From: Tepidamorphaceae bacterium
GTDB lineage: Bacteria; Pseudomonadota; Alphaproteobacteria; Rhizobiales; JAKSCL01
Length of the DNA stretch: 64,000 nt
Direction of reading: 5' to 3'
Assembly (NCBI GenBank): GCA_028289445.1
Contig: JANQPO010000003.1
Location: forward strand, 43,882-107,881
Shown: positions 1 through 64,000 of the stretch, piece by piece
Numbering within the stretch: position 1 is the stretch's first letter
How the letters are laid out: the number at the start of each line of letters is the position of its first letter
Program-made: the position numbers and the translations under genes
Notes under the pieces: generated by a model
What the model was told of the DNA's origin: nothing
Database searches by the model: none
What the model saw: only the letters and a program-made list of their open reading frames with translations

Positions 1-88
1 CGATTGCCACGAACACCAAGCCGGCTTTAAACACGCTACGAATTGCCTGCAATTGCTTGTTTTCCCGCGCCGCGCGGGCCGGAAGCAT
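1..88 (-). CDS. possible N-terminus of an unidentified gene leaving the window
   Basis: A minus-strand ATG at 88 opens a frame that stays open to the window edge for 29 codons. It begins MLPARAARENKQLQAIR and then turns hydrophobic (VFKAGLVFVAI), as a membrane segment or signal would. An AT-rich TATATT lies upstream on the same strand at about 121-126 and could be a -10 element. The ribosome binding site is weak. The fragment is too short to assign a family, and chance cannot be excluded. Confidence 0.3.
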   Translation of the reverse strand, partial: MLPARAARENKQLQAIRSVFKAGLVFVAI

Positions 89-216
89 TCGTACTCACTC
101 GGCCTGCGCGAAACAAGAAAATATACCAAACGCGGTGAATGCGCTGTCGCTCACGTCACACTTGTGTGCATTCGACGTTCAAGCGCTCGCACGGCAGTGG
201 GCGATGATTGGGGTGT

Positions 217-807
217 TCAGTGGCCGCCTGTGCCGTCCTTCACCAGACCGTAAAGCAGATGATCTTGCCAGACACCGTTGATGCACAGATAGCCGCGGGC
301 ATAGCCCTCGCGCGCAAACCCGGACTTTTCAAGCAAGCGGATCGATGCATCGTTCTTCGGCAGGCAGGCCGCCTCGATCCGATGAAGGCGCAAGGAGTCA
401 AACGCGAAGGGAATCAGGCATTTAAGCGTCTCGGTCATATAGCCCCGGCGGGCGTGTGGCACGCCGACCCAGTAGCCGAGAGATGCCGCTTGGGCGACAC
501 CGCGCCGGACATTCGACAGCGTCACGCCGCCGGTCAGGGTCTCGGTTCGGGAATCGAAGATGAAGAACGGATAGGCCAGATCGTCGCGCAGGTCGCGCTG
601 ATAGCGCTTCAGCCGCCGCCGGAAGGCGGCCTTCGTCAGATCGTCGCGCGGCCATGAGGGCTCCCACGGCACAAGAAACTCGCGGCTCGCCTGGCGCAGC
701 GAGGCCCATTCGGCATAGTCGGACAAGAGCGGCGCTCGCAGCATGACACCGTCGCCATAGATGGCAGGTCCCGTCTCAATGCTGTTGACCGACCGGAAGA
801 GTGCCAT
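217..807 (-). CDS. GNAT N-acetyltransferase, RimJ/RimL type
   Basis: The 196-residue product has the usual size and layout of a RimJ/RimL-like GNAT enzyme, which transfers acetyl from acetyl-CoA to an amine, often a protein N-terminus. The middle carries the acetyl-CoA loop region (VPHARRGYMTETL, about residues 115-127), and the C-terminal part has the family pattern LHRIEAACLPKNDASIRLLEKSGF. It is the last gene of a minus-strand run and begins 30 bp after the M16 peptidase, so co-transcription with thrC and the peptidase is likely. A GNAT gene in this position beside thrC and an M16 peptidase is, from memory, common in Rhizobiales. The acceptor substrate cannot be read from the sequence. Confidence 0.88.
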   Translation of the reverse strand: MALFRSVNSIETGPAIYGDGVMLRAPLLSDYAEWASLRQASREFLVPWEPSWPRDDLTKAAFRRRLKRYQRDLRDDLAYPFFIFDSRTETLTGGVTLSNVRRGVAQAASLGYWVGVPHARRGYMTETLKCLIPFAFDSLRLHRIEAACLPKNDASIRLLEKSGFAREGYARGYLCINGVWQDHLLYGLVKDGTGGH

Positions 808-837
808 GGATGATGCCGTCGGAGGTGCCTGTTCTTG

Positions 838-2121
838 CTAAGTGCTTCGATTCGAACCGAAAACGGCCAAAGATGCAAGCCCGGCTTCGGGGCCGACAGC
901 GGCAACAGCGGCGCGATCGGGGCCGAACACAGCATCCGCGAGTTCGGCGATGTCGCTACGCGTGACAGCCTCGACGCCGGCAATCAATTCCGCCGGTGGG
1001 ATGATGCGATCGAACGCCGAAAGATGCCGGGCCATCTGATCGATCCGCGATGAGGGGCTTTCAAGACTCATCATGAGTCCGGCCTTGAGCTGGGCCTTGG
1101 CACGCTCCAGTTCTATGTCGTTCACCGTGTCGTCGACTTGCGCCAGTTCGGTCATGACGACATCTGCCAGTTCCTCCACCTGCTCCGGTCCGGTGCCGGC
1201 ATAGAGGCCGAACAATCCAGAATCGGAAACCGCCCAGTGGTAGGTGTAGATGCCGTAGCAAAGGCCCCGCCGTTCGCGGATTTCCTGAAACAGCCGGGAT
1301 GACATGCCGCCGCCAAGCAGTGTCGACAAAAGCTGCGCCGCATAGATCCGACGATCGCAGATCGGGATGCCGGAAAAGCCCATCACCAGATGCACCTGTT
1401 CCAGCGGACGGTCGAGCAGATTGCGGCCGGCATCGAACTGCGCCGGTATTGCCGGATCGACCGACGCATCGCGCACGACCGAAAATCGGTCGGCGATGTC
1501 GGCGACAAGAGCGTCATGGTCGACTGCGCCGGCGGCAGCGACGATCATTTGATCCGGTGCATAGTTTCGGGTCAGGAAGTCGTCCAGATCGGCGGCGGTG
1601 AAGCCGCGGATGCTATCGATGGTGCCGAGCACCGACCGGCCGATCGACTGTCCGGGAAAGGCGGCATCCTGGACAAGGTCGAACACCAGGTCGTCGGGCG
1701 TGTCGTGCGCGGCCATGATCTCTTGCATGATGACGCCCTGCTCGCGTGCCAGCTCGGCTGGATCGAACAGTGAGTTTTGGATGATGTCGGCCAGAATATC
1801 GATCGCAAGCGGCACGTCGTCTTTCAGCACGCGCGCGTAATAGGCCGTATTTTCCAGGCCGGTGACCGCGTTCAACTCGCCACCCACAGCCTCGATCTCC
1901 TCGGCGATGGCGCGCGCCGAGCGGCGCTCCGTCCCCTTAAACGCCATGTGCTCCAGGAGATGAGCGATGCCGTTCTCGGCTTCTCGTTCCGCTCTGGAGC
2001 CTGCCGCGACCCAAACCCCTAGCGCCGCCGTTTCCAGGTGCGGCATCGTTTCTGTAACGACCCTGAGGCCAGATTCCAGCGTGGTCTGCCGGACCCGATC
2101 CGAGGCGCTAAGGTCGATCAA
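838..2121 (-). CDS. M16 family zinc peptidase (mitochondrial processing peptidase-like)
   Basis: The 427-residue protein has the inverted zinc motif of M16 peptidases, HLLEH (His54, Glu57, His58), with the third ligand Glu134 lying 76 residues later in EIMAAHD. The N-terminal catalytic domain is followed by the second M16 domain with the arginine/tyrosine-containing RGLCYGIYTYH segment near residue 285. The length matches bacterial relatives of the mitochondrial processing peptidase beta subunit. The start overlaps the thrC stop by 4 bp (ATGA), so the two are translationally coupled. Such proteins degrade or process short peptides; the physiological substrate is unknown. Confidence 0.93.
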   Translation of the reverse strand: MIDLSASDRVRQTTLESGLRVVTETMPHLETAALGVWVAAGSRAEREAENGIAHLLEHMAFKGTERRSARAIAEEIEAVGGELNAVTGLENTAYYARVLKDDVPLAIDILADIIQNSLFDPAELAREQGVIMQEIMAAHDTPDDLVFDLVQDAAFPGQSIGRSVLGTIDSIRGFTAADLDDFLTRNYAPDQMIVAAAGAVDHDALVADIADRFSVVRDASVDPAIPAQFDAGRNLLDRPLEQVHLVMGFSGIPICDRRIYAAQLLSTLLGGGMSSRLFQEIRERRGLCYGIYTYHWAVSDSGLFGLYAGTGPEQVEELADVVMTELAQVDDTVNDIELERAKAQLKAGLMMSLESPSSRIDQMARHLSAFDRIIPPAELIAGVEAVTRSDIAELADAVFGPDRAAVAAVGPEAGLASLAVFGSNRST

Positions 2122-3533
2122 GCTGCGCCTCGATCCGACCCGGCCCGCGTCCGTGTCTCGATGAAGGACTCAATTGCGCTCCGATCGTTAGGCAGACGGG
2201 TCATGGTCTCGTCGCGGTCGTGAAGGTCGGCGAGGAAAGCAGGGAGTGCCGGATGCACGCCGGTGGCTGCCTCGACGGCGTTCGGGAACTTCGCCGGATG
2301 AGCGGTCGAGAGCGTCACCATCGGTGTCGCTGGGTTGCCGCGACGGGTTGCAGCTGCGCCAAGGCCGACCGCGGTGTGTGGATCGGCAAGGTATCCAATC
2401 TTGTCATATGTCTCGCGCATGATCGTTGCCGTATCGGCTTCGTTGGTCGTTGCAGCGTCGAAATCGGCCTTCACCGTTTCTAGAACCGCCGTGTCGATGC
2501 CAAAAGCCCCCGACTGCGCAAGGCCAGCCATAAGCCGGGCGATCTGCGCGCCGTCGCGCGCCGATGCCTCGAAGAGCACACGTTCGAAATTACTCGACAC
2601 CTGGATGTCCATGGACGGGCTTTGGGTTTTCTCGACCCCGGTCGTTTCATAGCGTCCGGTATCCAAGGCGCGGCGTAGGATATCGTTCTGATTGGTGGCG
2701 ATCACCAACCGATCGATCGGAATGCCCATGCGCTTTGCGACATAGCCGGCCAGGATGTCGCCGAAATTGCCAGTCGGCACGGTGAACGATACGGACCGCT
2801 CCGGTGCTCCGAGCGAGACAGCGCCCGTCACATAGTAGACGATCTGGGCGATGATCCGGGCCCAATTGATCGAGTTGACACCAGCGAGCGCGACCCGATC
2901 GCGGAAGGAGAAGTTGTTGAACAGCGCCTTCACCAGAGCCTGGCAATCATCGAATGTGCCGTCGATTGCGAGCGCGTGAATGCTACCGCCGGCGACCGTT
3001 GTCATTTGCCGCCGCTGCACATCGGACACGCGGCCGTCCGGATAGAGGATGAAGATGTCGACGCGCTGGGAGTTCTTAAAGGCGTCGATGGCGGCGCTAC
3101 CGGTGTCGCCTGATGTCGCGCCGACAATGGTCGCGCGCTGGCCCCGCTGCTCCAGCACATGGTCCATCAGCCGTGCCAAAAGCTGCATGGCCACGTCCTT
3201 GAAGGCGAGCGTCGGGCCGTGGAAAAGCTCCAAAATCCAGTCATTCGGCCCGATCTGGACAAGCGGTGCGACGGCCTCGTGACGGAACGTGGCATAGGCA
3301 TCGTCGATCATCGACCGCAGCGCATCGTCCTCGATGCTGTCGCCGACAAACGGCGCCATGACACGATGCGCGACGGCACTATAGGTCTCGCCACGCAACG
3401 CCGAGATGTCGGAATAGGAGAACGACGGCCAGACGGCTGGAACGTAAAGCCCGCCGTCGCGGGCCAGGCCGGTCAACAGCACGTCGGCGAACGATAGGAC
3501 AGGGGCTTCGCCGCGCGTGCTTACATAGTCCAT
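2118..3533 (-). CDS. thrC: threonine synthase
   Basis: ThrC is a PLP enzyme that converts O-phospho-L-homoserine to threonine, the last step of threonine synthesis. The 471-residue product belongs to the longer, class 2 ThrC type. The PLP lysine is Lys112 in GPTLAFKDVAMQLLA; other family blocks are ATSGDTGSAAI and VPTGNFGDILAGY, which hold the cofactor phosphate. The ATG at 3533 gives the expected N-terminus (MDYVSTRG), with no need for an upstream extension. It is followed by the M16 peptidase with a 4-bp overlap and preceded by the M32 peptidase 17 bp upstream. Confidence 0.97.
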   Translation of the reverse strand: MDYVSTRGEAPVLSFADVLLTGLARDGGLYVPAVWPSFSYSDISALRGETYSAVAHRVMAPFVGDSIEDDALRSMIDDAYATFRHEAVAPLVQIGPNDWILELFHGPTLAFKDVAMQLLARLMDHVLEQRGQRATIVGATSGDTGSAAIDAFKNSQRVDIFILYPDGRVSDVQRRQMTTVAGGSIHALAIDGTFDDCQALVKALFNNFSFRDRVALAGVNSINWARIIAQIVYYVTGAVSLGAPERSVSFTVPTGNFGDILAGYVAKRMGIPIDRLVIATNQNDILRRALDTGRYETTGVEKTQSPSMDIQVSSNFERVLFEASARDGAQIARLMAGLAQSGAFGIDTAVLETVKADFDAATTNEADTATIMRETYDKIGYLADPHTAVGLGAAATRRGNPATPMVTLSTAHPAKFPNAVEAATGVHPALPAFLADLHDRDETMTRLPNDRSAIESFIETRTRAGSDRGAA

Positions 3534-3550
3534 CTTCGATGACCCAATCT

Positions 3551-5041
3551 TCAGGCGTCCGCCAGATAGCGGGCTTCAAGATGCCTTTTCAGTGCGGCCG
3601 CGTCCAGAGGGTGACCCGTGGCTTTCTCAATAACTGCGCCGGCCTCGTCAAGCCGGCCGCGACCATGGATCGTTTCGCGCAGCCAGGCAAGCAGCGGCGC
3701 GAAACGGCCTTGGGCGAGATCATCGGGGAGGCTCGGCATCACCGACTGCGCCGTTTGGAACAGTTGCGCCGCCGCCATCGCGCCCAGCGTGTAGGTCGGG
3801 AAATAGCCGATGGCCCCCATAGCCCAATGGATGTCCTGTAGACAGCCGTCGCGATCGTCCGGCGGTGCGATGTTGAGAAGATCGCGCATCCCGTCCGCCC
3901 AGGCACCGGGTAGATCGTCAACCTTGAGATCGTCGGCCAGCAAGGCCTTTTCGAGTCGATAGCGCAGGATCACGTGAAGCGGATAAGAGACCTCGTCGGC
4001 GTCCACCCGAATCAGCCCGCGCTCGACCTTGTGATAGAGCCGAATGAGGTTGGCCACGTCATAGGCCGGGCCGTCGCCGCCGAAAGCGGCTTTGAGCTTC
4101 GGTGCCAGAAACGCGATAAGCGGGCGGCTCCGTCCAGCCTGCATCTCGAACAAGAGCGACTGGCTCTCATGCACCGTCATGCCCCAGGACCGGCCAACCG
4201 GCTGGCGCCGCCAATCGGCGGGGCGGCCCTGCTCATAGAGTGCGTGTCCAGTCTCGTGGACGACGGCCATCAGGCTCGATGTGAAGTCAGCGTCATCATA
4301 GCGAGTGGTCAGCCTGGAATCGTCGGGCAACCCGCCGGTGAAGGGATGGTGGCTTTCATCGAGCCGGCCGCGTTCGAAATCGAAGCCGAGCACCTGCATG
4401 ATCTCAATACCGAGCGTTTTTTGCTGTGCATGATCAAACGGTCCCTCGGGATGGACAGTAGCTGGCTGGCGCGCCTGATGCTCGATCACCTGGTCCAAGA
4501 GGCCTGGCAGATAAGCCGCAAGGTCCTCAAAGGCCGCATCGAACGATGCCGCCCTGCGGCCCGGATCAAAGGCATCGAGTAGCGCGTCATAAGGCGTAAG
4601 ACCGAAGGTTTCGGCGAGTGCCGCCGCCTTCTCCCGCACCAGACCGATTACCGTTTCCAGTTTCGGCGCGAACAGCGAGAAGTCGTCCTTAGCGCGTGCT
4701 TCGCGCCAAACCATTTCGGATTCCGAGGTCGCCAGCGACATCTTCTCGACCAGGTCGCTTGGAAGCACCGTCGCCTGATCATGCGCGCGGCGCATCTCGC
4801 GCAAATTGGCCTTGTGCCAGGGATCGTCCGGCGGCTGGGCCTCGGCTAGCCAGTCCGCGATCTGCGACTCGGTGAGGAAACGGTGCGACAGCGTGGAGAG
4901 CGTCGCCAGCGATCGCCCACGCGCCGTCGCGCCGCCATCCGGCATCATCGCTGCCTTGTCCCAGGACAGAATCGCCGCCGCGCCGTCAATATCCGCGATC
5001 ATTGCGAAACGTTCCGAGAGGCTCTGGTAAGCGTCGATCAT
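3551..5041 (-). CDS. M32 family metallocarboxypeptidase (Taq/Pfu type)
   Basis: M32 enzymes remove C-terminal residues from peptides with broad specificity. The 496-residue protein is of typical length. The zinc motif is HETGH (His262, Glu263, His266), the HExxH form used by many bacterial M32 members, followed by ALYEQGRP. A second family block (HVILRYRLEKALL, near residue 360) and ADGMRDLL are also present. No signal peptide is seen, so it is probably cytoplasmic. The start overlaps the SURF1 stop by 4 bp (ATGA), which ties a peptidase into the oxidase assembly operon. This is probably a positional rather than functional link. Confidence 0.94.
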   Translation of the reverse strand: MIDAYQSLSERFAMIADIDGAAAILSWDKAAMMPDGGATARGRSLATLSTLSHRFLTESQIADWLAEAQPPDDPWHKANLREMRRAHDQATVLPSDLVEKMSLATSESEMVWREARAKDDFSLFAPKLETVIGLVREKAAALAETFGLTPYDALLDAFDPGRRAASFDAAFEDLAAYLPGLLDQVIEHQARQPATVHPEGPFDHAQQKTLGIEIMQVLGFDFERGRLDESHHPFTGGLPDDSRLTTRYDDADFTSSLMAVVHETGHALYEQGRPADWRRQPVGRSWGMTVHESQSLLFEMQAGRSRPLIAFLAPKLKAAFGGDGPAYDVANLIRLYHKVERGLIRVDADEVSYPLHVILRYRLEKALLADDLKVDDLPGAWADGMRDLLNIAPPDDRDGCLQDIHWAMGAIGYFPTYTLGAMAAAQLFQTAQSVMPSLPDDLAQGRFAPLLAWLRETIHGRGRLDEAGAVIEKATGHPLDAAALKRHLEARYLADA

Positions 5042-5769
5042 CGGTTTTCCTTGGGCTGAGCGGTTTGGCGCAAGCGCCCGACCACGAACGGGACGTAGAC
5101 TAGGACCAACGTGGCAGCAAGTCCGAACCAGGTCAGCGCATAGCCGAAGTGGCGGTTCGGCAGGTCGAGACGCGTGACCCCATCGGTCGGCAGGTCGCCC
5201 GGATCACCACCGTGTTCGGCTTCCAAGAAGAAGGGAAGGGGCGTGGTCCCGCCTGCGGCCATTCCGGTGAGATCGCGCCAGTACCATGTGTTCGTCGCGA
5301 CATCGTTTTGTGGCGTGAACAGGCCCCTTTCGCCGGGCGCCCGAGCCAGACCGGTGACGGCCACTGGATCGGTGACCATGCTTTCGGGGCGCTGCGATCG
5401 ATCCTTCTGTTGCAAGGGCACATAGCCGCGATTGACCCAAAGCTCCGAACCGTCATCGCGAACAAGCGGGGTGTAGACATGCCAGCCCGGTCCGGTGTCG
5501 CCGATCTGATAAAGATGCCGTTCCCGGCTATGATCGTAGATGCCGTTTACCCGGACGCGCAGGTATTCGACGTCTTCAGTCGCATTCCAGATGTCTAGTG
5601 CCGTGCTGACCGTCATCGGATCGGCCGTTGCGCGCGCCGCGATCTGGTCGAGGAGTCCGGTTTTCCAGTGAAGACGCTGCACTTGCCACAGGCCGAGCGA
5701 CACCATTAGCGCAAGGGCAAGGCCGGACATGACCGTCGGCCACAAGAGGCCGGACAGACCTCTACTCAT
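5038..5769 (-). CDS. SURF1 family cytochrome c oxidase assembly protein
   Basis: SURF1 is an inner-membrane assembly factor of aa3 oxidase, implicated in heme a insertion into subunit I. The 243-residue protein has the family topology: one transmembrane segment near the N-terminus (about 9-28, with the following GLWQVQRLHWK), a large periplasmic domain containing YDHSRERHLYQIGD and LWVNRGYVP, and a second transmembrane segment near the C-terminus (about 207-228, preceded by NRHFGYALTWFGLA). It overlaps the DUF983 stop by 8 bp and the M32 start by 4 bp, placing it in the cox operon. Family members are usually 230-260 residues. Confidence 0.95.
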   Translation of the reverse strand: MSRGLSGLLWPTVMSGLALALMVSLGLWQVQRLHWKTGLLDQIAARATADPMTVSTALDIWNATEDVEYLRVRVNGIYDHSRERHLYQIGDTGPGWHVYTPLVRDDGSELWVNRGYVPLQQKDRSQRPESMVTDPVAVTGLARAPGERGLFTPQNDVATNTWYWRDLTGMAAGGTTPLPFFLEAEHGGDPGDLPTDGVTRLDLPNRHFGYALTWFGLAATLVLVYVPFVVGRLRQTAQPKENR

Positions 5770-6142
5770 CGGCGCGGCGACCCTCGGCGGCGTCCTGCGC
5801 GAATTGCTGGGTGATCAAAAGCCCTTTCAGTACGCGCAGCAGCACGAGCGATAGGACGACGATTGCCGGCAGCCAGATGGTCAGGTTTAGCCACAGCGGC
5901 GCGCCGAAACTGAACTCGGTGACGAAAACGCCGACGACGCCGATAAACCCGACGATGAAGATCACGAAGATCGCCGGTCCGTCGCCCGTGTCGATGAAAG
6001 AGTAGTCGAGGCCGCACCGGCTACAGCTCTGCGCCGGTATCAGGAGACGGGAAAACAGGGGCCCCTTTCCGCAGCGGGGACAGCGGCCGGTCAGACCCGT
6101 GCGAAGTGGCGAGGGAAGGGAATGCGGATAAGGCTCGGTCAT
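5762..6142 (-). CDS. DUF983 membrane protein with zinc-ribbon N-terminus
   Basis: The 126-residue protein starts at the ATG at 6142; an in-frame TTG at 6154 is less likely. It carries a CPRCGKG ... CSRCGLD four-cysteine zinc-ribbon-like motif (about residues 21-45), followed by two transmembrane segments (about 53-75 and 84-105). This is the DUF983 layout. DUF983 genes often lie inside alphaproteobacterial cox clusters between coxC and surf1, as here, which suggests a role in oxidase biogenesis, but the molecular function is not established. Confidence 0.85.
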   Translation of the reverse strand: MTEPYPHSLPSPLRTGLTGRCPRCGKGPLFSRLLIPAQSCSRCGLDYSFIDTGDGPAIFVIFIVGFIGVVGVFVTEFSFGAPLWLNLTIWLPAIVVLSLVLLRVLKGLLITQQFAQDAAEGRRADE

Positions 6143-6155
6143 ATCACGAAGCAAA

Positions 6156-6175
6156 GGGGCGCCTCGCGGCGCCCC
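6156..6175 (-). terminator. intercistronic GC hairpin between coxC and DUF983
   Basis: A perfect 8-bp stem (GGGGCGCC / GGCGCCCC, loop TCGC) lies 37 bp after the coxC stop and 14 bp before the DUF983 start. On the minus strand only TTT follows it, so it is at best a partial terminator or an mRNA-stability element that lowers expression of DUF983 and SURF1 relative to the structural genes. Confidence 0.5.
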
Positions 6176-6212
6176 GATATCTTTCCGTTGGCAATGAGCG
6201 GTGTCCCGCCGA

Positions 6213-7028
6213 TCAGGCGCCCCAGACGTAAATCGCAGCGAACAAGAACAGCCAGACCACGTCGACGAAGTGCCAGTACCAGGCGGCGGCCTCGAAACCG
6301 AAGTGCTTCTTCGGCGTGAAGTCGCCCTGATAGGCGCGGATAAGACAGACGATCAGGAAGATCGTGCCGACGATGACGTGGAAGCCATGAAAGCCCGTCG
6401 CCATGTAGAAGGTCGCGCCATAGATATGGCCGGAGAAGTCGAATGTGGCGTGGGCATATTCGTAGCCTTGCACACAGGTGAAGAGGAACCCGAGCGCTAC
6501 CGTCAGCGCTAGCGCGCGTTTCAGCCCCTCGCGATCGTCGTGAAGCAGTGCATGGTGCGCCCAGGTGACCGTGGTGCCCGAGGTCAGCAGGATCAGCGTG
6601 TTCAGCAGCGGCAGATGCCACGGATCGAAGGTTTCGATCGACGCCGGCGGCCAGACACCGCCCGTCGCCTCGACCCGCTGGACTTGCAAGGCGTGGTCGG
6701 GGAAGAGGCTGACATCGAAATAGGCCCAGAACCAAGCCACGAAGAACATCACCTCTGAGGCGATGAACAGGATCATGCCGTAACGCAGGTGAAGCTGGAC
6801 GACAGGCGTATGATCGCCGGCCTTCGATTCCACGATGACATCCCGCCACCAGACGATCATGGTGTAGATCACGCCCAAAAGACCGATGATCGCGATCCAC
6901 GGCAGGCCAGAGTGCATCCAGATAATGGCACCGACGGCGAGGATGAAGGCCGCGACCGAGCCGACGAACGGCCATGGGCTGGGCTCTACCAGGTGGTAGT
7001 CGTGGTTCTTGGTGTGCGCGTCCGCCAT
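6213..7028 (-). CDS. coxC: cytochrome c oxidase subunit III
   Basis: Subunit III of the aa3-type terminal oxidase supports stability and proton uptake of subunit I. The 271-residue protein has seven predicted transmembrane segments and the family motifs PWPFVGS near residue 18, [14 protein letters not shown] (about 91-104, with the conserved Glu) and [11 protein letters not shown] (about 192-202, with the conserved His residues), ending [14 protein letters not shown]. Start and length match alphaproteobacterial CoxC. It sits downstream of ctaG with a 35-bp gap in the canonical order. Confidence 0.97.
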
Positions 7029-7063
7029 GATCCGCTCCGCGTGTTTCGTGATCGGCGCCCGAA

Positions 7064-7672
7064 CTAAAGCGGCGCCGGCTCCGTGTTGGTCAGGTCTCTA
7101 TCAGCACTGCCGGCGCGCGCAACCGATTTCGGGTCGTCGACCGGGAAAAACGTATAGGACAGGGTGATCGTCGTGACGGAGTCCATCGTCGGATCCTCGA
7201 CGGCGTCCGGACTGATGAAGAACTGAACCGGCATGTCGACCGCTTCACCGGCCGCGAGAGCCTGTTCGGTGAAGCAGAAGCATTCGAGCTTGTTGAAATA
7301 AGCGCCAGCCTGCGGCGGCGTGACATTGAAGGTCGATGTCCCAACGCTTGTCGACTGGCCCGAATTCTGCGCGCGATAGGCAATCATGGCCGTCTCGCCG
7401 AGCTTGACCGTAACGCTGCCAGTCTCAGCGGCGAAGTTCCAGCCAAGGCCGCGAGCGACATTGGCGTCGAACCGGATCGTCACCTTGCGGTCGACGATCG
7501 TGTCCGCGGCGGTGTCTGCGCGCTGGGTCGTGCCGCCATAGCCGGTGACGCGGCAGAACAAGTCGTAAAGCGGCACAGCCGCATAGGATGCGCCGATCAT
7601 CGTCCCGACAATCGCGAGGCAGTAAACGGCGACGCGGCCGTTAGACGACTTTGGCGTGCGCGATCCGGTCAT
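7064..7672 (-). CDS. ctaG: cytochrome c oxidase assembly protein CtaG/Cox11
   Basis: Cox11 delivers copper to the CuB site of oxidase subunit I. The 202-residue protein begins at the ATG at 7672 ([10 protein letters not shown]). The reading frame stays open far upstream, but that extension is antisense-like sequence covering ctaB. A single transmembrane anchor (about 14-34) is followed by the [15 protein letters not shown] signature and a beta-rich domain with the copper-binding pair in ECFCFTEQ (about 140-147). The start overlaps the coxF stop by 4 bp (ATGA). Confidence 0.96.
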
Positions 7673-7833
7673 AGCGGACGATCCAGAACGCTGGGGCCGA
7701 GCTTCACGATGGTCACGGCGTAGAAAAGCAGGACGAGAGCTGCGAGCACCACGGCAATGGCAATCGAGCGCGCCCGCCGACGCTTCGCCTGTTCCGGGGT
7801 CAAACGGACACCGCTGTCGGCCGTGCCGGTCAC
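7669..7833 (-). CDS. CoxF-like small cytochrome oxidase assembly protein
   Basis: A 54-residue reading frame starts with GTG at 7833, whose bases overlap the ctaB stop (GTGA), and ends overlapping the ctaG start by 4 bp. The product is a single-span membrane protein: a charged N-terminus with QAKRRRARS, then a hydrophobic helix (about 21-41) ending in AVTIVKLGP. This is the pattern of the small CoxF proteins found between ctaB and ctaG in alphaproteobacteria. The function is inferred only from position and topology. Confidence 0.8.
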
Positions 7834-8774
7834 AGATGCACTCCCATTGGAACATTGAGCCCGTGTTCGGCCAGGAGAACGGCGTAGAGCAACAGGAGAT
7901 AGAGGATCGAATAGCCGAAGAGATTGCGGCACGCCCGCCGCGCCGCGTCACCCCCTGGGTCGCGATAGACCCGCATTGCCATGGCGACGAAGCCCAGACC
8001 GGTGACGATCGCGATAGCGCCATAACCGATGCCTGCGAAACCGAGCACGAAGGGCAAGACGCCGGCCAGCGCCGTTAGGGCAGAGTAGGCGACGATCTGC
8101 GTACGGGTCGCGGCCGCGCCCTTTACGATCGGCAGCATGGGGACGCCGGCGCGGGCATAGTCGTCGCTCTTCAAGAGCGCCAGTGCCCAAAAGTGCGGCG
8201 GCGTCCAAAGAAAGATGATGAGGAACAGGACGAAGCTTTCGATGCTGACGCTGCCAGTGACCGCCATCCAGCCGATCATTGGCGGGAAGGCGCCGGCTGC
8301 GCCGCCAATAACGATGTTCTGCGGCGTCCAGCGCTTCAGCAACATTGTGTAGACGATGACATAGAACAGGATGGTGAACGCCAGGAAGGCCGCCGATGCC
8401 CAATTGACCGCGATGCCGAGCACGGAAACCGAACCGATCGCGAGAACGGTACCGAAGGCGAGCGCATGGTCGCGCGGCACCCGGCCGGACGGGATCGGTC
8501 GCGCGGCGGTGCGTCCCATGCGGGCATCGATGTCGGCATCGAACCACATGTTGAGCGCGCCCGACGCGCCAGCACCGACCGCGATGCACAGAATCGCGAC
8601 CGCCGCAAGCACGGGATGAATGTCGCCCGGCGCCATGACCAGCCCAACCAACGCCGTGAAAACCACGAGCGACATGACCCGTGGCTTCAAGAGATCGACA
8701 TAGTCGCGTACATCGCCGCCTAACCCGGAAGCAATGAGGCGGCTATCGTCGGCGCTGTCGGACAGAAAAGCCAT
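7830..8774 (-). CDS. ctaB: protoheme IX farnesyltransferase (heme O synthase)
   Basis: CtaB attaches a farnesyl chain to heme b to make heme O, the precursor of heme A for the oxidase. The 314-residue protein starts at the ATG at 8774 ([10 protein letters not shown]), 4 bp after the coxA stop. The frame is open further upstream inside coxA, but that part has no family similarity. The prenyltransferase aspartate motif is in [12 protein letters not shown] (about residues 83-94), with a second aspartate block around [14 protein letters not shown]. Eight or nine transmembrane helices are expected. Confidence 0.97.
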
Positions 8775-8778
8775 CGGC

Positions 8779-10434
<1,656 letters not shown>

Positions 10435-10448
10435 TCAACTCATCATAT

Positions 10449-10474
10449 GCAGTTTATTGAATATATTAAACTGC
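10449..10474. repeat. AT-rich inverted repeat between coxB and coxA
   Basis: Two perfect 8-bp arms (GCAGTTTA and TAAACTGC) surround a 10-bp AT-rich loop, starting 65 bp upstream of the coxA ATG and ending 15 bp after the coxB stop. It stands out in GC-rich surroundings. It could be an mRNA processing or stability hairpin that uncouples coxB from coxA, or a protein binding site; the sequence does not decide. Confidence 0.55.
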
Positions 10475-10489
10475 CGTCTGCAATCTGTC

Positions 10490-11386
10490 CTAGTTCGCGA
10501 CTTTGGAGGCGGTTTCGTCTGGCAAACCAGCCAATTTCTTGTCCGTTGTTATCATCGCCGCCAGTTGCTCGTTGGCAGCATCGAGATCATCCCGCGCCAG
10601 CTCGACCCAGGCCGCATACTGCTCATCGGTTACGACGCGAATTGCCAGCGGCATGAAGGCGTGGCGAACACCGCACAGCTCCGAGCATTGGCCGTAGTAG
10701 ATGCCCGTCTTGGTGGCCTGGAACCAGGTCTCGTTGAGGCGGCCGGGGACCGCGTCCAACTTCAAGCCGAAGGCTGGCAGCGCGAAATTGTGGAGCACAT
10801 CGCCGGCGGTCACGATGACGCGGATCACTTTGTTGACGGGCACCACGATGTCGTTGTCGACCGCTAGCAAACGCGGATCTTCGGGGCCGAGTTCATCGTC
10901 TTCCAGCATGATCGCGGAGAATTCCTCGATCCCTTCGTCGGGATACTCAAAGCCCCAATACCACTGATAGCCGATGGCCTTCACCGTGACGTCCGAAGGC
11001 GGGATCGTTTGCTCTTGATAGAGCAGACGGAAGGAGGGAATGGCGATGATCACCAGGATGAGGATCGGCACAACGGTCCACAACACCTCGATTGTCGTGT
11101 TGTGCGACGTCTTGGTTGGCGTCGGGTTCGACTTCTCGTTGAACCGCACCATGCAATAGATCAAAAGTCCCAGCACAAACAGGACGATGGCGGTGATGAT
11201 GACCAACAAGAGGGTGTGGAAATCATGGATCGCTTCCATCACCGGCGAGGCCGCCTCTGCGAGGTTGATCTGCCAAGGCACGGGCTGACCGCCGGCCGAA
11301 GCAGTGGACAGAGCGGCAAACATTGCCAATGTGCCAAGACCAACTGCGCGAAACGCCGAAACGCCAATCCGCAGAAATTGCTTCAT
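10490..11386 (-). CDS. coxB: cytochrome c oxidase subunit II
   Basis: Subunit II accepts electrons from cytochrome c through the binuclear CuA site in the periplasm. The 298-residue precursor has a signal sequence (about 1-30, ending TASAGG), two transmembrane helices (about 55-77 and 98-120) and a cupredoxin domain with the CuA ligands in YYGQCSELCGVRHAFM (near residue 230). It is the first gene of the cox operon, so the operon promoter should lie in the 341-bp gap upstream. The length is typical of alphaproteobacterial CoxB. Confidence 0.97.
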   Translation of the reverse strand: MKQFLRIGVSAFRAVGLGTLAMFAALSTASAGGQPVPWQINLAEAASPVMEAIHDFHTLLLVIITAIVLFVLGLLIYCMVRFNEKSNPTPTKTSHNTTIEVLWTVVPILILVIIAIPSFRLLYQEQTIPPSDVTVKAIGYQWYWGFEYPDEGIEEFSAIMLEDDELGPEDPRLLAVDNDIVVPVNKVIRVIVTAGDVLHNFALPAFGLKLDAVPGRLNETWFQATKTGIYYGQCSELCGVRHAFMPLAIRVVTDEQYAAWVELARDDLDAANEQLAAMITTDKKLAGLPDETASKVAN

Positions 11387-11727
11387 GTTTCAATCCTTGT
11401 CAGCGCCCAGCCGTGGCGCGCGTCAACCGTCAGCCTGCTATGCAATCTCAAGACTTTCGGCAGTTCAAACCAGCCCGAATCCGCATGTTTCTTCAATGCA
11501 GAATCCCGAAGAAAGCATAGGGCGTTGAAACCACACTTTAGACCCATTCGCAATGGTCACGACGTGTCATGGCGACGCATGAACGGCATTTCGGCGCTTC
11601 GTGTTAATCGCGGCTCGAAGCCCGGTTCGGTGCGCCCAGTCGGGTTTTCTCCACCGGACAACGTGATAGAGCTTGCCGCGAACCGGCGATTCTTCTAGGC
11701 GTTGCCGCCACGATAGAGATCAAAGAC
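11387..11727. other. 341-bp divergent intergenic region between coxB and the IalB-like gene
   Basis: No reading frame with family features and no hairpin with a T-tract was seen. The region must hold the cox operon promoter (minus strand) and the promoter of the IalB-like gene (plus strand), but I could not pick out a convincing -35/-10 pair for either. Confidence 0.5.
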
Positions 11728-12246
11728 GTGACAATGGCTTTTAATCTCGGCTTCCTCCGCCTTTCGGCCGCAGCGCTCTTCGGGATGGTTTTGTTGGCAT
11801 CGGGTTCTGCCTTAGCGCAGGGCGCGCTTCGGTCCGAACACGGCGCCTGGCAAATGCGTTGCGAGACGCCGCCGGGCGCCCCCGGAGAACAATGCGCGCT
11901 CATCCAAAGCGTGACCGCGGAGGATCGCGATAATGTAGGGTTGACGGTGATCGTGCTGAAGACGGCCGATCGCAACAGCCGAATTATGCGCGTGTTGGCG
12001 CCTCTTGGCATCTTGTTGCCGTCGGGCCTGGGCTTGAGGATCGATGAAACGGATATCGGCCGCGCCGGCTTCGTGCGCTGCCTGCCCAATGGCTGCGTTG
12101 CCGAAGTGATCCTGGAGGAGGAACTGATCGCCAAGATGCGGACCGGTCGGGACGCGACGTTTATTATCTTTCAGTCGCCAGAGGCCGGTATCGGTATTCC
12201 GGTCGCGCTCGAAGGGTTCGGCCCCGGTTTCGACGCCCTGCCGTGA
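11728..12246 (+). CDS. invasion-associated locus B (IalB) family protein
   Basis: The 172-residue product has an N-terminal signal peptide (about 1-31, cleavage likely after SALAQG) followed by the IalB fold signature: HGAWQMRCETPPG, EQCALIQSV, a conserved cysteine pair (about residues 113 and 118 in VRCLPNGCVAE) and the closing GIPVALEGFGPGFDAL. IalB proteins are periplasmic or envelope proteins widespread in Rhizobiales; despite the name most have no proven invasion role. The start is either GTG at 11728 or ATG at 11734, and neither has a strong ribosome site. Confidence 0.88.
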   Translation: MTMAFNLGFLRLSAAALFGMVLLASGSALAQGALRSEHGAWQMRCETPPGAPGEQCALIQSVTAEDRDNVGLTVIVLKTADRNSRIMRVLAPLGILLPSGLGLRIDETDIGRAGFVRCLPNGCVAEVILEEELIAKMRTGRDATFIIFQSPEAGIGIPVALEGFGPGFDALP

Positions 12247-12255
12247 GGCGAGCGG

Positions 12256-12744
12256 GTGCCTGACGCGATAAAGATTCGCCCCATTGAGAGTGCCGACGCT
12301 TCGACCGTTCTCCATCTGGTGAACGCGCTCAATGCGGTCACCGACGACCCACCGGTCAAAGTTGGTGCTGAGACCGTTGCGGCGTTCCTGGAGGCGGATC
12401 GTCTCTATGGGTTTCTGGCACAAGCGAATGCCACCGCGATCGGCTTTGTCATCGGTGAAGACTGCATCACGACCGACGTCCTTGAACCGGGCAGTTACAT
12501 GTCCGATCTCTATGTTCATGAGGATTGGCGCGGCCAGGGTGTCGGCCGGCGTTTGGTCGACGCGTTCGCCGCTGAAGCCGAGGCGCGGGGCGGAACCCAC
12601 ATATGGTGGGCGTCCATGCGTGAAAACCATACCGCCAGGCGCGCCTATCGCGCCTATGGAGCCATCGAGGACAAGACCTGCTGCCACGCATTGACGGAAA
12701 AGCAATTCGCCGCAGCCATCAGGCGACATCGCGAAAGGACATGA
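12256..12744 (+). CDS. GNAT family N-acetyltransferase
   Basis: The 162-residue protein is a complete single GNAT domain. The acetyl-CoA loop is seen as VHEDWRGQGVGRRLVD (about residues 91-106, matching the Q/RxxGxG/A rule), preceded by the beta strand DLYV, and the C-terminal strand region has NHTARRAYRAYGA. It starts with GTG at 12256, 9 bp after the IalB-like stop, and its stop overlaps the tldD start by 4 bp, so it is in the same transcript as tldD. The substrate is unknown. Confidence 0.9.
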   Translation: MPDAIKIRPIESADASTVLHLVNALNAVTDDPPVKVGAETVAAFLEADRLYGFLAQANATAIGFVIGEDCITTDVLEPGSYMSDLYVHEDWRGQGVGRRLVDAFAAEAEARGGTHIWWASMRENHTARRAYRAYGAIEDKTCCHALTEKQFAAAIRRHRERT

Positions 12745-14168
12745 CCATGACCGATGCACCATCGCTTCTCGACCGTGCCGGCATCGATCTGGAAACGGCG
12801 CGTGCGATCACGGCTGAGGCCATGGCAGGCGCCGATGACGGCGAACTCTATCTTGAATACAAGCAGTCCGAATCGCTGGCCTATGATGACGGAAAGCTGA
12901 AGCAGGCAACCATGGACACGAGCCAGGGGTTCGGGTTGCGCGCGGTTGCTGGCGAAACGACCGGATATGCCCATTCCTGCGATGTGTCGGCTGAGGCCAT
13001 GCGCCGCGCCGCTGACGCGGTTCGGGCCGCGACACGCGGCCATGACGGCGCCTTCGCTGCGCCACCGCGTGCGACGAACCAATTGCGCTACGGCGACGAC
13101 GATCCGCTCGAGAGCCCTGCCTTTTCCGACAAAGTAGCGCTTTTGCAGGAGATCGACGGCTATTTGCGGGAGAAGGACACGCGTGTTGCCCAGGTCTCGG
13201 CCTCGCTGGCGGGAAGCCGTCAGGTTGTTGAGATTGTCCGCCCCGATGGTCAGGTCAGGCGTGACGTCCGACCGCTCGTGCGTGTCAACATCTCAGTCAT
13301 CGCGACCGATGGCACGCGTCGCGAAACTGGATCCAGCGGTCTTGGCGGTCGCCAGGGCTACCCTGCATTTATCGGCGAAGCGAGCTGGCAGGCCGCGGCC
13401 GACGAAGCGCTACGCCAGGCTCTGGTCAATCTTGAAAGCGTACCGGCGCCTGCCGGCTCGCTCACGGTGGTGCTCGGTCCAGGCTGGCCGGGCATCTTGC
13501 TGCACGAAGCCGTCGGCCACGGCTTGGAGGGGGATTTCAATCGCAAGGCCACCTCCGCGTTTGCCGGTTTGATGGGCGAGCGCGTCGCGTCGAAGGGCGT
13601 AACGGTTGTCGACGATGGCACGCTCGCCGACCGGCGCGGTGCGCTGACATTCGATGATGAAGGCACGCCGTCCGGATGCGCCACGCTGATTGAGGACGGT
13701 ATCCTGGTCGGTTACATGCAGGACCGCCAAAACGCCCGGCTGATGGGCGTCGATGCGACAGGCAACGGTCGCCGCCAGTCCTATGCCCATCTTCCGATGC
13801 CGCGCATGACGAACACGATCATGCAGAGCGGCACCGATGATCCGGGTGAGATTCTGGCCTCCGTAAAGGACGGCCTTTACGCCGTATCCTTCGGCGGTGG
13901 CCAGGTCGACATCACCTCAGGCAAGTTCGTCTTTCAATGCACGGAGGCCTATCGCATCGAAAACGGCAAGGTGGGCGCACCGGTCAAGGGCGCGATGCTG
14001 ATCGGCAATGGCCCCGACGCCCTGACCCGCGTGACCATGATCGGCAATGACATGGCGCTCGACCCCGGTGTCGGCACTTGCGGCAAGAACGGCCAGTGGG
14101 TGCCGGTCGGCGTCGGCCAGCCGACCTTACGCATCGACGGCATCACCGTCGGCGGCACCGCGACCTGA
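12741..14168 (+). CDS. tldD: metalloprotease TldD
   Basis: TldD with its partner TldE/PmbA forms a zinc protease that degrades unfolded peptides and matures some peptide antibiotics. The 475-residue product carries the catalytic HEAVGH (His255, Glu256, His260, an HExxxH motif), followed by GLEGDFNRK. The glycine-rich C-terminus (GTCGKNGQWVPVG) is also typical. The start is ATG at 12741 or 12750. No tldE/pmbA partner is encoded in the window, so it must lie elsewhere if the complex is complete. Confidence 0.96.
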   Translation: MTMTDAPSLLDRAGIDLETARAITAEAMAGADDGELYLEYKQSESLAYDDGKLKQATMDTSQGFGLRAVAGETTGYAHSCDVSAEAMRRAADAVRAATRGHDGAFAAPPRATNQLRYGDDDPLESPAFSDKVALLQEIDGYLREKDTRVAQVSASLAGSRQVVEIVRPDGQVRRDVRPLVRVNISVIATDGTRRETGSSGLGGRQGYPAFIGEASWQAAADEALRQALVNLESVPAPAGSLTVVLGPGWPGILLHEAVGHGLEGDFNRKATSAFAGLMGERVASKGVTVVDDGTLADRRGALTFDDEGTPSGCATLIEDGILVGYMQDRQNARLMGVDATGNGRRQSYAHLPMPRMTNTIMQSGTDDPGEILASVKDGLYAVSFGGGQVDITSGKFVFQCTEAYRIENGKVGAPVKGAMLIGNGPDALTRVTMIGNDMALDPGVGTCGKNGQWVPVGVGQPTLRIDGITVGGTAT

Positions 14169-14313
14169 AATTACACGCGAAAATTGCAGAAGCCACAATC
14201 GTTCCCCGTTTTTGAGAGCCGCCTGGGCATCCAAATTGCATTATGTGCGGGCAAACGGGCTATGATAGGGCGAATCGCCGCAACCAGACGAAACGGAGCG
14301 CCGACACGCGAAC

Positions 14314-16188
14314 ATGGCTGAACCGACCGGCGACGTAGGATTTATCGGATACTCGATCCTGTTGATGACAGCCGCAGTCGTGGCGGTGCCGGTCTTTCGT
14401 CGCTTCGGTCTGGGATCGATCCTGGGCTACCTCGCCGCCGGTGTCGTCGTCGGCCCGATCCTGCGGCTCATCGCGGAACCGGAGGGAATCCTCCATTTCG
14501 CTGAACTTGGGGTGGTTCTGCTCTTGTTCGTTATCGGACTGGAGCTGAAACCCTCCAGACTCTGGTCGATGCGCCAGGACATCTTCGGCCTCGGCGCAGC
14601 ACAGGTCATCATCTCCGGCATCGTTTTGGCGGGCTTGGCGGCGCTCACCGGCGCAGCGTTTTCCGCCGCGATCGTCATTGGCTTCGGCTTGGCCCTGTCA
14701 TCGACGGCAATCGGCCTTCAGACCCTTGAAGAGCGCAATGAACGCCCGACCCCGTATGGGCAGAAGGCGTTTTCGATTCTGCTGTTCCAGGATTTGGCGA
14801 TCGTGCCGCTGATTGCACTGGTTTCGATCTTGGCGCCGTCGAGCCTTTCAAAGGGCGGCGAGTCGATTGGGCTGATGGATGTTATGACGATGGTGGGCGC
14901 CGTCGCGATCGTTATCCTCGCCGGACGTTATCTGCTGAACCCGCTGTTCCGCATGTTGGCGGTCGCTGATGCACGCGAGATCATGACCGCCGCCGCGCTG
15001 CTGATTGTGCTCTCGGCGGCGATGCTGATGCAATGGGCCGGGCTGTCGATGGCGATGGGGGCATTCATCGCCGGCGTGCTCCTGGCGGAATCCTCCTTCC
15101 GCCATGAGTTGGAAGCCAACATTGAGCCCTTCCGCGGTCTGCTCCTTGGATTGTTTTTCATTGCCGTCGGCATGGCGCTCAACATCGATGTCATCATCGA
15201 AAACTGGTACGTCGTCATCGGCGTGGCATTGGCAATGATGGCGGTCAAGGCCGGCATCATCTACGGTCTTTTGCGTCTGACCCGGACCGGACATAACGAT
15301 GCTGTGCGCGTCGCACTCCTCCTCCCGCAGGCTGGCGAGTTTGGCTTTGTCATCTTCACCCAGGCCGCGTCGGTCTTCATCATCAGCCAGAACACGGCGT
15401 CGCTTCTAACCGCCGCCATCACCCTGTCGATGGCGCTTACACCGCTGTCCATCAAACTTTGTCGCTACTTCCTGACCGCAGACGCGGAGGAAGAAATGGT
15501 GATGGATTTCGAGGGTGCGGAAGGCAAGGTGCTGATGATCGGCTTCTCGCGCTTCGGTCACATCGCTGCCCAACATCTGTTGGCCGAAGGCGTGGACGTG
15601 ACGATCATCGACTCAAGCCCCAATCGGATCCGCAACGCCGCGAAGTTCGGCTTCAAGGTCTACTATGGCGATGGCCGGCGGCTCGACGTCTTGCGCGCGG
15701 CCGGGGCGGGCGCAGCCGAGGTGATCTGCATTTGCGTGCGCGGGCGTGATGCGACCGACCAGATCTTCGACCTGGTCAAGTCGAGCTTTCCGCTCGCCAA
15801 GGTCTTCGTTCGCAGCTATGACCGCGTCCACACGCTCGACCTCATCGACAAGGGCGTCGACTTCGAGATCCGCGAGACCTATGAGTCGGCAATGGTGTTC
15901 GGGACAAAGACACTGGAGGCAGTTGGCATCGCACCCGAACGCGCCCACGAAGTCGCCTCAGATATTCGGCGGCGCGACATGGAACGCCTGGCAGTCCAGC
16001 AGGTCGAGGGTGTTTACGCTGGCCTCGACATGTTGCATGGCACGTTCCTTCAGCCCGAACCGCTGACCGAGCCGAAAAAGGCGGCGGAGGCGCTTTCTGA
16101 AGAAACCGCCGAGATCGCGGATGCGGATGCCGAAGACGACAAGCCGGATGCGGACGCCGCGAAAGTCGACGATCGCGAAGCGGTCTAA
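14314..16188 (+). CDS. Kef-type monovalent cation:proton antiporter with RCK domain (CPA2)
   Basis: The 624-residue protein has twelve or so transmembrane helices in residues 1-385 forming a Na+/H+ exchanger fold of the CPA2 family. A TrkA-N/RCK Rossmann domain follows (about 400-520, with VLMIGFSRFGHIAAQHLL and VTIIDSSPNRIRNAAKFG, the NAD(H)-binding pattern). An acidic, low-complexity tail rich in Asp, Glu and Ala makes up the last 50 residues. KefB/KefC relatives release K+ in exchange for H+ during electrophile stress. It has its own upstream region of 145 bp. Confidence 0.93.
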   Translation: MAEPTGDVGFIGYSILLMTAAVVAVPVFRRFGLGSILGYLAAGVVVGPILRLIAEPEGILHFAELGVVLLLFVIGLELKPSRLWSMRQDIFGLGAAQVIISGIVLAGLAALTGAAFSAAIVIGFGLALSSTAIGLQTLEERNERPTPYGQKAFSILLFQDLAIVPLIALVSILAPSSLSKGGESIGLMDVMTMVGAVAIVILAGRYLLNPLFRMLAVADAREIMTAAALLIVLSAAMLMQWAGLSMAMGAFIAGVLLAESSFRHELEANIEPFRGLLLGLFFIAVGMALNIDVIIENWYVVIGVALAMMAVKAGIIYGLLRLTRTGHNDAVRVALLLPQAGEFGFVIFTQAASVFIISQNTASLLTAAITLSMALTPLSIKLCRYFLTADAEEEMVMDFEGAEGKVLMIGFSRFGHIAAQHLLAEGVDVTIIDSSPNRIRNAAKFGFKVYYGDGRRLDVLRAAGAGAAEVICICVRGRDATDQIFDLVKSSFPLAKVFVRSYDRVHTLDLIDKGVDFEIRETYESAMVFGTKTLEAVGIAPERAHEVASDIRRRDMERLAVQQVEGVYAGLDMLHGTFLQPEPLTEPKKAAEALSEETAEIADADAEDDKPDADAAKVDDREAV

Positions 16189-16197
16189 AACGACGGA

Positions 16198-17643
16198 TTG
16201 AAGCCCATAACGTCCCGCGAGAACGCCGCTCCGCAGCCCGCGAAATTCGTGACGGGCTCCACGATGCGCCACGTCGCGATCATGACGCTGACGGGGTCGG
16301 TCGGCCTTGTCGCGATCTTTCTCGTCGATTTCATCGATATGTTCTTTCTGTCGCTGCTCGGCGAAGTCGCCATCGCCGCGGCGATTGGCTATGCGGGCAC
16401 GATCCTCTTTTTCACCATTTCGCTTGGCATTGGCGTCGCAATCGCTGCTGGGGCGCTGGTGTCGCGGGCGCTTGGCGCCGGCGACCGGGAGGAGGCGCGT
16501 CGGCTGGCGACATCGAGCGTTCTCTACATGGTGCTGGCCAGCGTGGCTGTGTCCATCATTTTGTTCCCGCTGCTGCCGATGCTTCTTGATCTGCTGGGGG
16601 CTAAGGGGCGCACCCGGGAACTGTCGCTTGGCTACTTGCAGATCATGGTGGCTTCGACCCCGCTTCTCGGTATCGGCATGGCGTCGGGGGCGCTCCTGCG
16701 CGCAGTCGGCGATGCCAAGCGGGCAATGTATGTCACCCTGTCAGGCGGCGTTGTAAACGCCGTCCTCGACCCGATTTTCATCTTCGGCTTTGATTGGGGC
16801 GTCAACGGCGCGGCACTCGCCTCGGTTTGCTCGCGCATCGCCCTGGTGGCCTGGGGCTATTATGGGCTCGTCAAAGTCCACGACATGTTGGCGCCACCCT
16901 CGTTTTACCTCTTTCGCCCGCGCGTGCCGGCGCTCACCGCGATCGCCATGCCGGCGATCCTCACGAATTTGGCGACGCCTGCGGGCAACGCCTACATCAC
17001 GGCGGCGATTGCCGACTTCGGAGATGGCGCAGTGGCGGGCTGGGCGATCGTCGGCCGGCTCATTCCGGTTGCCTTCGGTGTGGTGTTCTCACTATCGGGT
17101 GCCGTCGGGCCGATCCTTGGACAGAACCTCGGTGCACGCCGTTTCGACCGCGTCCGGGCAACCTTTCGGGACAGTCTCATCTTTTGCTCCGGCTATGTGC
17201 TCCTGGTTTGGCTGGCCCTGTTCCTAGCGCAGGACTTCATCATCGCCGTCTTCCAGGCGACCGGTGAGGCGGCTGAACTGATTTCGCTGTTCTGCGCCTT
17301 CGTGGCGGGGAGCTTCTTGTTCAACGGCGCGCTTTTCGTTTCGAACGCCGCGTTCAACAATCTGGGTTATCCGCGCTACTCGACGGTCTTGAATTGGGGC
17401 AAGGCAAGCGTCGGAACGGTTCCATTTGTCTGGGTCGGTGGCTGGTTAGCGGGAGCGCCAGGCGTTTTGATCGGACAGGGGATTGGATCGGTCGTCTTCG
17501 GGGTCCTGGCGGCCCTGGTGTGTTACCGCGTGGTGATCGGCATGGAGCGCGATCCACCGCCGCCCGATGCGCCAAAAGAGCCGCCTGTGTGGCGCCATGC
17601 GCTGTGGCCTTTCTCGTCGGGCAAGAGCATGAGCGCCAATTAA
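16198..17643 (+). CDS. MATE family efflux transporter
   Basis: The frame runs 481 codons from a TTG at 16198, but the first 22 residues are not membrane-like and the ATG at 16264 (MRHVAIMTLTGSVGL) is an equally good start. The body has twelve predicted helices in two MatE halves, with the paired segments LSLGYLQIMVASTPLLGIGM and FLFNGALFVSNAAFNNLGYP. MATE proteins export cationic compounds in exchange for Na+ or H+. It begins 10 bp after the antiporter stop and may share its transcript. Confidence 0.92.
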   Translation: MKPITSRENAAPQPAKFVTGSTMRHVAIMTLTGSVGLVAIFLVDFIDMFFLSLLGEVAIAAAIGYAGTILFFTISLGIGVAIAAGALVSRALGAGDREEARRLATSSVLYMVLASVAVSIILFPLLPMLLDLLGAKGRTRELSLGYLQIMVASTPLLGIGMASGALLRAVGDAKRAMYVTLSGGVVNAVLDPIFIFGFDWGVNGAALASVCSRIALVAWGYYGLVKVHDMLAPPSFYLFRPRVPALTAIAMPAILTNLATPAGNAYITAAIADFGDGAVAGWAIVGRLIPVAFGVVFSLSGAVGPILGQNLGARRFDRVRATFRDSLIFCSGYVLLVWLALFLAQDFIIAVFQATGEAAELISLFCAFVAGSFLFNGALFVSNAAFNNLGYPRYSTVLNWGKASVGTVPFVWVGGWLAGAPGVLIGQGIGSVVFGVLAALVCYRVVIGMERDPPPPDAPKEPPVWRHALWPFSSGKSMSAN

Positions 17644-17663
17644 CACTCGCCTGAAACGAAAAG

Positions 17664-17690
17664 GCGGCGGCTCTTGGTGCGAGCCGCCGC
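17664..17690 (-). terminator. intrinsic terminator of the first DUF1127 gene
   Basis: A perfect 10-bp GC stem (GCGGCGGCTC / GAGCCGCCGC) with a 7-nt loop is followed on the minus strand by CTTTTCGTTT. It lies 75 bp downstream of the minus-strand DUF1127 stop and 20 bp after the convergent MATE stop, so it may also slow plus-strand transcription. Confidence 0.75.
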
Positions 17691-17764
17691 AGGGTCTTCT
17701 CCGGCCCGGGCTCAGGCAAAACCCGGATAGAGGGGCGCCGGAGAAGGGGTAACAAGGGTGCCGG

Positions 17765-18034
17765 TCAGTGCCGTCGATGTTTGCCGACAGCGCCGGCGAG
17801 CCTGGCCGTGGGATCGTCCCAATAAGGCGCTGCTTGGGCTCGACGCACGTCCTCATAGGTCAGCCCGATATCGGCCAACATGCGATCGTCCAGGTGCACA
17901 AGCTGCGTCACGGCGCGCCGATTCGCGAGGCGACGATAGACCGACTTCACCATCGCCACGATTTGGCTGGTGAAACTTACCCGTGCGCGTCCCATGGAGG
18001 CGCCCGGGGCGTAGGAAACATGACTATAGGCCAT
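17765..18034 (-). CDS. DUF1127 small basic protein, cassette copy 1
   Basis: The 89-residue protein ends in a DUF1127 domain: LVHLDDRMLADIGLTYEDVRRA (about residues 45-66), the arginine-rich helix pair seen in small alphaproteobacterial regulators of RNA turnover and metabolism. The start has a strong Shine-Dalgarno (AGGAGGACC, then ATG). The gene is divergent from a LysR regulator, and the whole arrangement is repeated 1.4 kb further on. The 5' leader holds a 7-bp hairpin at 18097-18119. The biochemical role of DUF1127 proteins is known only in part; some bind RNA. Confidence 0.9.
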   Translation of the reverse strand: MAYSHVSYAPGASMGRARVSFTSQIVAMVKSVYRRLANRRAVTQLVHLDDRMLADIGLTYEDVRRAQAAPYWDDPTARLAGAVGKHRRH

Positions 18035-18181
18035 GATTGGTCCTCCTGAAGGCAGGGTTAGGCCGGCCCACGCCGTCGTCGTGGCGAGGGTATTCCCCGG
18101 ACGTGCCTTTTTCGTCCGGCGGCTGAAATCACGATCACGTTTGTGATGCTTGGAAGATGCGCGATGGCTTGGAATAAATCC

Positions 18182-18220
18182 AACGAATGTTTATGATGGC
18201 TTTCATCAATTGAAGTGATG
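18182..18220 (+). promoter_or_regulatory. composite LysR operator upstream of LysR copy 1
   Basis: The element AACGAATGTTT (18182-18192) is followed after 9 bp by an inverted repeat TTCATCA-N7-TGATGGA (18202-18222) that contains a T-N11-A LysR box (T18206, A18218). The same two parts with the same 9-bp spacing occur upstream of LysR copy 2, which is strong evidence that they are functional. The box overlaps the first possible start codons (GTG 18215, ATG 18218), favouring translation from ATG 18230 or autorepression. Confidence 0.65.
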
Positions 18221-19108
18221 GATTCCACAATGGCCGCCCTTCTCGATACGGAACAGTTGCAAACCTTCGTCGCGATTGCCGAGACCGGCAGCTTCACCCG
18301 CGCGGCTGAGACGGTTTTCAAAACGCAATCGGCCGTGTCGATGCAGATGAAGCGTTTGGAAGAGCGCATCGGTCGTCAGATGTTTTTGCGAGAGGGCCGC
18401 AGCGTGCGCCTCACACAGGATGGTGAGACGTTGCTCGACTATGCGCGACGGATCATCGACATGAACACGCAAGCGCTCATGGCATTCTCGGAATGCGGCC
18501 TAGACGGTCATATCCGGCTCGGCACGCCCGACGATTACGCCGACCGGTTCCTGCCGGAGATTCTGGCGCGCTTCGCCCGGACCCATCCCAAGGTGGAGGT
18601 GACGGTTCTATGCGAACCGTCGCCGATGCTGGCCGATCGTATCCGCAACCACGATTTGGACTTGGCGCTGATCACCCATGTCGAGGGACGCGGCCCGGCC
18701 GAGGTCGTACGGCGCGAGCCACTGCATTGGGTCACGTCGGCGCGCTCTTGTGCGCACAGTTGCGAGGTGTTGCCGCTGGCGCTTGGTCGCAGCACCTGCG
18801 ATTGGCGCCAGGCGGCGGAACAGGCATTGATCGAAGCCGGTCGACCTTACCGCATCCTTTATTCAAGCTGGCATTCCATGGCCGTCGCGGCGGCTGTAAC
18901 CGCGGGTTTGGCGATCTCCGTCCTGCCGGAAAGCGCCGTTCGTCATGACATGCGGGTGCTTGGACCGTCAGACGGTTTCCCGTCCTTGCCAAGCTGCAAG
19001 ATCGCGTTGTTGCGGGACTACAATAAAGAGTCGGATCTGGTTTCGGCACTCGCCGAACACATCATCTCAAGCCTCGACACGCCGAAGGCGCTCGACGCGG
19101 CAGAATGA
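18215..19108 (+). CDS. LysR family transcriptional regulator, cassette copy 1
   Basis: The 297-residue protein has an N-terminal winged helix-turn-helix (TFVAIAETGSFTRAAETV, then QSAVSMQMKRLEERIGR) and a LysR substrate-binding domain. Three in-frame starts exist (GTG 18215, ATG 18218, ATG 18230); the operator position and comparison with copy 2 favour 18230. It is clearly paralogous to the regulator at 19615: shared blocks include VEVTV, RREPLHWVTS, LPLAL, GRPYRI and MRVLG with ADGFP/SDGFP. It faces a DUF1127 gene across 180 bp, the usual layout for a LysR regulator and its target. Confidence 0.92.
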   Translation: MMDSTMAALLDTEQLQTFVAIAETGSFTRAAETVFKTQSAVSMQMKRLEERIGRQMFLREGRSVRLTQDGETLLDYARRIIDMNTQALMAFSECGLDGHIRLGTPDDYADRFLPEILARFARTHPKVEVTVLCEPSPMLADRIRNHDLDLALITHVEGRGPAEVVRREPLHWVTSARSCAHSCEVLPLALGRSTCDWRQAAEQALIEAGRPYRILYSSWHSMAVAAAVTAGLAISVLPESAVRHDMRVLGPSDGFPSLPSCKIALLRDYNKESDLVSALAEHIISSLDTPKALDAAE

Positions 19109-19112
19109 GAAA

Positions 19113-19138
19113 GACCGCGCCGGCGCACCGGCGCGGTC
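19113..19138 (-). terminator. hairpin terminator between LysR copy 1 and DUF1127 copy 2
   Basis: A perfect 11-bp stem (GACCGCGCCGG / CCGGCGCGGTC, loop CGCA) starts 5 bp after the LysR stop and 14 bp after the convergent DUF1127 stop. On the minus strand TTTCT follows, so it serves the DUF1127 gene best but probably blocks both directions. Confidence 0.7.
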
Positions 19139-19151
19139 CATGCACGATCGG

Positions 19152-19457
19152 TTAGATATGACGACGGACCCCGCGCAGGGATCGGGTCATCGCCGCCTGG
19201 CGCGCCTTTCCCAAGGATACGGCAGCGCGCGACCGGTCGAGCGAATCGAGCGCTCCGTAGATATCGGCACGGGTCAGGCCCATGTCCTCAAGCTGCCAAT
19301 CCTCCAGCGCCAGGTACACATTGATCTGGTTGCGCTGCCGGCGGCGCTCGGCGGCTGCAGCCCAAAGGTCGGCGATGGCGTCGAACGCGGCCGTGAGCCA
19401 CTGGCCAATGGCTGGACGCCCAACGGTGATAGGTGTGACATCGGAATAGTGCGTCAT
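19152..19457 (-). CDS. DUF1127 small protein, cassette copy 2
   Basis: The frame is open upstream, but the ATG at 19457 has a strong Shine-Dalgarno (GGAGGACAAACC before the ATG) nearly identical to that of copy 1, giving 101 residues. The C-terminal half holds the DUF1127 pattern VYLALEDWQLEDMGLTRADI (about 53-72), followed by a basic tail ending RRHI. It is more diverged from copy 1 than the two LysR genes are from each other, but it has the same orientation, ribosome site and divergent partner. Confidence 0.85.
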   Translation of the reverse strand: MTHYSDVTPITVGRPAIGQWLTAAFDAIADLWAAAAERRRQRNQINVYLALEDWQLEDMGLTRADIYGALDSLDRSRAAVSLGKARQAAMTRSLRGVRRHI

Positions 19458-19574
19458 GGTTTGTCCTCCAAATCGGCAGACCGATCCCGTTCGCCGACTC
19501 CCAAAGACTCGGCGTTTCGCAGGGGCGATGCGGTTGGTCTGGAGCGAATATGGTCGACAGAAATAGTTTTGACT

Positions 19575-19616
19575 AACGAATGTTTTCAATTATATTCATC
19601 GCAATTATCGATGAAT
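19575..19616 (+). promoter_or_regulatory. composite LysR operator upstream of LysR copy 2
   Basis: AACGAATGTTT (19575-19585) is followed after 9 bp by the inverted repeat TTCATCG-N7-CGATGAA (19595-19615), perfect on both arms and containing a T-N11-A box (T19599, A19611). Order, spacing and half-site sequence match the element upstream of copy 1. The box covers the ATGs at 19611 and 19615, which supports ATG 19627 (preceded by GAGG) as the real start. Confidence 0.7.
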
Positions 19617-20520
19617 GAGGTTTGCCATGATCGCCCTCGATCCCGATGTCTTGCGCTCCTTTATCGCGATCGCCGAACAGGGTGGCTTTGCCCGCGCCGG
19701 TGAGGTCGTCCACAAGACACAGTCCACGGTGTCCATGCAGATGAAGCGGCTGGAGGAGATGCTCGGGGTGCCGGTGTTCAAAAAGGACGGGCGCCGCAAT
19801 GTACTGACGCCGGACGGCGAGCGGTTGCTGGAATACGCCCATCGGCTCGTCAAGCTGAATGACGAAGCGGTTCAGGTGTTTCGTCAGCCTGAATTGGTCG
19901 GCAGCGCGCGGATTGGTACGCCGGATGACTATGCCGAGGCCTTCCTGCCGGAAATCCTCGGCCGATTCTGTCGGACGCACTCCCAGGTCGAAGTCACTGT
20001 GGTATGCCAACCAAGCCTGACTCTGGCGCAGATGGTTCGCGACAAGGAACTGGATGTCGCCATCGTGTCTTGCGACGAGGGGATGCTGGCCGGAGAAGTG
20101 GTCCGCCGCGAGCCTTTGCACTGGGTGACATCGAGCCGCCATTGCGTCCACTTGGAGCCGGTCTTGCCATTGGCGCTGTCGCAGCTCGGCTGTGCTTGGC
20201 GCAAGATCATGCTGGAGACGCTGGAAAGCACCGGCCGGCCTTATCGCATTGCCTACACCAGTTCGAACGGTGCCGCGATCGCCGCCGCGGTGACGTCCGG
20301 CCTTGCGGTCACCGCGTTTCCGTTGTCGGTTCTGCGCCCCAACATGCGAGTGCTTGGCGAGGCCGATGGGTTCCCGCTGCTCAATGCCGCCTCGGTGATC
20401 GGTATGTTGCGACAATCGGGTCCAAGCAATCCGGTCACAGACGCTCTGGCCAATCATGTCGCCGAAAGTCTGGCACTTCCCGGGGGCTTGCCAGAGAAGC
20501 GGCTTGAGGCGGCGGAATAA
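19615..20520 (+). CDS. LysR family transcriptional regulator, cassette copy 2
   Basis: The 301-residue frame (297 from the better-supported ATG 19627) has the LysR winged helix-turn-helix (SFIAIAEQGGFARAGEVV; QSTVSMQMKRLEEMLG) and a periplasmic-binding-like effector domain. It is a paralogue of the regulator at 18215 along its whole length, including IGTPDDYAE and RREPLHWVTSS. A DUF1127 gene lies divergently 157 bp away. LysR regulators usually control the divergent neighbour, so DUF1127 copy 2 is the predicted target. The effector is unknown. Confidence 0.92.
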   Translation: MRFAMIALDPDVLRSFIAIAEQGGFARAGEVVHKTQSTVSMQMKRLEEMLGVPVFKKDGRRNVLTPDGERLLEYAHRLVKLNDEAVQVFRQPELVGSARIGTPDDYAEAFLPEILGRFCRTHSQVEVTVVCQPSLTLAQMVRDKELDVAIVSCDEGMLAGEVVRREPLHWVTSSRHCVHLEPVLPLALSQLGCAWRKIMLETLESTGRPYRIAYTSSNGAAIAAAVTSGLAVTAFPLSVLRPNMRVLGEADGFPLLNAASVIGMLRQSGPSNPVTDALANHVAESLALPGGLPEKRLEAAE

Positions 20521-20577
20521 GGGTTTTGCGACGCTGACCGGTCAGTCGTTGAGGCTTTGCTCTATCCGGTCGGTCAG

Positions 20578-22467
20578 TCAGGAACTCGCAACGGTCTCGG
20601 GCTGCGCATAGCCATCGACATAGTTCTTGATAATGGAACGAATGGCGACGATGTCCCGTCTCTCGACGCTGTCGTCGAGCTTCTTGAGCATCGCCGCGAC
20701 TTCGATTTGCGAGAACTGCGTCACGTTCGCACGCATGATTTTGTCATGGTGTGTCGGTTCGACGGTATCGTGCTCGGTAAAGAGCTCTTCGTGCATTTTT
20801 TCTCCGGCGCGAAGGCCCGTCACCTCGATCTCGATCTCGCCGTGTGGATTAGCCGCGTCGCGCACCGTGCGGCCCGACAAAGTGATCATTCGCTTTGCGA
20901 CGTCGATGATCTTCACCGGGTCGCCCATGTCGAGGATGAACAGATCGTCGCCGCTTGAGCTTGCACCGGCGGTCAGGATCAGGCCCACGGCCTCCCGAAT
21001 TGTCATGAAATACCGAGAAGTGTCCTCATGCGTCACGGTGACTGGACCGCCAGACGATATCTGCGACTGGAACAAAGGCACGACGGATCCCGACGACCCT
21101 AGGACGTTGCCAAAGCGGACAATGGCAAACTTCGTGGCCGCCGTTCGGCTTTGCAGATCCTGCACGATAAGCTCGGCCATGCGCTTTGTCGCGCCCATCA
21201 CATTGGTCGGGCGGACCGCTTTGTCCGAGGAGACGAGAATGAATCGTTCAATTCCGTGGGCACTTGCCGCCTCCGCAACGATGTGGGTGCCGAAGACGTT
21301 ATTGGAGATGCCTTCAAGCTCGTTCTCTTCAACAATTGGAACATGCTTGTAGGCAGCGGCATGAAGAACAATTTCGACGTTCTCCTGTTGGAGAACTTCT
21401 TCGACGGCACTCTTGTTCGTCACCGAGGCGAGACGTGCTGTGATCGGAATGTTTCGCGTCGTGGCAATCGGTTCGATGAGCCGGTTGATCTCGTAAAGAG
21501 CGTGCTCGCTTTGCTCAAACAAAACAATTCGTCGCGGTGCGCAATCAAGAAGCTGGCGACACAGCTCGGACCCGATTGAGCCGCCGGCGCCAGTGACAAG
21601 AACGCACCGCCCCGCATAGGCGCGCGCAATCTCCGGCGCGCCAAGGTCGATTGTCTCCCGCGCCAGCAGATCGTCGGGATAGATAGTCATGGGGTCCTGG
21701 ATCGTGCCGCCGCCATAGATCAGGTCGACATAAGACGGCACGACCTGAATCTCGCAGTCCAGATCACTTAGCTTATCGACGAGGTTTGAGGTCTCAAGCT
21801 GGGAAAGGGACGGGATAGCGATCAAAACACGGTTGATGCGCCCGAGCTCGGCCATGCGACGCAGGGCCGACGGTCGCCTGATCCTAAGACCGGCGATGAT
21901 CAAGCCCTTCAACGCCCGATTATCGTCGACGAAGACAACCGGTCTCATATCCGACGATTGACGCAGCATGGAGGCAAGTCTGATCCCTGCCGTCCCCGCT
22001 CCGTAAATGGCGACGGGCTCTTGGCTCGTATCGACCAGATCCAGCAGATTGAGAGCGGATTGAATCAATAATCTAGAAGCATTTGCGAACAAGAAGAACA
22101 TCATGCCATAGATCAGTGAAATTGATCTGGGCGTCCAGAAATTCAAGAAATAGCTTATCGTCACTGCAAGCAGAGCAATCGCGACCGAGAACAGGCCGAT
22201 TTTCTGAATGCCGTAAATATCGAAGGTGCGTAGTTTGTACCGATAGAGTTGGAATCCGAGCAAAAGTGCTATGGACGAAACGCTGATTAGGACAAAATTG
22301 AGTGGGTCGAATGGCGACCGGTTGATCGGATCGAAAGTGCCCAGCCGTAGGCACAGGGCCGCATAGAGACTGATCGGCACCAAGGCCGCGTCAAACGTGA
22401 ATATCAGCCGGTTACGAACGCGCGGTGGAACTTTGCTGGTGTCGATCGTAACCCGAGGAAGGCGCAT
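20578..22467 (-). CDS. nucleoside-diphosphate sugar dehydratase/epimerase, WbpM/FlaA1/CapD type
   Basis: The 629-residue protein has four transmembrane segments near the N-terminus (about 20-130), a CoA-binding-like Rossmann domain (VAIYGAGTAGIRLASML) and a long SDR catalytic domain (VLVTGAGGSIGSELCRQL, about residue 290; SSDKAVRPTNVMGATKRMAE with Met in place of the usual catalytic Tyr, as in WbpM). Such membrane-bound enzymes act on UDP-GlcNAc (4,6-dehydration) for O-antigen or capsule sugars. It stands alone; no glycosyltransferase or flippase gene is nearby. Confidence 0.92.
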   Translation of the reverse strand: MRLPRVTIDTSKVPPRVRNRLIFTFDAALVPISLYAALCLRLGTFDPINRSPFDPLNFVLISVSSIALLLGFQLYRYKLRTFDIYGIQKIGLFSVAIALLAVTISYFLNFWTPRSISLIYGMMFFLFANASRLLIQSALNLLDLVDTSQEPVAIYGAGTAGIRLASMLRQSSDMRPVVFVDDNRALKGLIIAGLRIRRPSALRRMAELGRINRVLIAIPSLSQLETSNLVDKLSDLDCEIQVVPSYVDLIYGGGTIQDPMTIYPDDLLARETIDLGAPEIARAYAGRCVLVTGAGGSIGSELCRQLLDCAPRRIVLFEQSEHALYEINRLIEPIATTRNIPITARLASVTNKSAVEEVLQQENVEIVLHAAAYKHVPIVEENELEGISNNVFGTHIVAEAASAHGIERFILVSSDKAVRPTNVMGATKRMAELIVQDLQSRTAATKFAIVRFGNVLGSSGSVVPLFQSQISSGGPVTVTHEDTSRYFMTIREAVGLILTAGASSSGDDLFILDMGDPVKIIDVAKRMITLSGRTVRDAANPHGEIEIEVTGLRAGEKMHEELFTEHDTVEPTHHDKIMRANVTQFSQIEVAAMLKKLDDSVERRDIVAIRSIIKNYVDGYAQPETVASS

Positions 22468-22634
22468 GATTGCGATATCCGATATCGTAAGCGTGTTTGA
22501 TCGACGTCGACGGCCAATTCGAAACGCGAACCGGGGCTAACGATCTCAAATCCGGTGGGTGCCTCGCTCAGTTTGGCAAATGGTCACCGCAGCCGCGGGC
22601 TGAAACCCCGTCGCCCAAGCGTGTCTCGCGAGAC

Positions 22635-22660
22635 CGCGAGGTTATGCACTAACCCTCGCG
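22635..22660. repeat. imperfect inverted repeat in the capD-type upstream region
   Basis: Arms CGCGAGGTTA and TAACCCTCGCG pair with one bulged base around a 5-nt loop. The element is 168 bp upstream of the sugar enzyme start and about 100 bp downstream of the small membrane protein stop, in a 290-bp gap with no supported gene. No T-tract follows on either strand. Confidence 0.4.
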
Positions 22661-22757
22661 ATTTGCAACCAAGTCAGCGCATTATGGTATCCAGCCAGCG
22701 ACCGAGGTCTCCGCGTCAATCAAACGCGGATGTGGCAAGTGTTGTTGCCGAAACGGT

Positions 22758-23066
22758 TCAGTCGGGGCGGCGGTTCGCGGAGCCGGATCGCACCGCACTG
22801 CCGTTGCTGGAGACATCGCCGCGAAAGGCTCGGCGATACATGACCGAAACAACAGCGACCATAACGGCGAACGCGGCAAGCAAGGAGGTCAGGACAAGCG
22901 GGTGCCCGAAGCCCTCCGTGAAAGGCATGGGATACACCACCTCAGCCCGCGCTAAACCCGTAAGGGCGACAAGGGGCAAAATCGCCACCAGAAACGCCAA
23001 CAGAATAATACGAACGCGACGCGCACCCTTCGGTCCGCGCGACGAGCGATATTGTCTTTCAGTCAT
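22758..23066 (-). CDS. small membrane protein of unknown function
   Basis: A 102-residue frame starts at ATG 23066 (MTERQYRSS). The N-terminus is strongly basic (SSRGPKGARRVR), then come two hydrophobic segments (about 21-39 and 56-79) separated by a short loop containing YPMPFTEGFGHP, and a polar basic tail. The positive-inside pattern suggests both termini are cytoplasmic. I do not recognise a family. The even topology and codon use make a real gene more likely than chance, but the ribosome site is weak. Confidence 0.55.
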   Translation of the reverse strand: MTERQYRSSRGPKGARRVRIILLAFLVAILPLVALTGLARAEVVYPMPFTEGFGHPLVLTSLLAAFAVMVAVVSVMYRRAFRGDVSSNGSAVRSGSANRRPD

Positions 23067-23206
23067 CGGCCTGGCCCCATCAAGACTGTGATGACAGCCA
23101 ATTATGCCGTGCAAAATGGCTTGATCGCGATGGCTCTACGGCAGGATGAGACCGATTTCACGGCAAAAAAATGATATGCTAAACAAGCGGTTAAGGTATA
23201 CGGAGA

Positions 23207-25830
<2,624 letters not shown>

Positions 25831-26004
25831 CGCGCGGTATTCTCTGCGTTTTTGCGGGTGTGGCTAGAGTGCCACATTGTTCGCATCGATTCAGCGAACC
25901 CGAGATTGGGCGTTTCAACACCGCCGTCGTGCCGATAGTGTCGTGATGTTGATTCAGGGGGGCGCTGCCTAGCCGCGCCGCGTATCTAAATAAGGGCATC
26001 ATAA

Positions 26005-27258
26005 ATGATGCGGGTACTGAGGCTTCTCGCGGCGAGTGCTGCGGTGGTTTTGACGGCGGCTTCGGGGATTGCCGGCGAGCCCCTTCCTGCAGGTGGCCTC
26101 GATGCACGGCTCGCGGCGGCGCCGAAGCCGGCGGCGGTGGTTCACAAGCGCGGTAGCATTAGCGTTCGGTTTCTGGCGAAGACGACATCGCCCGAGCCGG
26201 TCGCAAAGCGCGATCTGAATGACCGATTTGCAGGTGCGCCGAAGTCGACCACGAAGCGCGTCGCGGCCGGCAGTGTCGACGGGCGGTTTCCGCAGGCGGA
26301 CGCGTCGCGTGAAGAACGCGACGACATCTATAGCGTCGCGGACCGGTTCCAGGTGCCAGACCACCGGTATGCCGAAACTTTGATGCACGGCAGCGGAGAG
26401 GAGCGGCTGCCGGCGGTTTCAGGCATCAACGCGAAGATCGAGGGTCTTGGCGGCGTCATCGACGGCGAGGCGCTCGGCGCTGTCGGCGGGTCGATATCGG
26501 TGCCCGTGCCCTTCATTCCGTTTATGGGCGTTCAGGTCGATGCGCTGATCGGCAATTGGGACAACGATGTGCTTTCGGCCGGAGCGCTGCATATCTTCCT
26601 GCGCGATCCAGACATTGGTCTCATCGGCGCCTACGGCGACTGGACCTATGTTTCGCCGGAGCACTATGGCCGCGTCGGCGCTGAGTTCGAGGTGTATTTC
26701 GGCCGCTGGAACTTAGAAGGCATTGTCGGCGGTAGTTTCGGCCAGAACGTCGAAACCGAATTCTTCGACGACGTGATGGTCGCCTTCTATCCGACGGACG
26801 ATTTGCGTGTCTCGCTTGGCCATGTCTATTCCCAGCTCGGCCATCAGGGCAAGGTCGGCGCCGAGTATCAACTGCCGTTCCAAGCAGGGATCGTTGGTAC
26901 ATCTATTTTCGCCGAAGGGCGCTATGGCGAGGACGACTACTACGGCGCCTGGGCCGGGCTGCGATTCTATGTTGCATCACAACAGAAGAGCTTGATTCGG
27001 CGCCATCGTGAGGACGATCCACGGTCGCGCCTGCCCAGCACGATCGCACCACTGACAAATTGCGGTTTCAAGACCGGTGAAGGCGCCTTCTGCGGAAGCG
27101 ACGATGACCTCGACCCGCGGCCCGTTCCGGTAAACAACGAAACGCCTCCGGCTGAAACACCTCCGGCTGAAACGCCTCCGGCTGAAACACCGCCGGATGA
27201 AACACCGCCGCCCGAAGACATGATGGATGGCGACGGCGACGTGCGGCCGCCGGTTTAG
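26005..27258 (+). CDS. exported, probably outer-membrane protein with Pro-rich repeat tail
   Basis: The 417-residue product has a signal peptide (about 1-23, ending SGIAGEP). Residues 30-115 contain four degenerate copies of a short motif, LDARLAAAPK, LNDRFAGAPK, VDGRFPQAD and VADRFQVPD. Residues 130-330 alternate polar and hydrophobic residues rich in Gly and aromatic amino acids (GLIGAYGDWTYVSPEHYGRVGAEF), as in a beta-barrel. The last 50 residues are acidic and proline-rich with a tandem PPAET repeat. No family recognised. The tail would leave the barrel without the usual C-terminal aromatic residue. It is monocistronic between aspC and the EF-G paralogue. Confidence 0.75.
   Translation: MMRVLRLLAASAAVVLTAASGIAGEPLPAGGLDARLAAAPKPAAVVHKRGSISVRFLAKTTSPEPVAKRDLNDRFAGAPKSTTKRVAAGSVDGRFPQADASREERDDIYSVADRFQVPDHRYAETLMHGSGEERLPAVSGINAKIEGLGGVIDGEALGAVGGSISVPVPFIPFMGVQVDALIGNWDNDVLSAGALHIFLRDPDIGLIGAYGDWTYVSPEHYGRVGAEFEVYFGRWNLEGIVGGSFGQNVETEFFDDVMVAFYPTDDLRVSLGHVYSQLGHQGKVGAEYQLPFQAGIVGTSIFAEGRYGEDDYYGAWAGLRFYVASQQKSLIRRHREDDPRSRLPSTIAPLTNCGFKTGEGAFCGSDDDLDPRPVPVNNETPPAETPPAETPPAETPPDETPPPEDMMDGDGDVRPPV
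27142..27216 (+). repeat. 15-bp tandem repeat encoding PPAET
   Basis: Five units of 15 bp (type ACGCCTCCGGCTGAA) encode T-PPAE repeated, with the last two units diverging to PPDE and PPPE. The first three copies differ only at third codon positions, which fits recent slipped-strand expansion. Copy number may vary between strains. Confidence 0.9.
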
Positions 27259-27476
27259 GGTTGCACCTACACCTGCTTACAGATCGCGGCTTGCCACGAT
27301 CTGCAGTCCTGAATGGTCAAGCCGGCTCTTCGCTGCCGGCGAAGGTGCGATCCCAGCGACTATTGCTTGCAAATTTCGGCGCAGATTGTGACGATGTGAT
27401 CGACATAATCACGACCGGGGTCAACACCCGGCGCCTGTAATGCGTCCCGGGGCCCCGCTACGAGGGAGGCATGGTC

Positions 27477-29531
27477 ATGGGAGCACCAACCGAAAGTGGA
27501 ACAGGCGGGGCCCGCAGCATCGCGATTGTGGGCCCTTATCTCAGCGGCAAGACGACACTTTTAGAGGCTCTCCTCGCCCGCACCGGGGCGATCACCCGAC
27601 AAGGCAAGATCAGCGACAAGAACACCGTCGGCGACGGCGCGCCTGAAGCTCGCGCGCATGACATGAGCGTTGAGGCAAACATCGCCTCCGCCGAGTTCCT
27701 TGGCGACAAGTACACCTTCATCGACTGCCCAGGTTCGATCGAGTTCCAGTTCGAGAAGGATCCGATCCTGCTGGGTGTGGATGCGGCGATCGTCGTGTGC
27801 GAGCCGGACGAAAAGAAAGTGCCGGCGCTGCAGATGATCCTGCGTGAGTTGGAGGAGCGCAGCATTCCGCACCTGCTCTTCCTCAACAAGATCGACAAGG
27901 CCGAAGGTCGGGTGCGCGACATGCTCGACATGTTGCAGCCGGCAAGCCGCGTCCCGCTCGTTCTGCGCCAGGTGCCGATCTGGGAAAACGGCATTGCGAC
28001 CGGCTTTGTCGACCTGGCGCTGGAGCGCGCCTTCGTCTACCGCGAGCATGCGCCCAGCGAAGTGATCGATATGCCCGACGCCGTGAAGGACCGTGAAGGC
28101 GAAGCGCGTTTCTCGATGCTGGAAAAGCTCGCGGACTATGACGACGAGCTGATGGAACAGCTACTGGAAGACATCGAGCCGCCACGCGACAAGGTGTTTG
28201 AGGATCTGATACAGGAGATGCGTCAGGGCCTCATCTGCCCGGTCTTCATCGGGTCCGCGGAGAATGGCAACGGTATACTCAGGCTCTTGAAGGCGCTCCG
28301 CCACGAGGTGGAAGGTGTGACGGCAACCGCGAAACGCCTCGGATTGACGGAATCCGAATGCGCGATCGCGCAGATCTTGAAGACCATTCACACCAGCCAT
28401 GGCGGTAAGCTCTCGATTGCCCGGGTCTTGTCCGGAACCATCGGTGACGGCGAAACGCTGGCCGGGCCGGACGGCGCCAGCGAACGGATTGCCGGTGTCC
28501 TCGACGTCATGGGCCAGGAGGCAAAGAAGCGCGGCGCGGCCGAGGCCGGAGACACGGTCGCCTTCGCCAAGCTGGAGGCGATCGCGACCGGCGCCACGGT
28601 TGGAACCGGCAAGGACGCGCCGGACCAGCTCTATTCTCTTGAGCCGCCCTTTCCTGTGCTCGGCAAGGCGATCATTGCGAAGGAGCGCAAGGACGAAGTG
28701 AAGCTGACCGGCGCCCTCGGCCGGATCATCGATGAAGATCCTTCCTTGAAGCTGGAACACAATCAGGACGCCGCCGAGGTCGTTCTGCTCGGCCAAGGCG
28801 AGATGCATTTGCGCGTCGCGCTTGAACGTCTGACCGGCAAATACGGCATTGAGGTTGAAACCCGCGATCCGCGTATCGGCTATCGCGAGACGATCCGCAA
28901 GCCGGTGACCCAGCGCGGCCGCCACAAGAAACAGTCCGGCGGTCACGGCCAGTTCGGCGATGTCGTCGTCGACATCAAGCCATTGCCACGCGGCTCGGGG
29001 TTCGAATTCTCCGATACGATCAGCGGCGGCGTCGTGCCGAAGCAGTACATTCCGGCCGTCGAGGCAGGCATTGTCGAATACATGCAGACTGGCCCGTTAG
29101 GGTTCCCGGTCGTCGACTTTGCCGTGACCCTGACCGATGGCTCCTATCACTCCGTCGATTCCTCCGAACAGGCCTTCAAGATGGCTGGGCGCCTTGCCGT
29201 GGCGGAGGGGCTGCCGCAATGCTCGCCGGTTTTGCTTGAGCCGGTCATGCACGTCGAAATTGCCGTCCCCAACGATGCGACAGCAAAGATCAACGCCATC
29301 ATCTCAGGTCGGCGAGGGCAGATTCTAGGCTTCGACGCCCGCGAGGGCTGGGATGGCTGGGATCTCATCCAGGCGCAAATGCCGGAGGCTGAACTTAGGG
29401 ACATCATTGTGGAACTCCGCTCGGTGTCTGCCGGTGCGGGTAGCTTCACAAGCCGTTTCGATCACATGCAGGAAATCTCGGGCCGCTTGGCGGACGACGT
29501 GGTGGCTTCGCACGCCAAGGATGCCGCCTGA
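27477..29531 (+). CDS. elongation factor G-like GTPase (EF-G paralogue)
   Basis: The ATG at 27477 is favoured over ATG 27471 because GAGGGAGG ends 7 bp before it; the product is 684 residues with all five EF-G domains. The GTPase domain has a divergent P-loop (GPYLSGKTT, residues 19-27), NKID at 137-140 and a G3 motif DCPGS (83-87) where normal EF-G has DTPGH, so the catalytic His is replaced by Ser. Domain IV is present (QRGRHKKQSGGHGQFGDV). This matches the EF-G-like group annotated as EF-G-like or FusA2-type proteins, not the housekeeping fusA; the function is unsettled. No rpsL/rpsG neighbours are present. Confidence 0.9.
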   Translation: MGAPTESGTGGARSIAIVGPYLSGKTTLLEALLARTGAITRQGKISDKNTVGDGAPEARAHDMSVEANIASAEFLGDKYTFIDCPGSIEFQFEKDPILLGVDAAIVVCEPDEKKVPALQMILRELEERSIPHLLFLNKIDKAEGRVRDMLDMLQPASRVPLVLRQVPIWENGIATGFVDLALERAFVYREHAPSEVIDMPDAVKDREGEARFSMLEKLADYDDELMEQLLEDIEPPRDKVFEDLIQEMRQGLICPVFIGSAENGNGILRLLKALRHEVEGVTATAKRLGLTESECAIAQILKTIHTSHGGKLSIARVLSGTIGDGETLAGPDGASERIAGVLDVMGQEAKKRGAAEAGDTVAFAKLEAIATGATVGTGKDAPDQLYSLEPPFPVLGKAIIAKERKDEVKLTGALGRIIDEDPSLKLEHNQDAAEVVLLGQGEMHLRVALERLTGKYGIEVETRDPRIGYRETIRKPVTQRGRHKKQSGGHGQFGDVVVDIKPLPRGSGFEFSDTISGGVVPKQYIPAVEAGIVEYMQTGPLGFPVVDFAVTLTDGSYHSVDSSEQAFKMAGRLAVAEGLPQCSPVLLEPVMHVEIAVPNDATAKINAIISGRRGQILGFDAREGWDGWDLIQAQMPEAELRDIIVELRSVSAGAGSFTSRFDHMQEISGRLADDVVASHAKDAA

Positions 29532-29628
29532 CACAGAACCTAGGTTTCGCGTATGACGGGACTGTGAGTTGATCGAAGGGCGGTTTCGCTCTACCCCGAC
29601 GGAAAACCCATATCGTCGAGGAGGAGCG

Positions 29629-30591
29629 ATGCTGATCCGATCACGGCGCGGCTGGGAAATTCCCGAGGCGCAGATCACCCCTGAACATGTATTCTTGAAC
29701 CGGCGTGCCTTCATGACGGGCAGCGCCGGTCTTCTTGCTGCCGCGGCCATGCCCGCCGGCCTTAGATCGGCTTTCGCGGAGGCCGATCCAAGCGCCGATC
29801 TCTATCCAGCGGCGGTCAACGACATGTACGAAGGTGGCCGCCCGCTGACGCCTGAGGCCATCAGCTCGACCTATAACAACTTCTACGAATTCGGGTCCCA
29901 CAAGCGTATCGCCAAGGCGGCTCAAAAGCTGAAAATCCGTCCCTGGACGGTGACGTTCGATGGTCTGGTCGAAGAAGAGCGCACCGTCGACGTTGACACG
30001 CTGTTGCGGGCGATGCCGCTGGAAGAGCGGATTTACCGGCATCGCTGCGTCGAGGCGTGGGCGATGACCGTCCCGTGGACCGGCTTCCCGTTGAAAGCGA
30101 TGGTCGACTACGCCAAACCGCTGTCGGACGCGAAATATGTGCGGTTCGAGACCTTCCTCGATCGAAAGATGGCAAGCGGCCAGAAACAGGGCTGGTATCC
30201 CTGGCCCTATGTCGAGGGCCTGACCATGGCCGAGGCGACGAACGAGCTGACACTGATGGTCACGGGCGCTTACGGCAAGCCGCTGGCGAAGCAGTTCGGC
30301 GCGCCGCTGCGTCTCCATACGCCGTGGAAATATGGCTTCAAGTCGATCAAATCGATTGTCCGCATCTCCTTCGTCGCTGAACGGCCGGTCGGCTTCTGGG
30401 AAGAGGTTCAGGGTCGCGAGTACGGCTTCTGGGCGAACGTCAATCCGGAAGTGTCTCATCCGCGCTGGAGCCAGGCCACGGAGGAGCTGATCGGGACCGG
30501 CGAACGCGTTCCCACGGTCATCTACAACGGTTATGGCGAATTCGTCGCCGATCTCTACAAGGACATGGACGGCGAACGTCTGTTCATGTGA
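29629..30591 (+). CDS. msrP: periplasmic protein-methionine-sulfoxide reductase, catalytic subunit
   Basis: MsrP (YedY) is a molybdopterin enzyme that repairs oxidised methionine in periplasmic proteins. The start at ATG 29629 follows GGAGGAGCG and gives 320 residues. A twin-arginine signal (NRRAFMTGS, Arg25-Arg26, with a hydrophobic stretch to about residue 50) directs Tat export. The Mo-coordinating cysteine is Cys140 in RHRCVEAWAMTVPWTGFP, and the C-terminal block LHTPWKYGFKSIKSIV is typical. The usual membrane heme partner msrQ is not adjacent. Confidence 0.95.
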   Translation: MLIRSRRGWEIPEAQITPEHVFLNRRAFMTGSAGLLAAAAMPAGLRSAFAEADPSADLYPAAVNDMYEGGRPLTPEAISSTYNNFYEFGSHKRIAKAAQKLKIRPWTVTFDGLVEEERTVDVDTLLRAMPLEERIYRHRCVEAWAMTVPWTGFPLKAMVDYAKPLSDAKYVRFETFLDRKMASGQKQGWYPWPYVEGLTMAEATNELTLMVTGAYGKPLAKQFGAPLRLHTPWKYGFKSIKSIVRISFVAERPVGFWEEVQGREYGFWANVNPEVSHPRWSQATEELIGTGERVPTVIYNGYGEFVADLYKDMDGERLFM

Positions 30592-30596
30592 TCCTA

Positions 30597-30644
30597 GAGC
30601 ACGGTCCCGAAAAGCGTGTGCGGTTTTGGGACAAGACCATGCTC
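30597..30644. repeat. dispersed palindromic repeat, copy 1
   Basis: Outer arms GAGCACGGTC and GACCATGCTC pair with one mismatch and enclose an inner pair CCCGAAAA / TTTTGGG. The core resembles that of the repeat at 53179-53203 (CCGAAAA / TTTTCGG). Elements of this type are frequent between genes in Hyphomicrobiales genomes. It begins 6 bp after the msrP stop and could act as an mRNA 3' end. Confidence 0.6.
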
Positions 30645-30736
30645 AAAATCAAAGAGGGTGCGCATCTTCGGCGACTCGACTTTCACTGAATATGCTCTAG
30701 CGCGCGTTCGCCGCGAAAAATCGGATAGAACCAAAG

Positions 30737-30885
30737 AAAAACCGGGCTTCACTTGCGTGAAGCCCGGCTAAAGGTTCAGTGTTCGCGGTCAAGAGACCGA
30801 AACACCTTCCAGAGGGGAACAGCGGTCACCAAGCGGATCAGTGGCCCGAGGGAGGAGAGGGCGCTGACCCAGATGACCGGTCACC
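30737..30885 (-). ncRNA. predicted AbcR-like trans-acting small RNA
   Basis: On the minus strand a sigma70-type promoter (TTGCGG, 16 bp, TATATC) predicts a start near 30885, and an intrinsic terminator ends near 30737, giving about 150 nt with no convincing reading frame. Predicted structure: a short stem GCCC/GGGC (30844-30862) exposing the CU-rich loop UCUCCUCCCUC, able to pair with Shine-Dalgarno sequences; a 5-bp hairpin at 30786-30799; then the terminator. It lies directly downstream of an lsrB/vtlR-type gene. In Brucella, VtlR activates the sRNA AbcR2, which from memory is encoded next to vtlR. The AbcR assignment is inference; no homology search was run. Confidence 0.55.
30742..30767 (-). 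terminator. intrinsic terminator of the predicted sRNA
   Basis: A perfect 11-bp stem (CCGGGCTTCAC / GTGAAGCCCGG) with loop TTGC is followed on the minus strand by TTTTTC. There is no T-tract on the plus strand, so it acts for minus-strand transcripts. It is 224 bp below the lsrB stop, too far to be a simple lsrB terminator. Confidence 0.85.
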
Positions 30886-30891
30886 TGTTGA

Positions 30892-30919
30892 GATATAAAT
30901 CGCGAATGCTGCGCCGCAA
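30892..30919 (-). promoter_or_regulatory. sigma70-type promoter of the predicted sRNA
   Basis: On the minus strand TTGCGG (30919-30914) and TATATC (30897-30892) are separated by 16 bp. This predicts transcription from about 30885 away from lsrB toward the terminator at 30767-30742. The -35 match is partial, as expected for an activator-dependent promoter. Confidence 0.5.
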
Positions 30920-30937
30920 CCGGGACATTCGTATAGC

Positions 30938-30960
30938 AGCCATGCATCAAATGCATGGCT
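30938..30960. promoter_or_regulatory. palindromic LysR binding site (T-N11-A), probable LsrB/VtlR operator
   Basis: Two perfect 10-bp arms (AGCCATGCAT and ATGCATGGCT) flank CAA. The inner part is TGCATCAAATGCA, an exact T-N11-A LysR box (T30943, A30955). Its centre (30949) is about 64 bp upstream of the predicted sRNA start, where LysR activators normally bind. It lies 31 bp beyond the lsrB stop. Confidence 0.65.
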
Positions 30961-30990
30961 CTGAAACAACCGGGGCCTTTTAGGTTTGGC

Positions 30991-31890
30991 TCAGTACGAC
31001 CACTCGCGCGCCTTGGCGACGAGGAAATCGCGGAAAACATTGATCCTTGCCGATGTTCTCAACTCTTCCGGATAGACGAAGTAAGTGTCGAAACACGGTA
31101 AATCGTCCGCTTCGATTCCAAGGCGGATCAGGTTGCCCGATGTTCCGATAATGTAATCCGGCAGAATCGCGATGCCTTCGCCGCTCTGCACAGCCTGCTT
31201 CAGCCCGTAAACGCTGTTGATACGCAAGGCCACTCTTGGATGCGGCCCGCCGTCCTGTCCTTGACGTTCGAGCCAGTTCATTTCGCGGAAATAGGCTGGT
31301 GCCGGCTCGCCGTAAAGAAGGACCTTATGGTTGATGAGATCGGCCGCTGTGTTCGGCGTTCCCCACCGGCGCAGATAGTCGCCCGACGCATAAAGGTGAA
31401 AGTGGACAGTGAACAATTTGCGCTGGACAAGATCCGGCTGGACCGGCCGGCGCAGCCGGATCGCGACATCCGCCTCGCGCATGCCGAGATCAAGTTCGGA
31501 ATCGCTCAAGATGAGGTGCAGTTCCACGTCTGGATATAGCTCGATGAACTCCCGCAAGCGCGGGGTCAACCAATTGGCACCGAGGCCGACCGTCGTCGTG
31601 ACCCGCAACTCGCCGGACGGTTTGTCCTTGGAGTCCATCAGTTTGGTGCGGACAGTCTCCAACCGGTCCACCACGTCCTGTGAGGCACGGAAAAGGAGGT
31701 CGCCTTGCTCGGTCAAGACCAGGCCGCGCGCATGGCGATGAAAGAGCGGAACGTTGAGTTCCTGCTCCAGCGCGGACACCTGGCGGCTGACGGCTGACTG
31801 CGACAGGCCGAGCGCCTCTCCGGCATGCGTGAAGCTACCGGCCTCCGCAGCGGCGTTGAAGATACGCAGTTTGTCCCAGTCAAGCGGCAC
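30991..31890 (-). CDS. lsrB: LysR family regulator of the LsrB/VtlR group
   Basis: The 299-residue regulator begins MPLDWDKLRIFNAAAEAGSF, with the helix-turn-helix LSQSAVSRQVSALEQELN, a start highly typical of LsrB (Sinorhizobium) and VtlR (Brucella, Agrobacterium). The effector domain runs from about residue 92. In S. meliloti lsrB also neighbours trxB and controls redox and surface-polysaccharide functions; in Brucella VtlR activates sRNA and small-protein genes. Here it begins 18 bp after the trxB stop and is probably in its operon. The symbol is given from recalled similarity plus synteny. Confidence 0.87.
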   Translation of the reverse strand: MPLDWDKLRIFNAAAEAGSFTHAGEALGLSQSAVSRQVSALEQELNVPLFHRHARGLVLTEQGDLLFRASQDVVDRLETVRTKLMDSKDKPSGELRVTTTVGLGANWLTPRLREFIELYPDVELHLILSDSELDLGMREADVAIRLRRPVQPDLVQRKLFTVHFHLYASGDYLRRWGTPNTAADLINHKVLLYGEPAPAYFREMNWLERQGQDGGPHPRVALRINSVYGLKQAVQSGEGIAILPDYIIGTSGNLIRLGIEADDLPCFDTYFVYPEELRTSARINVFRDFLVAKAREWSY

Positions 31891-31907
31891 GACAGTCCTC
31901 GGCGCTG

Positions 31908-32879
31908 CTATTCGGCAGCTTCGCGGGTGGCATCCTGTTCGGCGATGAACTTTTCAGCCTCAAGCGCGGCCATGCAGCCCATGCCGGCAGCCGTAACCGC
32001 CTGGCGGAAAATGTCGTCGGTAACGTCGCCGGCCGCATAGATACCTGGAATGCTGGTGGCGGTTGAGTCCGGCTTAGTGATGAGATAGCCGCCGGTCTTC
32101 ATCTCAAGCTTGCCCTCAAAGAGCGCAGTCGCCGGTTTGTGGCCGATGGCGATGAAGACGCCGTCGGCCTGCACTTCAACGATATCGCCCGTTTCGGTAT
32201 CGCGCAGACGCACGCCCGTGACACCCGGCGGATTGTCCGTGCCGACAACCTCGTCCAGCGTCTTGTTCCAGGCGACTTCGATCTTTGGATGAGCCAGAAG
32301 TCTGTGTTGCAGGATCTTCTCCGCTCTCAGAGCGTCGCGCCGATGGACGAGCGTCACCTTTGACGCGAAGTTCGTCAAAAACAGGGCTTCCTCGACAGCG
32401 GTATTGCCACCACCGATGACGACGACCTCCTTGTTGCGATAGAAGAACCCGTCACAGGTCGCGCAGGCGGACACACCGAAGCCCTTGAACTTTTCTTCCG
32501 ACGGCAGGCCCAGCCATTTCGCCTGGGCGCCTGTCGCGATGATCACTGTATCGGCCGTATAAACCGCGCCGCCATCGCCGGTCAGGCGGAAGGGACGGAC
32601 CGAAAAGTCCACGTCGACAATGTGGTCGGAGATCAGCTTCGTTCCCACATGTTCGGCCTGCGCCTTCATCTGTTCCATCAGCCAGGGGCCTTGGATGACA
32701 TCGGCAAAGCCTGGGTAGTTCTCGACATCGGTAGTGATCGTCAACTGTCCGCCGGGCTCTATTCCGGAGATGAGCACTGGCTCCAACATGGCGCGGGCTG
32801 CGTAGATCGCGGCCGTGTAACCGGCCGGGCCTGAGCCCACGATGATGACTTTCGCGTGCAGCGGCGGGGTGTCGGCCAT
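31908..32879 (-). CDS. trxB: thioredoxin-disulfide reductase
   Basis: TrxB uses NADPH and FAD to reduce thioredoxin. The ATG at 32879 gives 323 residues ([20 protein letters not shown]), the family length; a longer upstream frame has no similarity. The FAD motif [10 protein letters not shown] is at 15-24, the redox-active CATC at Cys139-Cys142 (followed by DGFF), the NADPH motif [10 protein letters not shown] near residue 160 and the C-terminal FAD block [11 protein letters not shown] near 285. It is followed by lsrB, the order seen in related genomes. Confidence 0.97.
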
Positions 32880-32898
32880 CGGTCGCTTTCCTTGGATG

Positions 32899-33900
32899 TT
32901 AGGGCGCCGGAGCGGTCGTCCGGTAGGCTTGAAAGCGCGCAAGGATTTCGCGCGCGATCTCCGGGGTGGAATTTAGGGGTTCATAGGTGCCGGTTTCAAG
33001 ATCGCCTGTGAATGAGTGAACGGCACCGTGCTCGGCAAGGGCCTGCAAAAAGGCGTACGCTTTGCGATTGGCGCCAAGCCGCCGGTCACTGGGCCGGAAA
33101 ATCATCACTGGCACACCCGTCGCGACCGCCTCACCGACCATGTTGACCGAATCGGCAGTCACCACGATTCCGTCGGCGTTGGCCAGCATCTGAACGTAGG
33201 GATTTTGGCCGGTCCCGTCCCATAGATAGCCGTCGTGGCGTGTGAAAACGGCTGCGATATCATCCTTCAGGCGCGGGTCGGACGCGTCCGTGCGCCGAGA
33301 AAAGGTTCCCATCAGGGACGTTGGAGACTGGGCGAGCCTTTCCAAGCGTTCCGAAAAGGTGCGGATGTCGCCACCGGTGAAATGGGAGCGCGCGCTATCG
33401 CCGCCCACAATAACGGCCACCCTTGGCTTGGAGAGGCGTTCGATCTCCGGCCAGGGCGAGGCGCGGGCTGCCGCCAGTTGTTCGGCCGACAGGGTGTGGG
33501 GCGATGTCGGCGTCGCCAGCACGTTGTCGCCACGCAGCCGATCGTGCTCCGGAACCCAGATGAAATCTGCTGTCTCGGGTCCCGTGCGCGGGTCTTTTAG
33601 AAAGACCGTAAAGGTCGTCGGGCTGAGTGCCTTGATCCGTCGGAGATAGGGGACGGCGCGACGCCCCGAGGCAATGACCAGATCGGGGAAGGGAGGCGCG
33701 ATGGGGCTTCCCGACCGGTCCTCCCGCTCGCGCGGATCGATCGGAATGCCTGGAAGCGGCCAATCGTAGAAGAATCCGGGGTGCACCGTCCGTTCATCCG
33801 GCTGAACGCCAAGCGCCTGTGCCACCCCTTGGCACTGCACCAAATCGCCGGCCTTCCCGTCGGTCAGGATCCACGCGCTTCTCGGCTCCAGCTCAGTCAT
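32899..33900 (-). CDS. ELM1 family protein (mitochondrial fission ELM1-like)
   Basis: The 333-residue protein starts [19 protein letters not shown], the hallmark N-terminus of the ELM1 family, and contains [18 protein letters not shown], a [15 protein letters not shown] block and a glycosyltransferase-like C-terminal half ([27 protein letters not shown] shape). In plants ELM1 recruits a dynamin to mitochondria; bacterial members have no established function but resemble GT-B glycosyltransferases. It ends 19 bp before the trxB start, so the two are probably co-transcribed. Confidence 0.85.
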
Positions 33901-33968
33901 AGCCGTGGATTAAAGCGGCGCACTTGCGAAGTCCATCGGCGCGCGCAGTATGCGTGACACGGAAAAAC

Positions 33969-34292
33969 CTAGACACCGAAGCCATGGCGCAGTGCCAGAC
34001 CGAGCGCCAGTCCACTGGCTGTCGCCAGAACAGCGTTACCGCCGCGCATCATCACCGCCACGGCGCCCGCGAGCGCCGCGACGCCGGTGATACCGCTTGA
34101 AAGCGCCATCGGGGCCGTGAGCGAGAGGATGACCGTGCCGGGCAGGGCATTGAGGAACCGCGTCACGCGCGGTCCCGGATGCATCAAGCGCTGGGTGTAG
34201 AAGCCGGCAAGCTTCAAGCCGATCGTCACGGCAGCCATAATGGCAATACCGGCAAGTGTCATAGGATTGAGCGCAAACCAGTCAGCCGGCAT
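33969..34292 (-). CDS. azlD: AzlD family branched-chain amino acid exporter, small subunit
   Basis: The start at ATG 34292 is preceded by AGGAGG at a 7-bp spacing and gives 107 residues; the longer frame runs back into azlC. The protein has three or four hydrophobic segments, with PGPRVTRFLNALPGTVILSL in the middle, the AzlD signature. AzlCD exports branched-chain amino acids or their analogues. It overlaps azlC by 11 bp, typical of this pair. Confidence 0.9.
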   Translation of the reverse strand: MPADWFALNPMTLAGIAIMAAVTIGLKLAGFYTQRLMHPGPRVTRFLNALPGTVILSLTAPMALSSGITGVAALAGAVAVMMRGGNAVLATASGLALGLALRHGFGV

Positions 34293-35034
34293 CGCTTGCC
34301 TCCTGGTCGTCATCACCGAGAAAGGCAGCGACGAAGGCGCCGGAGATTGCGCCTGCGACGATGTACCAGTAGCCGTCAACCGCCCACCAGACCCCTAGCG
34401 CGACGGCCAACGCCGTCGTCCAGGAGGCGATCTGAGGGCCACCCCGCCACATGGTCGCGAGCAAGGCGGAAAAGAATGAGATCACCAAAAGATCGACTCC
34501 GAAGGCATGTGTGTCGGTGACGACGGTGCCAAGGCGGTGGCCGACGGCGGTCGAGATCACCCACAGCACCATCAGGAATAGACCGCTTGCCCGGATAAAT
34601 CCGCTGCGTTCATCGGGCGATGCGCGCATTTGCATGGCGATGGCCCAGTTCGCATCGACCGCCAGCGCCAGCGTGAAGAATCCGCGCATTTTGCCGCGCC
34701 CTGAAAGAATGGGGCCCAGTGTCGCGCCGGTCAGGAAATAGCGCGAGTTGACGGCCGCCACGATTGCCGCGAGCGCCAGGAGTGCCGGCGGCGAGGTCCA
34801 GGCCTCCAAAGCGGCGACCTGCGACGCCCCTGCGAAGACCATGACGCTCATGATAACGGCCTCAATGAGCGAGAACCCCTTGCCATAGGCCAGAACGCCG
34901 ACCGCCATGCCGAAGGGCAGCACCGACGGGACCAAGATCCCGCAGCGCGCAAGAACATAGCGCCACATGGGCCTGTCGACGTCGCTGGCCGATTGTGCGT
35001 CTGCCGATCGTGTTGTCATTGCGGGGTGTTCCAT
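34282..35034 (-). CDS. azlC: AzlC family branched-chain amino acid exporter, large subunit
   Basis: The product is about 250 residues with five or more transmembrane helices and the family blocks PSVLPFGMAVGVLAYGKGF, MSVMVFAGASQVAALE and NSRYFLTGATLGP. The start is uncertain: ATG 35034 is preceded by an in-frame GTG at 35037, and an internal ATG lies at 35019. The first bases lie just downstream of the greA terminator, so a promoter must overlap that terminator or read-through occurs. Confidence 0.9.
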   Translation of the reverse strand: MEHPAMTTRSADAQSASDVDRPMWRYVLARCGILVPSVLPFGMAVGVLAYGKGFSLIEAVIMSVMVFAGASQVAALEAWTSPPALLALAAIVAAVNSRYFLTGATLGPILSGRGKMRGFFTLALAVDANWAIAMQMRASPDERSGFIRASGLFLMVLWVISTAVGHRLGTVVTDTHAFGVDLLVISFFSALLATMWRGGPQIASWTTALAVALGVWWAVDGYWYIVAGAISGAFVAAFLGDDDQEASDAG

Positions 35035-35042
35035 CACATGAA

Positions 35043-35067
35043 AAGGGCCGGTCCCGGACCGGCCCTT
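35043..35067 (-). terminator. intrinsic terminator of greA
   Basis: An 11-bp perfect stem (AAGGGCCGGTC / GACCGGCCCTT) with a 3-nt loop is followed by TTTT on the minus strand. It lies 31 bp after the greA stop and directly before azlC. Confidence 0.85.
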
Positions 35068-35098
35068 GGAAATGATAGAAGCCGTTCGGGCGGGTCGT

Positions 35099-35572
35099 CT
35101 AGACGAACTTTACCTTGAGGATTTCATAGGCGCGGGCACCGCCCGGCGCGGCAACCTCAACCGAGTCGCCTACCGATTTGCCGATCAGCGCACGGGCAAT
35201 CGGCGACGAAATCGAGATCTTGCCGGTCTTCACATCGGCCTCAAGATCGCCGACGATCCGATAGGTCTTCTTCTCGTCCGTGTCTTCGTCAACGAGCAGA
35301 ACGGTCGCGCCGAATTTCACGGAGTCGCCGGAGAGTTTGGAGATGTCGATGACCTCGGAGCGGCCAATCGATTCCTCCAACTCGGCAATGCGCGCCTCGT
35401 TCAATCCTTGCGCCTCTTTGGCGGCGTGATACTCGGCGTTTTCGGAGAGATCGCCATGAGCGCGCGCATCGGAAATCGCTTGGATAATGCGCGGGCGTTC
35501 CTCCGATTTCAGCCGCTTCAATTCCGCCTCAAGGGCGGTGTGCCCCTCCGCGGTCATGGGAATCTTTTCCAT
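35099..35572 (-). CDS. greA: transcription elongation factor GreA
   Basis: GreA rescues backtracked RNA polymerase by stimulating transcript cleavage. The 157-residue protein (a second ATG directly upstream would add one Met) starts [21 protein letters not shown] and has the N-terminal coiled coil with the acidic tip in [19 protein letters not shown], then the FKBP-like domain ending [18 protein letters not shown]. It lies downstream of carB but behind the carB terminator, so it probably has its own promoter in the 59-bp interval. Confidence 0.97.
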
Positions 35573-35621
35573 CATTCAGTCCACCTCATCAATCGGGACC
35601 AACCGGGTCCCAACAGACAGT

Positions 35622-35656
35622 AAAAAAGAACGCGCCTAGCCCAGGGGCCAGCCGCG
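35622..35656 (-). terminator. intrinsic terminator of carB
   Basis: On the minus strand CGCG, CTG and GCC pair with GGC, TAG and CGCG (one G-G mismatch, one wobble) around a CCTG loop. TTCTTTTTT follows immediately. The hairpin starts 10 bp after the carB stop. Confidence 0.75.
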
Positions 35657-35666
35657 CACCGCATAC

Positions 35667-38981
<3,315 letters not shown>

Positions 38982-38990
38982 GGGCAGTCA

Positions 38991-39047
38991 CGGTCTCCGG
39001 CGGCGGCGCACAAAAAGCGGGCGGTTGAAGCCGCCCGGTGCGTCCAT
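38991..39047 (-). CDS. possible arginine-rich leader peptide upstream of carB
   Basis: A 19-codon frame (MDAPGGFNRPLFVRRRRRP) runs from ATG 39047 to a TGA at 38990-38988, ending 6 bp before the carB start. It contains six Arg codons, five of them consecutive (CGC CGC CGC CGG AGA), and overlaps the hairpin at 39012-39037. Carbamoyl phosphate is an arginine precursor, so Arg-dependent control is conceivable. Against it: the Shine-Dalgarno is weak, and the run arises from a GCC/CGC repeat that could be chance in GC-rich DNA. Confidence 0.3.
39012..39037 (-). terminator. hairpin with T-tract upstream of carB (attenuator or LytTR gene terminator)
   Basis: A 7-bp stem (CGGGCGG / CCGCCCG, loop TTGAAG) is followed on the minus strand by CTTTTTG. 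It lies 121 bp after the LytTR gene stop and 31 bp before the carB ATG. A TATAAG -10-like element on the minus strand near 39073-39068 would start carB transcription upstream of the hairpin, making it part of the carB leader. Confidence 0.6.
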
Positions 39048-39158
39048 CTCATTGCTGGCTAAAGGCGCCTTATAGTGCAACTCGTTCGGCTGTGATACCC
39101 CGCTTTCGGCGATATCCGCGGCTTTCGATCCCGAAGCGCCAAGTCGCGCAAATCGACG

Positions 39159-39998
39159 TCAGTCCTCAGGTTTCAAGAACAGCGATACCGCCTTTTGATA
39201 AGACCGGCTGACCGGAACCGTGGTGCCGTCGGTCAGGTGCAAAACCAACCGCCCGTTGTCGCGTGCCGATTGGGCAACATGGCTGTGTGCGACCCACCAG
39301 GAGCGATGGACGCGGATTCCCGGCCAGTCGGCAAGCTCCCGTTCGGCGTCGCCTAGTCGCATGAGGATGAGTTCGCTCCCGGCCGTTGTGCGGACTTCGA
39401 TGTAGTGGTCTTGCGCCTGAAGCGTGATCAGGTCGCGGCCAATCGGTTTGGACAAACGCCGAAAGAAGGGGTGGTCGTCCTTGACTGCGGGGGATGCGGA
39501 TGCCGGCCTCGCACCGGGAGGGCGCCCTTCGACTGCGGCGTAGATGACCACGATCGCGGCCGAAATCGCCGAGGTATAGATCACCAACTCCAAGAACTCT
39601 GAGAGCGGCTTCAGGTCGGCACCCAACCCGATCATGTTGACCGCCCATACAACACCGGCGATGGGCAGGCCGGCGACGATGCCACCGACCAGGTAAGCGG
39701 CCAGCGACGGTAATCCCGTTGGTCTTAAGGACTCGGCGACAGCGCCCGAAACCACGAACCCGACGAAAAACGTCGAAACACAGATGACGGCCCAATACGC
39801 GAGCCGGGTCGCAAACATCATCGTCTCGTCGGTATCGAATGGACCGCTGACGGCGAGGATCAAGACTACGGCCGTCAGCCCGATCCAAAACCGGCGACTG
39901 GACGATATCGATCGCACTTCACGAAGCGTGAATTGCCGGGCGCGCCCATTCGCGGAGTTTTCGGAGCCGTCCACGGAGTCGTGCTTGCCGTTCGCCAT
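39159..39998 (-). CDS. membrane-bound LytTR family DNA-binding regulator
   Basis: The 279-residue protein has four predicted transmembrane helices (about 37-160) and a C-terminal LytTR DNA-binding domain (about 180-276) with DLITLQAQDHYIEVRTTAG, the basic IRVHRSWWVAHSHV and VPVSRSYQKAV. There is no receiver domain, so the membrane part is probably the sensor. It is divergent from the DUF2306 gene with only 47 bp between starts, which suggests that it controls that gene. Confidence 0.92.
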   Translation of the reverse strand: MANGKHDSVDGSENSANGRARQFTLREVRSISSSRRFWIGLTAVVLILAVSGPFDTDETMMFATRLAYWAVICVSTFFVGFVVSGAVAESLRPTGLPSLAAYLVGGIVAGLPIAGVVWAVNMIGLGADLKPLSEFLELVIYTSAISAAIVVIYAAVEGRPPGARPASASPAVKDDHPFFRRLSKPIGRDLITLQAQDHYIEVRTTAGSELILMRLGDAERELADWPGIRVHRSWWVAHSHVAQSARDNGRLVLHLTDGTTVPVSRSYQKAVSLFLKPED

Positions 39999-40045
39999 GC
40001 CGGAGTCCTACGTGACCGGAACCGAAATTCAAGCGGAGCGACGCC

Positions 40046-40561
40046 GTGAACCTTGCGCCCTTGCTTGCAGCCGAACTTGCCGTCCAGGTCCACGTTGCTG
40101 CCGCGATCCTCGCCCTCATGTTGGGGACATTGGTGCTGCGGCGCAAGAAGGGCGATGCCACGCACAAAGCGATAGGGCGTCTTTGGGTCGGGCTGATGCT
40201 GATCGTTGCCGTCAGTTCGTTTTTCATCCATGAGATCAGGATGTGGGGCGATTTCAGCCCCATCCACATCCTGTCAATCCTTGTTATCGGCAGTCTTGGC
40301 CAGGCGCTTTGGGCAATTCGCAATAGCAACGTCGCAGCACACCGATCGGCGATGCGATCGACATACTTCGGCGGTTTGCTGTTGGCCGGTGGCTTCACGC
40401 TTGTCCCCGACCGGCTGATGTATCGCGTCTTGCTGCAGCCTCTGTTCCCCGACGGTTTCCAGTTCTCGATCGATGCGAGCGTGATCGTTGGTCTGCTCTT
40501 TGCCGTCGTATTTGGCCTCGCGATCTGGGGACGCTTCTCGCGAAAACAAGCCGCACGTTGA
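40046..40561 (+). CDS. DUF2306 family membrane protein
   Basis: The 171-residue protein has four or five transmembrane segments and the DUF2306 pattern: HVAAAILALMLGTLVL in helix one, THKAIGRLWVGLM near residue 40, SPIHILSILVI and the conserved AHRSAMRSTYFGGLLLAG near 98-115. His residues in these helices could bind heme or metal, but no activity is established. It is divergent from the LytTR gene, its likely regulator. Confidence 0.85.
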   Translation: MNLAPLLAAELAVQVHVAAAILALMLGTLVLRRKKGDATHKAIGRLWVGLMLIVAVSSFFIHEIRMWGDFSPIHILSILVIGSLGQALWAIRNSNVAAHRSAMRSTYFGGLLLAGGFTLVPDRLMYRVLLQPLFPDGFQFSIDASVIVGLLFAVVFGLAIWGRFSRKQAAR

Positions 40562-40656
40562 GGGCCTTTGCATGCGCCGCTCACCGGGCGACGTCGCATT
40601 GAAGACCTCACGCTTTTCCGCCATAACTCCCTTTTCGCGCTTGAGGGAGGGCGTTC

Positions 40657-41577
40657 ATGCGCTGGCGCGGACGGCGGCAAAGCACCAATATCGAGGACCG
40701 GCGCGGACGCTCGGGCGGAGGACGGCTTCGACTGCCAAGAGGTGGCCGTGTGCGACTGCCCCGCAGCCGCCAGGCCGGGTTCGGCGGCGGTATCGGCGGC
40801 CTCCTTGTCCTTCTGGTGATTGCCTGGCTGCTCGGCATCAATCCGCTGACATTACTGACAGAAGGCGGCGTTGGCCTCGATCCTGGCGTTAAGACGCAAA
40901 CACGGGCACCAGCGCCGTCACCCGGCGCGGCCCGCGACGACGAGATGAAGGCGTTTGTCGCAACCGTGCTGGCCGATACCGAAGCTGTGTGGCGTGATGT
41001 CTTCAAGCGCGCCGGCGGCACCTATAGCGAGCCGACCCTTGTGCTGTTCACCGGATCGGTGCGCTCGGCATGCGGCTTTGCGTCGGCCGCCTCCGGTCCG
41101 TTCTACTGTCCGGGCGACCGCAAGGCCTATATCGACCTGTCCTTCTACAACGAATTGCAACGACGCTTCGGCGCGCCCGGCGATTTCGCACAAGCCTATG
41201 TTCTGGCTCATGAAGTCGGCCATCACGTGCAAAACCTCATCGGCGTGCTGCCGAAATTCAATGAAATGCGCCGGCGGCTTTCAAAAACCGAAGAAAATGC
41301 GCTTTCAGTGCGCGTCGAGCTACAGGCCGACTGTTTCGCGGGCATTTGGGGGCACTACACCGAGCGTGCTGGTTGGGTCGAAGAAGGCGATCTGGAAGAG
41401 GCGCTGAACGCCGCCATGCAAATCGGCGACGATGCCATCCAGCGGCGGATGCAAGGCTACGTCGTGCCCGAAAGCTTCAATCACGGCACCTCGGAGCAGC
41501 GCCAGCGCTGGTTCAAGATCGGCTTCGATACCGGCGAGATGGAAGCCTGCGACACGTTCAACGCAGCGCGGCTTTAG
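40657..41577 (+). CDS. neutral zinc metallopeptidase, YpfJ family
   Basis: The 306-residue protein starts after GAGGGAGG. It has a basic N-terminus (MRWRGRRQS), one transmembrane anchor (about 46-62), then a peptidase domain with the zinc motif HEVGHH (His185, Glu186, His189) and the family blocks GFASAASGPFYCPGDRKAYIDL and VELQADCFAGIWGHYTE (third ligand region). The catalytic domain would face the periplasm. Its stop overlaps the carA stop by 4 bp on the opposite strand, so the two transcripts converge with no room for a terminator between them. Confidence 0.93.
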   Translation: MRWRGRRQSTNIEDRRGRSGGGRLRLPRGGRVRLPRSRQAGFGGGIGGLLVLLVIAWLLGINPLTLLTEGGVGLDPGVKTQTRAPAPSPGAARDDEMKAFVATVLADTEAVWRDVFKRAGGTYSEPTLVLFTGSVRSACGFASAASGPFYCPGDRKAYIDLSFYNELQRRFGAPGDFAQAYVLAHEVGHHVQNLIGVLPKFNEMRRRLSKTEENALSVRVELQADCFAGIWGHYTERAGWVEEGDLEEALNAAMQIGDDAIQRRMQGYVVPESFNHGTSEQRQRWFKIGFDTGEMEACDTFNAARL

Positions 41578-42794
41578 GCGGCCTTCGGATTCACCGTCTT
41601 AATCATATCGACGAACCGCTCGAACAGATAATGGCTGTCCATGGGGCCGGGTGAAGCTTCGGGGTGGTGCTGAACGGAAAACACCGGTTTGCCGGTGACG
41701 CGCAGACCGCAATTCGTGCCGTCGAAGAGCGATACATGGGTTTCCTCGACACCGTCCGGCAGACTGTCGCGATCGACGGCGAAACCGTGGTTCATCGACA
41801 CGATCTCGACCTTTTCCGTCGTGAAGTCCTTCACCGGATGATTGGCGCCGTGGTGTCCCTGGTGCATCTTGATCGTCTTGGCGCCGAGCGCCAGTCCGAG
41901 CATCTGGTGGCCGAGGCAGATGCCGAAAACCGGTTTGCCGGAGGCGATCAGGGCCTGGATCGTGGGGACCGCGTATTCCCCGGTCGCGGCTGGGTCGCCC
42001 GGCCCGTTCGACAAAAAGATGCCATCCGGCTCTAGCGCAAGAATATCCTCGGCCGACGTTGTCGCCGGTACCACCGTCACGCGGCAGCCATGATCGACCA
42101 GCAGTCGCAAAATGTTGCGCTTGACACCGAAATCGAGCGCCACCACATGATGCAGCGTCCCGGCGGTTGACGTGGTTCCGGTAGATGCGAAACCCTCTGG
42201 CCAGGACCAGGACCCCTCATCCCAGGTGTAGCGCTGCGCCGTCGTGACCATGGGCACGAGGTCCATGCCGTCCAGGCCGGCAAATCCGGCGGCTTCGGCC
42301 TTTAAGGCATTGAGATCGAACGCTGCGTCAGGCTGATGGGCGATTACAGCGTTGGGCATGCCGGTATCGCGGATGAGGTTGGTTAGCGCCCGCGTATCGA
42401 CGCCGCAAAGACCGACGATGCCACGCGCGGCCAGCCATGCGTCCAAGTGTTTCAGGGCGCGGTAGTTGGACGGGTCCGTGACCGACGCCTTGACGATGCA
42501 GCCGCGAACGCCAGATGAGGCAGCCAGATTGACCGTTTCGATGTCTTCGTCATTGGCGCCGACATTACCGATATGCGGGAAAGTGAACGTAATGATTTGC
42601 CCGGCATAGGACGGATCGGTGAGAATTTCCTGATAGCCGGTCATCGCGGTGTTGAAACAGACCTCGCCGACGGCCGCACCGGTGGCGCCGATACCGTGGC
42701 CCGAGAGCACACGCCCATCGGCGAAAACAAGAAGGCCGCTATTGGGCAGGTCGGACCAGGGATCGGCGATTGTGTTGAGCGCGGTGACGGGCAT
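41574..42794 (-). CDS. carA: carbamoyl-phosphate synthase small subunit
   Basis: CarA is the glutamine amidotransferase that feeds ammonia to CarB. The ATG at 42794 (MPVTALNTIADPWS) gives 406 residues; the frame also opens at a TTG 15 bp earlier. The N-terminal CarA domain has GEVCFNTAMTGYQEILTDPSY, and the class I GATase has the nucleophile Cys in PVFGICLGHQMLGLALG and the His-Glu pair in SVQHHPEASPGP. It is separated from carB by the LytTR, DUF2306 and YpfJ genes. Confidence 0.97.
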   Translation of the reverse strand: MPVTALNTIADPWSDLPNSGLLVFADGRVLSGHGIGATGAAVGEVCFNTAMTGYQEILTDPSYAGQIITFTFPHIGNVGANDEDIETVNLAASSGVRGCIVKASVTDPSNYRALKHLDAWLAARGIVGLCGVDTRALTNLIRDTGMPNAVIAHQPDAAFDLNALKAEAAGFAGLDGMDLVPMVTTAQRYTWDEGSWSWPEGFASTGTTSTAGTLHHVVALDFGVKRNILRLLVDHGCRVTVVPATTSAEDILALEPDGIFLSNGPGDPAATGEYAVPTIQALIASGKPVFGICLGHQMLGLALGAKTIKMHQGHHGANHPVKDFTTEKVEIVSMNHGFAVDRDSLPDGVEETHVSLFDGTNCGLRVTGKPVFSVQHHPEASPGPMDSHYLFERFVDMIKTVNPKAA

Positions 42795-42840
42795 GGCGGC
42801 GTGTTCCAAGGCGCGGAGTCAAGCGGGAGAAATTATGTCG

Positions 42841-42869
42841 CACATTGCGATGTTGCGGTTGGTTGTCAA
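42841..42869 (-). promoter_or_regulatory. candidate carA promoter
   Basis: On the minus strand a perfect -35 hexamer TTGACA (42869-42864) is followed after 17 bp by AATGTG (42846-42841), about 50 bp upstream of the carA ATG. The -10 match is poor, so this is a weak prediction. Confidence 0.3.
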
Positions 42870-43088
42870 GTCGATGACAATGCCGTATTGCAGAGCCTCG
42901 CTCGAGCGCCACAGGGTGCCTCCGGAGTACCGGTCTATGCGATCGCAGTTAGTTGAAGGGACGTATACTCCGACCGGCGGAGCTGCATTGCTGCTCGCCA
43001 ATCAGGCTATGATACCGTTAACCAAACTAAGCTAGGGTATGGACCTAAGCGGCCTTTTTTGTGCCGTTTTGGGCCCAGGGGTGAACGA

Positions 43089-43556
43089 ATGGGCAGTTTG
43101 AAAGATCAAATCGCGCGTGAACTGAAAGCAGCGATCAAAGATCAAGATCGTCGCAGAATGTGCACTTTGCGCCTGGTGACGGCGGCGATCAACGATCGCA
43201 ACATCACCGCCCGGTCGAATGGCAAAGACTGCGTCAGCGATGACGATGTCCAGCAAATCCTGGCGAAGATGGTCAAACAGCGGCAAGAATCCGAAACGGC
43301 ATTCGAGGCCGCCGGTCGACTCGAACTTGCGCAGCAGGAGCGTGAAGAGATCGAGATCATCCGCGATTTCCTGCCGCGCCAGCTCGGCGAAGAGGAAGTT
43401 TTAAGCGCGATCGATGAGGCGGTTTCATCGGTTGGCGCCAACTGCCTCAAGGATATGGGCCGCACGATGTCGGTTCTTAAGGAGCGTTATCCGGGGCAGA
43501 TGGACTTTGCGATGGCGTCGAAAGTCGTCAAGCAGAAGCTCGCCGGACAGATGTGA
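43089..43556 (+). CDS. YqeY/GatB-domain protein
   Basis: The 155-residue protein (ATG 43089, MGSLKDQIARELKAAIKDQDR) is a full-length YqeY family member: a helical N-terminal half with MCTLRLVTAAINDR and a C-terminal GatB/YqeY tail with EIIRDFLPRQLGEEEV and a closing MASKVVKQKL. The family resembles the tRNA-binding tail of GatB and is thought to bind tRNA, but its role is undefined. It lies between carA and dnaG, as in many alphaproteobacteria. Confidence 0.93.
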   Translation: MGSLKDQIARELKAAIKDQDRRRMCTLRLVTAAINDRNITARSNGKDCVSDDDVQQILAKMVKQRQESETAFEAAGRLELAQQEREEIEIIRDFLPRQLGEEEVLSAIDEAVSSVGANCLKDMGRTMSVLKERYPGQMDFAMASKVVKQKLAGQM

Positions 43557-43980
43557 CGCAGCGGGCGGCCGGCCCGCCCGCAGCTCCCGAAAACGCAGAT
43601 TTCTGGCGCACCCGGACCTCTTCGACCACCGGATAGCCCACCGCAGCAGCGCCAATATGCAACGTGCGTGGGATGTAACTTTAACATCTGCGCGTTGACG
43701 CGATGGTTCTCAATCCGATTCAGCGTGCCCTTTCGATTTGTAGCGAATCCCAAGTCGTCAGCCGAGCCACGGTCGATCTCAACACAACGTGACAGGACTT
43801 GCGAAGATCGTGAGTTCGCCGGGCACGGCGACTGACCTGGGGATAGATGTTGATGGATTGTGGATAGCTGGCCGTCCGCTCGAACCAGCCGGGAAATCGC
43901 GTCGTCATGATATGATTCGCCATCCGAATCCCGGCATAAACGCAGGTCGGCACACAGCCGGCTGGACAAGGACATCGCCA
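43557..43980. other. 424-bp region upstream of dnaG
   Basis: The dnaG frame is open from 43789, but residues before the TTG at 43981 have no primase similarity, so I treat this as non-coding. It begins with a GC-rich inverted repeat (GCGGGCG ... CGCCCGC, 43561-43581) just after yqeY, which has no T-tract. At 43859-43867 TGTGGATAG is a DnaA-box-like nonamer with one mismatch to the consensus. Confidence 0.45.
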
Positions 43981-45861
43981 TTGCGGTTCACGCCTTCATT
44001 TCTGGATGAAATCCGCGCTCGATTGCCGGTGTCATCGGTTGTCGGGCGTCGGGTGCGCCTGAAGAAGCGTGGCCGCGAATTCGTCGGCCTTTCGCCGTTC
44101 AATCGCGAAAAGACGCCGTCGTTCACCGTCAACGACCAAAAAGGCTTCTATCACTGCTTTTCGAGCGGCAAGCATGGCGACATCTTCCGCTTTTTGATGG
44201 AAACCGAGGGATTGGGCTTTGCCGAAGCCGTCGAGCGGTTGGCGAATGAAGCAGGTGTCCCCCTGCCGGCGCGCGATCCCAGGGCCGAGGAACGCGAACG
44301 CGAACGCGACGATCTCCATGCGGTGATGGACAGGGCCGCCGCATTTTTCCGCCAGGCGCTTGAAACATCGGACGGCGCGGCGGCTCGTGGTTATCTTTCC
44401 GACCGCGGCGTTTCGGCGACGGTGCAGGAGAACTTCGGCATCGGCTACGCGCCGAACAGTCGCTCAGCGTTGCGCAGCCATTTGGAATCGGCCGGCATAT
44501 CCCGCGAGGCGATGGTCAAGACCGGGCTCCTGATCGACGGCGATGATATCCCGGTCGCCTACGATCGGTTCCGCGACCGTATCGTGTTTCCGATCGCCGA
44601 CCTGCGCGGACGCACGGTTGGCTTCGGCGGGCGTGCCCTGTCGTCCGATGTGCCGGCGAAATACCTGAACTCGCCCGAGACACCGCTCTTTCACAAGGGC
44701 ACAATGCTCTACAACGCCCATCGCGCCCGGCCGGCCATCCATGGCGGCGCCGCGCTCGTCGTGGCTGAAGGCTACATGGACGTGATCGCGCTTTCTGCCG
44801 CTGGGTTCGGCGGAGCGGTCGCGCCGCTTGGCACGGCCTTGACGGAGGACCAACTCGGCCTCTTGTGGCGCATGGCGGACGAGCCGATCCTGTGTTTCGA
44901 CGGCGACCGCGCCGGTCTTGCCGCGGCCTATCGGGCGATTGACTTGGCCTTATCGCATTTGCGGCCTGGAAAGAGCCTTCGTTTCGCACTTCTGCCAGAC
45001 GGGCTGGACCCGGACGACGTCATCAAGCGCCAGGGACCGGGCGCGATGCAAGATATCCTCGACAAAGCGCAGCCGCTTATCGAACTCTTGTGGATGCGGG
45101 AGTTCGAGGCCGGTGAATGGACGACGCCGGAGCGTCGCGCCGCATTTGAGTCCCGAATCGGAGCGCTCGTCCGCGACATCCGCGACGAGGCGGTGCGCCG
45201 TCACTATCGCGATGCGTTCGATGCGCGGCTAACGGGCTTGCGTGGCGATCGCCGGCGAAAGGCAAACGGGCGGAAGGGCGACAGACGCCGGGCCGGTGGG
45301 CCGCCGGTTTCCACGGTCGCGCCAGTTGCCGATACCTTGAAGAGCCGCAGGGTCAAGGCCACCGGCCTGCAAGCATCGGAGCGTGAAGCACTCATCCTGC
45401 TTGGCGGCATCAATCACCCAGACCTGATCGATCGCCACACGGAGATGTTCGCCGATCTTGAATTTTCCGATTCGCGGCTTTCCGAATTGCGCGACTTGAT
45501 CATCGAGGCCTGTGCCGATCCCGACGCGCCGCCGCTGGCCGGCCGGGATGATGACGCTGTCGCCGACAGAATCGCAGCCGTCAAACGCATCGTCACCCAT
45601 CATAGCTATTGGTGGCTGGACCCCGACACCGGGCTGGATGATGCCGAATTCGCTTGGATGCAGATTGTGACCTTTCACCATCGCGAAGTGACCCTACATA
45701 GGGAGTTGAAGGTCGCAGAACGTGCCTTGAGCGAGGAATGGACCGAAGAAAGCTTCGAACGGCTAAGGGCCATCAACGCGCAAATCCGCTCGCTGGCGGG
45801 CACCGAGGCGCTAAGCGACGATTTTGGGCTGTCATCGGGGCGAAAGGTTAAATCCGTTTAG
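43981..45861 (+). CDS. dnaG: DNA primase
   Basis: DnaG makes RNA primers for replication. The best start is TTG 43981 (then RFTPSFLDEIRARLP), preceded by AAGGA, giving 626 residues. The zinc-binding region is degenerate: the usual CPFH reads SPFN (38-41) and the usual HCFGCG reads HCFSSG (58-63), so three of four zinc ligands are lost, which from memory also occurs in other Rhizobiales primases. The TOPRIM domain is intact (ALVVAEGYMDVIALSAAG with the catalytic Glu; CFDGDRAG). The C-terminus carries the DnaB-interaction region. Confidence 0.94.
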   Translation: MRFTPSFLDEIRARLPVSSVVGRRVRLKKRGREFVGLSPFNREKTPSFTVNDQKGFYHCFSSGKHGDIFRFLMETEGLGFAEAVERLANEAGVPLPARDPRAEERERERDDLHAVMDRAAAFFRQALETSDGAAARGYLSDRGVSATVQENFGIGYAPNSRSALRSHLESAGISREAMVKTGLLIDGDDIPVAYDRFRDRIVFPIADLRGRTVGFGGRALSSDVPAKYLNSPETPLFHKGTMLYNAHRARPAIHGGAALVVAEGYMDVIALSAAGFGGAVAPLGTALTEDQLGLLWRMADEPILCFDGDRAGLAAAYRAIDLALSHLRPGKSLRFALLPDGLDPDDVIKRQGPGAMQDILDKAQPLIELLWMREFEAGEWTTPERRAAFESRIGALVRDIRDEAVRRHYRDAFDARLTGLRGDRRRKANGRKGDRRRAGGPPVSTVAPVADTLKSRRVKATGLQASEREALILLGGINHPDLIDRHTEMFADLEFSDSRLSELRDLIIEACADPDAPPLAGRDDDAVADRIAAVKRIVTHHSYWWLDPDTGLDDAEFAWMQIVTFHHREVTLHRELKVAERALSEEWTEESFERLRAINAQIRSLAGTEALSDDFGLSSGRKVKSV

Positions 45862-45906
45862 TGGCGCCGATCTTGGGCGCCAAACGCGATTATCGGCTTG
45901 AAAAAT

Positions 45907-45939
45907 CGGCCGCTTCGTGGTGAGTCAGCGGCTGTTTTT
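45907..45939 (+). terminator. probable dnaG terminator
   Basis: CGGCCGCT and AGCGGCTG pair over 8 bp with one G-U wobble around a 12-nt loop, followed by TTTTTC on the plus strand. It starts 46 bp after the dnaG stop. Confidence 0.65.
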
Positions 45940-45972
45940 CATGATGCAGGCGCCTCGTGCGGCGATCAGGGT

Positions 45973-46122
45973 TAATGCCGGCTTAAGGGGTGCGGCATTA
46001 GACACGGGATCAGGGTGTTTTGCGTGACGCGAAACGCCCCTATGCCCCATGGGCAAAGGCGCGCGAAACTGCGCGCCACTTTGGCGAAGGCAATTGAACC
46101 CCGGATCGGCTAACGAACCGGG
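45973..46122 (+). promoter_or_regulatory. rpoD upstream region with four consecutive hairpins
   Basis: Four inverted repeats follow one another before the rpoD ATG at 46146: TAATGCCG/CGGCATTA (45973-46000), a 12-bp wobble-containing stem GGGTGTTTTGCG/CGCGAAACGCCC (46013-46039), GGCGCGC/GCGCGCC (46058-46077) and CCCGG/CCGGG (46100-46122). None has a T-tract. They may form a structured rpoD leader, or some may lie upstream of the start site; no clear promoter was identified. Confidence 0.45.
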
Positions 46123-46145
46123 CGGTATGGAGCATCGACAGGATC

Positions 46146-48209
46146 ATGGCGGTAGCGGCTAAGGAAGCGACGGCAACACAGAAAAAGGCGGACGGCCAAG
46201 ACGGGCCGCTTCTCGACCTCTCCGATGCCGCCGTCAAGAAGATGATCAAAGCTGCGCGCAAGCGCGGCTACGTCACCTATGACGAACTGAACGAGGTCCT
46301 GCCCTCGGCGGAAGTCACGTCGGAGCAAATCGAAGACACGATGGCCATGTTGTCCGAGATGGGCATCAACGTTGTCGAGACGGAAGAAGCCGAGGAGCCC
46401 GAAGGCGTCGACGACGAAGCGTCGACGGAAGTTGCGACCCCCGAACGCGGCGCTATCGCCAAGACCGCCAAGACCAGCGAGCCGGCCGAACGCACCGACG
46501 ATCCAGTCCGCATGTATCTGCGCGAGATGGGCACCGTCGAGCTTCTCTCCCGCGAAGGCGAGATCGCGATTGCCAAGCGCATCGAGGCCGGTCGCGAGGC
46601 CATGATCGCCGGTTTGTGCGAAAGCCCGCTGACCTTCCAGGCGATCATCATCTGGCGTGACGAGTTGAACGAAGGCCAGGTGCTGTTGCGCGACATTATC
46701 GATCTCGAAGCGACCTATGCCGGCCCGGACGCCAAGATGAACGACGCCACCGCTGAGGGTGGCAACGCAGCGGAAGGCGGTGAAGGCGGTCAGCCGGCCG
46801 AGGCCGCACCCGCCCCGGCGCCGGAAGCACCGGTGGCCGAAAAACCCGCGGCGGCCTCCGATGACGAGGAGTCCGAGGACCAGACGGACGGAGAAGGCGA
46901 GGGCGAGGACGACGACGAGGATGACGACGATTTCGAGAACAATCTCTCGTTGTCGGCAATGGAAGCGGAGCTAAAGCCGGGGGTCTTGGAAACCTTCGAC
47001 AAGATCGCGTCCAACTATAAGAAGCTGCGCCGCTTGCAGGATCAAAACGTCGAACAGCAGTTGCAGAACAAATCGCTGTCGACGTCGCAGGAGCGTCGCT
47101 ACGGCAAGCTCAAGGAAGAGATCGTCGCCGACGTGAAGAGCTTGGCGCTCAATCAGGCGCGCATCGACGCCCTGGTCGAGCAGCTCTACGCCATCAACAA
47201 GCGCCTGATCGGCCTAGAGGGCCGGCTTCTGCGCCTTGCGGAAAGCTATGGCGTGCCGCGCGTGGAGTTCCTGGCCGAGTACCAGACCAACGAGCTTGAC
47301 CCGAACTGGCTGACCCGCGTCTCGAAACTGAAGACCAAGGGCTGGAAGGCCTTCGTCCAGAAAGATCGCAAGGCCATCAAGGACCTGCGCGGCGAAATCC
47401 AGACGCTGGCGACGGAAACCGGCTTGGACATTTCCGAGTTCCGCAAGATCGTCCACATGGTGCAAAAGGGCGAGCGCGAGGCCCGCCAGGCGAAAAAGGA
47501 GATGGTCGAGGCCAATCTCCGTCTCGTGATCTCGATCGCCAAGAAATACACCAATCGCGGCCTGCAATTCCTGGACCTGATCCAGGAGGGCAATATCGGC
47601 CTCATGAAGGCGGTCGATAAGTTCGAATACCGTCGCGGCTACAAGTTCTCCACCTACGCCACCTGGTGGATCCGCCAGGCGATTACCCGGTCGATCGCTG
47701 ACCAGGCGCGCACCATCCGCATTCCGGTCCACATGATCGAGACAATCAACAAGATCGTCCGCACCTCGCGCCAGATGCTGCACGAGATCGGCCGCGAGCC
47801 GACGCCGGAGGAACTGGCCGAAAAGCTCGCCATGCCGCTCGAAAAGGTCCGCAAGGTCCTCAAGATCGCCAAGGAGCCGATTTCGCTCGAAACGCCGATC
47901 GGCGACGAGGAAGATTCCCATCTGGGCGACTTCATCGAGGACAAGAATGCGGTCCTGCCGATTGATGCGGCGATCCAGTCGAACCTGCGCGAGACGACGA
48001 CACGGGTTCTGGCCTCGCTGACGCCCCGCGAGGAGCGTGTTCTGCGTATGCGCTTCGGTATCGGCATGAACACCGACCACACGCTGGAAGAGGTCGGTCA
48101 ACAGTTCTCCGTCACCCGCGAGCGCATCCGCCAGATCGAGGCGAAAGCGCTCCGCAAGCTGAAGCACCCGAGCCGGTCACGGAAGCTCAGGAGCTTCCTG
48201 GACAACTGA
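46146..48209 (+). CDS. rpoD: RNA polymerase primary sigma factor
   Basis: RpoD is the housekeeping sigma70. The 687-residue protein starts after AGGA with region 1.1 (about 20-85), then region 1.2 ([22 protein letters not shown]). A long low-complexity insert about 205-265 is rich in Ala, Pro, Asp and Glu, ending in a run of acidic residues. Regions 2 ([44 protein letters not shown]), 3 and 4 ([25 protein letters not shown]) follow. All promoter-contact motifs are intact. Confidence 0.98.
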
Positions 48210-48235
48210 TTGCCGAATTCGATTGAGGCGATGCC

Positions 48236-48466
48236 TTGGCGCTGATCCGAAAATTCACGAAGAAGCACATGGATCGAAACTCGGTCCATGATGAAATCGA
48301 AGCTTCTTACACTGTTTTTGAGAATGACGGTCGGGTGCTTCTACAGATCGATAGCTACGGTCGCTCCTCACGTGAATTCCCCGGAAAGAAGAGCCAAACA
48401 ATACAGTTGGATAGAACCGGAGCCAAAAAGCTCCATGACATCATTCGATCTGCATTCAAGTTTTAG
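48236..48466 (+). CDS. small conserved protein of unknown function
   Basis: The 76-residue frame starts with TTG 48236, which has GAGG at a 7-bp spacing. The sequence MALIRKFTKKHMDRNSVHDE, followed by SYTVFENDGRVLLQIDSYGR and PGKKSQTIQLDRTGAKKL, matches a small hypothetical family I have seen in alphaproteobacteria. I know no function. It lies 26 bp after rpoD and may share its transcript. Confidence 0.75.
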   Translation: MALIRKFTKKHMDRNSVHDEIEASYTVFENDGRVLLQIDSYGRSSREFPGKKSQTIQLDRTGAKKLHDIIRSAFKF

Positions 48467-48499
48467 TTTAGATCTTTTTGGCCATCGCCGAAAGCATGC

Positions 48500-49879
48500 T
48501 CACTCCGTATAAAGTTCGCTGTCGGCGCCCAAATAGCCGTCCCAGGCGAACCAGTAGCTAAGATGGCCGGGCACGCGGGCAAGTTTTGTCCCGTCGGGTC
48601 CAACCAGATCGCTTTCGGTGATCGTCCAATTGCCGCCCGGCCCGGCGACGAGGTTCGATGCTGAGCCGCTTGCGAACTCCATGTCCCGCCGGTCATAGGC
48701 CCGAACGGTGCGCGTCTCCGCGTCGCCGATCAGCACGACATTGCGGCTCCCAACGGCGTCGTTGATCACTCTGCCGCCCTTGAACGCCGCGATCGGCCAG
48801 GCCTTGGCGGCCGCGACATCGCGAATCCCAAAGACGCGGTCCTTGCGCTTGGCAACGGATTCGTCGCGCACAATCGTTGGGAACATCAGGTCCGGGCTGG
48901 CGAAATAATCGCGATAGACGACGCCCGATCCGTAGTCGCGCCGATGCCCGGTGTTCAGTGAGAGCACTTTGGTGTCGGGATGAAGCGCCTTCCAGCGCCC
49001 CCAGGACGTGGTTGCGACCGGCCGGATCTTGAGCATGAGGCCGGAGTCGACCAACGGCCCGCTGACCGGTTTGCCCGTGAACTGGTTCCAGAGGCTGTCG
49101 GTCTCACGGTCGAACATCAATTTGTTGGAGCGATAGAGAAAGCCGGACGAGCCGAAGACGAACGGCTTGTCCCGGCCCGGCACCAGGGTTTCGAAGAGGA
49201 TGCCCGCACCGCACAAGGTGCAATAGGCGAGCGCCACCGGCACGCCGCCAATGGTCTCGTTGAACATTTCGTGCCAGCCCATGATGCGCAGGGGATAGGC
49301 GCGAACATCGCCGTTGATTTCAACGCCGAACACCAGATCGTCGTCCTGCAGATAGTCGGCCTCATCGGCGGCGATCAGTTCAGGGTCGTCGAGCGACGGA
49401 ATGCCGTCGACTTGAACGCCGCCCCAGGTGATTTCTTCCAACCGGATTTTGAGGTTCTCCTGCTTGCCGCGCTCGTCGCCTAAGAAACGCAGAAATTGCG
49501 GATCGATGCGCTGAAAGACATCGAGCTTGAGCTCACGATAGCTGTCATGCGGCACGACTTCGGGACGCGCCTCCTGCCACAGCATGACGTCTTGCCAATC
49601 GGTGATCTTGGTCCCGGTGACTTTGGTCAAAGCATCGAGAATGGGCGGGTCTTGGCGCCGATAGCGCAACGCGAGCACCAAGCTGGCGACGACGTCTGAA
49701 TCTCCTCGCGCGGCCAAACCTTCAAGCGCGGCGTTGGATTGCGACGGCGAGCCGAATATTACCGCGTGGCTTTCGCTGCCGACGGCTTCGTCGCTGAGCG
49801 GTGCCGCGCGCAGCGCGCTGGTCATGGCGCAAAGCAGGATTGCGGCCAACACGGTCGCCGCGATGAAAGGTCGAGACAT
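48500..49879 (-). CDS. DUF3179 domain-containing exported protein
   Basis: Starting at ATG 49879, preceded by GAGGATTGCC, the product is 459 residues. A signal peptide (about 1-25) precedes a long DUF3179 domain, recognisable by GVEINGDVRAYPLRIMGWHE, VALAYCTLCGAGILFE with two cysteines, FGSSGFLYRSNKLMFDRET and SLWNQFTGKPVSG. The family is periplasmic with no proven biochemical role; the conserved Cys-x-x-Cys and His residues suggest metal or redox chemistry. The gene is monocistronic. Confidence 0.85.
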   Translation of the reverse strand: MSRPFIAATVLAAILLCAMTSALRAAPLSDEAVGSESHAVIFGSPSQSNAALEGLAARGDSDVVASLVLALRYRRQDPPILDALTKVTGTKITDWQDVMLWQEARPEVVPHDSYRELKLDVFQRIDPQFLRFLGDERGKQENLKIRLEEITWGGVQVDGIPSLDDPELIAADEADYLQDDDLVFGVEINGDVRAYPLRIMGWHEMFNETIGGVPVALAYCTLCGAGILFETLVPGRDKPFVFGSSGFLYRSNKLMFDRETDSLWNQFTGKPVSGPLVDSGLMLKIRPVATTSWGRWKALHPDTKVLSLNTGHRRDYGSGVVYRDYFASPDLMFPTIVRDESVAKRKDRVFGIRDVAAAKAWPIAAFKGGRVINDAVGSRNVVLIGDAETRTVRAYDRRDMEFASGSASNLVAGPGGNWTITESDLVGPDGTKLARVPGHLSYWFAWDGYLGADSELYTE

Positions 49880-50043
49880 GGCAATCCTCAAGAAGGAGCA
49901 AAACTGAACACGACCATATACGGTTTGGCGCCTGCTGGACGTCGCCTCACCGGCATGTGTGACGAATTGAAGGGCGCGCGATTCTCGACAATGCATTGTC
50001 AATCGTGTCACCATCGCAAGGAAACAAGCGTGATGGTGGCGCG

Positions 50044-50331
50044 ATGTCATTCCTAAAGAAACTTTTCGGCGGCGGATCGGACGAAGCCGGCGGCGACTCG
50101 GCGGCGACAGCCGAAACCGAGCACGAGGGCTTTCGCATCGCCGCCACGCCGCAAAAGGAAGGCGGGCAGTACCGGCTCCACGGCGTAATTTCCAAGGAGA
50201 TCGACGGCGAGGTGAAGGAGCACCTTTTGATTCGCGCCGATCTCTTCGCTTCCATCGACGACGCGACCGAAGCCACGGTCAGGAAAGCCAAGCAGGTCAT
50301 CGACGAGCAGGGCGACCGGCTGCTCTCATGA
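50044..50331 (+). CDS. HlyU-like small protein
   Basis: The 95-residue protein starts MSFLKKLFGGGSDEAGG and continues EHEGFRIAATPQKEGGQYRLHGVI and a C-terminal DATEATVRKAKQVIDEQG. This is the HlyU family pattern seen in many alphaproteobacteria. The family name comes from a Vibrio hemolysin regulator, but the alphaproteobacterial members lack an obvious helix-turn-helix and have no known function. It diverges from the DUF3179 gene. Confidence 0.8.
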   Translation: MSFLKKLFGGGSDEAGGDSAATAETEHEGFRIAATPQKEGGQYRLHGVISKEIDGEVKEHLLIRADLFASIDDATEATVRKAKQVIDEQGDRLLS

Positions 50332-50428
50332 GTCTCTGGGGCAGCACTGCTTTTGGCAACTGTTCTCTTCACCGACCAATCTCCACCCCACCATTGCAGC
50401 CGGCCGTCATTCCGCGTAGACGGAATCC

Positions 50429-51271
50429 ATGGAATGGCTGACCGATAACAAGATTCCGATCGGGAAGTGGGCAAAGGCACTGGTCGACTGGCTGACGGAC
50501 AATGCCGCCGGTCTGTTCGATCTGATCGCCTCCGCGCTTGATGCCGTCATCCAAGCGCTGCTTTTCCTCCTGCAGTGGCCGCATCCCTTGGCGCTGGTCG
50601 CAATCGTGACGGCCGTTGCCGCCTATGTTCGAAAGTCCGTCCTGTTTTCCACCTTTGTCGCGCTTGGTCTGATGCTCATCATCAACCAGGGGTACTGGGA
50701 GGAAACGACGGAGACCCTCGCGCTGGTGCTTGCGTCATCGTTGGTGTGCATGGGCGTGGGCGTACCGGTCGGCATCGCGGCGGCGCGGCGCCCCTGGCTT
50801 TTCTCAGCGCTCCGGCCGGTGCTCGATTTGATGCAGACCATCCCGACTTTTGTTTATCTGATCCCGGCGTTGATCCTGTTCGGCCTCGGCATGGTGCCGG
50901 GCCTGATCGCGACCGTGATCTTTGCCATTCCGGCGCCGATCCGATTGACTCATTTGGGCATTTCCTCAACGCCGAAAGCGCTGATCGAGGCGGGCCAGGC
51001 GTTCGGCGCGACCCCGCGCCAACTGCTTTGGAAGGTCGAACTGCCCTACGCCATGCCGCAGATCATGGCGGGCCTCACCCAGACCATCATGCTCTCGTTG
51101 TCCATGGTCGTGATCGCGGCATTGGTGGGCGCTGACGGATTGGGTGTGCCGACACTACGCGCTTTGAACCAGGTAAACATCGCCAAGGGCTTCGAAGTCG
51201 GGTTGGCCATCGTCTTGATCGCCATCATCCTCGATCGCCTATTCCGGACGGAAGCGAAGACCGGGCGATGA
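50429..51271 (+). CDS. ABC transporter permease, ProW/ChoW type (glycine betaine/choline)
   Basis: The 280-residue permease begins MEWLTDNKIPIGKWAKALVDWLTDN, the ProW-like amphipathic N-terminus, and has six or so transmembrane helices. The EAA loop that contacts the ATPase is visible as LIEAGQAFGATPRQLLWKVELPYAMPQIMAG (about 192-222 in shorter blocks), with the family segments TIPTFVYLIPALILFGLG and AALVGADGLG. Substrates of the family are quaternary amines used as osmoprotectants. It overlaps the ATPase gene by 4 bp. Confidence 0.92.
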   Translation: MEWLTDNKIPIGKWAKALVDWLTDNAAGLFDLIASALDAVIQALLFLLQWPHPLALVAIVTAVAAYVRKSVLFSTFVALGLMLIINQGYWEETTETLALVLASSLVCMGVGVPVGIAAARRPWLFSALRPVLDLMQTIPTFVYLIPALILFGLGMVPGLIATVIFAIPAPIRLTHLGISSTPKALIEAGQAFGATPRQLLWKVELPYAMPQIMAGLTQTIMLSLSMVVIAALVGADGLGVPTLRALNQVNIAKGFEVGLAIVLIAIILDRLFRTEAKTGR

Positions 51272-52422
51272 CGACACCGGCTGTCTCTTTCCGCGATGTC
51301 GACATCGTTTTCGGCAACAAGCCCGAGTCCGCCCTGCCGTTGATCGACCAGGGCAGGAGCCGCGAGGAGATTCAAAAGGCGACCAATCAGGTTCTGGGTG
51401 CCGCCGGATGCACCCTCGATGTGATGCCCGGCGAAATCTCCGTTTTGATGGGCTTGTCCGGGTCGGGTAAGTCGACGCTCCTGCGCGCTGTCAACGGCCT
51501 AAACCCGGTTATCCGCGGAACGGTGACGGTGCACGACGGCGAGAAACCGGTCGATGTGGCGCACACGGATGCGGCCACCTTGCGGCGGATGCGGACGGAC
51601 CATGTCACGATGGTGTTTCAGCAGTTCGCGCTTTTGCCCTGGCGCACGGTAGCCGAGAATGTGGGCTTCGGGCTGGAGCTCGCCGGCGTGCCGAAAACCA
51701 AGCGCGCCGAGCGGGTCAAGGCCCAGTTGGCCCTAGTGCACCTGGAACAATGGGCCGATGCCCGCGTCGATCAGCTCTCCGGCGGCATGCAACAGCGCGT
51801 CGGACTGGCCCGCGCCTTTGCGACCGAGGCGCCAATCCTGCTCATGGACGAACCGTTCTCGGCCCTCGACCCGCTGATCCGCGACCGGCTGCAAGACGAG
51901 CTTTTGGACCTACAATCGAAGCTCAACCGGACCATCATCTTCGTCAGTCATGACCTCGACGAGGCGCTGAAACTCGGCAATCGCATCGCCATCATGGAGG
52001 GCGGCCGGATCGTCCAATGGGGCACACCGCAGGATATCATGCTGAAACCGGCAAGCGACTATGTCGCCGATTTCGTCGCCCACATGAACCCGCTCAACGT
52101 GCTACGCGCCAGCGATGTCATGCGACCCCTGGCGCTTGGCTCGGGAACGCTCAGATCGATGCCCGGTCTTGATGGTATCCAGTTTCATGTCGATGGCACG
52201 ATCAGCGGCGCCGAGCCGGTCATGCTGCCCGAGCGCGCCGAGGCGGGCGCCTTGGCGTTTGCCGACGCCGATCTACCGGTCCGCGACATCATGGCCGGTC
52301 TGGTTGGCACCGGTCGTCCAGTAGCGGTGCAGGAAGGCGGTAAGCTGGTCGGCCTGATCGGTTATGACGATCTATGCCGTGGCCTGATCAATCGCGGTCG
52401 GTCGCCGCTTGACAGCAACTAG
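51268..52422 (+). CDS. ABC transporter ATP-binding protein, ProV/ChoV type
   Basis: The 384-residue ATPase has Walker [10 protein letters not shown] near residue 63, a Q-loop in [17 protein letters not shown], the signature [15 protein letters not shown], Walker [17 protein letters not shown] and the switch His in [10 protein letters not shown]. The N-terminal 40 residues ([16 protein letters not shown]) are typical of ProV/ChoV. A C-terminal extension contains a CBS-like module ([20 protein letters not shown], then [12 protein letters not shown]), in relatives a sensor of ionic strength. The substrate-binding protein is missing from the window. Confidence 0.93.
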
Positions 52423-52463
52423 GCAGGCATCCATTTACCGGGTGCAACAAGACCCTCCGGATC

Positions 52464-53165
52464 ATGCTCAAAAAAGAACCGAGCCACAAATTCCCGACTG
52501 ACTCGGACTACGACGCGCTGCGCCAGCCGGCCGGTCGGCTGCGCGCTTATGCCAATCTGCTTTTGTCCGACCATGGCATGTTCCGCCTGTTCTACAACCG
52601 GCCGCATAGACTGTCGGATGAGATGTGGCGCTCGGCCCAGCCCTCGCCTAAGGATCTGAAACTGCTGCGCGACCGGGGCATCCGCACGATCATCAATCTG
52701 CGCGGCCCGAGCCCGCAGTCCTTCTACGCGCTAGAGGCCGCCAAGTGCGAAAAACTTGGGCTCGATCTGGTCGATTTTCGGATGCGCTCGCGCGACCTGC
52801 CGAGCCGAGAGCAGTTGCACGACGTGCGCAAACTGCTCGATCAGATAGCTTATCCGGCCCTCATGCACTGCAAATCGGGTGCCGATCGGGCCGGCCTGAT
52901 GAGCGCGCTTTATATGATGATCCGCAAGGGCGCGCCGGTGGAAACGGCGCTGAAACAGTTAAGCGTGCGGTTTGGCCATTTTCGCCATGCCAATACCGGT
53001 ATTCTCGATTTCATGCTGGAGCGCTATCGCGACGACAACCGTCAGGCGCCAATCGACTTCTTCGATTGGGTTGACACGCGCTATGATCCTGCCGCGCTGA
53101 GGTCGGAGTTCAAAGCCGGCTTCTGGCCAAATCTCCTGGTCGACAAGGTTCTCGGCCGGGAGTGA
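52464..53165 (+). CDS. tyrosine/dual-specificity phosphatase family protein
   Basis: The 233-residue protein has the cysteine phosphatase signature HCKSGADRAG (Cys136, Arg142; HCx5R), preceded by RTIINLRGP near residue 74 and a general-acid loop around RMRSRDLPSREQ. It resembles short bacterial DSP-like phosphatases. There is no signal peptide. It starts 41 bp after the ABC ATPase and could be in the same transcript, but a functional link to osmoprotectant uptake is not evident. Confidence 0.88.
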   Translation: MLKKEPSHKFPTDSDYDALRQPAGRLRAYANLLLSDHGMFRLFYNRPHRLSDEMWRSAQPSPKDLKLLRDRGIRTIINLRGPSPQSFYALEAAKCEKLGLDLVDFRMRSRDLPSREQLHDVRKLLDQIAYPALMHCKSGADRAGLMSALYMMIRKGAPVETALKQLSVRFGHFRHANTGILDFMLERYRDDNRQAPIDFFDWVDTRYDPAALRSEFKAGFWPNLLVDKVLGRE

Positions 53166-53178
53166 AACATAGCGAGAT

Positions 53179-53203
53179 CCGAAAAGTGGGAACCGGTTTT
53201 CGG
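53179..53203. repeat. dispersed palindromic repeat, copy 2
   Basis: Arms CCGAAAA (53179-53185) and TTTTCGG (53197-53203) flank GTGGGAACCGG. This is the near-consensus form of the intergenic repeat common in Hyphomicrobiales; copy 1 is at 30597-30644. It sits between convergent genes, 14 bp after the phosphatase stop. Confidence 0.65.
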
Positions 53204-53284
53204 ACAAATCGAGCGACAGAACAGGATAAAGCGCAGAGTGTCGACTCGCCGTCGCCAGGCTTGACCCGGCAATCCAGACGATTG

Positions 53285-55144
53285 TTAGAGTGATCCTACC
53301 GTCTGTGCGGCCTTTACGCCGCCGAATTGAAGCGCTGCCAGCTTGGCGTAGATCCCGCCTTTGACGACGAGTTCGCTATGCGTGCCGGTCTCGACAACAC
53401 GCCCCGCCTCCATGACGCAGATCTGATGGGCGTTGCGCACAGTCGCCAGGCGATGCGCGATGACCAGGGTCGTACGGTTGCGGGTTAATCGGTCGAGCGC
53501 CACTTGAATCTGACGTTCTGATTCCGCGTCAAGCGAACTGGTCGCCTCGTCTAGGAGAAGGATCGGTGCATCTTTCAAGATCGCGCGGGCGATCGACAAG
53601 CGCTGGCGCTCGCCGCCTGAAAGCCGCGATCCTCGGTCGCCGACAACGGTGTCATAACCTTCCGGCAAACCGGAGATGAAGTCATGAGCCGCGGCGGCGC
53701 GGGCAGCCTCCGTAATGGCGTCGCGGTCGGCATCGGCGCGCCCGAACGAAATGTTCTGGGCCACGGTATCGTTGAACAGCACGATATCCTGCGACACTAG
53801 CGCGATCGCGCCGCGTAGGCTCTTCAGCGATACGTCCCGGACGTCCTGACCGTCGATGCTGATTGTGCCGGACGCAGCATCGAAAAGGCGAGGAATGAGG
53901 TTCATCACCGTCGTCTTGCCGGCGCCGGACGCGCCGACCAAAGCCACGGTCTTACCGGCGGGCACGGTGAACGAGACACCGTTGAGCGCCGATACCGGCT
54001 CCGGTTCGTCCTCCTCGGCCTCCGCTAGCGCCGGCGGTGCGGCATAAGCAAATCGGACATCGTCGAAAACGATCGCGGCTTTATCGATCGCCAGCGCCGG
54101 GGCGCCAAACTTCTCGACGATCCGAGGCTGTTGATCGAAGAGCTGGTAGTAGCGTTGTGCGGCGGAGAGGCCCTCCTGGATCGCCGCGTTGAGCTGGCCG
54201 ATGGAACGCACTGGCTGCGCGGCGATCAAGAGGGCAGAGACAAACCCGGTAAAGCCGCCAATCGTGCCGGCGCCGGTCGAGATCCGATAGCCGCCGAAAA
54301 CGATGACACCGGCGACCGCGATTCCGCCTAGCACCTCCAGGAGCGGGTCGAGCCGCGCCCGCGCCTTCACCCGCCGCAACATGAGCTGAAACAGGCGATG
54401 GAAGATCGTTCCGGCGCGCTCGCGCTCATAGTCCTCAAGGCCGTAGCTTTTGATCATCCGCGCGCCGGAGAGACTCTCATTCAAAAAGGCCGTCGTCTCA
54501 CCCATGTGGACTTGGGTCGATTTCGCGACACGGCGCAGCCGCCGCCCGACTTCAATGATGGGGATGGCCGCTAGGGGGTAGATGACAAGCACGATCAGCG
54601 CCAGGAGCCAATCCAGATAGAACATGGAAATGATCAGCGCGATGACTGTTAGCGTGTCGCGAATGGAGTTGGTGATCGTCTTGCCGAAGGCGTTCGACAA
54701 CAGATTGAGATCATTGGTGAAACGGGTGATCAATGTGCCGACTGGATGAGCGCCGATCTGCGCTAGATCGCTTTCGAGCAAATGACTGAACAGCGCATTC
54801 TGCATGCGCATGATGGCCGCGTTAACGATCGATCCGGTCATCACGGACTGGATGTAGAAAGCTCCGCCCTTGAGCGCGGTCACCAGTATGACCGCGACCG
54901 GCAGGAGCATGATGAGATCAAAGTCGCGGGTCTCGAACAGCGAATAGGCGCGCTCGATCAGGAGCGGATAGGCGCCTGTGGCGGCTGCAACGATACCCAT
55001 GAGCCCAAGGGCAATCGCCATCCGTTTCCAGTCTTCCTGGAGCCAGTCGACCCATAGGCGCTTCAGGAGCGTCCACGATCGGGAATCGAGCTTGATGCGG
55101 TCGGGTTTCTTGTCTGCCACGGAAGTCGCCGGCGTCCTACGCAA
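53285..55144 (-). CDS. ABC exporter, fused permease-ATPase (MsbA/lipid A exporter type)
   Basis: The 619-residue half-transporter has six transmembrane helices (about 35-330) and an ATPase domain with Walker A LVGASGAGKTT near residue 415, signature LSGGERQRLSIARAI, Walker B ILLLDEATSSLD and the switch HRLATV. Overall it resembles MsbA-like lipid flippases, though drug or polysaccharide export is possible. The start is uncertain: TTG 55144 or GTG 55120 (both in frame), neither with a strong ribosome site. The head-to-tail neighbour upstream is the FAD reductase, 58 bp away. Confidence 0.9.
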   Translation of the reverse strand: MRRTPATSVADKKPDRIKLDSRSWTLLKRLWVDWLQEDWKRMAIALGLMGIVAAATGAYPLLIERAYSLFETRDFDLIMLLPVAVILVTALKGGAFYIQSVMTGSIVNAAIMRMQNALFSHLLESDLAQIGAHPVGTLITRFTNDLNLLSNAFGKTITNSIRDTLTVIALIISMFYLDWLLALIVLVIYPLAAIPIIEVGRRLRRVAKSTQVHMGETTAFLNESLSGARMIKSYGLEDYERERAGTIFHRLFQLMLRRVKARARLDPLLEVLGGIAVAGVIVFGGYRISTGAGTIGGFTGFVSALLIAAQPVRSIGQLNAAIQEGLSAAQRYYQLFDQQPRIVEKFGAPALAIDKAAIVFDDVRFAYAAPPALAEAEEDEPEPVSALNGVSFTVPAGKTVALVGASGAGKTTVMNLIPRLFDAASGTISIDGQDVRDVSLKSLRGAIALVSQDIVLFNDTVAQNISFGRADADRDAITEAARAAAAHDFISGLPEGYDTVVGDRGSRLSGGERQRLSIARAILKDAPILLLDEATSSLDAESERQIQVALDRLTRNRTTLVIAHRLATVRNAHQICVMEAGRVVETGTHSELVVKGGIYAKLAALQFGGVKAAQTVGSL

Positions 55145-55202
55145 TCACCATTGTCGCGCTAGCGCTTATCACACGGTCCTGTGAAACGAAATGGTAGAGC
55201 CT

Positions 55203-56384
55203 TTAGACGAGCGGATCATAGTCCGCCCTTGGTCCGCCAATGGCGCGGCGGGCGAGCATGTGGGCGCGCGGCTGGTTGATGGAGTCGACAGCGATCAGTC
55301 TGCCATTTTGGCTGTAGACGACGCTGAAGGACTTGTTCTTCGGATCGCCGATCAGTTCCGCTGTGTCGTGGCCTTGGCTGAGACCGGTAATTTGCAGCTT
55401 GATGTCATATTGATCCGACCAGAACCAGGGTACTGGGTCGTAGACATACGCTTTCCCGACGATAGCGGCGGCCGCAGCCTTAGCCTGATCGATAGCGTTT
55501 TGCACACTTTCCAGGCGCACGCGTCGATCGAACTTGCCGGACGGAAAGCTCGTGCAATCGCCGGCAGCATAGATGTTCTCGTCGGACGTGCGCGCGTGAT
55601 CGTCGACGGCGATGCCGTTGTCGATGGCAAGCCCGGCCGCCTTGGCAAGCTCGGTGTTCGGCACAGCGCCGACGGCGACCAGAACCAGATCGGCCTCGAA
55701 CACGCGCCCATCGGATGTCTCGACACCCGTGCAATGGCTGTCGCCAACAATGCGGCTGATGGCGCAGTCGGCCTCGATCGTCACGCCGTTCTCACGGTGC
55801 AGCGCGGTGAAGAAGTTCGAGACATCGGGCGAAACGACACGCTGCATCACGCGGCTTTCAGCCTCAAATACGGTCGCTTCTAGGCCAAGCGCACGAACCA
55901 CGGCCGCCACCTCTAGTCCGATATACCCCCCGCCGATGATGGCGACGCGGCTGCCAAGGGCCAGATACGGTCGGAAGAATTCGACATCGGCGATCCGCCG
56001 AAGCGTCATCACGCCGTCAAGGTCGTGTCCGGGGATCGGAATGAGTCGTGACCGCGTTCCAGTCGCCAGAATGGCTGTGTCATAGGATTGTGTATCGCCA
56101 TCGTCGAATGTGATGGTTCGTGCACCGGTATCTATCGCCGTGACGGCCGTTCCGAGCGCCAGTGTGATATCGGCCTCACGAAAAAATGCGTCGGGACGCA
56201 AGTTGAGGCGTTCGAGTTCGATTTCGCCGGCAAGAAACTTCTTTGAGAGTGGCGGCCGTTGATAAGGCGCGTGCGGTTCGTCGCCGACAAGCACGATCTT
56301 ACCCTCAAAGCCGCCCTGCCTCAGGCTGACGCAGGATTGAAGCCCGGCTTGTCCGGCGCCGATGATGATGATTGTCTTTGTCAT
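55203..56384 (-). CDS. FAD-dependent ferredoxin/rubredoxin-type reductase
   Basis: The 393-residue flavoprotein has the FAD motif IIIIGAGQAGLQSCVSLR at the N-terminus, followed by DEPHAPYQRPPLSKKFLAG, the NAD(P)H motif VAIIGGGYIGLEVAAVVR near residue 145, IYAAGDCTSF near 270 and a C-terminal WFWSDQYDIKLQITG. This is the pattern of reductases serving ferredoxin-dependent oxygenases. No ferredoxin or oxygenase gene is nearby. It is the last gene of the sugar operon, 32 bp after the Gfo/Idh/MocA gene. Confidence 0.9.
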   Translation of the reverse strand: MTKTIIIIGAGQAGLQSCVSLRQGGFEGKIVLVGDEPHAPYQRPPLSKKFLAGEIELERLNLRPDAFFREADITLALGTAVTAIDTGARTITFDDGDTQSYDTAILATGTRSRLIPIPGHDLDGVMTLRRIADVEFFRPYLALGSRVAIIGGGYIGLEVAAVVRALGLEATVFEAESRVMQRVVSPDVSNFFTALHRENGVTIEADCAISRIVGDSHCTGVETSDGRVFEADLVLVAVGAVPNTELAKAAGLAIDNGIAVDDHARTSDENIYAAGDCTSFPSGKFDRRVRLESVQNAIDQAKAAAAAIVGKAYVYDPVPWFWSDQYDIKLQITGLSQGHDTAELIGDPKNKSFSVVYSQNGRLIAVDSINQPRAHMLARRAIGGPRADYDPLV

Positions 56385-56416
56385 GTGCTCACTTAGCGGC
56401 GTCCGGTGTCGACGGG

Positions 56417-57496
56417 TCAGCCAAGGCTAACCGGTTTCCCTGTCTTGATCGACAGCTCGGCGGCGACACCCATCTCAACGGCCCGAAGGCCGTCGTCTAC
56501 CGTCACATCCGCCGGCCCGCCGGTTCTCACCATCGTCGCAAAGTTGCGGTGTTGGAAGAAGGTCGAGCCATGATGGTCGCCGGCGACGCGGACTGCGGGG
56601 TCGAGGGAAATGCTCTCGCGGATCGGCGCTTTCGTATCGCGCGGGGAATAAATCGTCTCAAAGTCGCGATGCGCACCGCCGGCAAATCTGTCGGGGCCGG
56701 GAACCAAAGCCTCCATGACCGCCGTGTCGCCAACAGCAGTGACGTGCTCCTGGAATTCCGCGCCTTCGGCAAACATGCACAACTCCAGGAGTGCCCGTGT
56801 CCCGTTGTCGAAATCGACGATGACATAGCCGTTGTCGATGATGTCGGGCACGGCGCCATCATAGCGCTCGTCCAGATGGTTCACGTCTTGTCCGCCCGAA
56901 GCAAAAACGCGCACGGGCTCAGCCCTCAAGATGAGCCGCATCAGGTCGAAGAAATGGCAGCACTTTTCAACCATCGTGCCGCCCGTGTTGCGTGCGAAGC
57001 GGTTCCATCCGCCAATCTTATCGAGGAATGGAAACCGATACTCCCTGATCGTTAGCATCTTGATCGCACCGATTCCGCCGTCTTCGACCCGCTCGATCAG
57101 TTTCGCAATTGGCGGCATGTAGCGGTATTCCATCGCCACCCAGATCGGTGTTCCAACGCGTTCTGCGGCCGTCTTCAGCCGGTGGCAATCGTCCACGGTC
57201 GTGCACAACGGTTTTTCGACAAGGATCGGCTTGCCTGCGGCAATCACATCGAGCCCGATGTCGATGTGCGTGTGGTTGGGGGTCGCGATCACATAGGCGT
57301 CGGCGAGATCGGCCGATAACAAAGCGCGGTGATCGTCAAACGTCTGCGCACTGCCGACCAACTCCTGCGCCTGGACCCGCATGGCTTCGTCGCGGTCGGC
57401 AATCGCGACGACTTCCGCATCGTCCAAAAGGTCGATGTTGCGGATATGCTCTTGACCCATCATGCCAGAGCCGATGATCGCGTAGCGCAGGGTCAT
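56417..57496 (-). CDS. Gfo/Idh/MocA family NAD(P)-dependent oxidoreductase
   Basis: The ATG at 57496 gives 359 residues beginning MTLRYAIIGSGMMGQEHIRN with the dinucleotide motif GSGMMG. The catalytic lysine is in PILVEKPLCTT (about residue 93), and the substrate-side motif MVEKCCHFFDLMR is near residue 183. The family oxidises or epimerises sugars, inositols and their derivatives. It lies 10 bp after the isomerase stop inside the operon with kinase and aldolase, so it probably modifies the incoming sugar before isomerisation. Confidence 0.92.
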   Translation of the reverse strand: MTLRYAIIGSGMMGQEHIRNIDLLDDAEVVAIADRDEAMRVQAQELVGSAQTFDDHRALLSADLADAYVIATPNHTHIDIGLDVIAAGKPILVEKPLCTTVDDCHRLKTAAERVGTPIWVAMEYRYMPPIAKLIERVEDGGIGAIKMLTIREYRFPFLDKIGGWNRFARNTGGTMVEKCCHFFDLMRLILRAEPVRVFASGGQDVNHLDERYDGAVPDIIDNGYVIVDFDNGTRALLELCMFAEGAEFQEHVTAVGDTAVMEALVPGPDRFAGGAHRDFETIYSPRDTKAPIRESISLDPAVRVAGDHHGSTFFQHRNFATMVRTGGPADVTVDDGLRAVEMGVAAELSIKTGKPVSLG

Positions 57497-57506
57497 GGCC
57501 AGTATC

Positions 57507-58907
57507 CTAGGAGAGCGTGAGCACCGGTAGGCCCAGCCGGTCGGCAAGGGCAACCAGGGCACCGCGGTGATCGCCATAGGTGAAGACGACGTGATGCTCG
57601 AGTGCCTCGCCAAGCAACCGATCGCGAACCTCGGCGACGGGGGAATCGAAGCGAACCACGCCCGAGGTTCCCGAAAAGCTCATCGGCGCATCGACCATCT
57701 CAGCGCCGCCGATGACCAGCTTCGTCTGGTTCTTTGCCTGGGACAAGCGGGCGAGCGTGATCCGGCCGGGCTTAAGAGCAAACGCGTTCAACAGTGGCAT
57801 TTTGCGGTTCGAATGAAGATCGGCCCGTGGCGGCGTCTTGTCGCTCGCCATCGACACCGGTGCCAGGCCGCAGTGCCAAAACACGCCGGTGTCGGTCTCA
57901 TCGTTCATATCGACGATGTCGACCAGGAGTGCCGGTTCGTTCGAGAGTGCCTGAAGGATGAGCGCCGTCAGCGTGCCGTAGACATCCGCCTCGCAGGCGC
58001 ACGGTACTTTCGCCTCGTTCATCATCGCCATCGGTCCGCAGGCGGCGCAGCCATAGTCGGTGAACATCTCGGGCCAGCAGCGCACGGCGATTCCGGCCAG
58101 GTCGCGGTCAGCGGCGAGGCTCTGGAGCGCGTCATGGACGCGAAACGAACGGTCGAGTTGATCCTGGTCCACGGCGTCCAGACCGGCGAGCGTATTCGCC
58201 GTTGCCAATCGCGTCTGCATAACGGATCCCGCGTCGGCTGCCCGCGCGCGGTCGAAGACCGTCTCAAGGGCGATAGGATCGACCGTTACGGAAGCCAGCC
58301 GATCAAGTTCGCTCGCGTCGTATCGGCAGGTGTCAAAACCGACGGGGTGCTCGCCAACCAGGCCTATGCTGCTTCCGTTGATTGCTGCGAACGCGGTGCC
58401 GGCTTTCACTTGGTCGTCCGCCGTCGGCTCCGGCGGCGCCTGATGTGGGTTCGTCTGTGCCTGATGCCCGGTAAGCACAGCCTCGAGCGCGGAGTTGAGA
58501 TCCGCAAGGTCAGGCGGACCGTAGAGCGTGGCGCAATCGATCTCTGCGCGACCGAGCGCGTGGGCGGCGAGGTTGAGCCCGCAAAAGGAGTTTAGCCGGA
58601 GGCGACCGCCGGTCCGTGCTTCCGGGAATGCCCAGATTACGGCGGGTGCGTCGATCCGCCGGGCGATCTCGACCGTCATCGAAGCGTCGGTGAACGACAC
58701 TTGGAGGATCAGCATCAGGTCGACGGCATGGTCCGAGATATCCCGGATCGCCGCTTCCGTGGCGTCGCCGTCCATCAGCAAATGGCGCGGCCCGACGATC
58801 GTGTGGCCGATCGTATCGAGGGCTTGATACGCCTTTACCGCAATCGTCTCGGCGAGCGGAACGTCGAAGGTTGGGCGGGCAAGAGCGAGCGCGGCAATCG
58901 TCGCCAT
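57507..58907 (-). CDS. L-fucose/L-arabinose isomerase-like sugar isomerase
   Basis: The ATG at 58907, preceded by GGGGGC and one base after the aldolase stop, gives 466 residues. The C-terminal half has the FucI/AraA-type active-site region: AVRCWPEMFTDYGCAACGPMA, then VPCACEADVYGTLTALI, holding the metal-binding Glu and Asp. The N-terminal half has Rossmann-like segments (AVDLMLILQVSFTDAS). The real substrate is unknown; relatives interconvert aldoses and ketoses with Mn2+. Position between aldolase and oxidoreductase genes fits aldose-to-ketose conversion before phosphorylation. Confidence 0.75.
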   Translation of the reverse strand: MATIAALALARPTFDVPLAETIAVKAYQALDTIGHTIVGPRHLLMDGDATEAAIRDISDHAVDLMLILQVSFTDASMTVEIARRIDAPAVIWAFPEARTGGRLRLNSFCGLNLAAHALGRAEIDCATLYGPPDLADLNSALEAVLTGHQAQTNPHQAPPEPTADDQVKAGTAFAAINGSSIGLVGEHPVGFDTCRYDASELDRLASVTVDPIALETVFDRARAADAGSVMQTRLATANTLAGLDAVDQDQLDRSFRVHDALQSLAADRDLAGIAVRCWPEMFTDYGCAACGPMAMMNEAKVPCACEADVYGTLTALILQALSNEPALLVDIVDMNDETDTGVFWHCGLAPVSMASDKTPPRADLHSNRKMPLLNAFALKPGRITLARLSQAKNQTKLVIGGAEMVDAPMSFSGTSGVVRFDSPVAEVRDRLLGEALEHHVVFTYGDHRGALVALADRLGLPVLTLS

Positions 58908-58908
58908 T

Positions 58909-59952
58909 TCAGCCCCCAAAGCCTGGATAGGCGTGCCGGAATCCGGCATCGTTCGGCGTTACGTCCGGCCGGCCGCCGTAGACCGGGTGATCGTGCCAGG
59001 GTGTAGCCTCTTGATCGGTCAGTGCGTTCAGTTCGGCGACATAGGGCACCGCATCCTGGCGTAGGCCGGCACGGATCGCGTCCAAGTCCGGGAAGGCTTG
59101 AAAGGCCTCGGCCCAAATCGCGCGGCCGGCCAGATAGCCCGAGGCACCGGCGCGGTAGGCATGAGTGAGGATATTGCGGAATGCGCCCATGCCGGCGCCA
59201 GCCGACAGCATCACCCAGGGTCGCCCGGCAAGCTTGCCCAGCTCATCGAACTGCGCCTGGACGGCCTCCCAGCCGTCGTTCCCGACACCAGGCACCGCAT
59301 CGGCACCGACCGGGCTTTCCAGCTTGAAAACGTCAACGCCGTAGTCCGCTTTGGCGAATTCCTCGACGCTAGCCAGCACATGATCCGGAGTCTTGCCGCC
59401 CATTTCGACATAGTCCTTGGTCTGGTCGACGTCGCCTGGAAGTGGATAGACCAAGAGTTCGAAGACGTAAGGGATGTCGTACCGGGCACAAGCCTCGCCG
59501 ATCCGCTTGACGAAGTCCTGCTGGGCCGAACAGACGGAAGGCGGCGCGTCTGGTCGGTACCAAGCCAGCACCTTCACCGCATCGCCACCGACCCGCTTGA
59601 TCTTCTCAACCGACCAATCGTCGATCTCCGACGAAAGACGCGCGCCATCGGTTTCGGAAAATAGCGAATCCTCCAGCGTCAGGATCAATCCCTTCGCCGG
59701 ATCGAAAAACCGCATGGCGCGGGGATAGGCGAAATGCGGATCGACGAGAACGGCTGTCGCGCCGTCGATAAGCTCCTCGACAAGCATCGCCTTAAAGCCG
59801 GCAACGTCATCGTATGGGGCTTCGTTAAGACCGCGCCGGTCCTTGATCAGGTTCTTGATCGGCGGGCGCTGGTCGACAGCGACCATCTTGAACCGTCCGC
59901 CGCGATCGGCGAGGCGACGGATACCCCAAAGCTTGCCGGCCGAAATGGTCAT
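58909..59952 (-). CDS. class I aldolase, LacD (tagatose 1,6-bisphosphate aldolase) family
   Basis: The 347-residue protein (ATG 59952, overlapping the kinase stop by 4 bp) has the LacD family blocks: MVAVDQRPPIKNLI, AVLVDPHFAYPRAM, DAVKVLAWYRPDAPP, YVFELLVYPLPG, VDVFKLESPVGAD with the likely Schiff-base lysine, and VMLSAGAGMGAF. LacD enzymes cleave ketohexose bisphosphates; the related YihT cleaves 6-deoxy-6-sulfofructose 1-phosphate. The C-terminal 40 residues (TPWHDHPVYGG, HAYPGFGG) extend beyond the short YihT form. Confidence 0.88.
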   Translation of the reverse strand: MTISAGKLWGIRRLADRGGRFKMVAVDQRPPIKNLIKDRRGLNEAPYDDVAGFKAMLVEELIDGATAVLVDPHFAYPRAMRFFDPAKGLILTLEDSLFSETDGARLSSEIDDWSVEKIKRVGGDAVKVLAWYRPDAPPSVCSAQQDFVKRIGEACARYDIPYVFELLVYPLPGDVDQTKDYVEMGGKTPDHVLASVEEFAKADYGVDVFKLESPVGADAVPGVGNDGWEAVQAQFDELGKLAGRPWVMLSAGAGMGAFRNILTHAYRAGASGYLAGRAIWAEAFQAFPDLDAIRAGLRQDAVPYVAELNALTDQEATPWHDHPVYGGRPDVTPNDAGFRHAYPGFGG

Positions 59953-60842
59953 CCAGCGGTCTCCGTGATCAGCGCTTCCACGGCGGCGCGGTTCGGGATG
60001 CCGGCGCGGCCGCCAAAGTGGGTGCATTTGATAGCAGCGGCGGCCGATGCGAACCGATAGGCATCGGCGCCGCTCTTTCCTTCTGCCAGGGCGAGCGCCA
60101 AAGCGCCATGAAAAACATCGCCGGCGCCAAGCGTGTCCACGGCCTCGATGGCGAATGCGGGAAGATGGCGGACGATGTCACCGTCAAGCCAGAACACCCC
60201 TTCGGCTCCATCGGTGACAGAGAGTTCAGCGGCACAGTCTTTGGCCAGGCGCCTCAATCCTACCGGCAAGTCAGTTTCGCCGGACATATGGCGCAGCGCC
60301 GGAGCCGAAAGCGCCACATGGCTGGCGTGGCGCATCGTCGCCTCGGCGACAGGTGCCCTGTCCGCATCAAGCAGGCGAGGGATGCCGTGTGCCTTCGCCC
60401 GTTCAAACAGCGCCGTCGAGCCGTCCTCCCAGCGCACATCGGCCATGACCGCGTCGATGCCGGATAGATCCTCTGGAACAAAGTCCATGCCGTTCGGCAA
60501 CCCGGGGTCCTTATAGTTCATCACCAGCCGTTCGCCGGCCGTGTCGACGAAGACCGCCGAGACCGGCGAGACCATTCCAGGCGCGCGATGGACAAGGCGG
60601 CAATCAACGCCATCGGCTTCAAGCTCGGCGAGGATCGTATCGCCGATGCCGTCGTCGCCGATCGCGCTGGCGAGCAACGACCGGCCGCCAAGCCGGGCGA
60701 CCGTTACGGCCGCGTTGGCGCCGGTTCCCCCGCCAACGGCCGCAAACCCGATGGCGCGATGCTTCACCGGCGCATGGGGCATCTCGTCGACCTGGAACAC
60801 CAGATCATGCACCGCGATGCCAAAAGTCAGCACGGATGACAT
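59949..60842 (-). CDS. PfkB family sugar kinase, resembling sulfofructose kinase
   Basis: The 297-residue kinase has the PfkB signatures VGGGTGANAAVTVARLGG (about 36-53) and VDTLGAGDVFHGALALALA with the catalytic Asp. Two further blocks, VMADVRWEDG and KCTHFGGRAGIP, closely resemble, from memory, those of E. coli YihV, the kinase for 6-deoxy-6-sulfofructose; this needs an alignment. It would phosphorylate the ketose made by the isomerase, giving the aldolase substrate. It begins 16 bp after the amidase stop and overlaps the aldolase start. Confidence 0.88.
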   Translation of the reverse strand: MSSVLTFGIAVHDLVFQVDEMPHAPVKHRAIGFAAVGGGTGANAAVTVARLGGRSLLASAIGDDGIGDTILAELEADGVDCRLVHRAPGMVSPVSAVFVDTAGERLVMNYKDPGLPNGMDFVPEDLSGIDAVMADVRWEDGSTALFERAKAHGIPRLLDADRAPVAEATMRHASHVALSAPALRHMSGETDLPVGLRRLAKDCAAELSVTDGAEGVFWLDGDIVRHLPAFAIEAVDTLGAGDVFHGALALALAEGKSGADAYRFASAAAAIKCTHFGGRAGIPNRAAVEALITETAG

Positions 60843-60857
60843 CGACGAGTCCTGACG

Positions 60858-62126
60858 CTAATTCGATGGGTTGAGCACGGTTTCGACGCACGCGGCGGCC
60901 GCCAGGGTCTTCGCATCGGCAAGCGCCGGGCCGATCACCTGGATGCCGAGCGGCAGACCATCGTCCGTGGACAGTCCAGGGACATTGACGCAGGGAACGC
61001 CCATCGCCGTCCACAGCCGATTGAAAACGGAACTTCCCGTCGTTGTCTGTCCCAGCGGCGCGGCACCCGGCGCCGAAGGCGCGACGAGCACGTCAACCTC
61101 GTTCCAGACGGCCATGAGCGCCAGCCGCGCCGCCTTCATGGTCTGGCGCGCCGCGTCATAAGTCTCCGCATCGTACGCCAAGCCCGACTGGATAATGTCC
61201 CGCAGTGTCGGGCTGATCCGGTCGCGATGGTGATGCCACTCATGGCTGAGCGACAAGGCGCCCTCGTGATCGTTGAGGACATCGTGGGCCTTATGCGCCT
61301 TGGCGAAGATCTCAGGAAGCGAGATGTCGGAGACCGCGTAGCCAAAGGAAGATAGAAGCGACGCCGCGTTGTCCAGACCCGCTGCCATGTCATCGTCGGC
61401 TTCGCTGAACATCGGAGTCTTGCAGCGTCCGATCCGCAACTCTTTGCCAGGCGCCGGGGCCGCCATCGAACGACCCGCCATGGCCTCCGTAACGAAGGCC
61501 GCATCCGCGACGCGATGAGTGAAGACGCCGACCGTGTCGAGCGACCAGGCGAAGGTTTTCATGCCGGGCGTCGGGATGAGATTGAACGTCGGCTTGAACC
61601 CGACGACCCCACAAAACGCCGCCGGGCGGATGACCGATCCCCCCGTCTGCGTGCCGAGCGCAAAGGGCAGCATCCCGGCCGCGACCGCCGCCGCCGATCC
61701 GGACGACGAGCCGCCTGGCGAGTGATCAAGATTGTGCGGGTTCCGTGTCGGGCCGGGGTGAAAGGAGGCGAACTCCGTGGTCACCGTCTTGCCGTAGACA
61801 GCGCCGCCCGCCGCCCGAAGAAGGGCCACGCAAACCGCATCGGCCGCCGGGCGATGGCCTTCGTAGATCGGTGAGCCGAATGCGCTGGGCAAATCCGCCG
61901 TCTCGAAAATGTCTTTGACACCGAACGGTAGGCCGCCAAGCGGCCCATCGACGGTTTGCCGCAAGCGTGTCCGCCGCGCCGTCCTGTCCTCCAGGTTGAC
62001 AAAGGCGAGGACATCGTTCTCCCGGGCCTCGACCGCGGCATCCGCAGCATCCCACAACGCTTCGCGGTCGGTCTCCGCAGCAAGCGTGCGCAAGGGTATG
62101 GTCATCCAAGGTGCAGGGTCGGTCAT
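60858..62126 (-). CDS. amidase signature family hydrolase
   Basis: The 422-residue protein (ATG 62126; an internal ATG at 62105 is possible) has the Ser-cisSer-Lys triad: Lys in GLPFGVKDIFETADLP, the cis-Ser in HSPGGSSSGSAAAVAAG and the nucleophile Ser in GTQTGGSVIRPAAFCGVVG. Members hydrolyse amides ranging from small amides to aryl amides, and the sequence does not fix the substrate. It is the first gene of the operon, so it is expressed with the sugar enzymes; it may release a sugar or amine from an amide-linked compound, which is a guess. Confidence 0.92.
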   Translation of the reverse strand: MTDPAPWMTIPLRTLAAETDREALWDAADAAVEARENDVLAFVNLEDRTARRTRLRQTVDGPLGGLPFGVKDIFETADLPSAFGSPIYEGHRPAADAVCVALLRAAGGAVYGKTVTTEFASFHPGPTRNPHNLDHSPGGSSSGSAAAVAAGMLPFALGTQTGGSVIRPAAFCGVVGFKPTFNLIPTPGMKTFAWSLDTVGVFTHRVADAAFVTEAMAGRSMAAPAPGKELRIGRCKTPMFSEADDDMAAGLDNAASLLSSFGYAVSDISLPEIFAKAHKAHDVLNDHEGALSLSHEWHHHRDRISPTLRDIIQSGLAYDAETYDAARQTMKAARLALMAVWNEVDVLVAPSAPGAAPLGQTTTGSSVFNRLWTAMGVPCVNVPGLSTDDGLPLGIQVIGPALADAKTLAAAACVETVLNPSN

Positions 62127-62239
62127 GGACGTGTCAGGCAAACATGAGAGAGGCCTCGACCTAGGCCGGATCGTCGGATTTGGCAAGTCACTGCGAGTCG
62201 GCTATCCAGCGCCGACGCACTGACAGGACCATCCAAATC

Positions 62240-62860
62240 ATGTCTCCATCCAAAGTCGACACCGCTATTTTCGACATCGGCAACGTCCTATTGAAGTGGG
62301 ACATGGCGCCTCTGATCGAGGCTCTGGCTGGGACGCCGGAGCGTGCTCGCCACGTGCGCGAGAACGTTATTACCCATGACTGGAACGTCCAGATGGACGC
62401 CGGCAAGACTTGGGGCGAGGGCTGCGCCGAACTCGCGGCCGAGCATCCCGAATACGCCGATCTTATCCATGCCTTTAACGCCAGGTGGGAAGAAACGGTC
62501 CATGGGCCGGTCGACGGAACGGCGGACATTGTGGAGACGCTGCACGCCCGTGCGGTGCCTCTTTATGCGCTGACGAATTTCTCGTCGGAAAAGTTCGCCA
62601 TCGCGCGCCCGAAGTTTCCCGTCTTCGAGCGGTTTCGCGACATCCTAGTGTCTGGCGACGAATTCCTGTTGAAGCCGGACCCGGCCATCTACCACCGCCT
62701 CCTCGACCGTAACGGTCTCGACGCGCGGTCGTGTGTGTTCATCGATGACTCGCTCAAGAACGTCGATGGCGCCAGGGCCGTCGGCATGCAGGCGCTCCAC
62801 TTCACTGACGCGCCCGCGCTCGCGGAGGAATTGCGGGCGCTGGGGTTCCCTATGTCTTAG
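62240..62860 (+). CDS. HAD superfamily phosphatase, subfamily IA
   Basis: The start at ATG 62240 gives 206 residues. HAD motifs: I, AIFDIGNVLLKW (nucleophile Asp12; Gly in place of the second Asp); II, YALTNFSS; III, LLKPDPAIY with Lys; IV, FIDDSLKNVDGA. The cap domain is helical (about 20-90). It resembles YihX-type sugar phosphatases and haloacid dehalogenase-like proteins. It is divergent from the amidase with 113 bp between starts and may serve the same pathway. Confidence 0.88.
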   Translation: MSPSKVDTAIFDIGNVLLKWDMAPLIEALAGTPERARHVRENVITHDWNVQMDAGKTWGEGCAELAAEHPEYADLIHAFNARWEETVHGPVDGTADIVETLHARAVPLYALTNFSSEKFAIARPKFPVFERFRDILVSGDEFLLKPDPAIYHRLLDRNGLDARSCVFIDDSLKNVDGARAVGMQALHFTDAPALAEELRALGFPMS

Positions 62861-62891
62861 AGGGGAACGGGGTGAGCTGCACACCTCTCGC

Positions 62892-63013
62892 GTCATTCCG
62901 GAAAGCGCGTCGCGTTTATCCGGGATCGTTCGCGGTGTGGCGCCCGCATCGTTGATGAAGCGATCCCGGTTCTGCGGCGCACCGTCAAAACGCTGCACCG
63001 CACCCCGGATGAC
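62892..63013. repeat. nested inverted-repeat element
   Basis: Outer arms GTCATTCCGG (62892-62901) and CCGGATGAC (63005-63013) enclose inner arms CCGGGATCG (62920-62928) and CGATCCCGG (62961-62969). The 220-bp gap between the HAD gene and the autotransporter has no supported gene. A degenerate dispersed intergenic repeat is the simplest reading. Confidence 0.45.
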
Positions 63014-63082
63014 GATGGAATGGCAGCAGACGCGCCGTAGCGCGTCCGCGATGGCGTTGGGGTGAGGCGTGCGGTCCCCGCT

Positions 63083-64000
63083 CTAGAACTTGACGGTCAG
63101 TCCTGCCGCGCCACGATGGTCTACGGTGGAGCTTGAGAAGGCGCCGTCATAGCGGGCGTGCATGGAGACCATGTCGTTGAAGTCGATCGCCGCCCCGATG
63201 CCGGCCGCCAGCCGGTCCCGGTCGATCGCCGCCGACCGTGTCGCGAACGTGGCGCCCGCGACCGCGGCAATCGCCGAATTGCTCGTCACCTGATCGTCGC
63301 CGAAGACATGCTCCCACACGAGACGCGCGTCGCCCATCACCCGCACACCGTCCATCATGTGCGACACCGTTGCCGCCACGCCCAGCCCGGTGATCGCCTG
63401 GTTGGCGTCGTCGGACCCCACGGTGAGATTGAGGATACCGGCGCCGGTCTCGGTGAAGCCGTCGCGCTCGGCAAAGACCGCGTCCAGGGTCGCCAGCGGG
63501 CCGACGCCGAAGCCGGAGCCCGCAAGCGGAGCCGCGAACTGGGCGGCATCGAGGAACACCTCCGCAGAGCCCGTCAGGCTCGACCCGTCGGCATCGCCAT
63601 TCGCCGTCACCGCCGCACCGCCGAAGGCGATCCGCCGGCTCATGTCATAGTCCTGCCAGGCATAGGAGATCGCACCCGACAGCGACAGCGCCCCGGCCTC
63701 GGCCGCCGCATAGACGCCCGCATGCCAGCTCGCGACATCGGCATTGGAGGCCGTTGAATCGACATCCGACATGCTGTAGCCGCCGGCCAGACCGACGAGG
63801 ACCGGAATGGGCATGCCCTGGACATAGTGTTCCGCGCCGATGGCGAACCCGCCCGACTGGGCATCCCAGCCCGGGATCGCGCCGTCATTGTCGGTGTCCG
63901 ACAGACCGCCCATGGCCGCCGCCCACACGCCCCAGCGCTTGGGCTCAAGCGCCACCGCCTCGACCGGCAGGTCCGGCGCATCGGCGGCCAGAACATGCGG
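63083..64000 (-). CDS. autotransporter-type outer membrane beta-barrel protein, C-terminal part
   Basis: The frame is open to the window edge, so only the last 305 residues are seen. They form an autotransporter-like barrel: RWGVWAAAMGGLSDTDNDG at the passenger junction, repeated amphipathic strands rich in Gly, Ala and Ser (VLVGLAGGYSMSD, WHAGVYAAAEAGALSLSGAISYAWQDY), VMGDARLVWEHVFGDD and the closing AAGLTVKF with a terminal Phe, the signal for BAM-mediated insertion. Relatives secrete an N-terminal passenger, often an adhesin; here the passenger lies outside the window. Local GC content looks higher than in neighbouring genes. Confidence 0.88.
   Translation of the reverse strand, partial: PHVLAADAPDLPVEAVALEPKRWGVWAAAMGGLSDTDNDGAIPGWDAQSGGFAIGAEHYVQGMPIPVLVGLAGGYSMSDVDSTASNADVASWHAGVYAAAEAGALSLSGAISYAWQDYDMSRRIAFGGAAVTANGDADGSSLTGSAEVFLDAAQFAAPLAGSGFGVGPLATLDAVFAERDGFTETGAGILNLTVGSDDANQAITGLGVAATVSHMMDGVRVMGDARLVWEHVFGDDQVTSNSAIAAVAGATFATRSAAIDRDRLAAGIGAAIDFNDMVSMHARYDGAFSSSTVDHRGAAGLTVKF

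Follow-up and report, generated by a model that had tools for sequence, protein, structure and literature searches.

A divergent, single-copy AbcR (alpha-r15) sRNA gene predicted downstream of lsrB, with an LsrB/VtlR box before its promoter

The window analysed here is a stretch of 64 kb (64,000 nucleotides) that contains the local gene order trxB - lsrB - abcR - msrP. The thioredoxin-disulfide reductase gene trxB (31908..32942, minus strand; TIGR01292 over cut-off), which is the usual gene upstream of lsrB, precedes lsrB/vtlR (30991..31890, minus strand). The latter encodes a LysR-type regulator with the Pfam domains HTH_1 and LysR_substrate, and LsrB orthologues are present in 279 of 297 genomes of the order. 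On the other side lies msrP (29569..30591, plus strand; NF003767 over cut-off), encoding a protein-methionine-sulfoxide reductase, the convergent neighbour of abcR and a gene that adjoins the sRNA in many relatives. To judge from its sequence, the minus strand at about 30885-30737 is a single-copy, divergent gene for a trans-acting sRNA of the AbcR (alpha-r15) type. We term it abcR (30737..30885, predicted transcript about 150 nt) and regard it as an ordinary, well-supported addition to the already known AbcR system. A first-pass annotation of this DNA had reported a palindrome, a promoter-like pair TTGCGG-16 bp-TATATC and a strong terminator on one strand, all of which are indeed present on the minus strand.

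The 150-nt RNA predicted here has a folding energy of -74.9 kcal/mol (z = -6.7), a stability that none of 200 shuffled sequences reached. It forms the three hairpins of AbcR RNAs, of which the last is a rho-independent terminator. Hairpin 1 (SL1, 30818..30882, minus strand) and hairpin 2 (SL2, 30773..30810, minus strand) are supported by the fold and by covariation in relatives; the intrinsic terminator (SL3 plus T tail, 30734..30769, minus strand) is additionally found by a terminator scan and has a stem of 13 pairs (30769-30740) followed by a T-rich tail. The first-pass annotation was right about a CU-rich pairing loop: the first apical loop carries UCUCCUCCCUC (30858-30848) and with it the aSD1 motif CUCCUCCC (30850..30857, minus strand), an exact match to S. 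meliloti aSD1 (PMC8844928). It had missed a second site, aSD2 UUCCCCUC, between SL1 and SL2 (30812..30819, minus strand; PMC8844928, PMC5461406). Both motifs are published pairing sites of S. meliloti AbcR1/2 (PMC8844928), and aSD2 together with the G at 30820 contains GUUCCC (30820-30812), the M2 motif of Brucella AbcR (PMC5461406). In all 31 motif-bearing sRNAs tested, including that of the window, aSD1 is located in an apical loop, compared to about 10% after shuffling. Of the two motifs, aSD2 is the better conserved.

Some relatives depart from this architecture. The AbcR RNA of Ancylobacter, Xanthobacter, Azorhizobium and related genomes has only about 100 nt and a short SL1 without the CU-rich aSD1 loop (L054, L055, L061, L064-L067, L080, L083, L085, L089, L093-L095, L097, L102, L105, L109-L112 and L114); these short RNAs retain aSD2 and the LsrB box. 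In one family (f5) the variant core ACCGTTCCCCTCACCCCAGG replaces GCTGTTCCCCTCTGGAAGG and the aSD2 part lies in a large loop (L119:1069-1221 minus, L132:1062-1220 minus, and L134).

Conservation was followed through the lsrB orthologues, which were used to fetch 80 loci from named genomes and 30 further loci; these yielded 113 core sequences downstream of lsrB. An alignment of 27 diverse members made with MAFFT was discarded, as its stems were misaligned and RNAalifold gave little beyond the terminator, and a narrower set of 15 relatives, with the window left out, took its place. In this set 84% of the alignment cells pair, compared to 29-40% with slid partners, 21 of 35 pairs show double changes, and the covariation score was reached by none of 500 shuffles. 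The covariance model built from the same 15 relatives (R1) matches the window at 30888-30733 with 51 bits (E 9.7e-10), and with it the sRNA is recovered downstream of lsrB, on the same strand, in 73 of the 80 named loci, 8 of the 73 having contributed to the model. Box, promoter and hairpins are all conserved downstream of lsrB in relatives.

The family assignment rests on homology over the full RNA, as R1 positions 1-140 match and the Rfam model ar15 (RF02345, AbcR family) aligns end to end (model 1-112 at 30865-30738) with 22.6 bits and an E-value of 0.016, a value obtained with permissive settings on 401 bases. The score stays under the RF02345 gathering cut-off of 40 bits, and Rfam with curated cut-offs gave no match across the 64-kb window, so that annotation pipelines would miss abcR. 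This cut-off is passed by only 20 of 297 genomes of the order, and among 12 AbcR loci scanned with ar15 only the Rhizobiaceae-type locus L005 passes it. Since clear lsrB-adjacent AbcR genes of other families also fail, the ar15 cut-off measures closeness to Rhizobiaceae and not membership; the model is too narrow, and AbcR genes are missed in most families of the order. Sequence divergence also hides the gene from BLAST: a plain DNA similarity search with the 281-bp region against 61 genomes recovered the core alone, in 3 others. In the 3.9-Mb source genome abcR is the only ar15 match, no further AbcR gene was found, a genome search with Rfam ar35 (RF02346) returned nothing, and the motif GCTGTTCCCCTCTGGAAG occurs once. 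The AbcR-type identity suggested in the first-pass annotation is thus borne out by the alignment to ar15 over its full length, the exact copies of the two pairing motifs, three covarying hairpins and a position next to lsrB that recurs across the order.

Upstream of abcR we predict an LsrB/VtlR operator of three half-sites (30930..30960, minus strand). A 17-mer promoter motif, learned from 74 deduplicated promoters of relatives with the window left out, has the consensus [TC]GCAT[AG]nC[TA]GnnnTGC[AG]. Its best match on both strands of the 64 kb is TGCATGGCTGCTATACG at 30946-30930 (16.8-17.3 bits); the next match (49828, 11.8 bits) apparently lies inside a coding region and was dismissed as chance. 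The 17-mer covers half-site 2 (TGCATGGC, 30946-30939) and a degenerate half-site 3 (30935-30930), which reads TATACG in place of ATGCA. In most of 68 deduplicated loci an upstream half-site AGC[CT]ATGC is kept 14 to 7 bp before the box, a position occupied in the window, in register with relatives, by half-site 1 (AGCCATGC, 30960-30953). The palindrome AGCCATGCAT-TTG-ATGCATGGCT (30938..30960, minus strand; 10-bp arms, centre 30949), which had been taken for the regulator's box, can accordingly be read as the upstream half-sites 1 and 2 of three conserved half-sites, while the predicted conserved site runs 8 bp beyond it toward the promoter, to 30930. Within the operator lies an exact copy, GCATGGCTGCTAT (30933..30945, minus strand), of the published VtlR/LsrB box GCAT-N3-TG-N3-T (PMC7486931). 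Its position at about -60 to -48 corresponds to that of the LsrB box in S. meliloti PabcR1 (-61 to -49; PMC8844928), in line with the earlier proposal that a LysR box here belongs to the adjacent lsrB/vtlR. A three-half-site operator also fits the tandem T-N11-A motifs noted in PabcR1 (PMC8844928). The putative -35 element TTGCGG (30914..30919, minus strand) follows 10 bp past the operator, as in L005, and is separated by a 16-bp spacer from the -10 element TATATC (30892..30897, minus strand). A generic promoter scan found no promoter, the pair being too weak for it.

Three other readings of the locus have to be weighed. That the features arose by chance or belong to a protein-coding region, with no sRNA at all, could draw on a mechanically called 83-aa open reading frame that spans the region, and on the palindrome, which taken alone is only suggestive: perfect inverted repeats with arms of at least 10 and loops of up to 10 occur 9 times in the window and 0-7 times in eight Markov-1 shuffles, so that it stands near chance level for 64 kb. 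Because the palindrome is near chance and the promoter weak in a generic scan, it is conservation that settles the reality of abcR; RNA structure, promoter and motifs are conserved across families, with compensatory changes and variable length, and we consider this reading scarcely credible. Only slightly less improbable is a different CU-rich sRNA, e.g. NfeR1 or another of the anti-Shine-Dalgarno type, whose loops would resemble AbcR by convergence. Loops with CCUCCUCCC are known in other rhizobial sRNA families (PMC3927594) and the abcR score is under the ar15 cut-off, but the match is collinear and of full length, including GCUGUUCCCCUCUGGAAG, the neighbourhood and promoter box are as in true AbcR1, and the R1 model already places the window RNA with AbcR.

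A real AbcR sRNA might, alternatively, be transcribed independently of LsrB, from a constitutive promoter or by another activator, the neighbourhood then being a relic. Members of the family outside LsrB/VtlR control do exist, namely S. meliloti AbcR2 and Brucella AbcR1 (PMC8844928, PMC5461406). Moreover, in the nearest relative compared, the only other genome of the same family in the set (G001), the sRNA gene (L175, G001:C224, 2093-1951 minus) does not lie beside lsrB: sRNA and box face msrP, while lsrB is on another contig (L174, G001:C57), where a different gene follows it. The linkage of lsrB and sRNA is therefore not universal, and the RNA gene stayed beside msrP once it was lost. However, this unlinked copy still keeps the box (13.2 bits), and nothing else in the window matches the conserved motif as well as the operator, which has the upstream half-site in register and the published distance to the promoter. 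We regard LsrB-independence as unlikely, if the least so of the three. The reading we prefer, and hold to be very probable, is a single-copy AbcR gene activated by LsrB, whose dual aSD sites block the translation of transporter mRNAs. Points that count against it are the ar15 score under the cut-off, the degenerate half-site 3 and the lost linkage in G001.

Gene, operator, promoter spacing, motifs, fold and conservation are established at the level of sequence, while it is from the orthologues that we infer transcription, the binding of LsrB and activation by it, a role of Hfq and the repression of targets. LsrB, encoded just upstream, would bind the operator at 30960-30930 and activate the sigma-70-type promoter of abcR, and the resulting 150-nt RNA would end at the intrinsic terminator. 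Its exposed aSD1 (CUCCUCCC, SL1 loop) and aSD2 (UUCCCCUC, between SL1 and SL2) could then occupy the ribosome-binding sites of transporter mRNAs by base pairing and so prevent their translation, presumably with the involvement of Hfq. By analogy abcR thus probably switches off the translation of nutrient-uptake genes, which would extend this AbcR function to lineages where databases miss the gene.

Candidate targets were sought with short seeds, since the nine-base complement of aSD2 gave only 2 sites before an ATG. Just before ATG, the aSD2 complement AGGGGAA occurs 44 times compared to 16 for the reversed pattern, and the aSD1 complement GGGAGGAG 17 times compared to 4, counts that are tempered by the fact that Shine-Dalgarno sequences are purine-rich anyway. 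Candidates at genuine gene starts include a LivK-like binding protein (L180), two SBP_bac_5 binding proteins (L187, L221), two DctQ subunits (L219, L224), a MalK-type ATPase (L215) and a DUF4212 protein (L213); for a DctP binding protein (L190) the site probably falls within the coding sequence. The LivK-like candidate is at G000:C3:33221, and genes for oligopeptide-binding proteins are at C3:448910 and C18:293897. Complementary sites before transporter genes fit the function of AbcR, but are suggestive only. An aSD2-complementary site (147852-147868) also lies just before the start of the gene for a CtrA-like two-component response regulator (L204:799-1503 minus; G000:C18), through which AbcR may possibly be linked to cell-cycle control.

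The known VtlR regulon was recovered independently in the same genome by boxes before DUF1127 genes. The main targets of VtlR in Brucella are AbcR2 and three DUF1127 proteins (PMC12595884), and one promoter bound by VtlR in Agrobacterium is that of atu1667, which is orthologous to two small proteins of the Brucella set (PMC7486931). The source genome has five DUF1127 matches, and the exact box consensus is found at 4 sites in its 3.9 Mb. Two of them are correctly oriented and some 100 bp upstream of DUF1127 genes (C5:72729 and C6:39084; PWM 16.6 and 16.9 bits), and the remaining two are apparently in coding regions. For a third DUF1127 gene (C18), a site of 12.6 bits lies 200 bp upstream of the domain. 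A loose box with two mismatches was uninformative (336 genome sites compared to 200 for the reversed pattern). Two DUF1127 matches are located in the window itself (17843-17935 and 19257-19367, minus strand), with no LsrB box nearby.

Thiol-redox sensing by LsrB of A. tumefaciens involves the cysteines C144, C236, C244 and C273 (PMC11975290). The window LsrB has a single cysteine, Cys266, and none in the Rhizobiaceae-type columns 142/234/242/272, so that it lacks equivalents of all four. Of 109 LsrB orthologues examined, 81 have no cysteine at all, although this set (L036-L145) is biased to the LsrBs closest to that of the window. Because of the one misplaced cysteine and the 81 cysteine-less orthologues, we doubt that redox sensing is the ancestral role of LsrB. 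An ancestral, order-wide circuit of LsrB, AbcR and DUF1127 proteins that works via the three-half-site operator, to which the thiol redox sensing of Sinorhizobium and Agrobacterium was added later, seems to us an evenly balanced proposition. If it holds, cysteine-less LsrBs must respond to something other than thiol redox. A simple prediction is that AbcR and the small DUF1127 proteins make up the conserved LsrB regulon and that cysteine redox chemistry has no part in it.

Among the characterized systems, LsrB-activated S. meliloti AbcR1 (alpha-r15, RF02345) resembles abcR in its location downstream of lsrB, the box position, aSD1/aSD2 and the three hairpins (PMC8844928). S. meliloti has a tandem AbcR1/AbcR2 pair, whereas one copy is present in the source genome; AbcR1 has 121 nt compared to 150 nt for the window RNA, with its longer and G+C-rich SL1, and is followed by an arsR-type gene in place of msrP. 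VtlR-activated Brucella AbcR2 likewise has its gene near vtlR, carries M2 GUUCCC and shares its regulator's box with DUF1127 genes (PMC5461406, PMC12595884). The motif CAATGCAGCCATGCA of Brucella reads TGCATGGCTGCATTG on the opposite strand and has 11 bases in common with TGCATGGCTGCTATACG of the window (PMC5461406, PMC12595884). M1 reads CUCCCA in Brucella but CUCCCU in the window, and Brucella has a second AbcR gene, whereas none was found in the source genome. Agrobacterium tumefaciens shares the order trxB-vtlR-abcR and the box GCAT-N3-TG-N3-T (PMC7486931), and differs in the redox cysteines of its LsrB (PMC11975290). Alignments of the relatives collected here offer a better annotation model for AbcR and a sharper LsrB operator.

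About 100 bp separate the terminator from msrP (30592-30700). With its ends AGAGCA.../...TGCTCT and the inverted repeat inside, this stretch resembles a rhizobial intergenic mosaic element. Allowing up to 3 mismatches, it occurs in one copy only in the window; a similar stretch comes after lsrB in G001 (L174:170-275).
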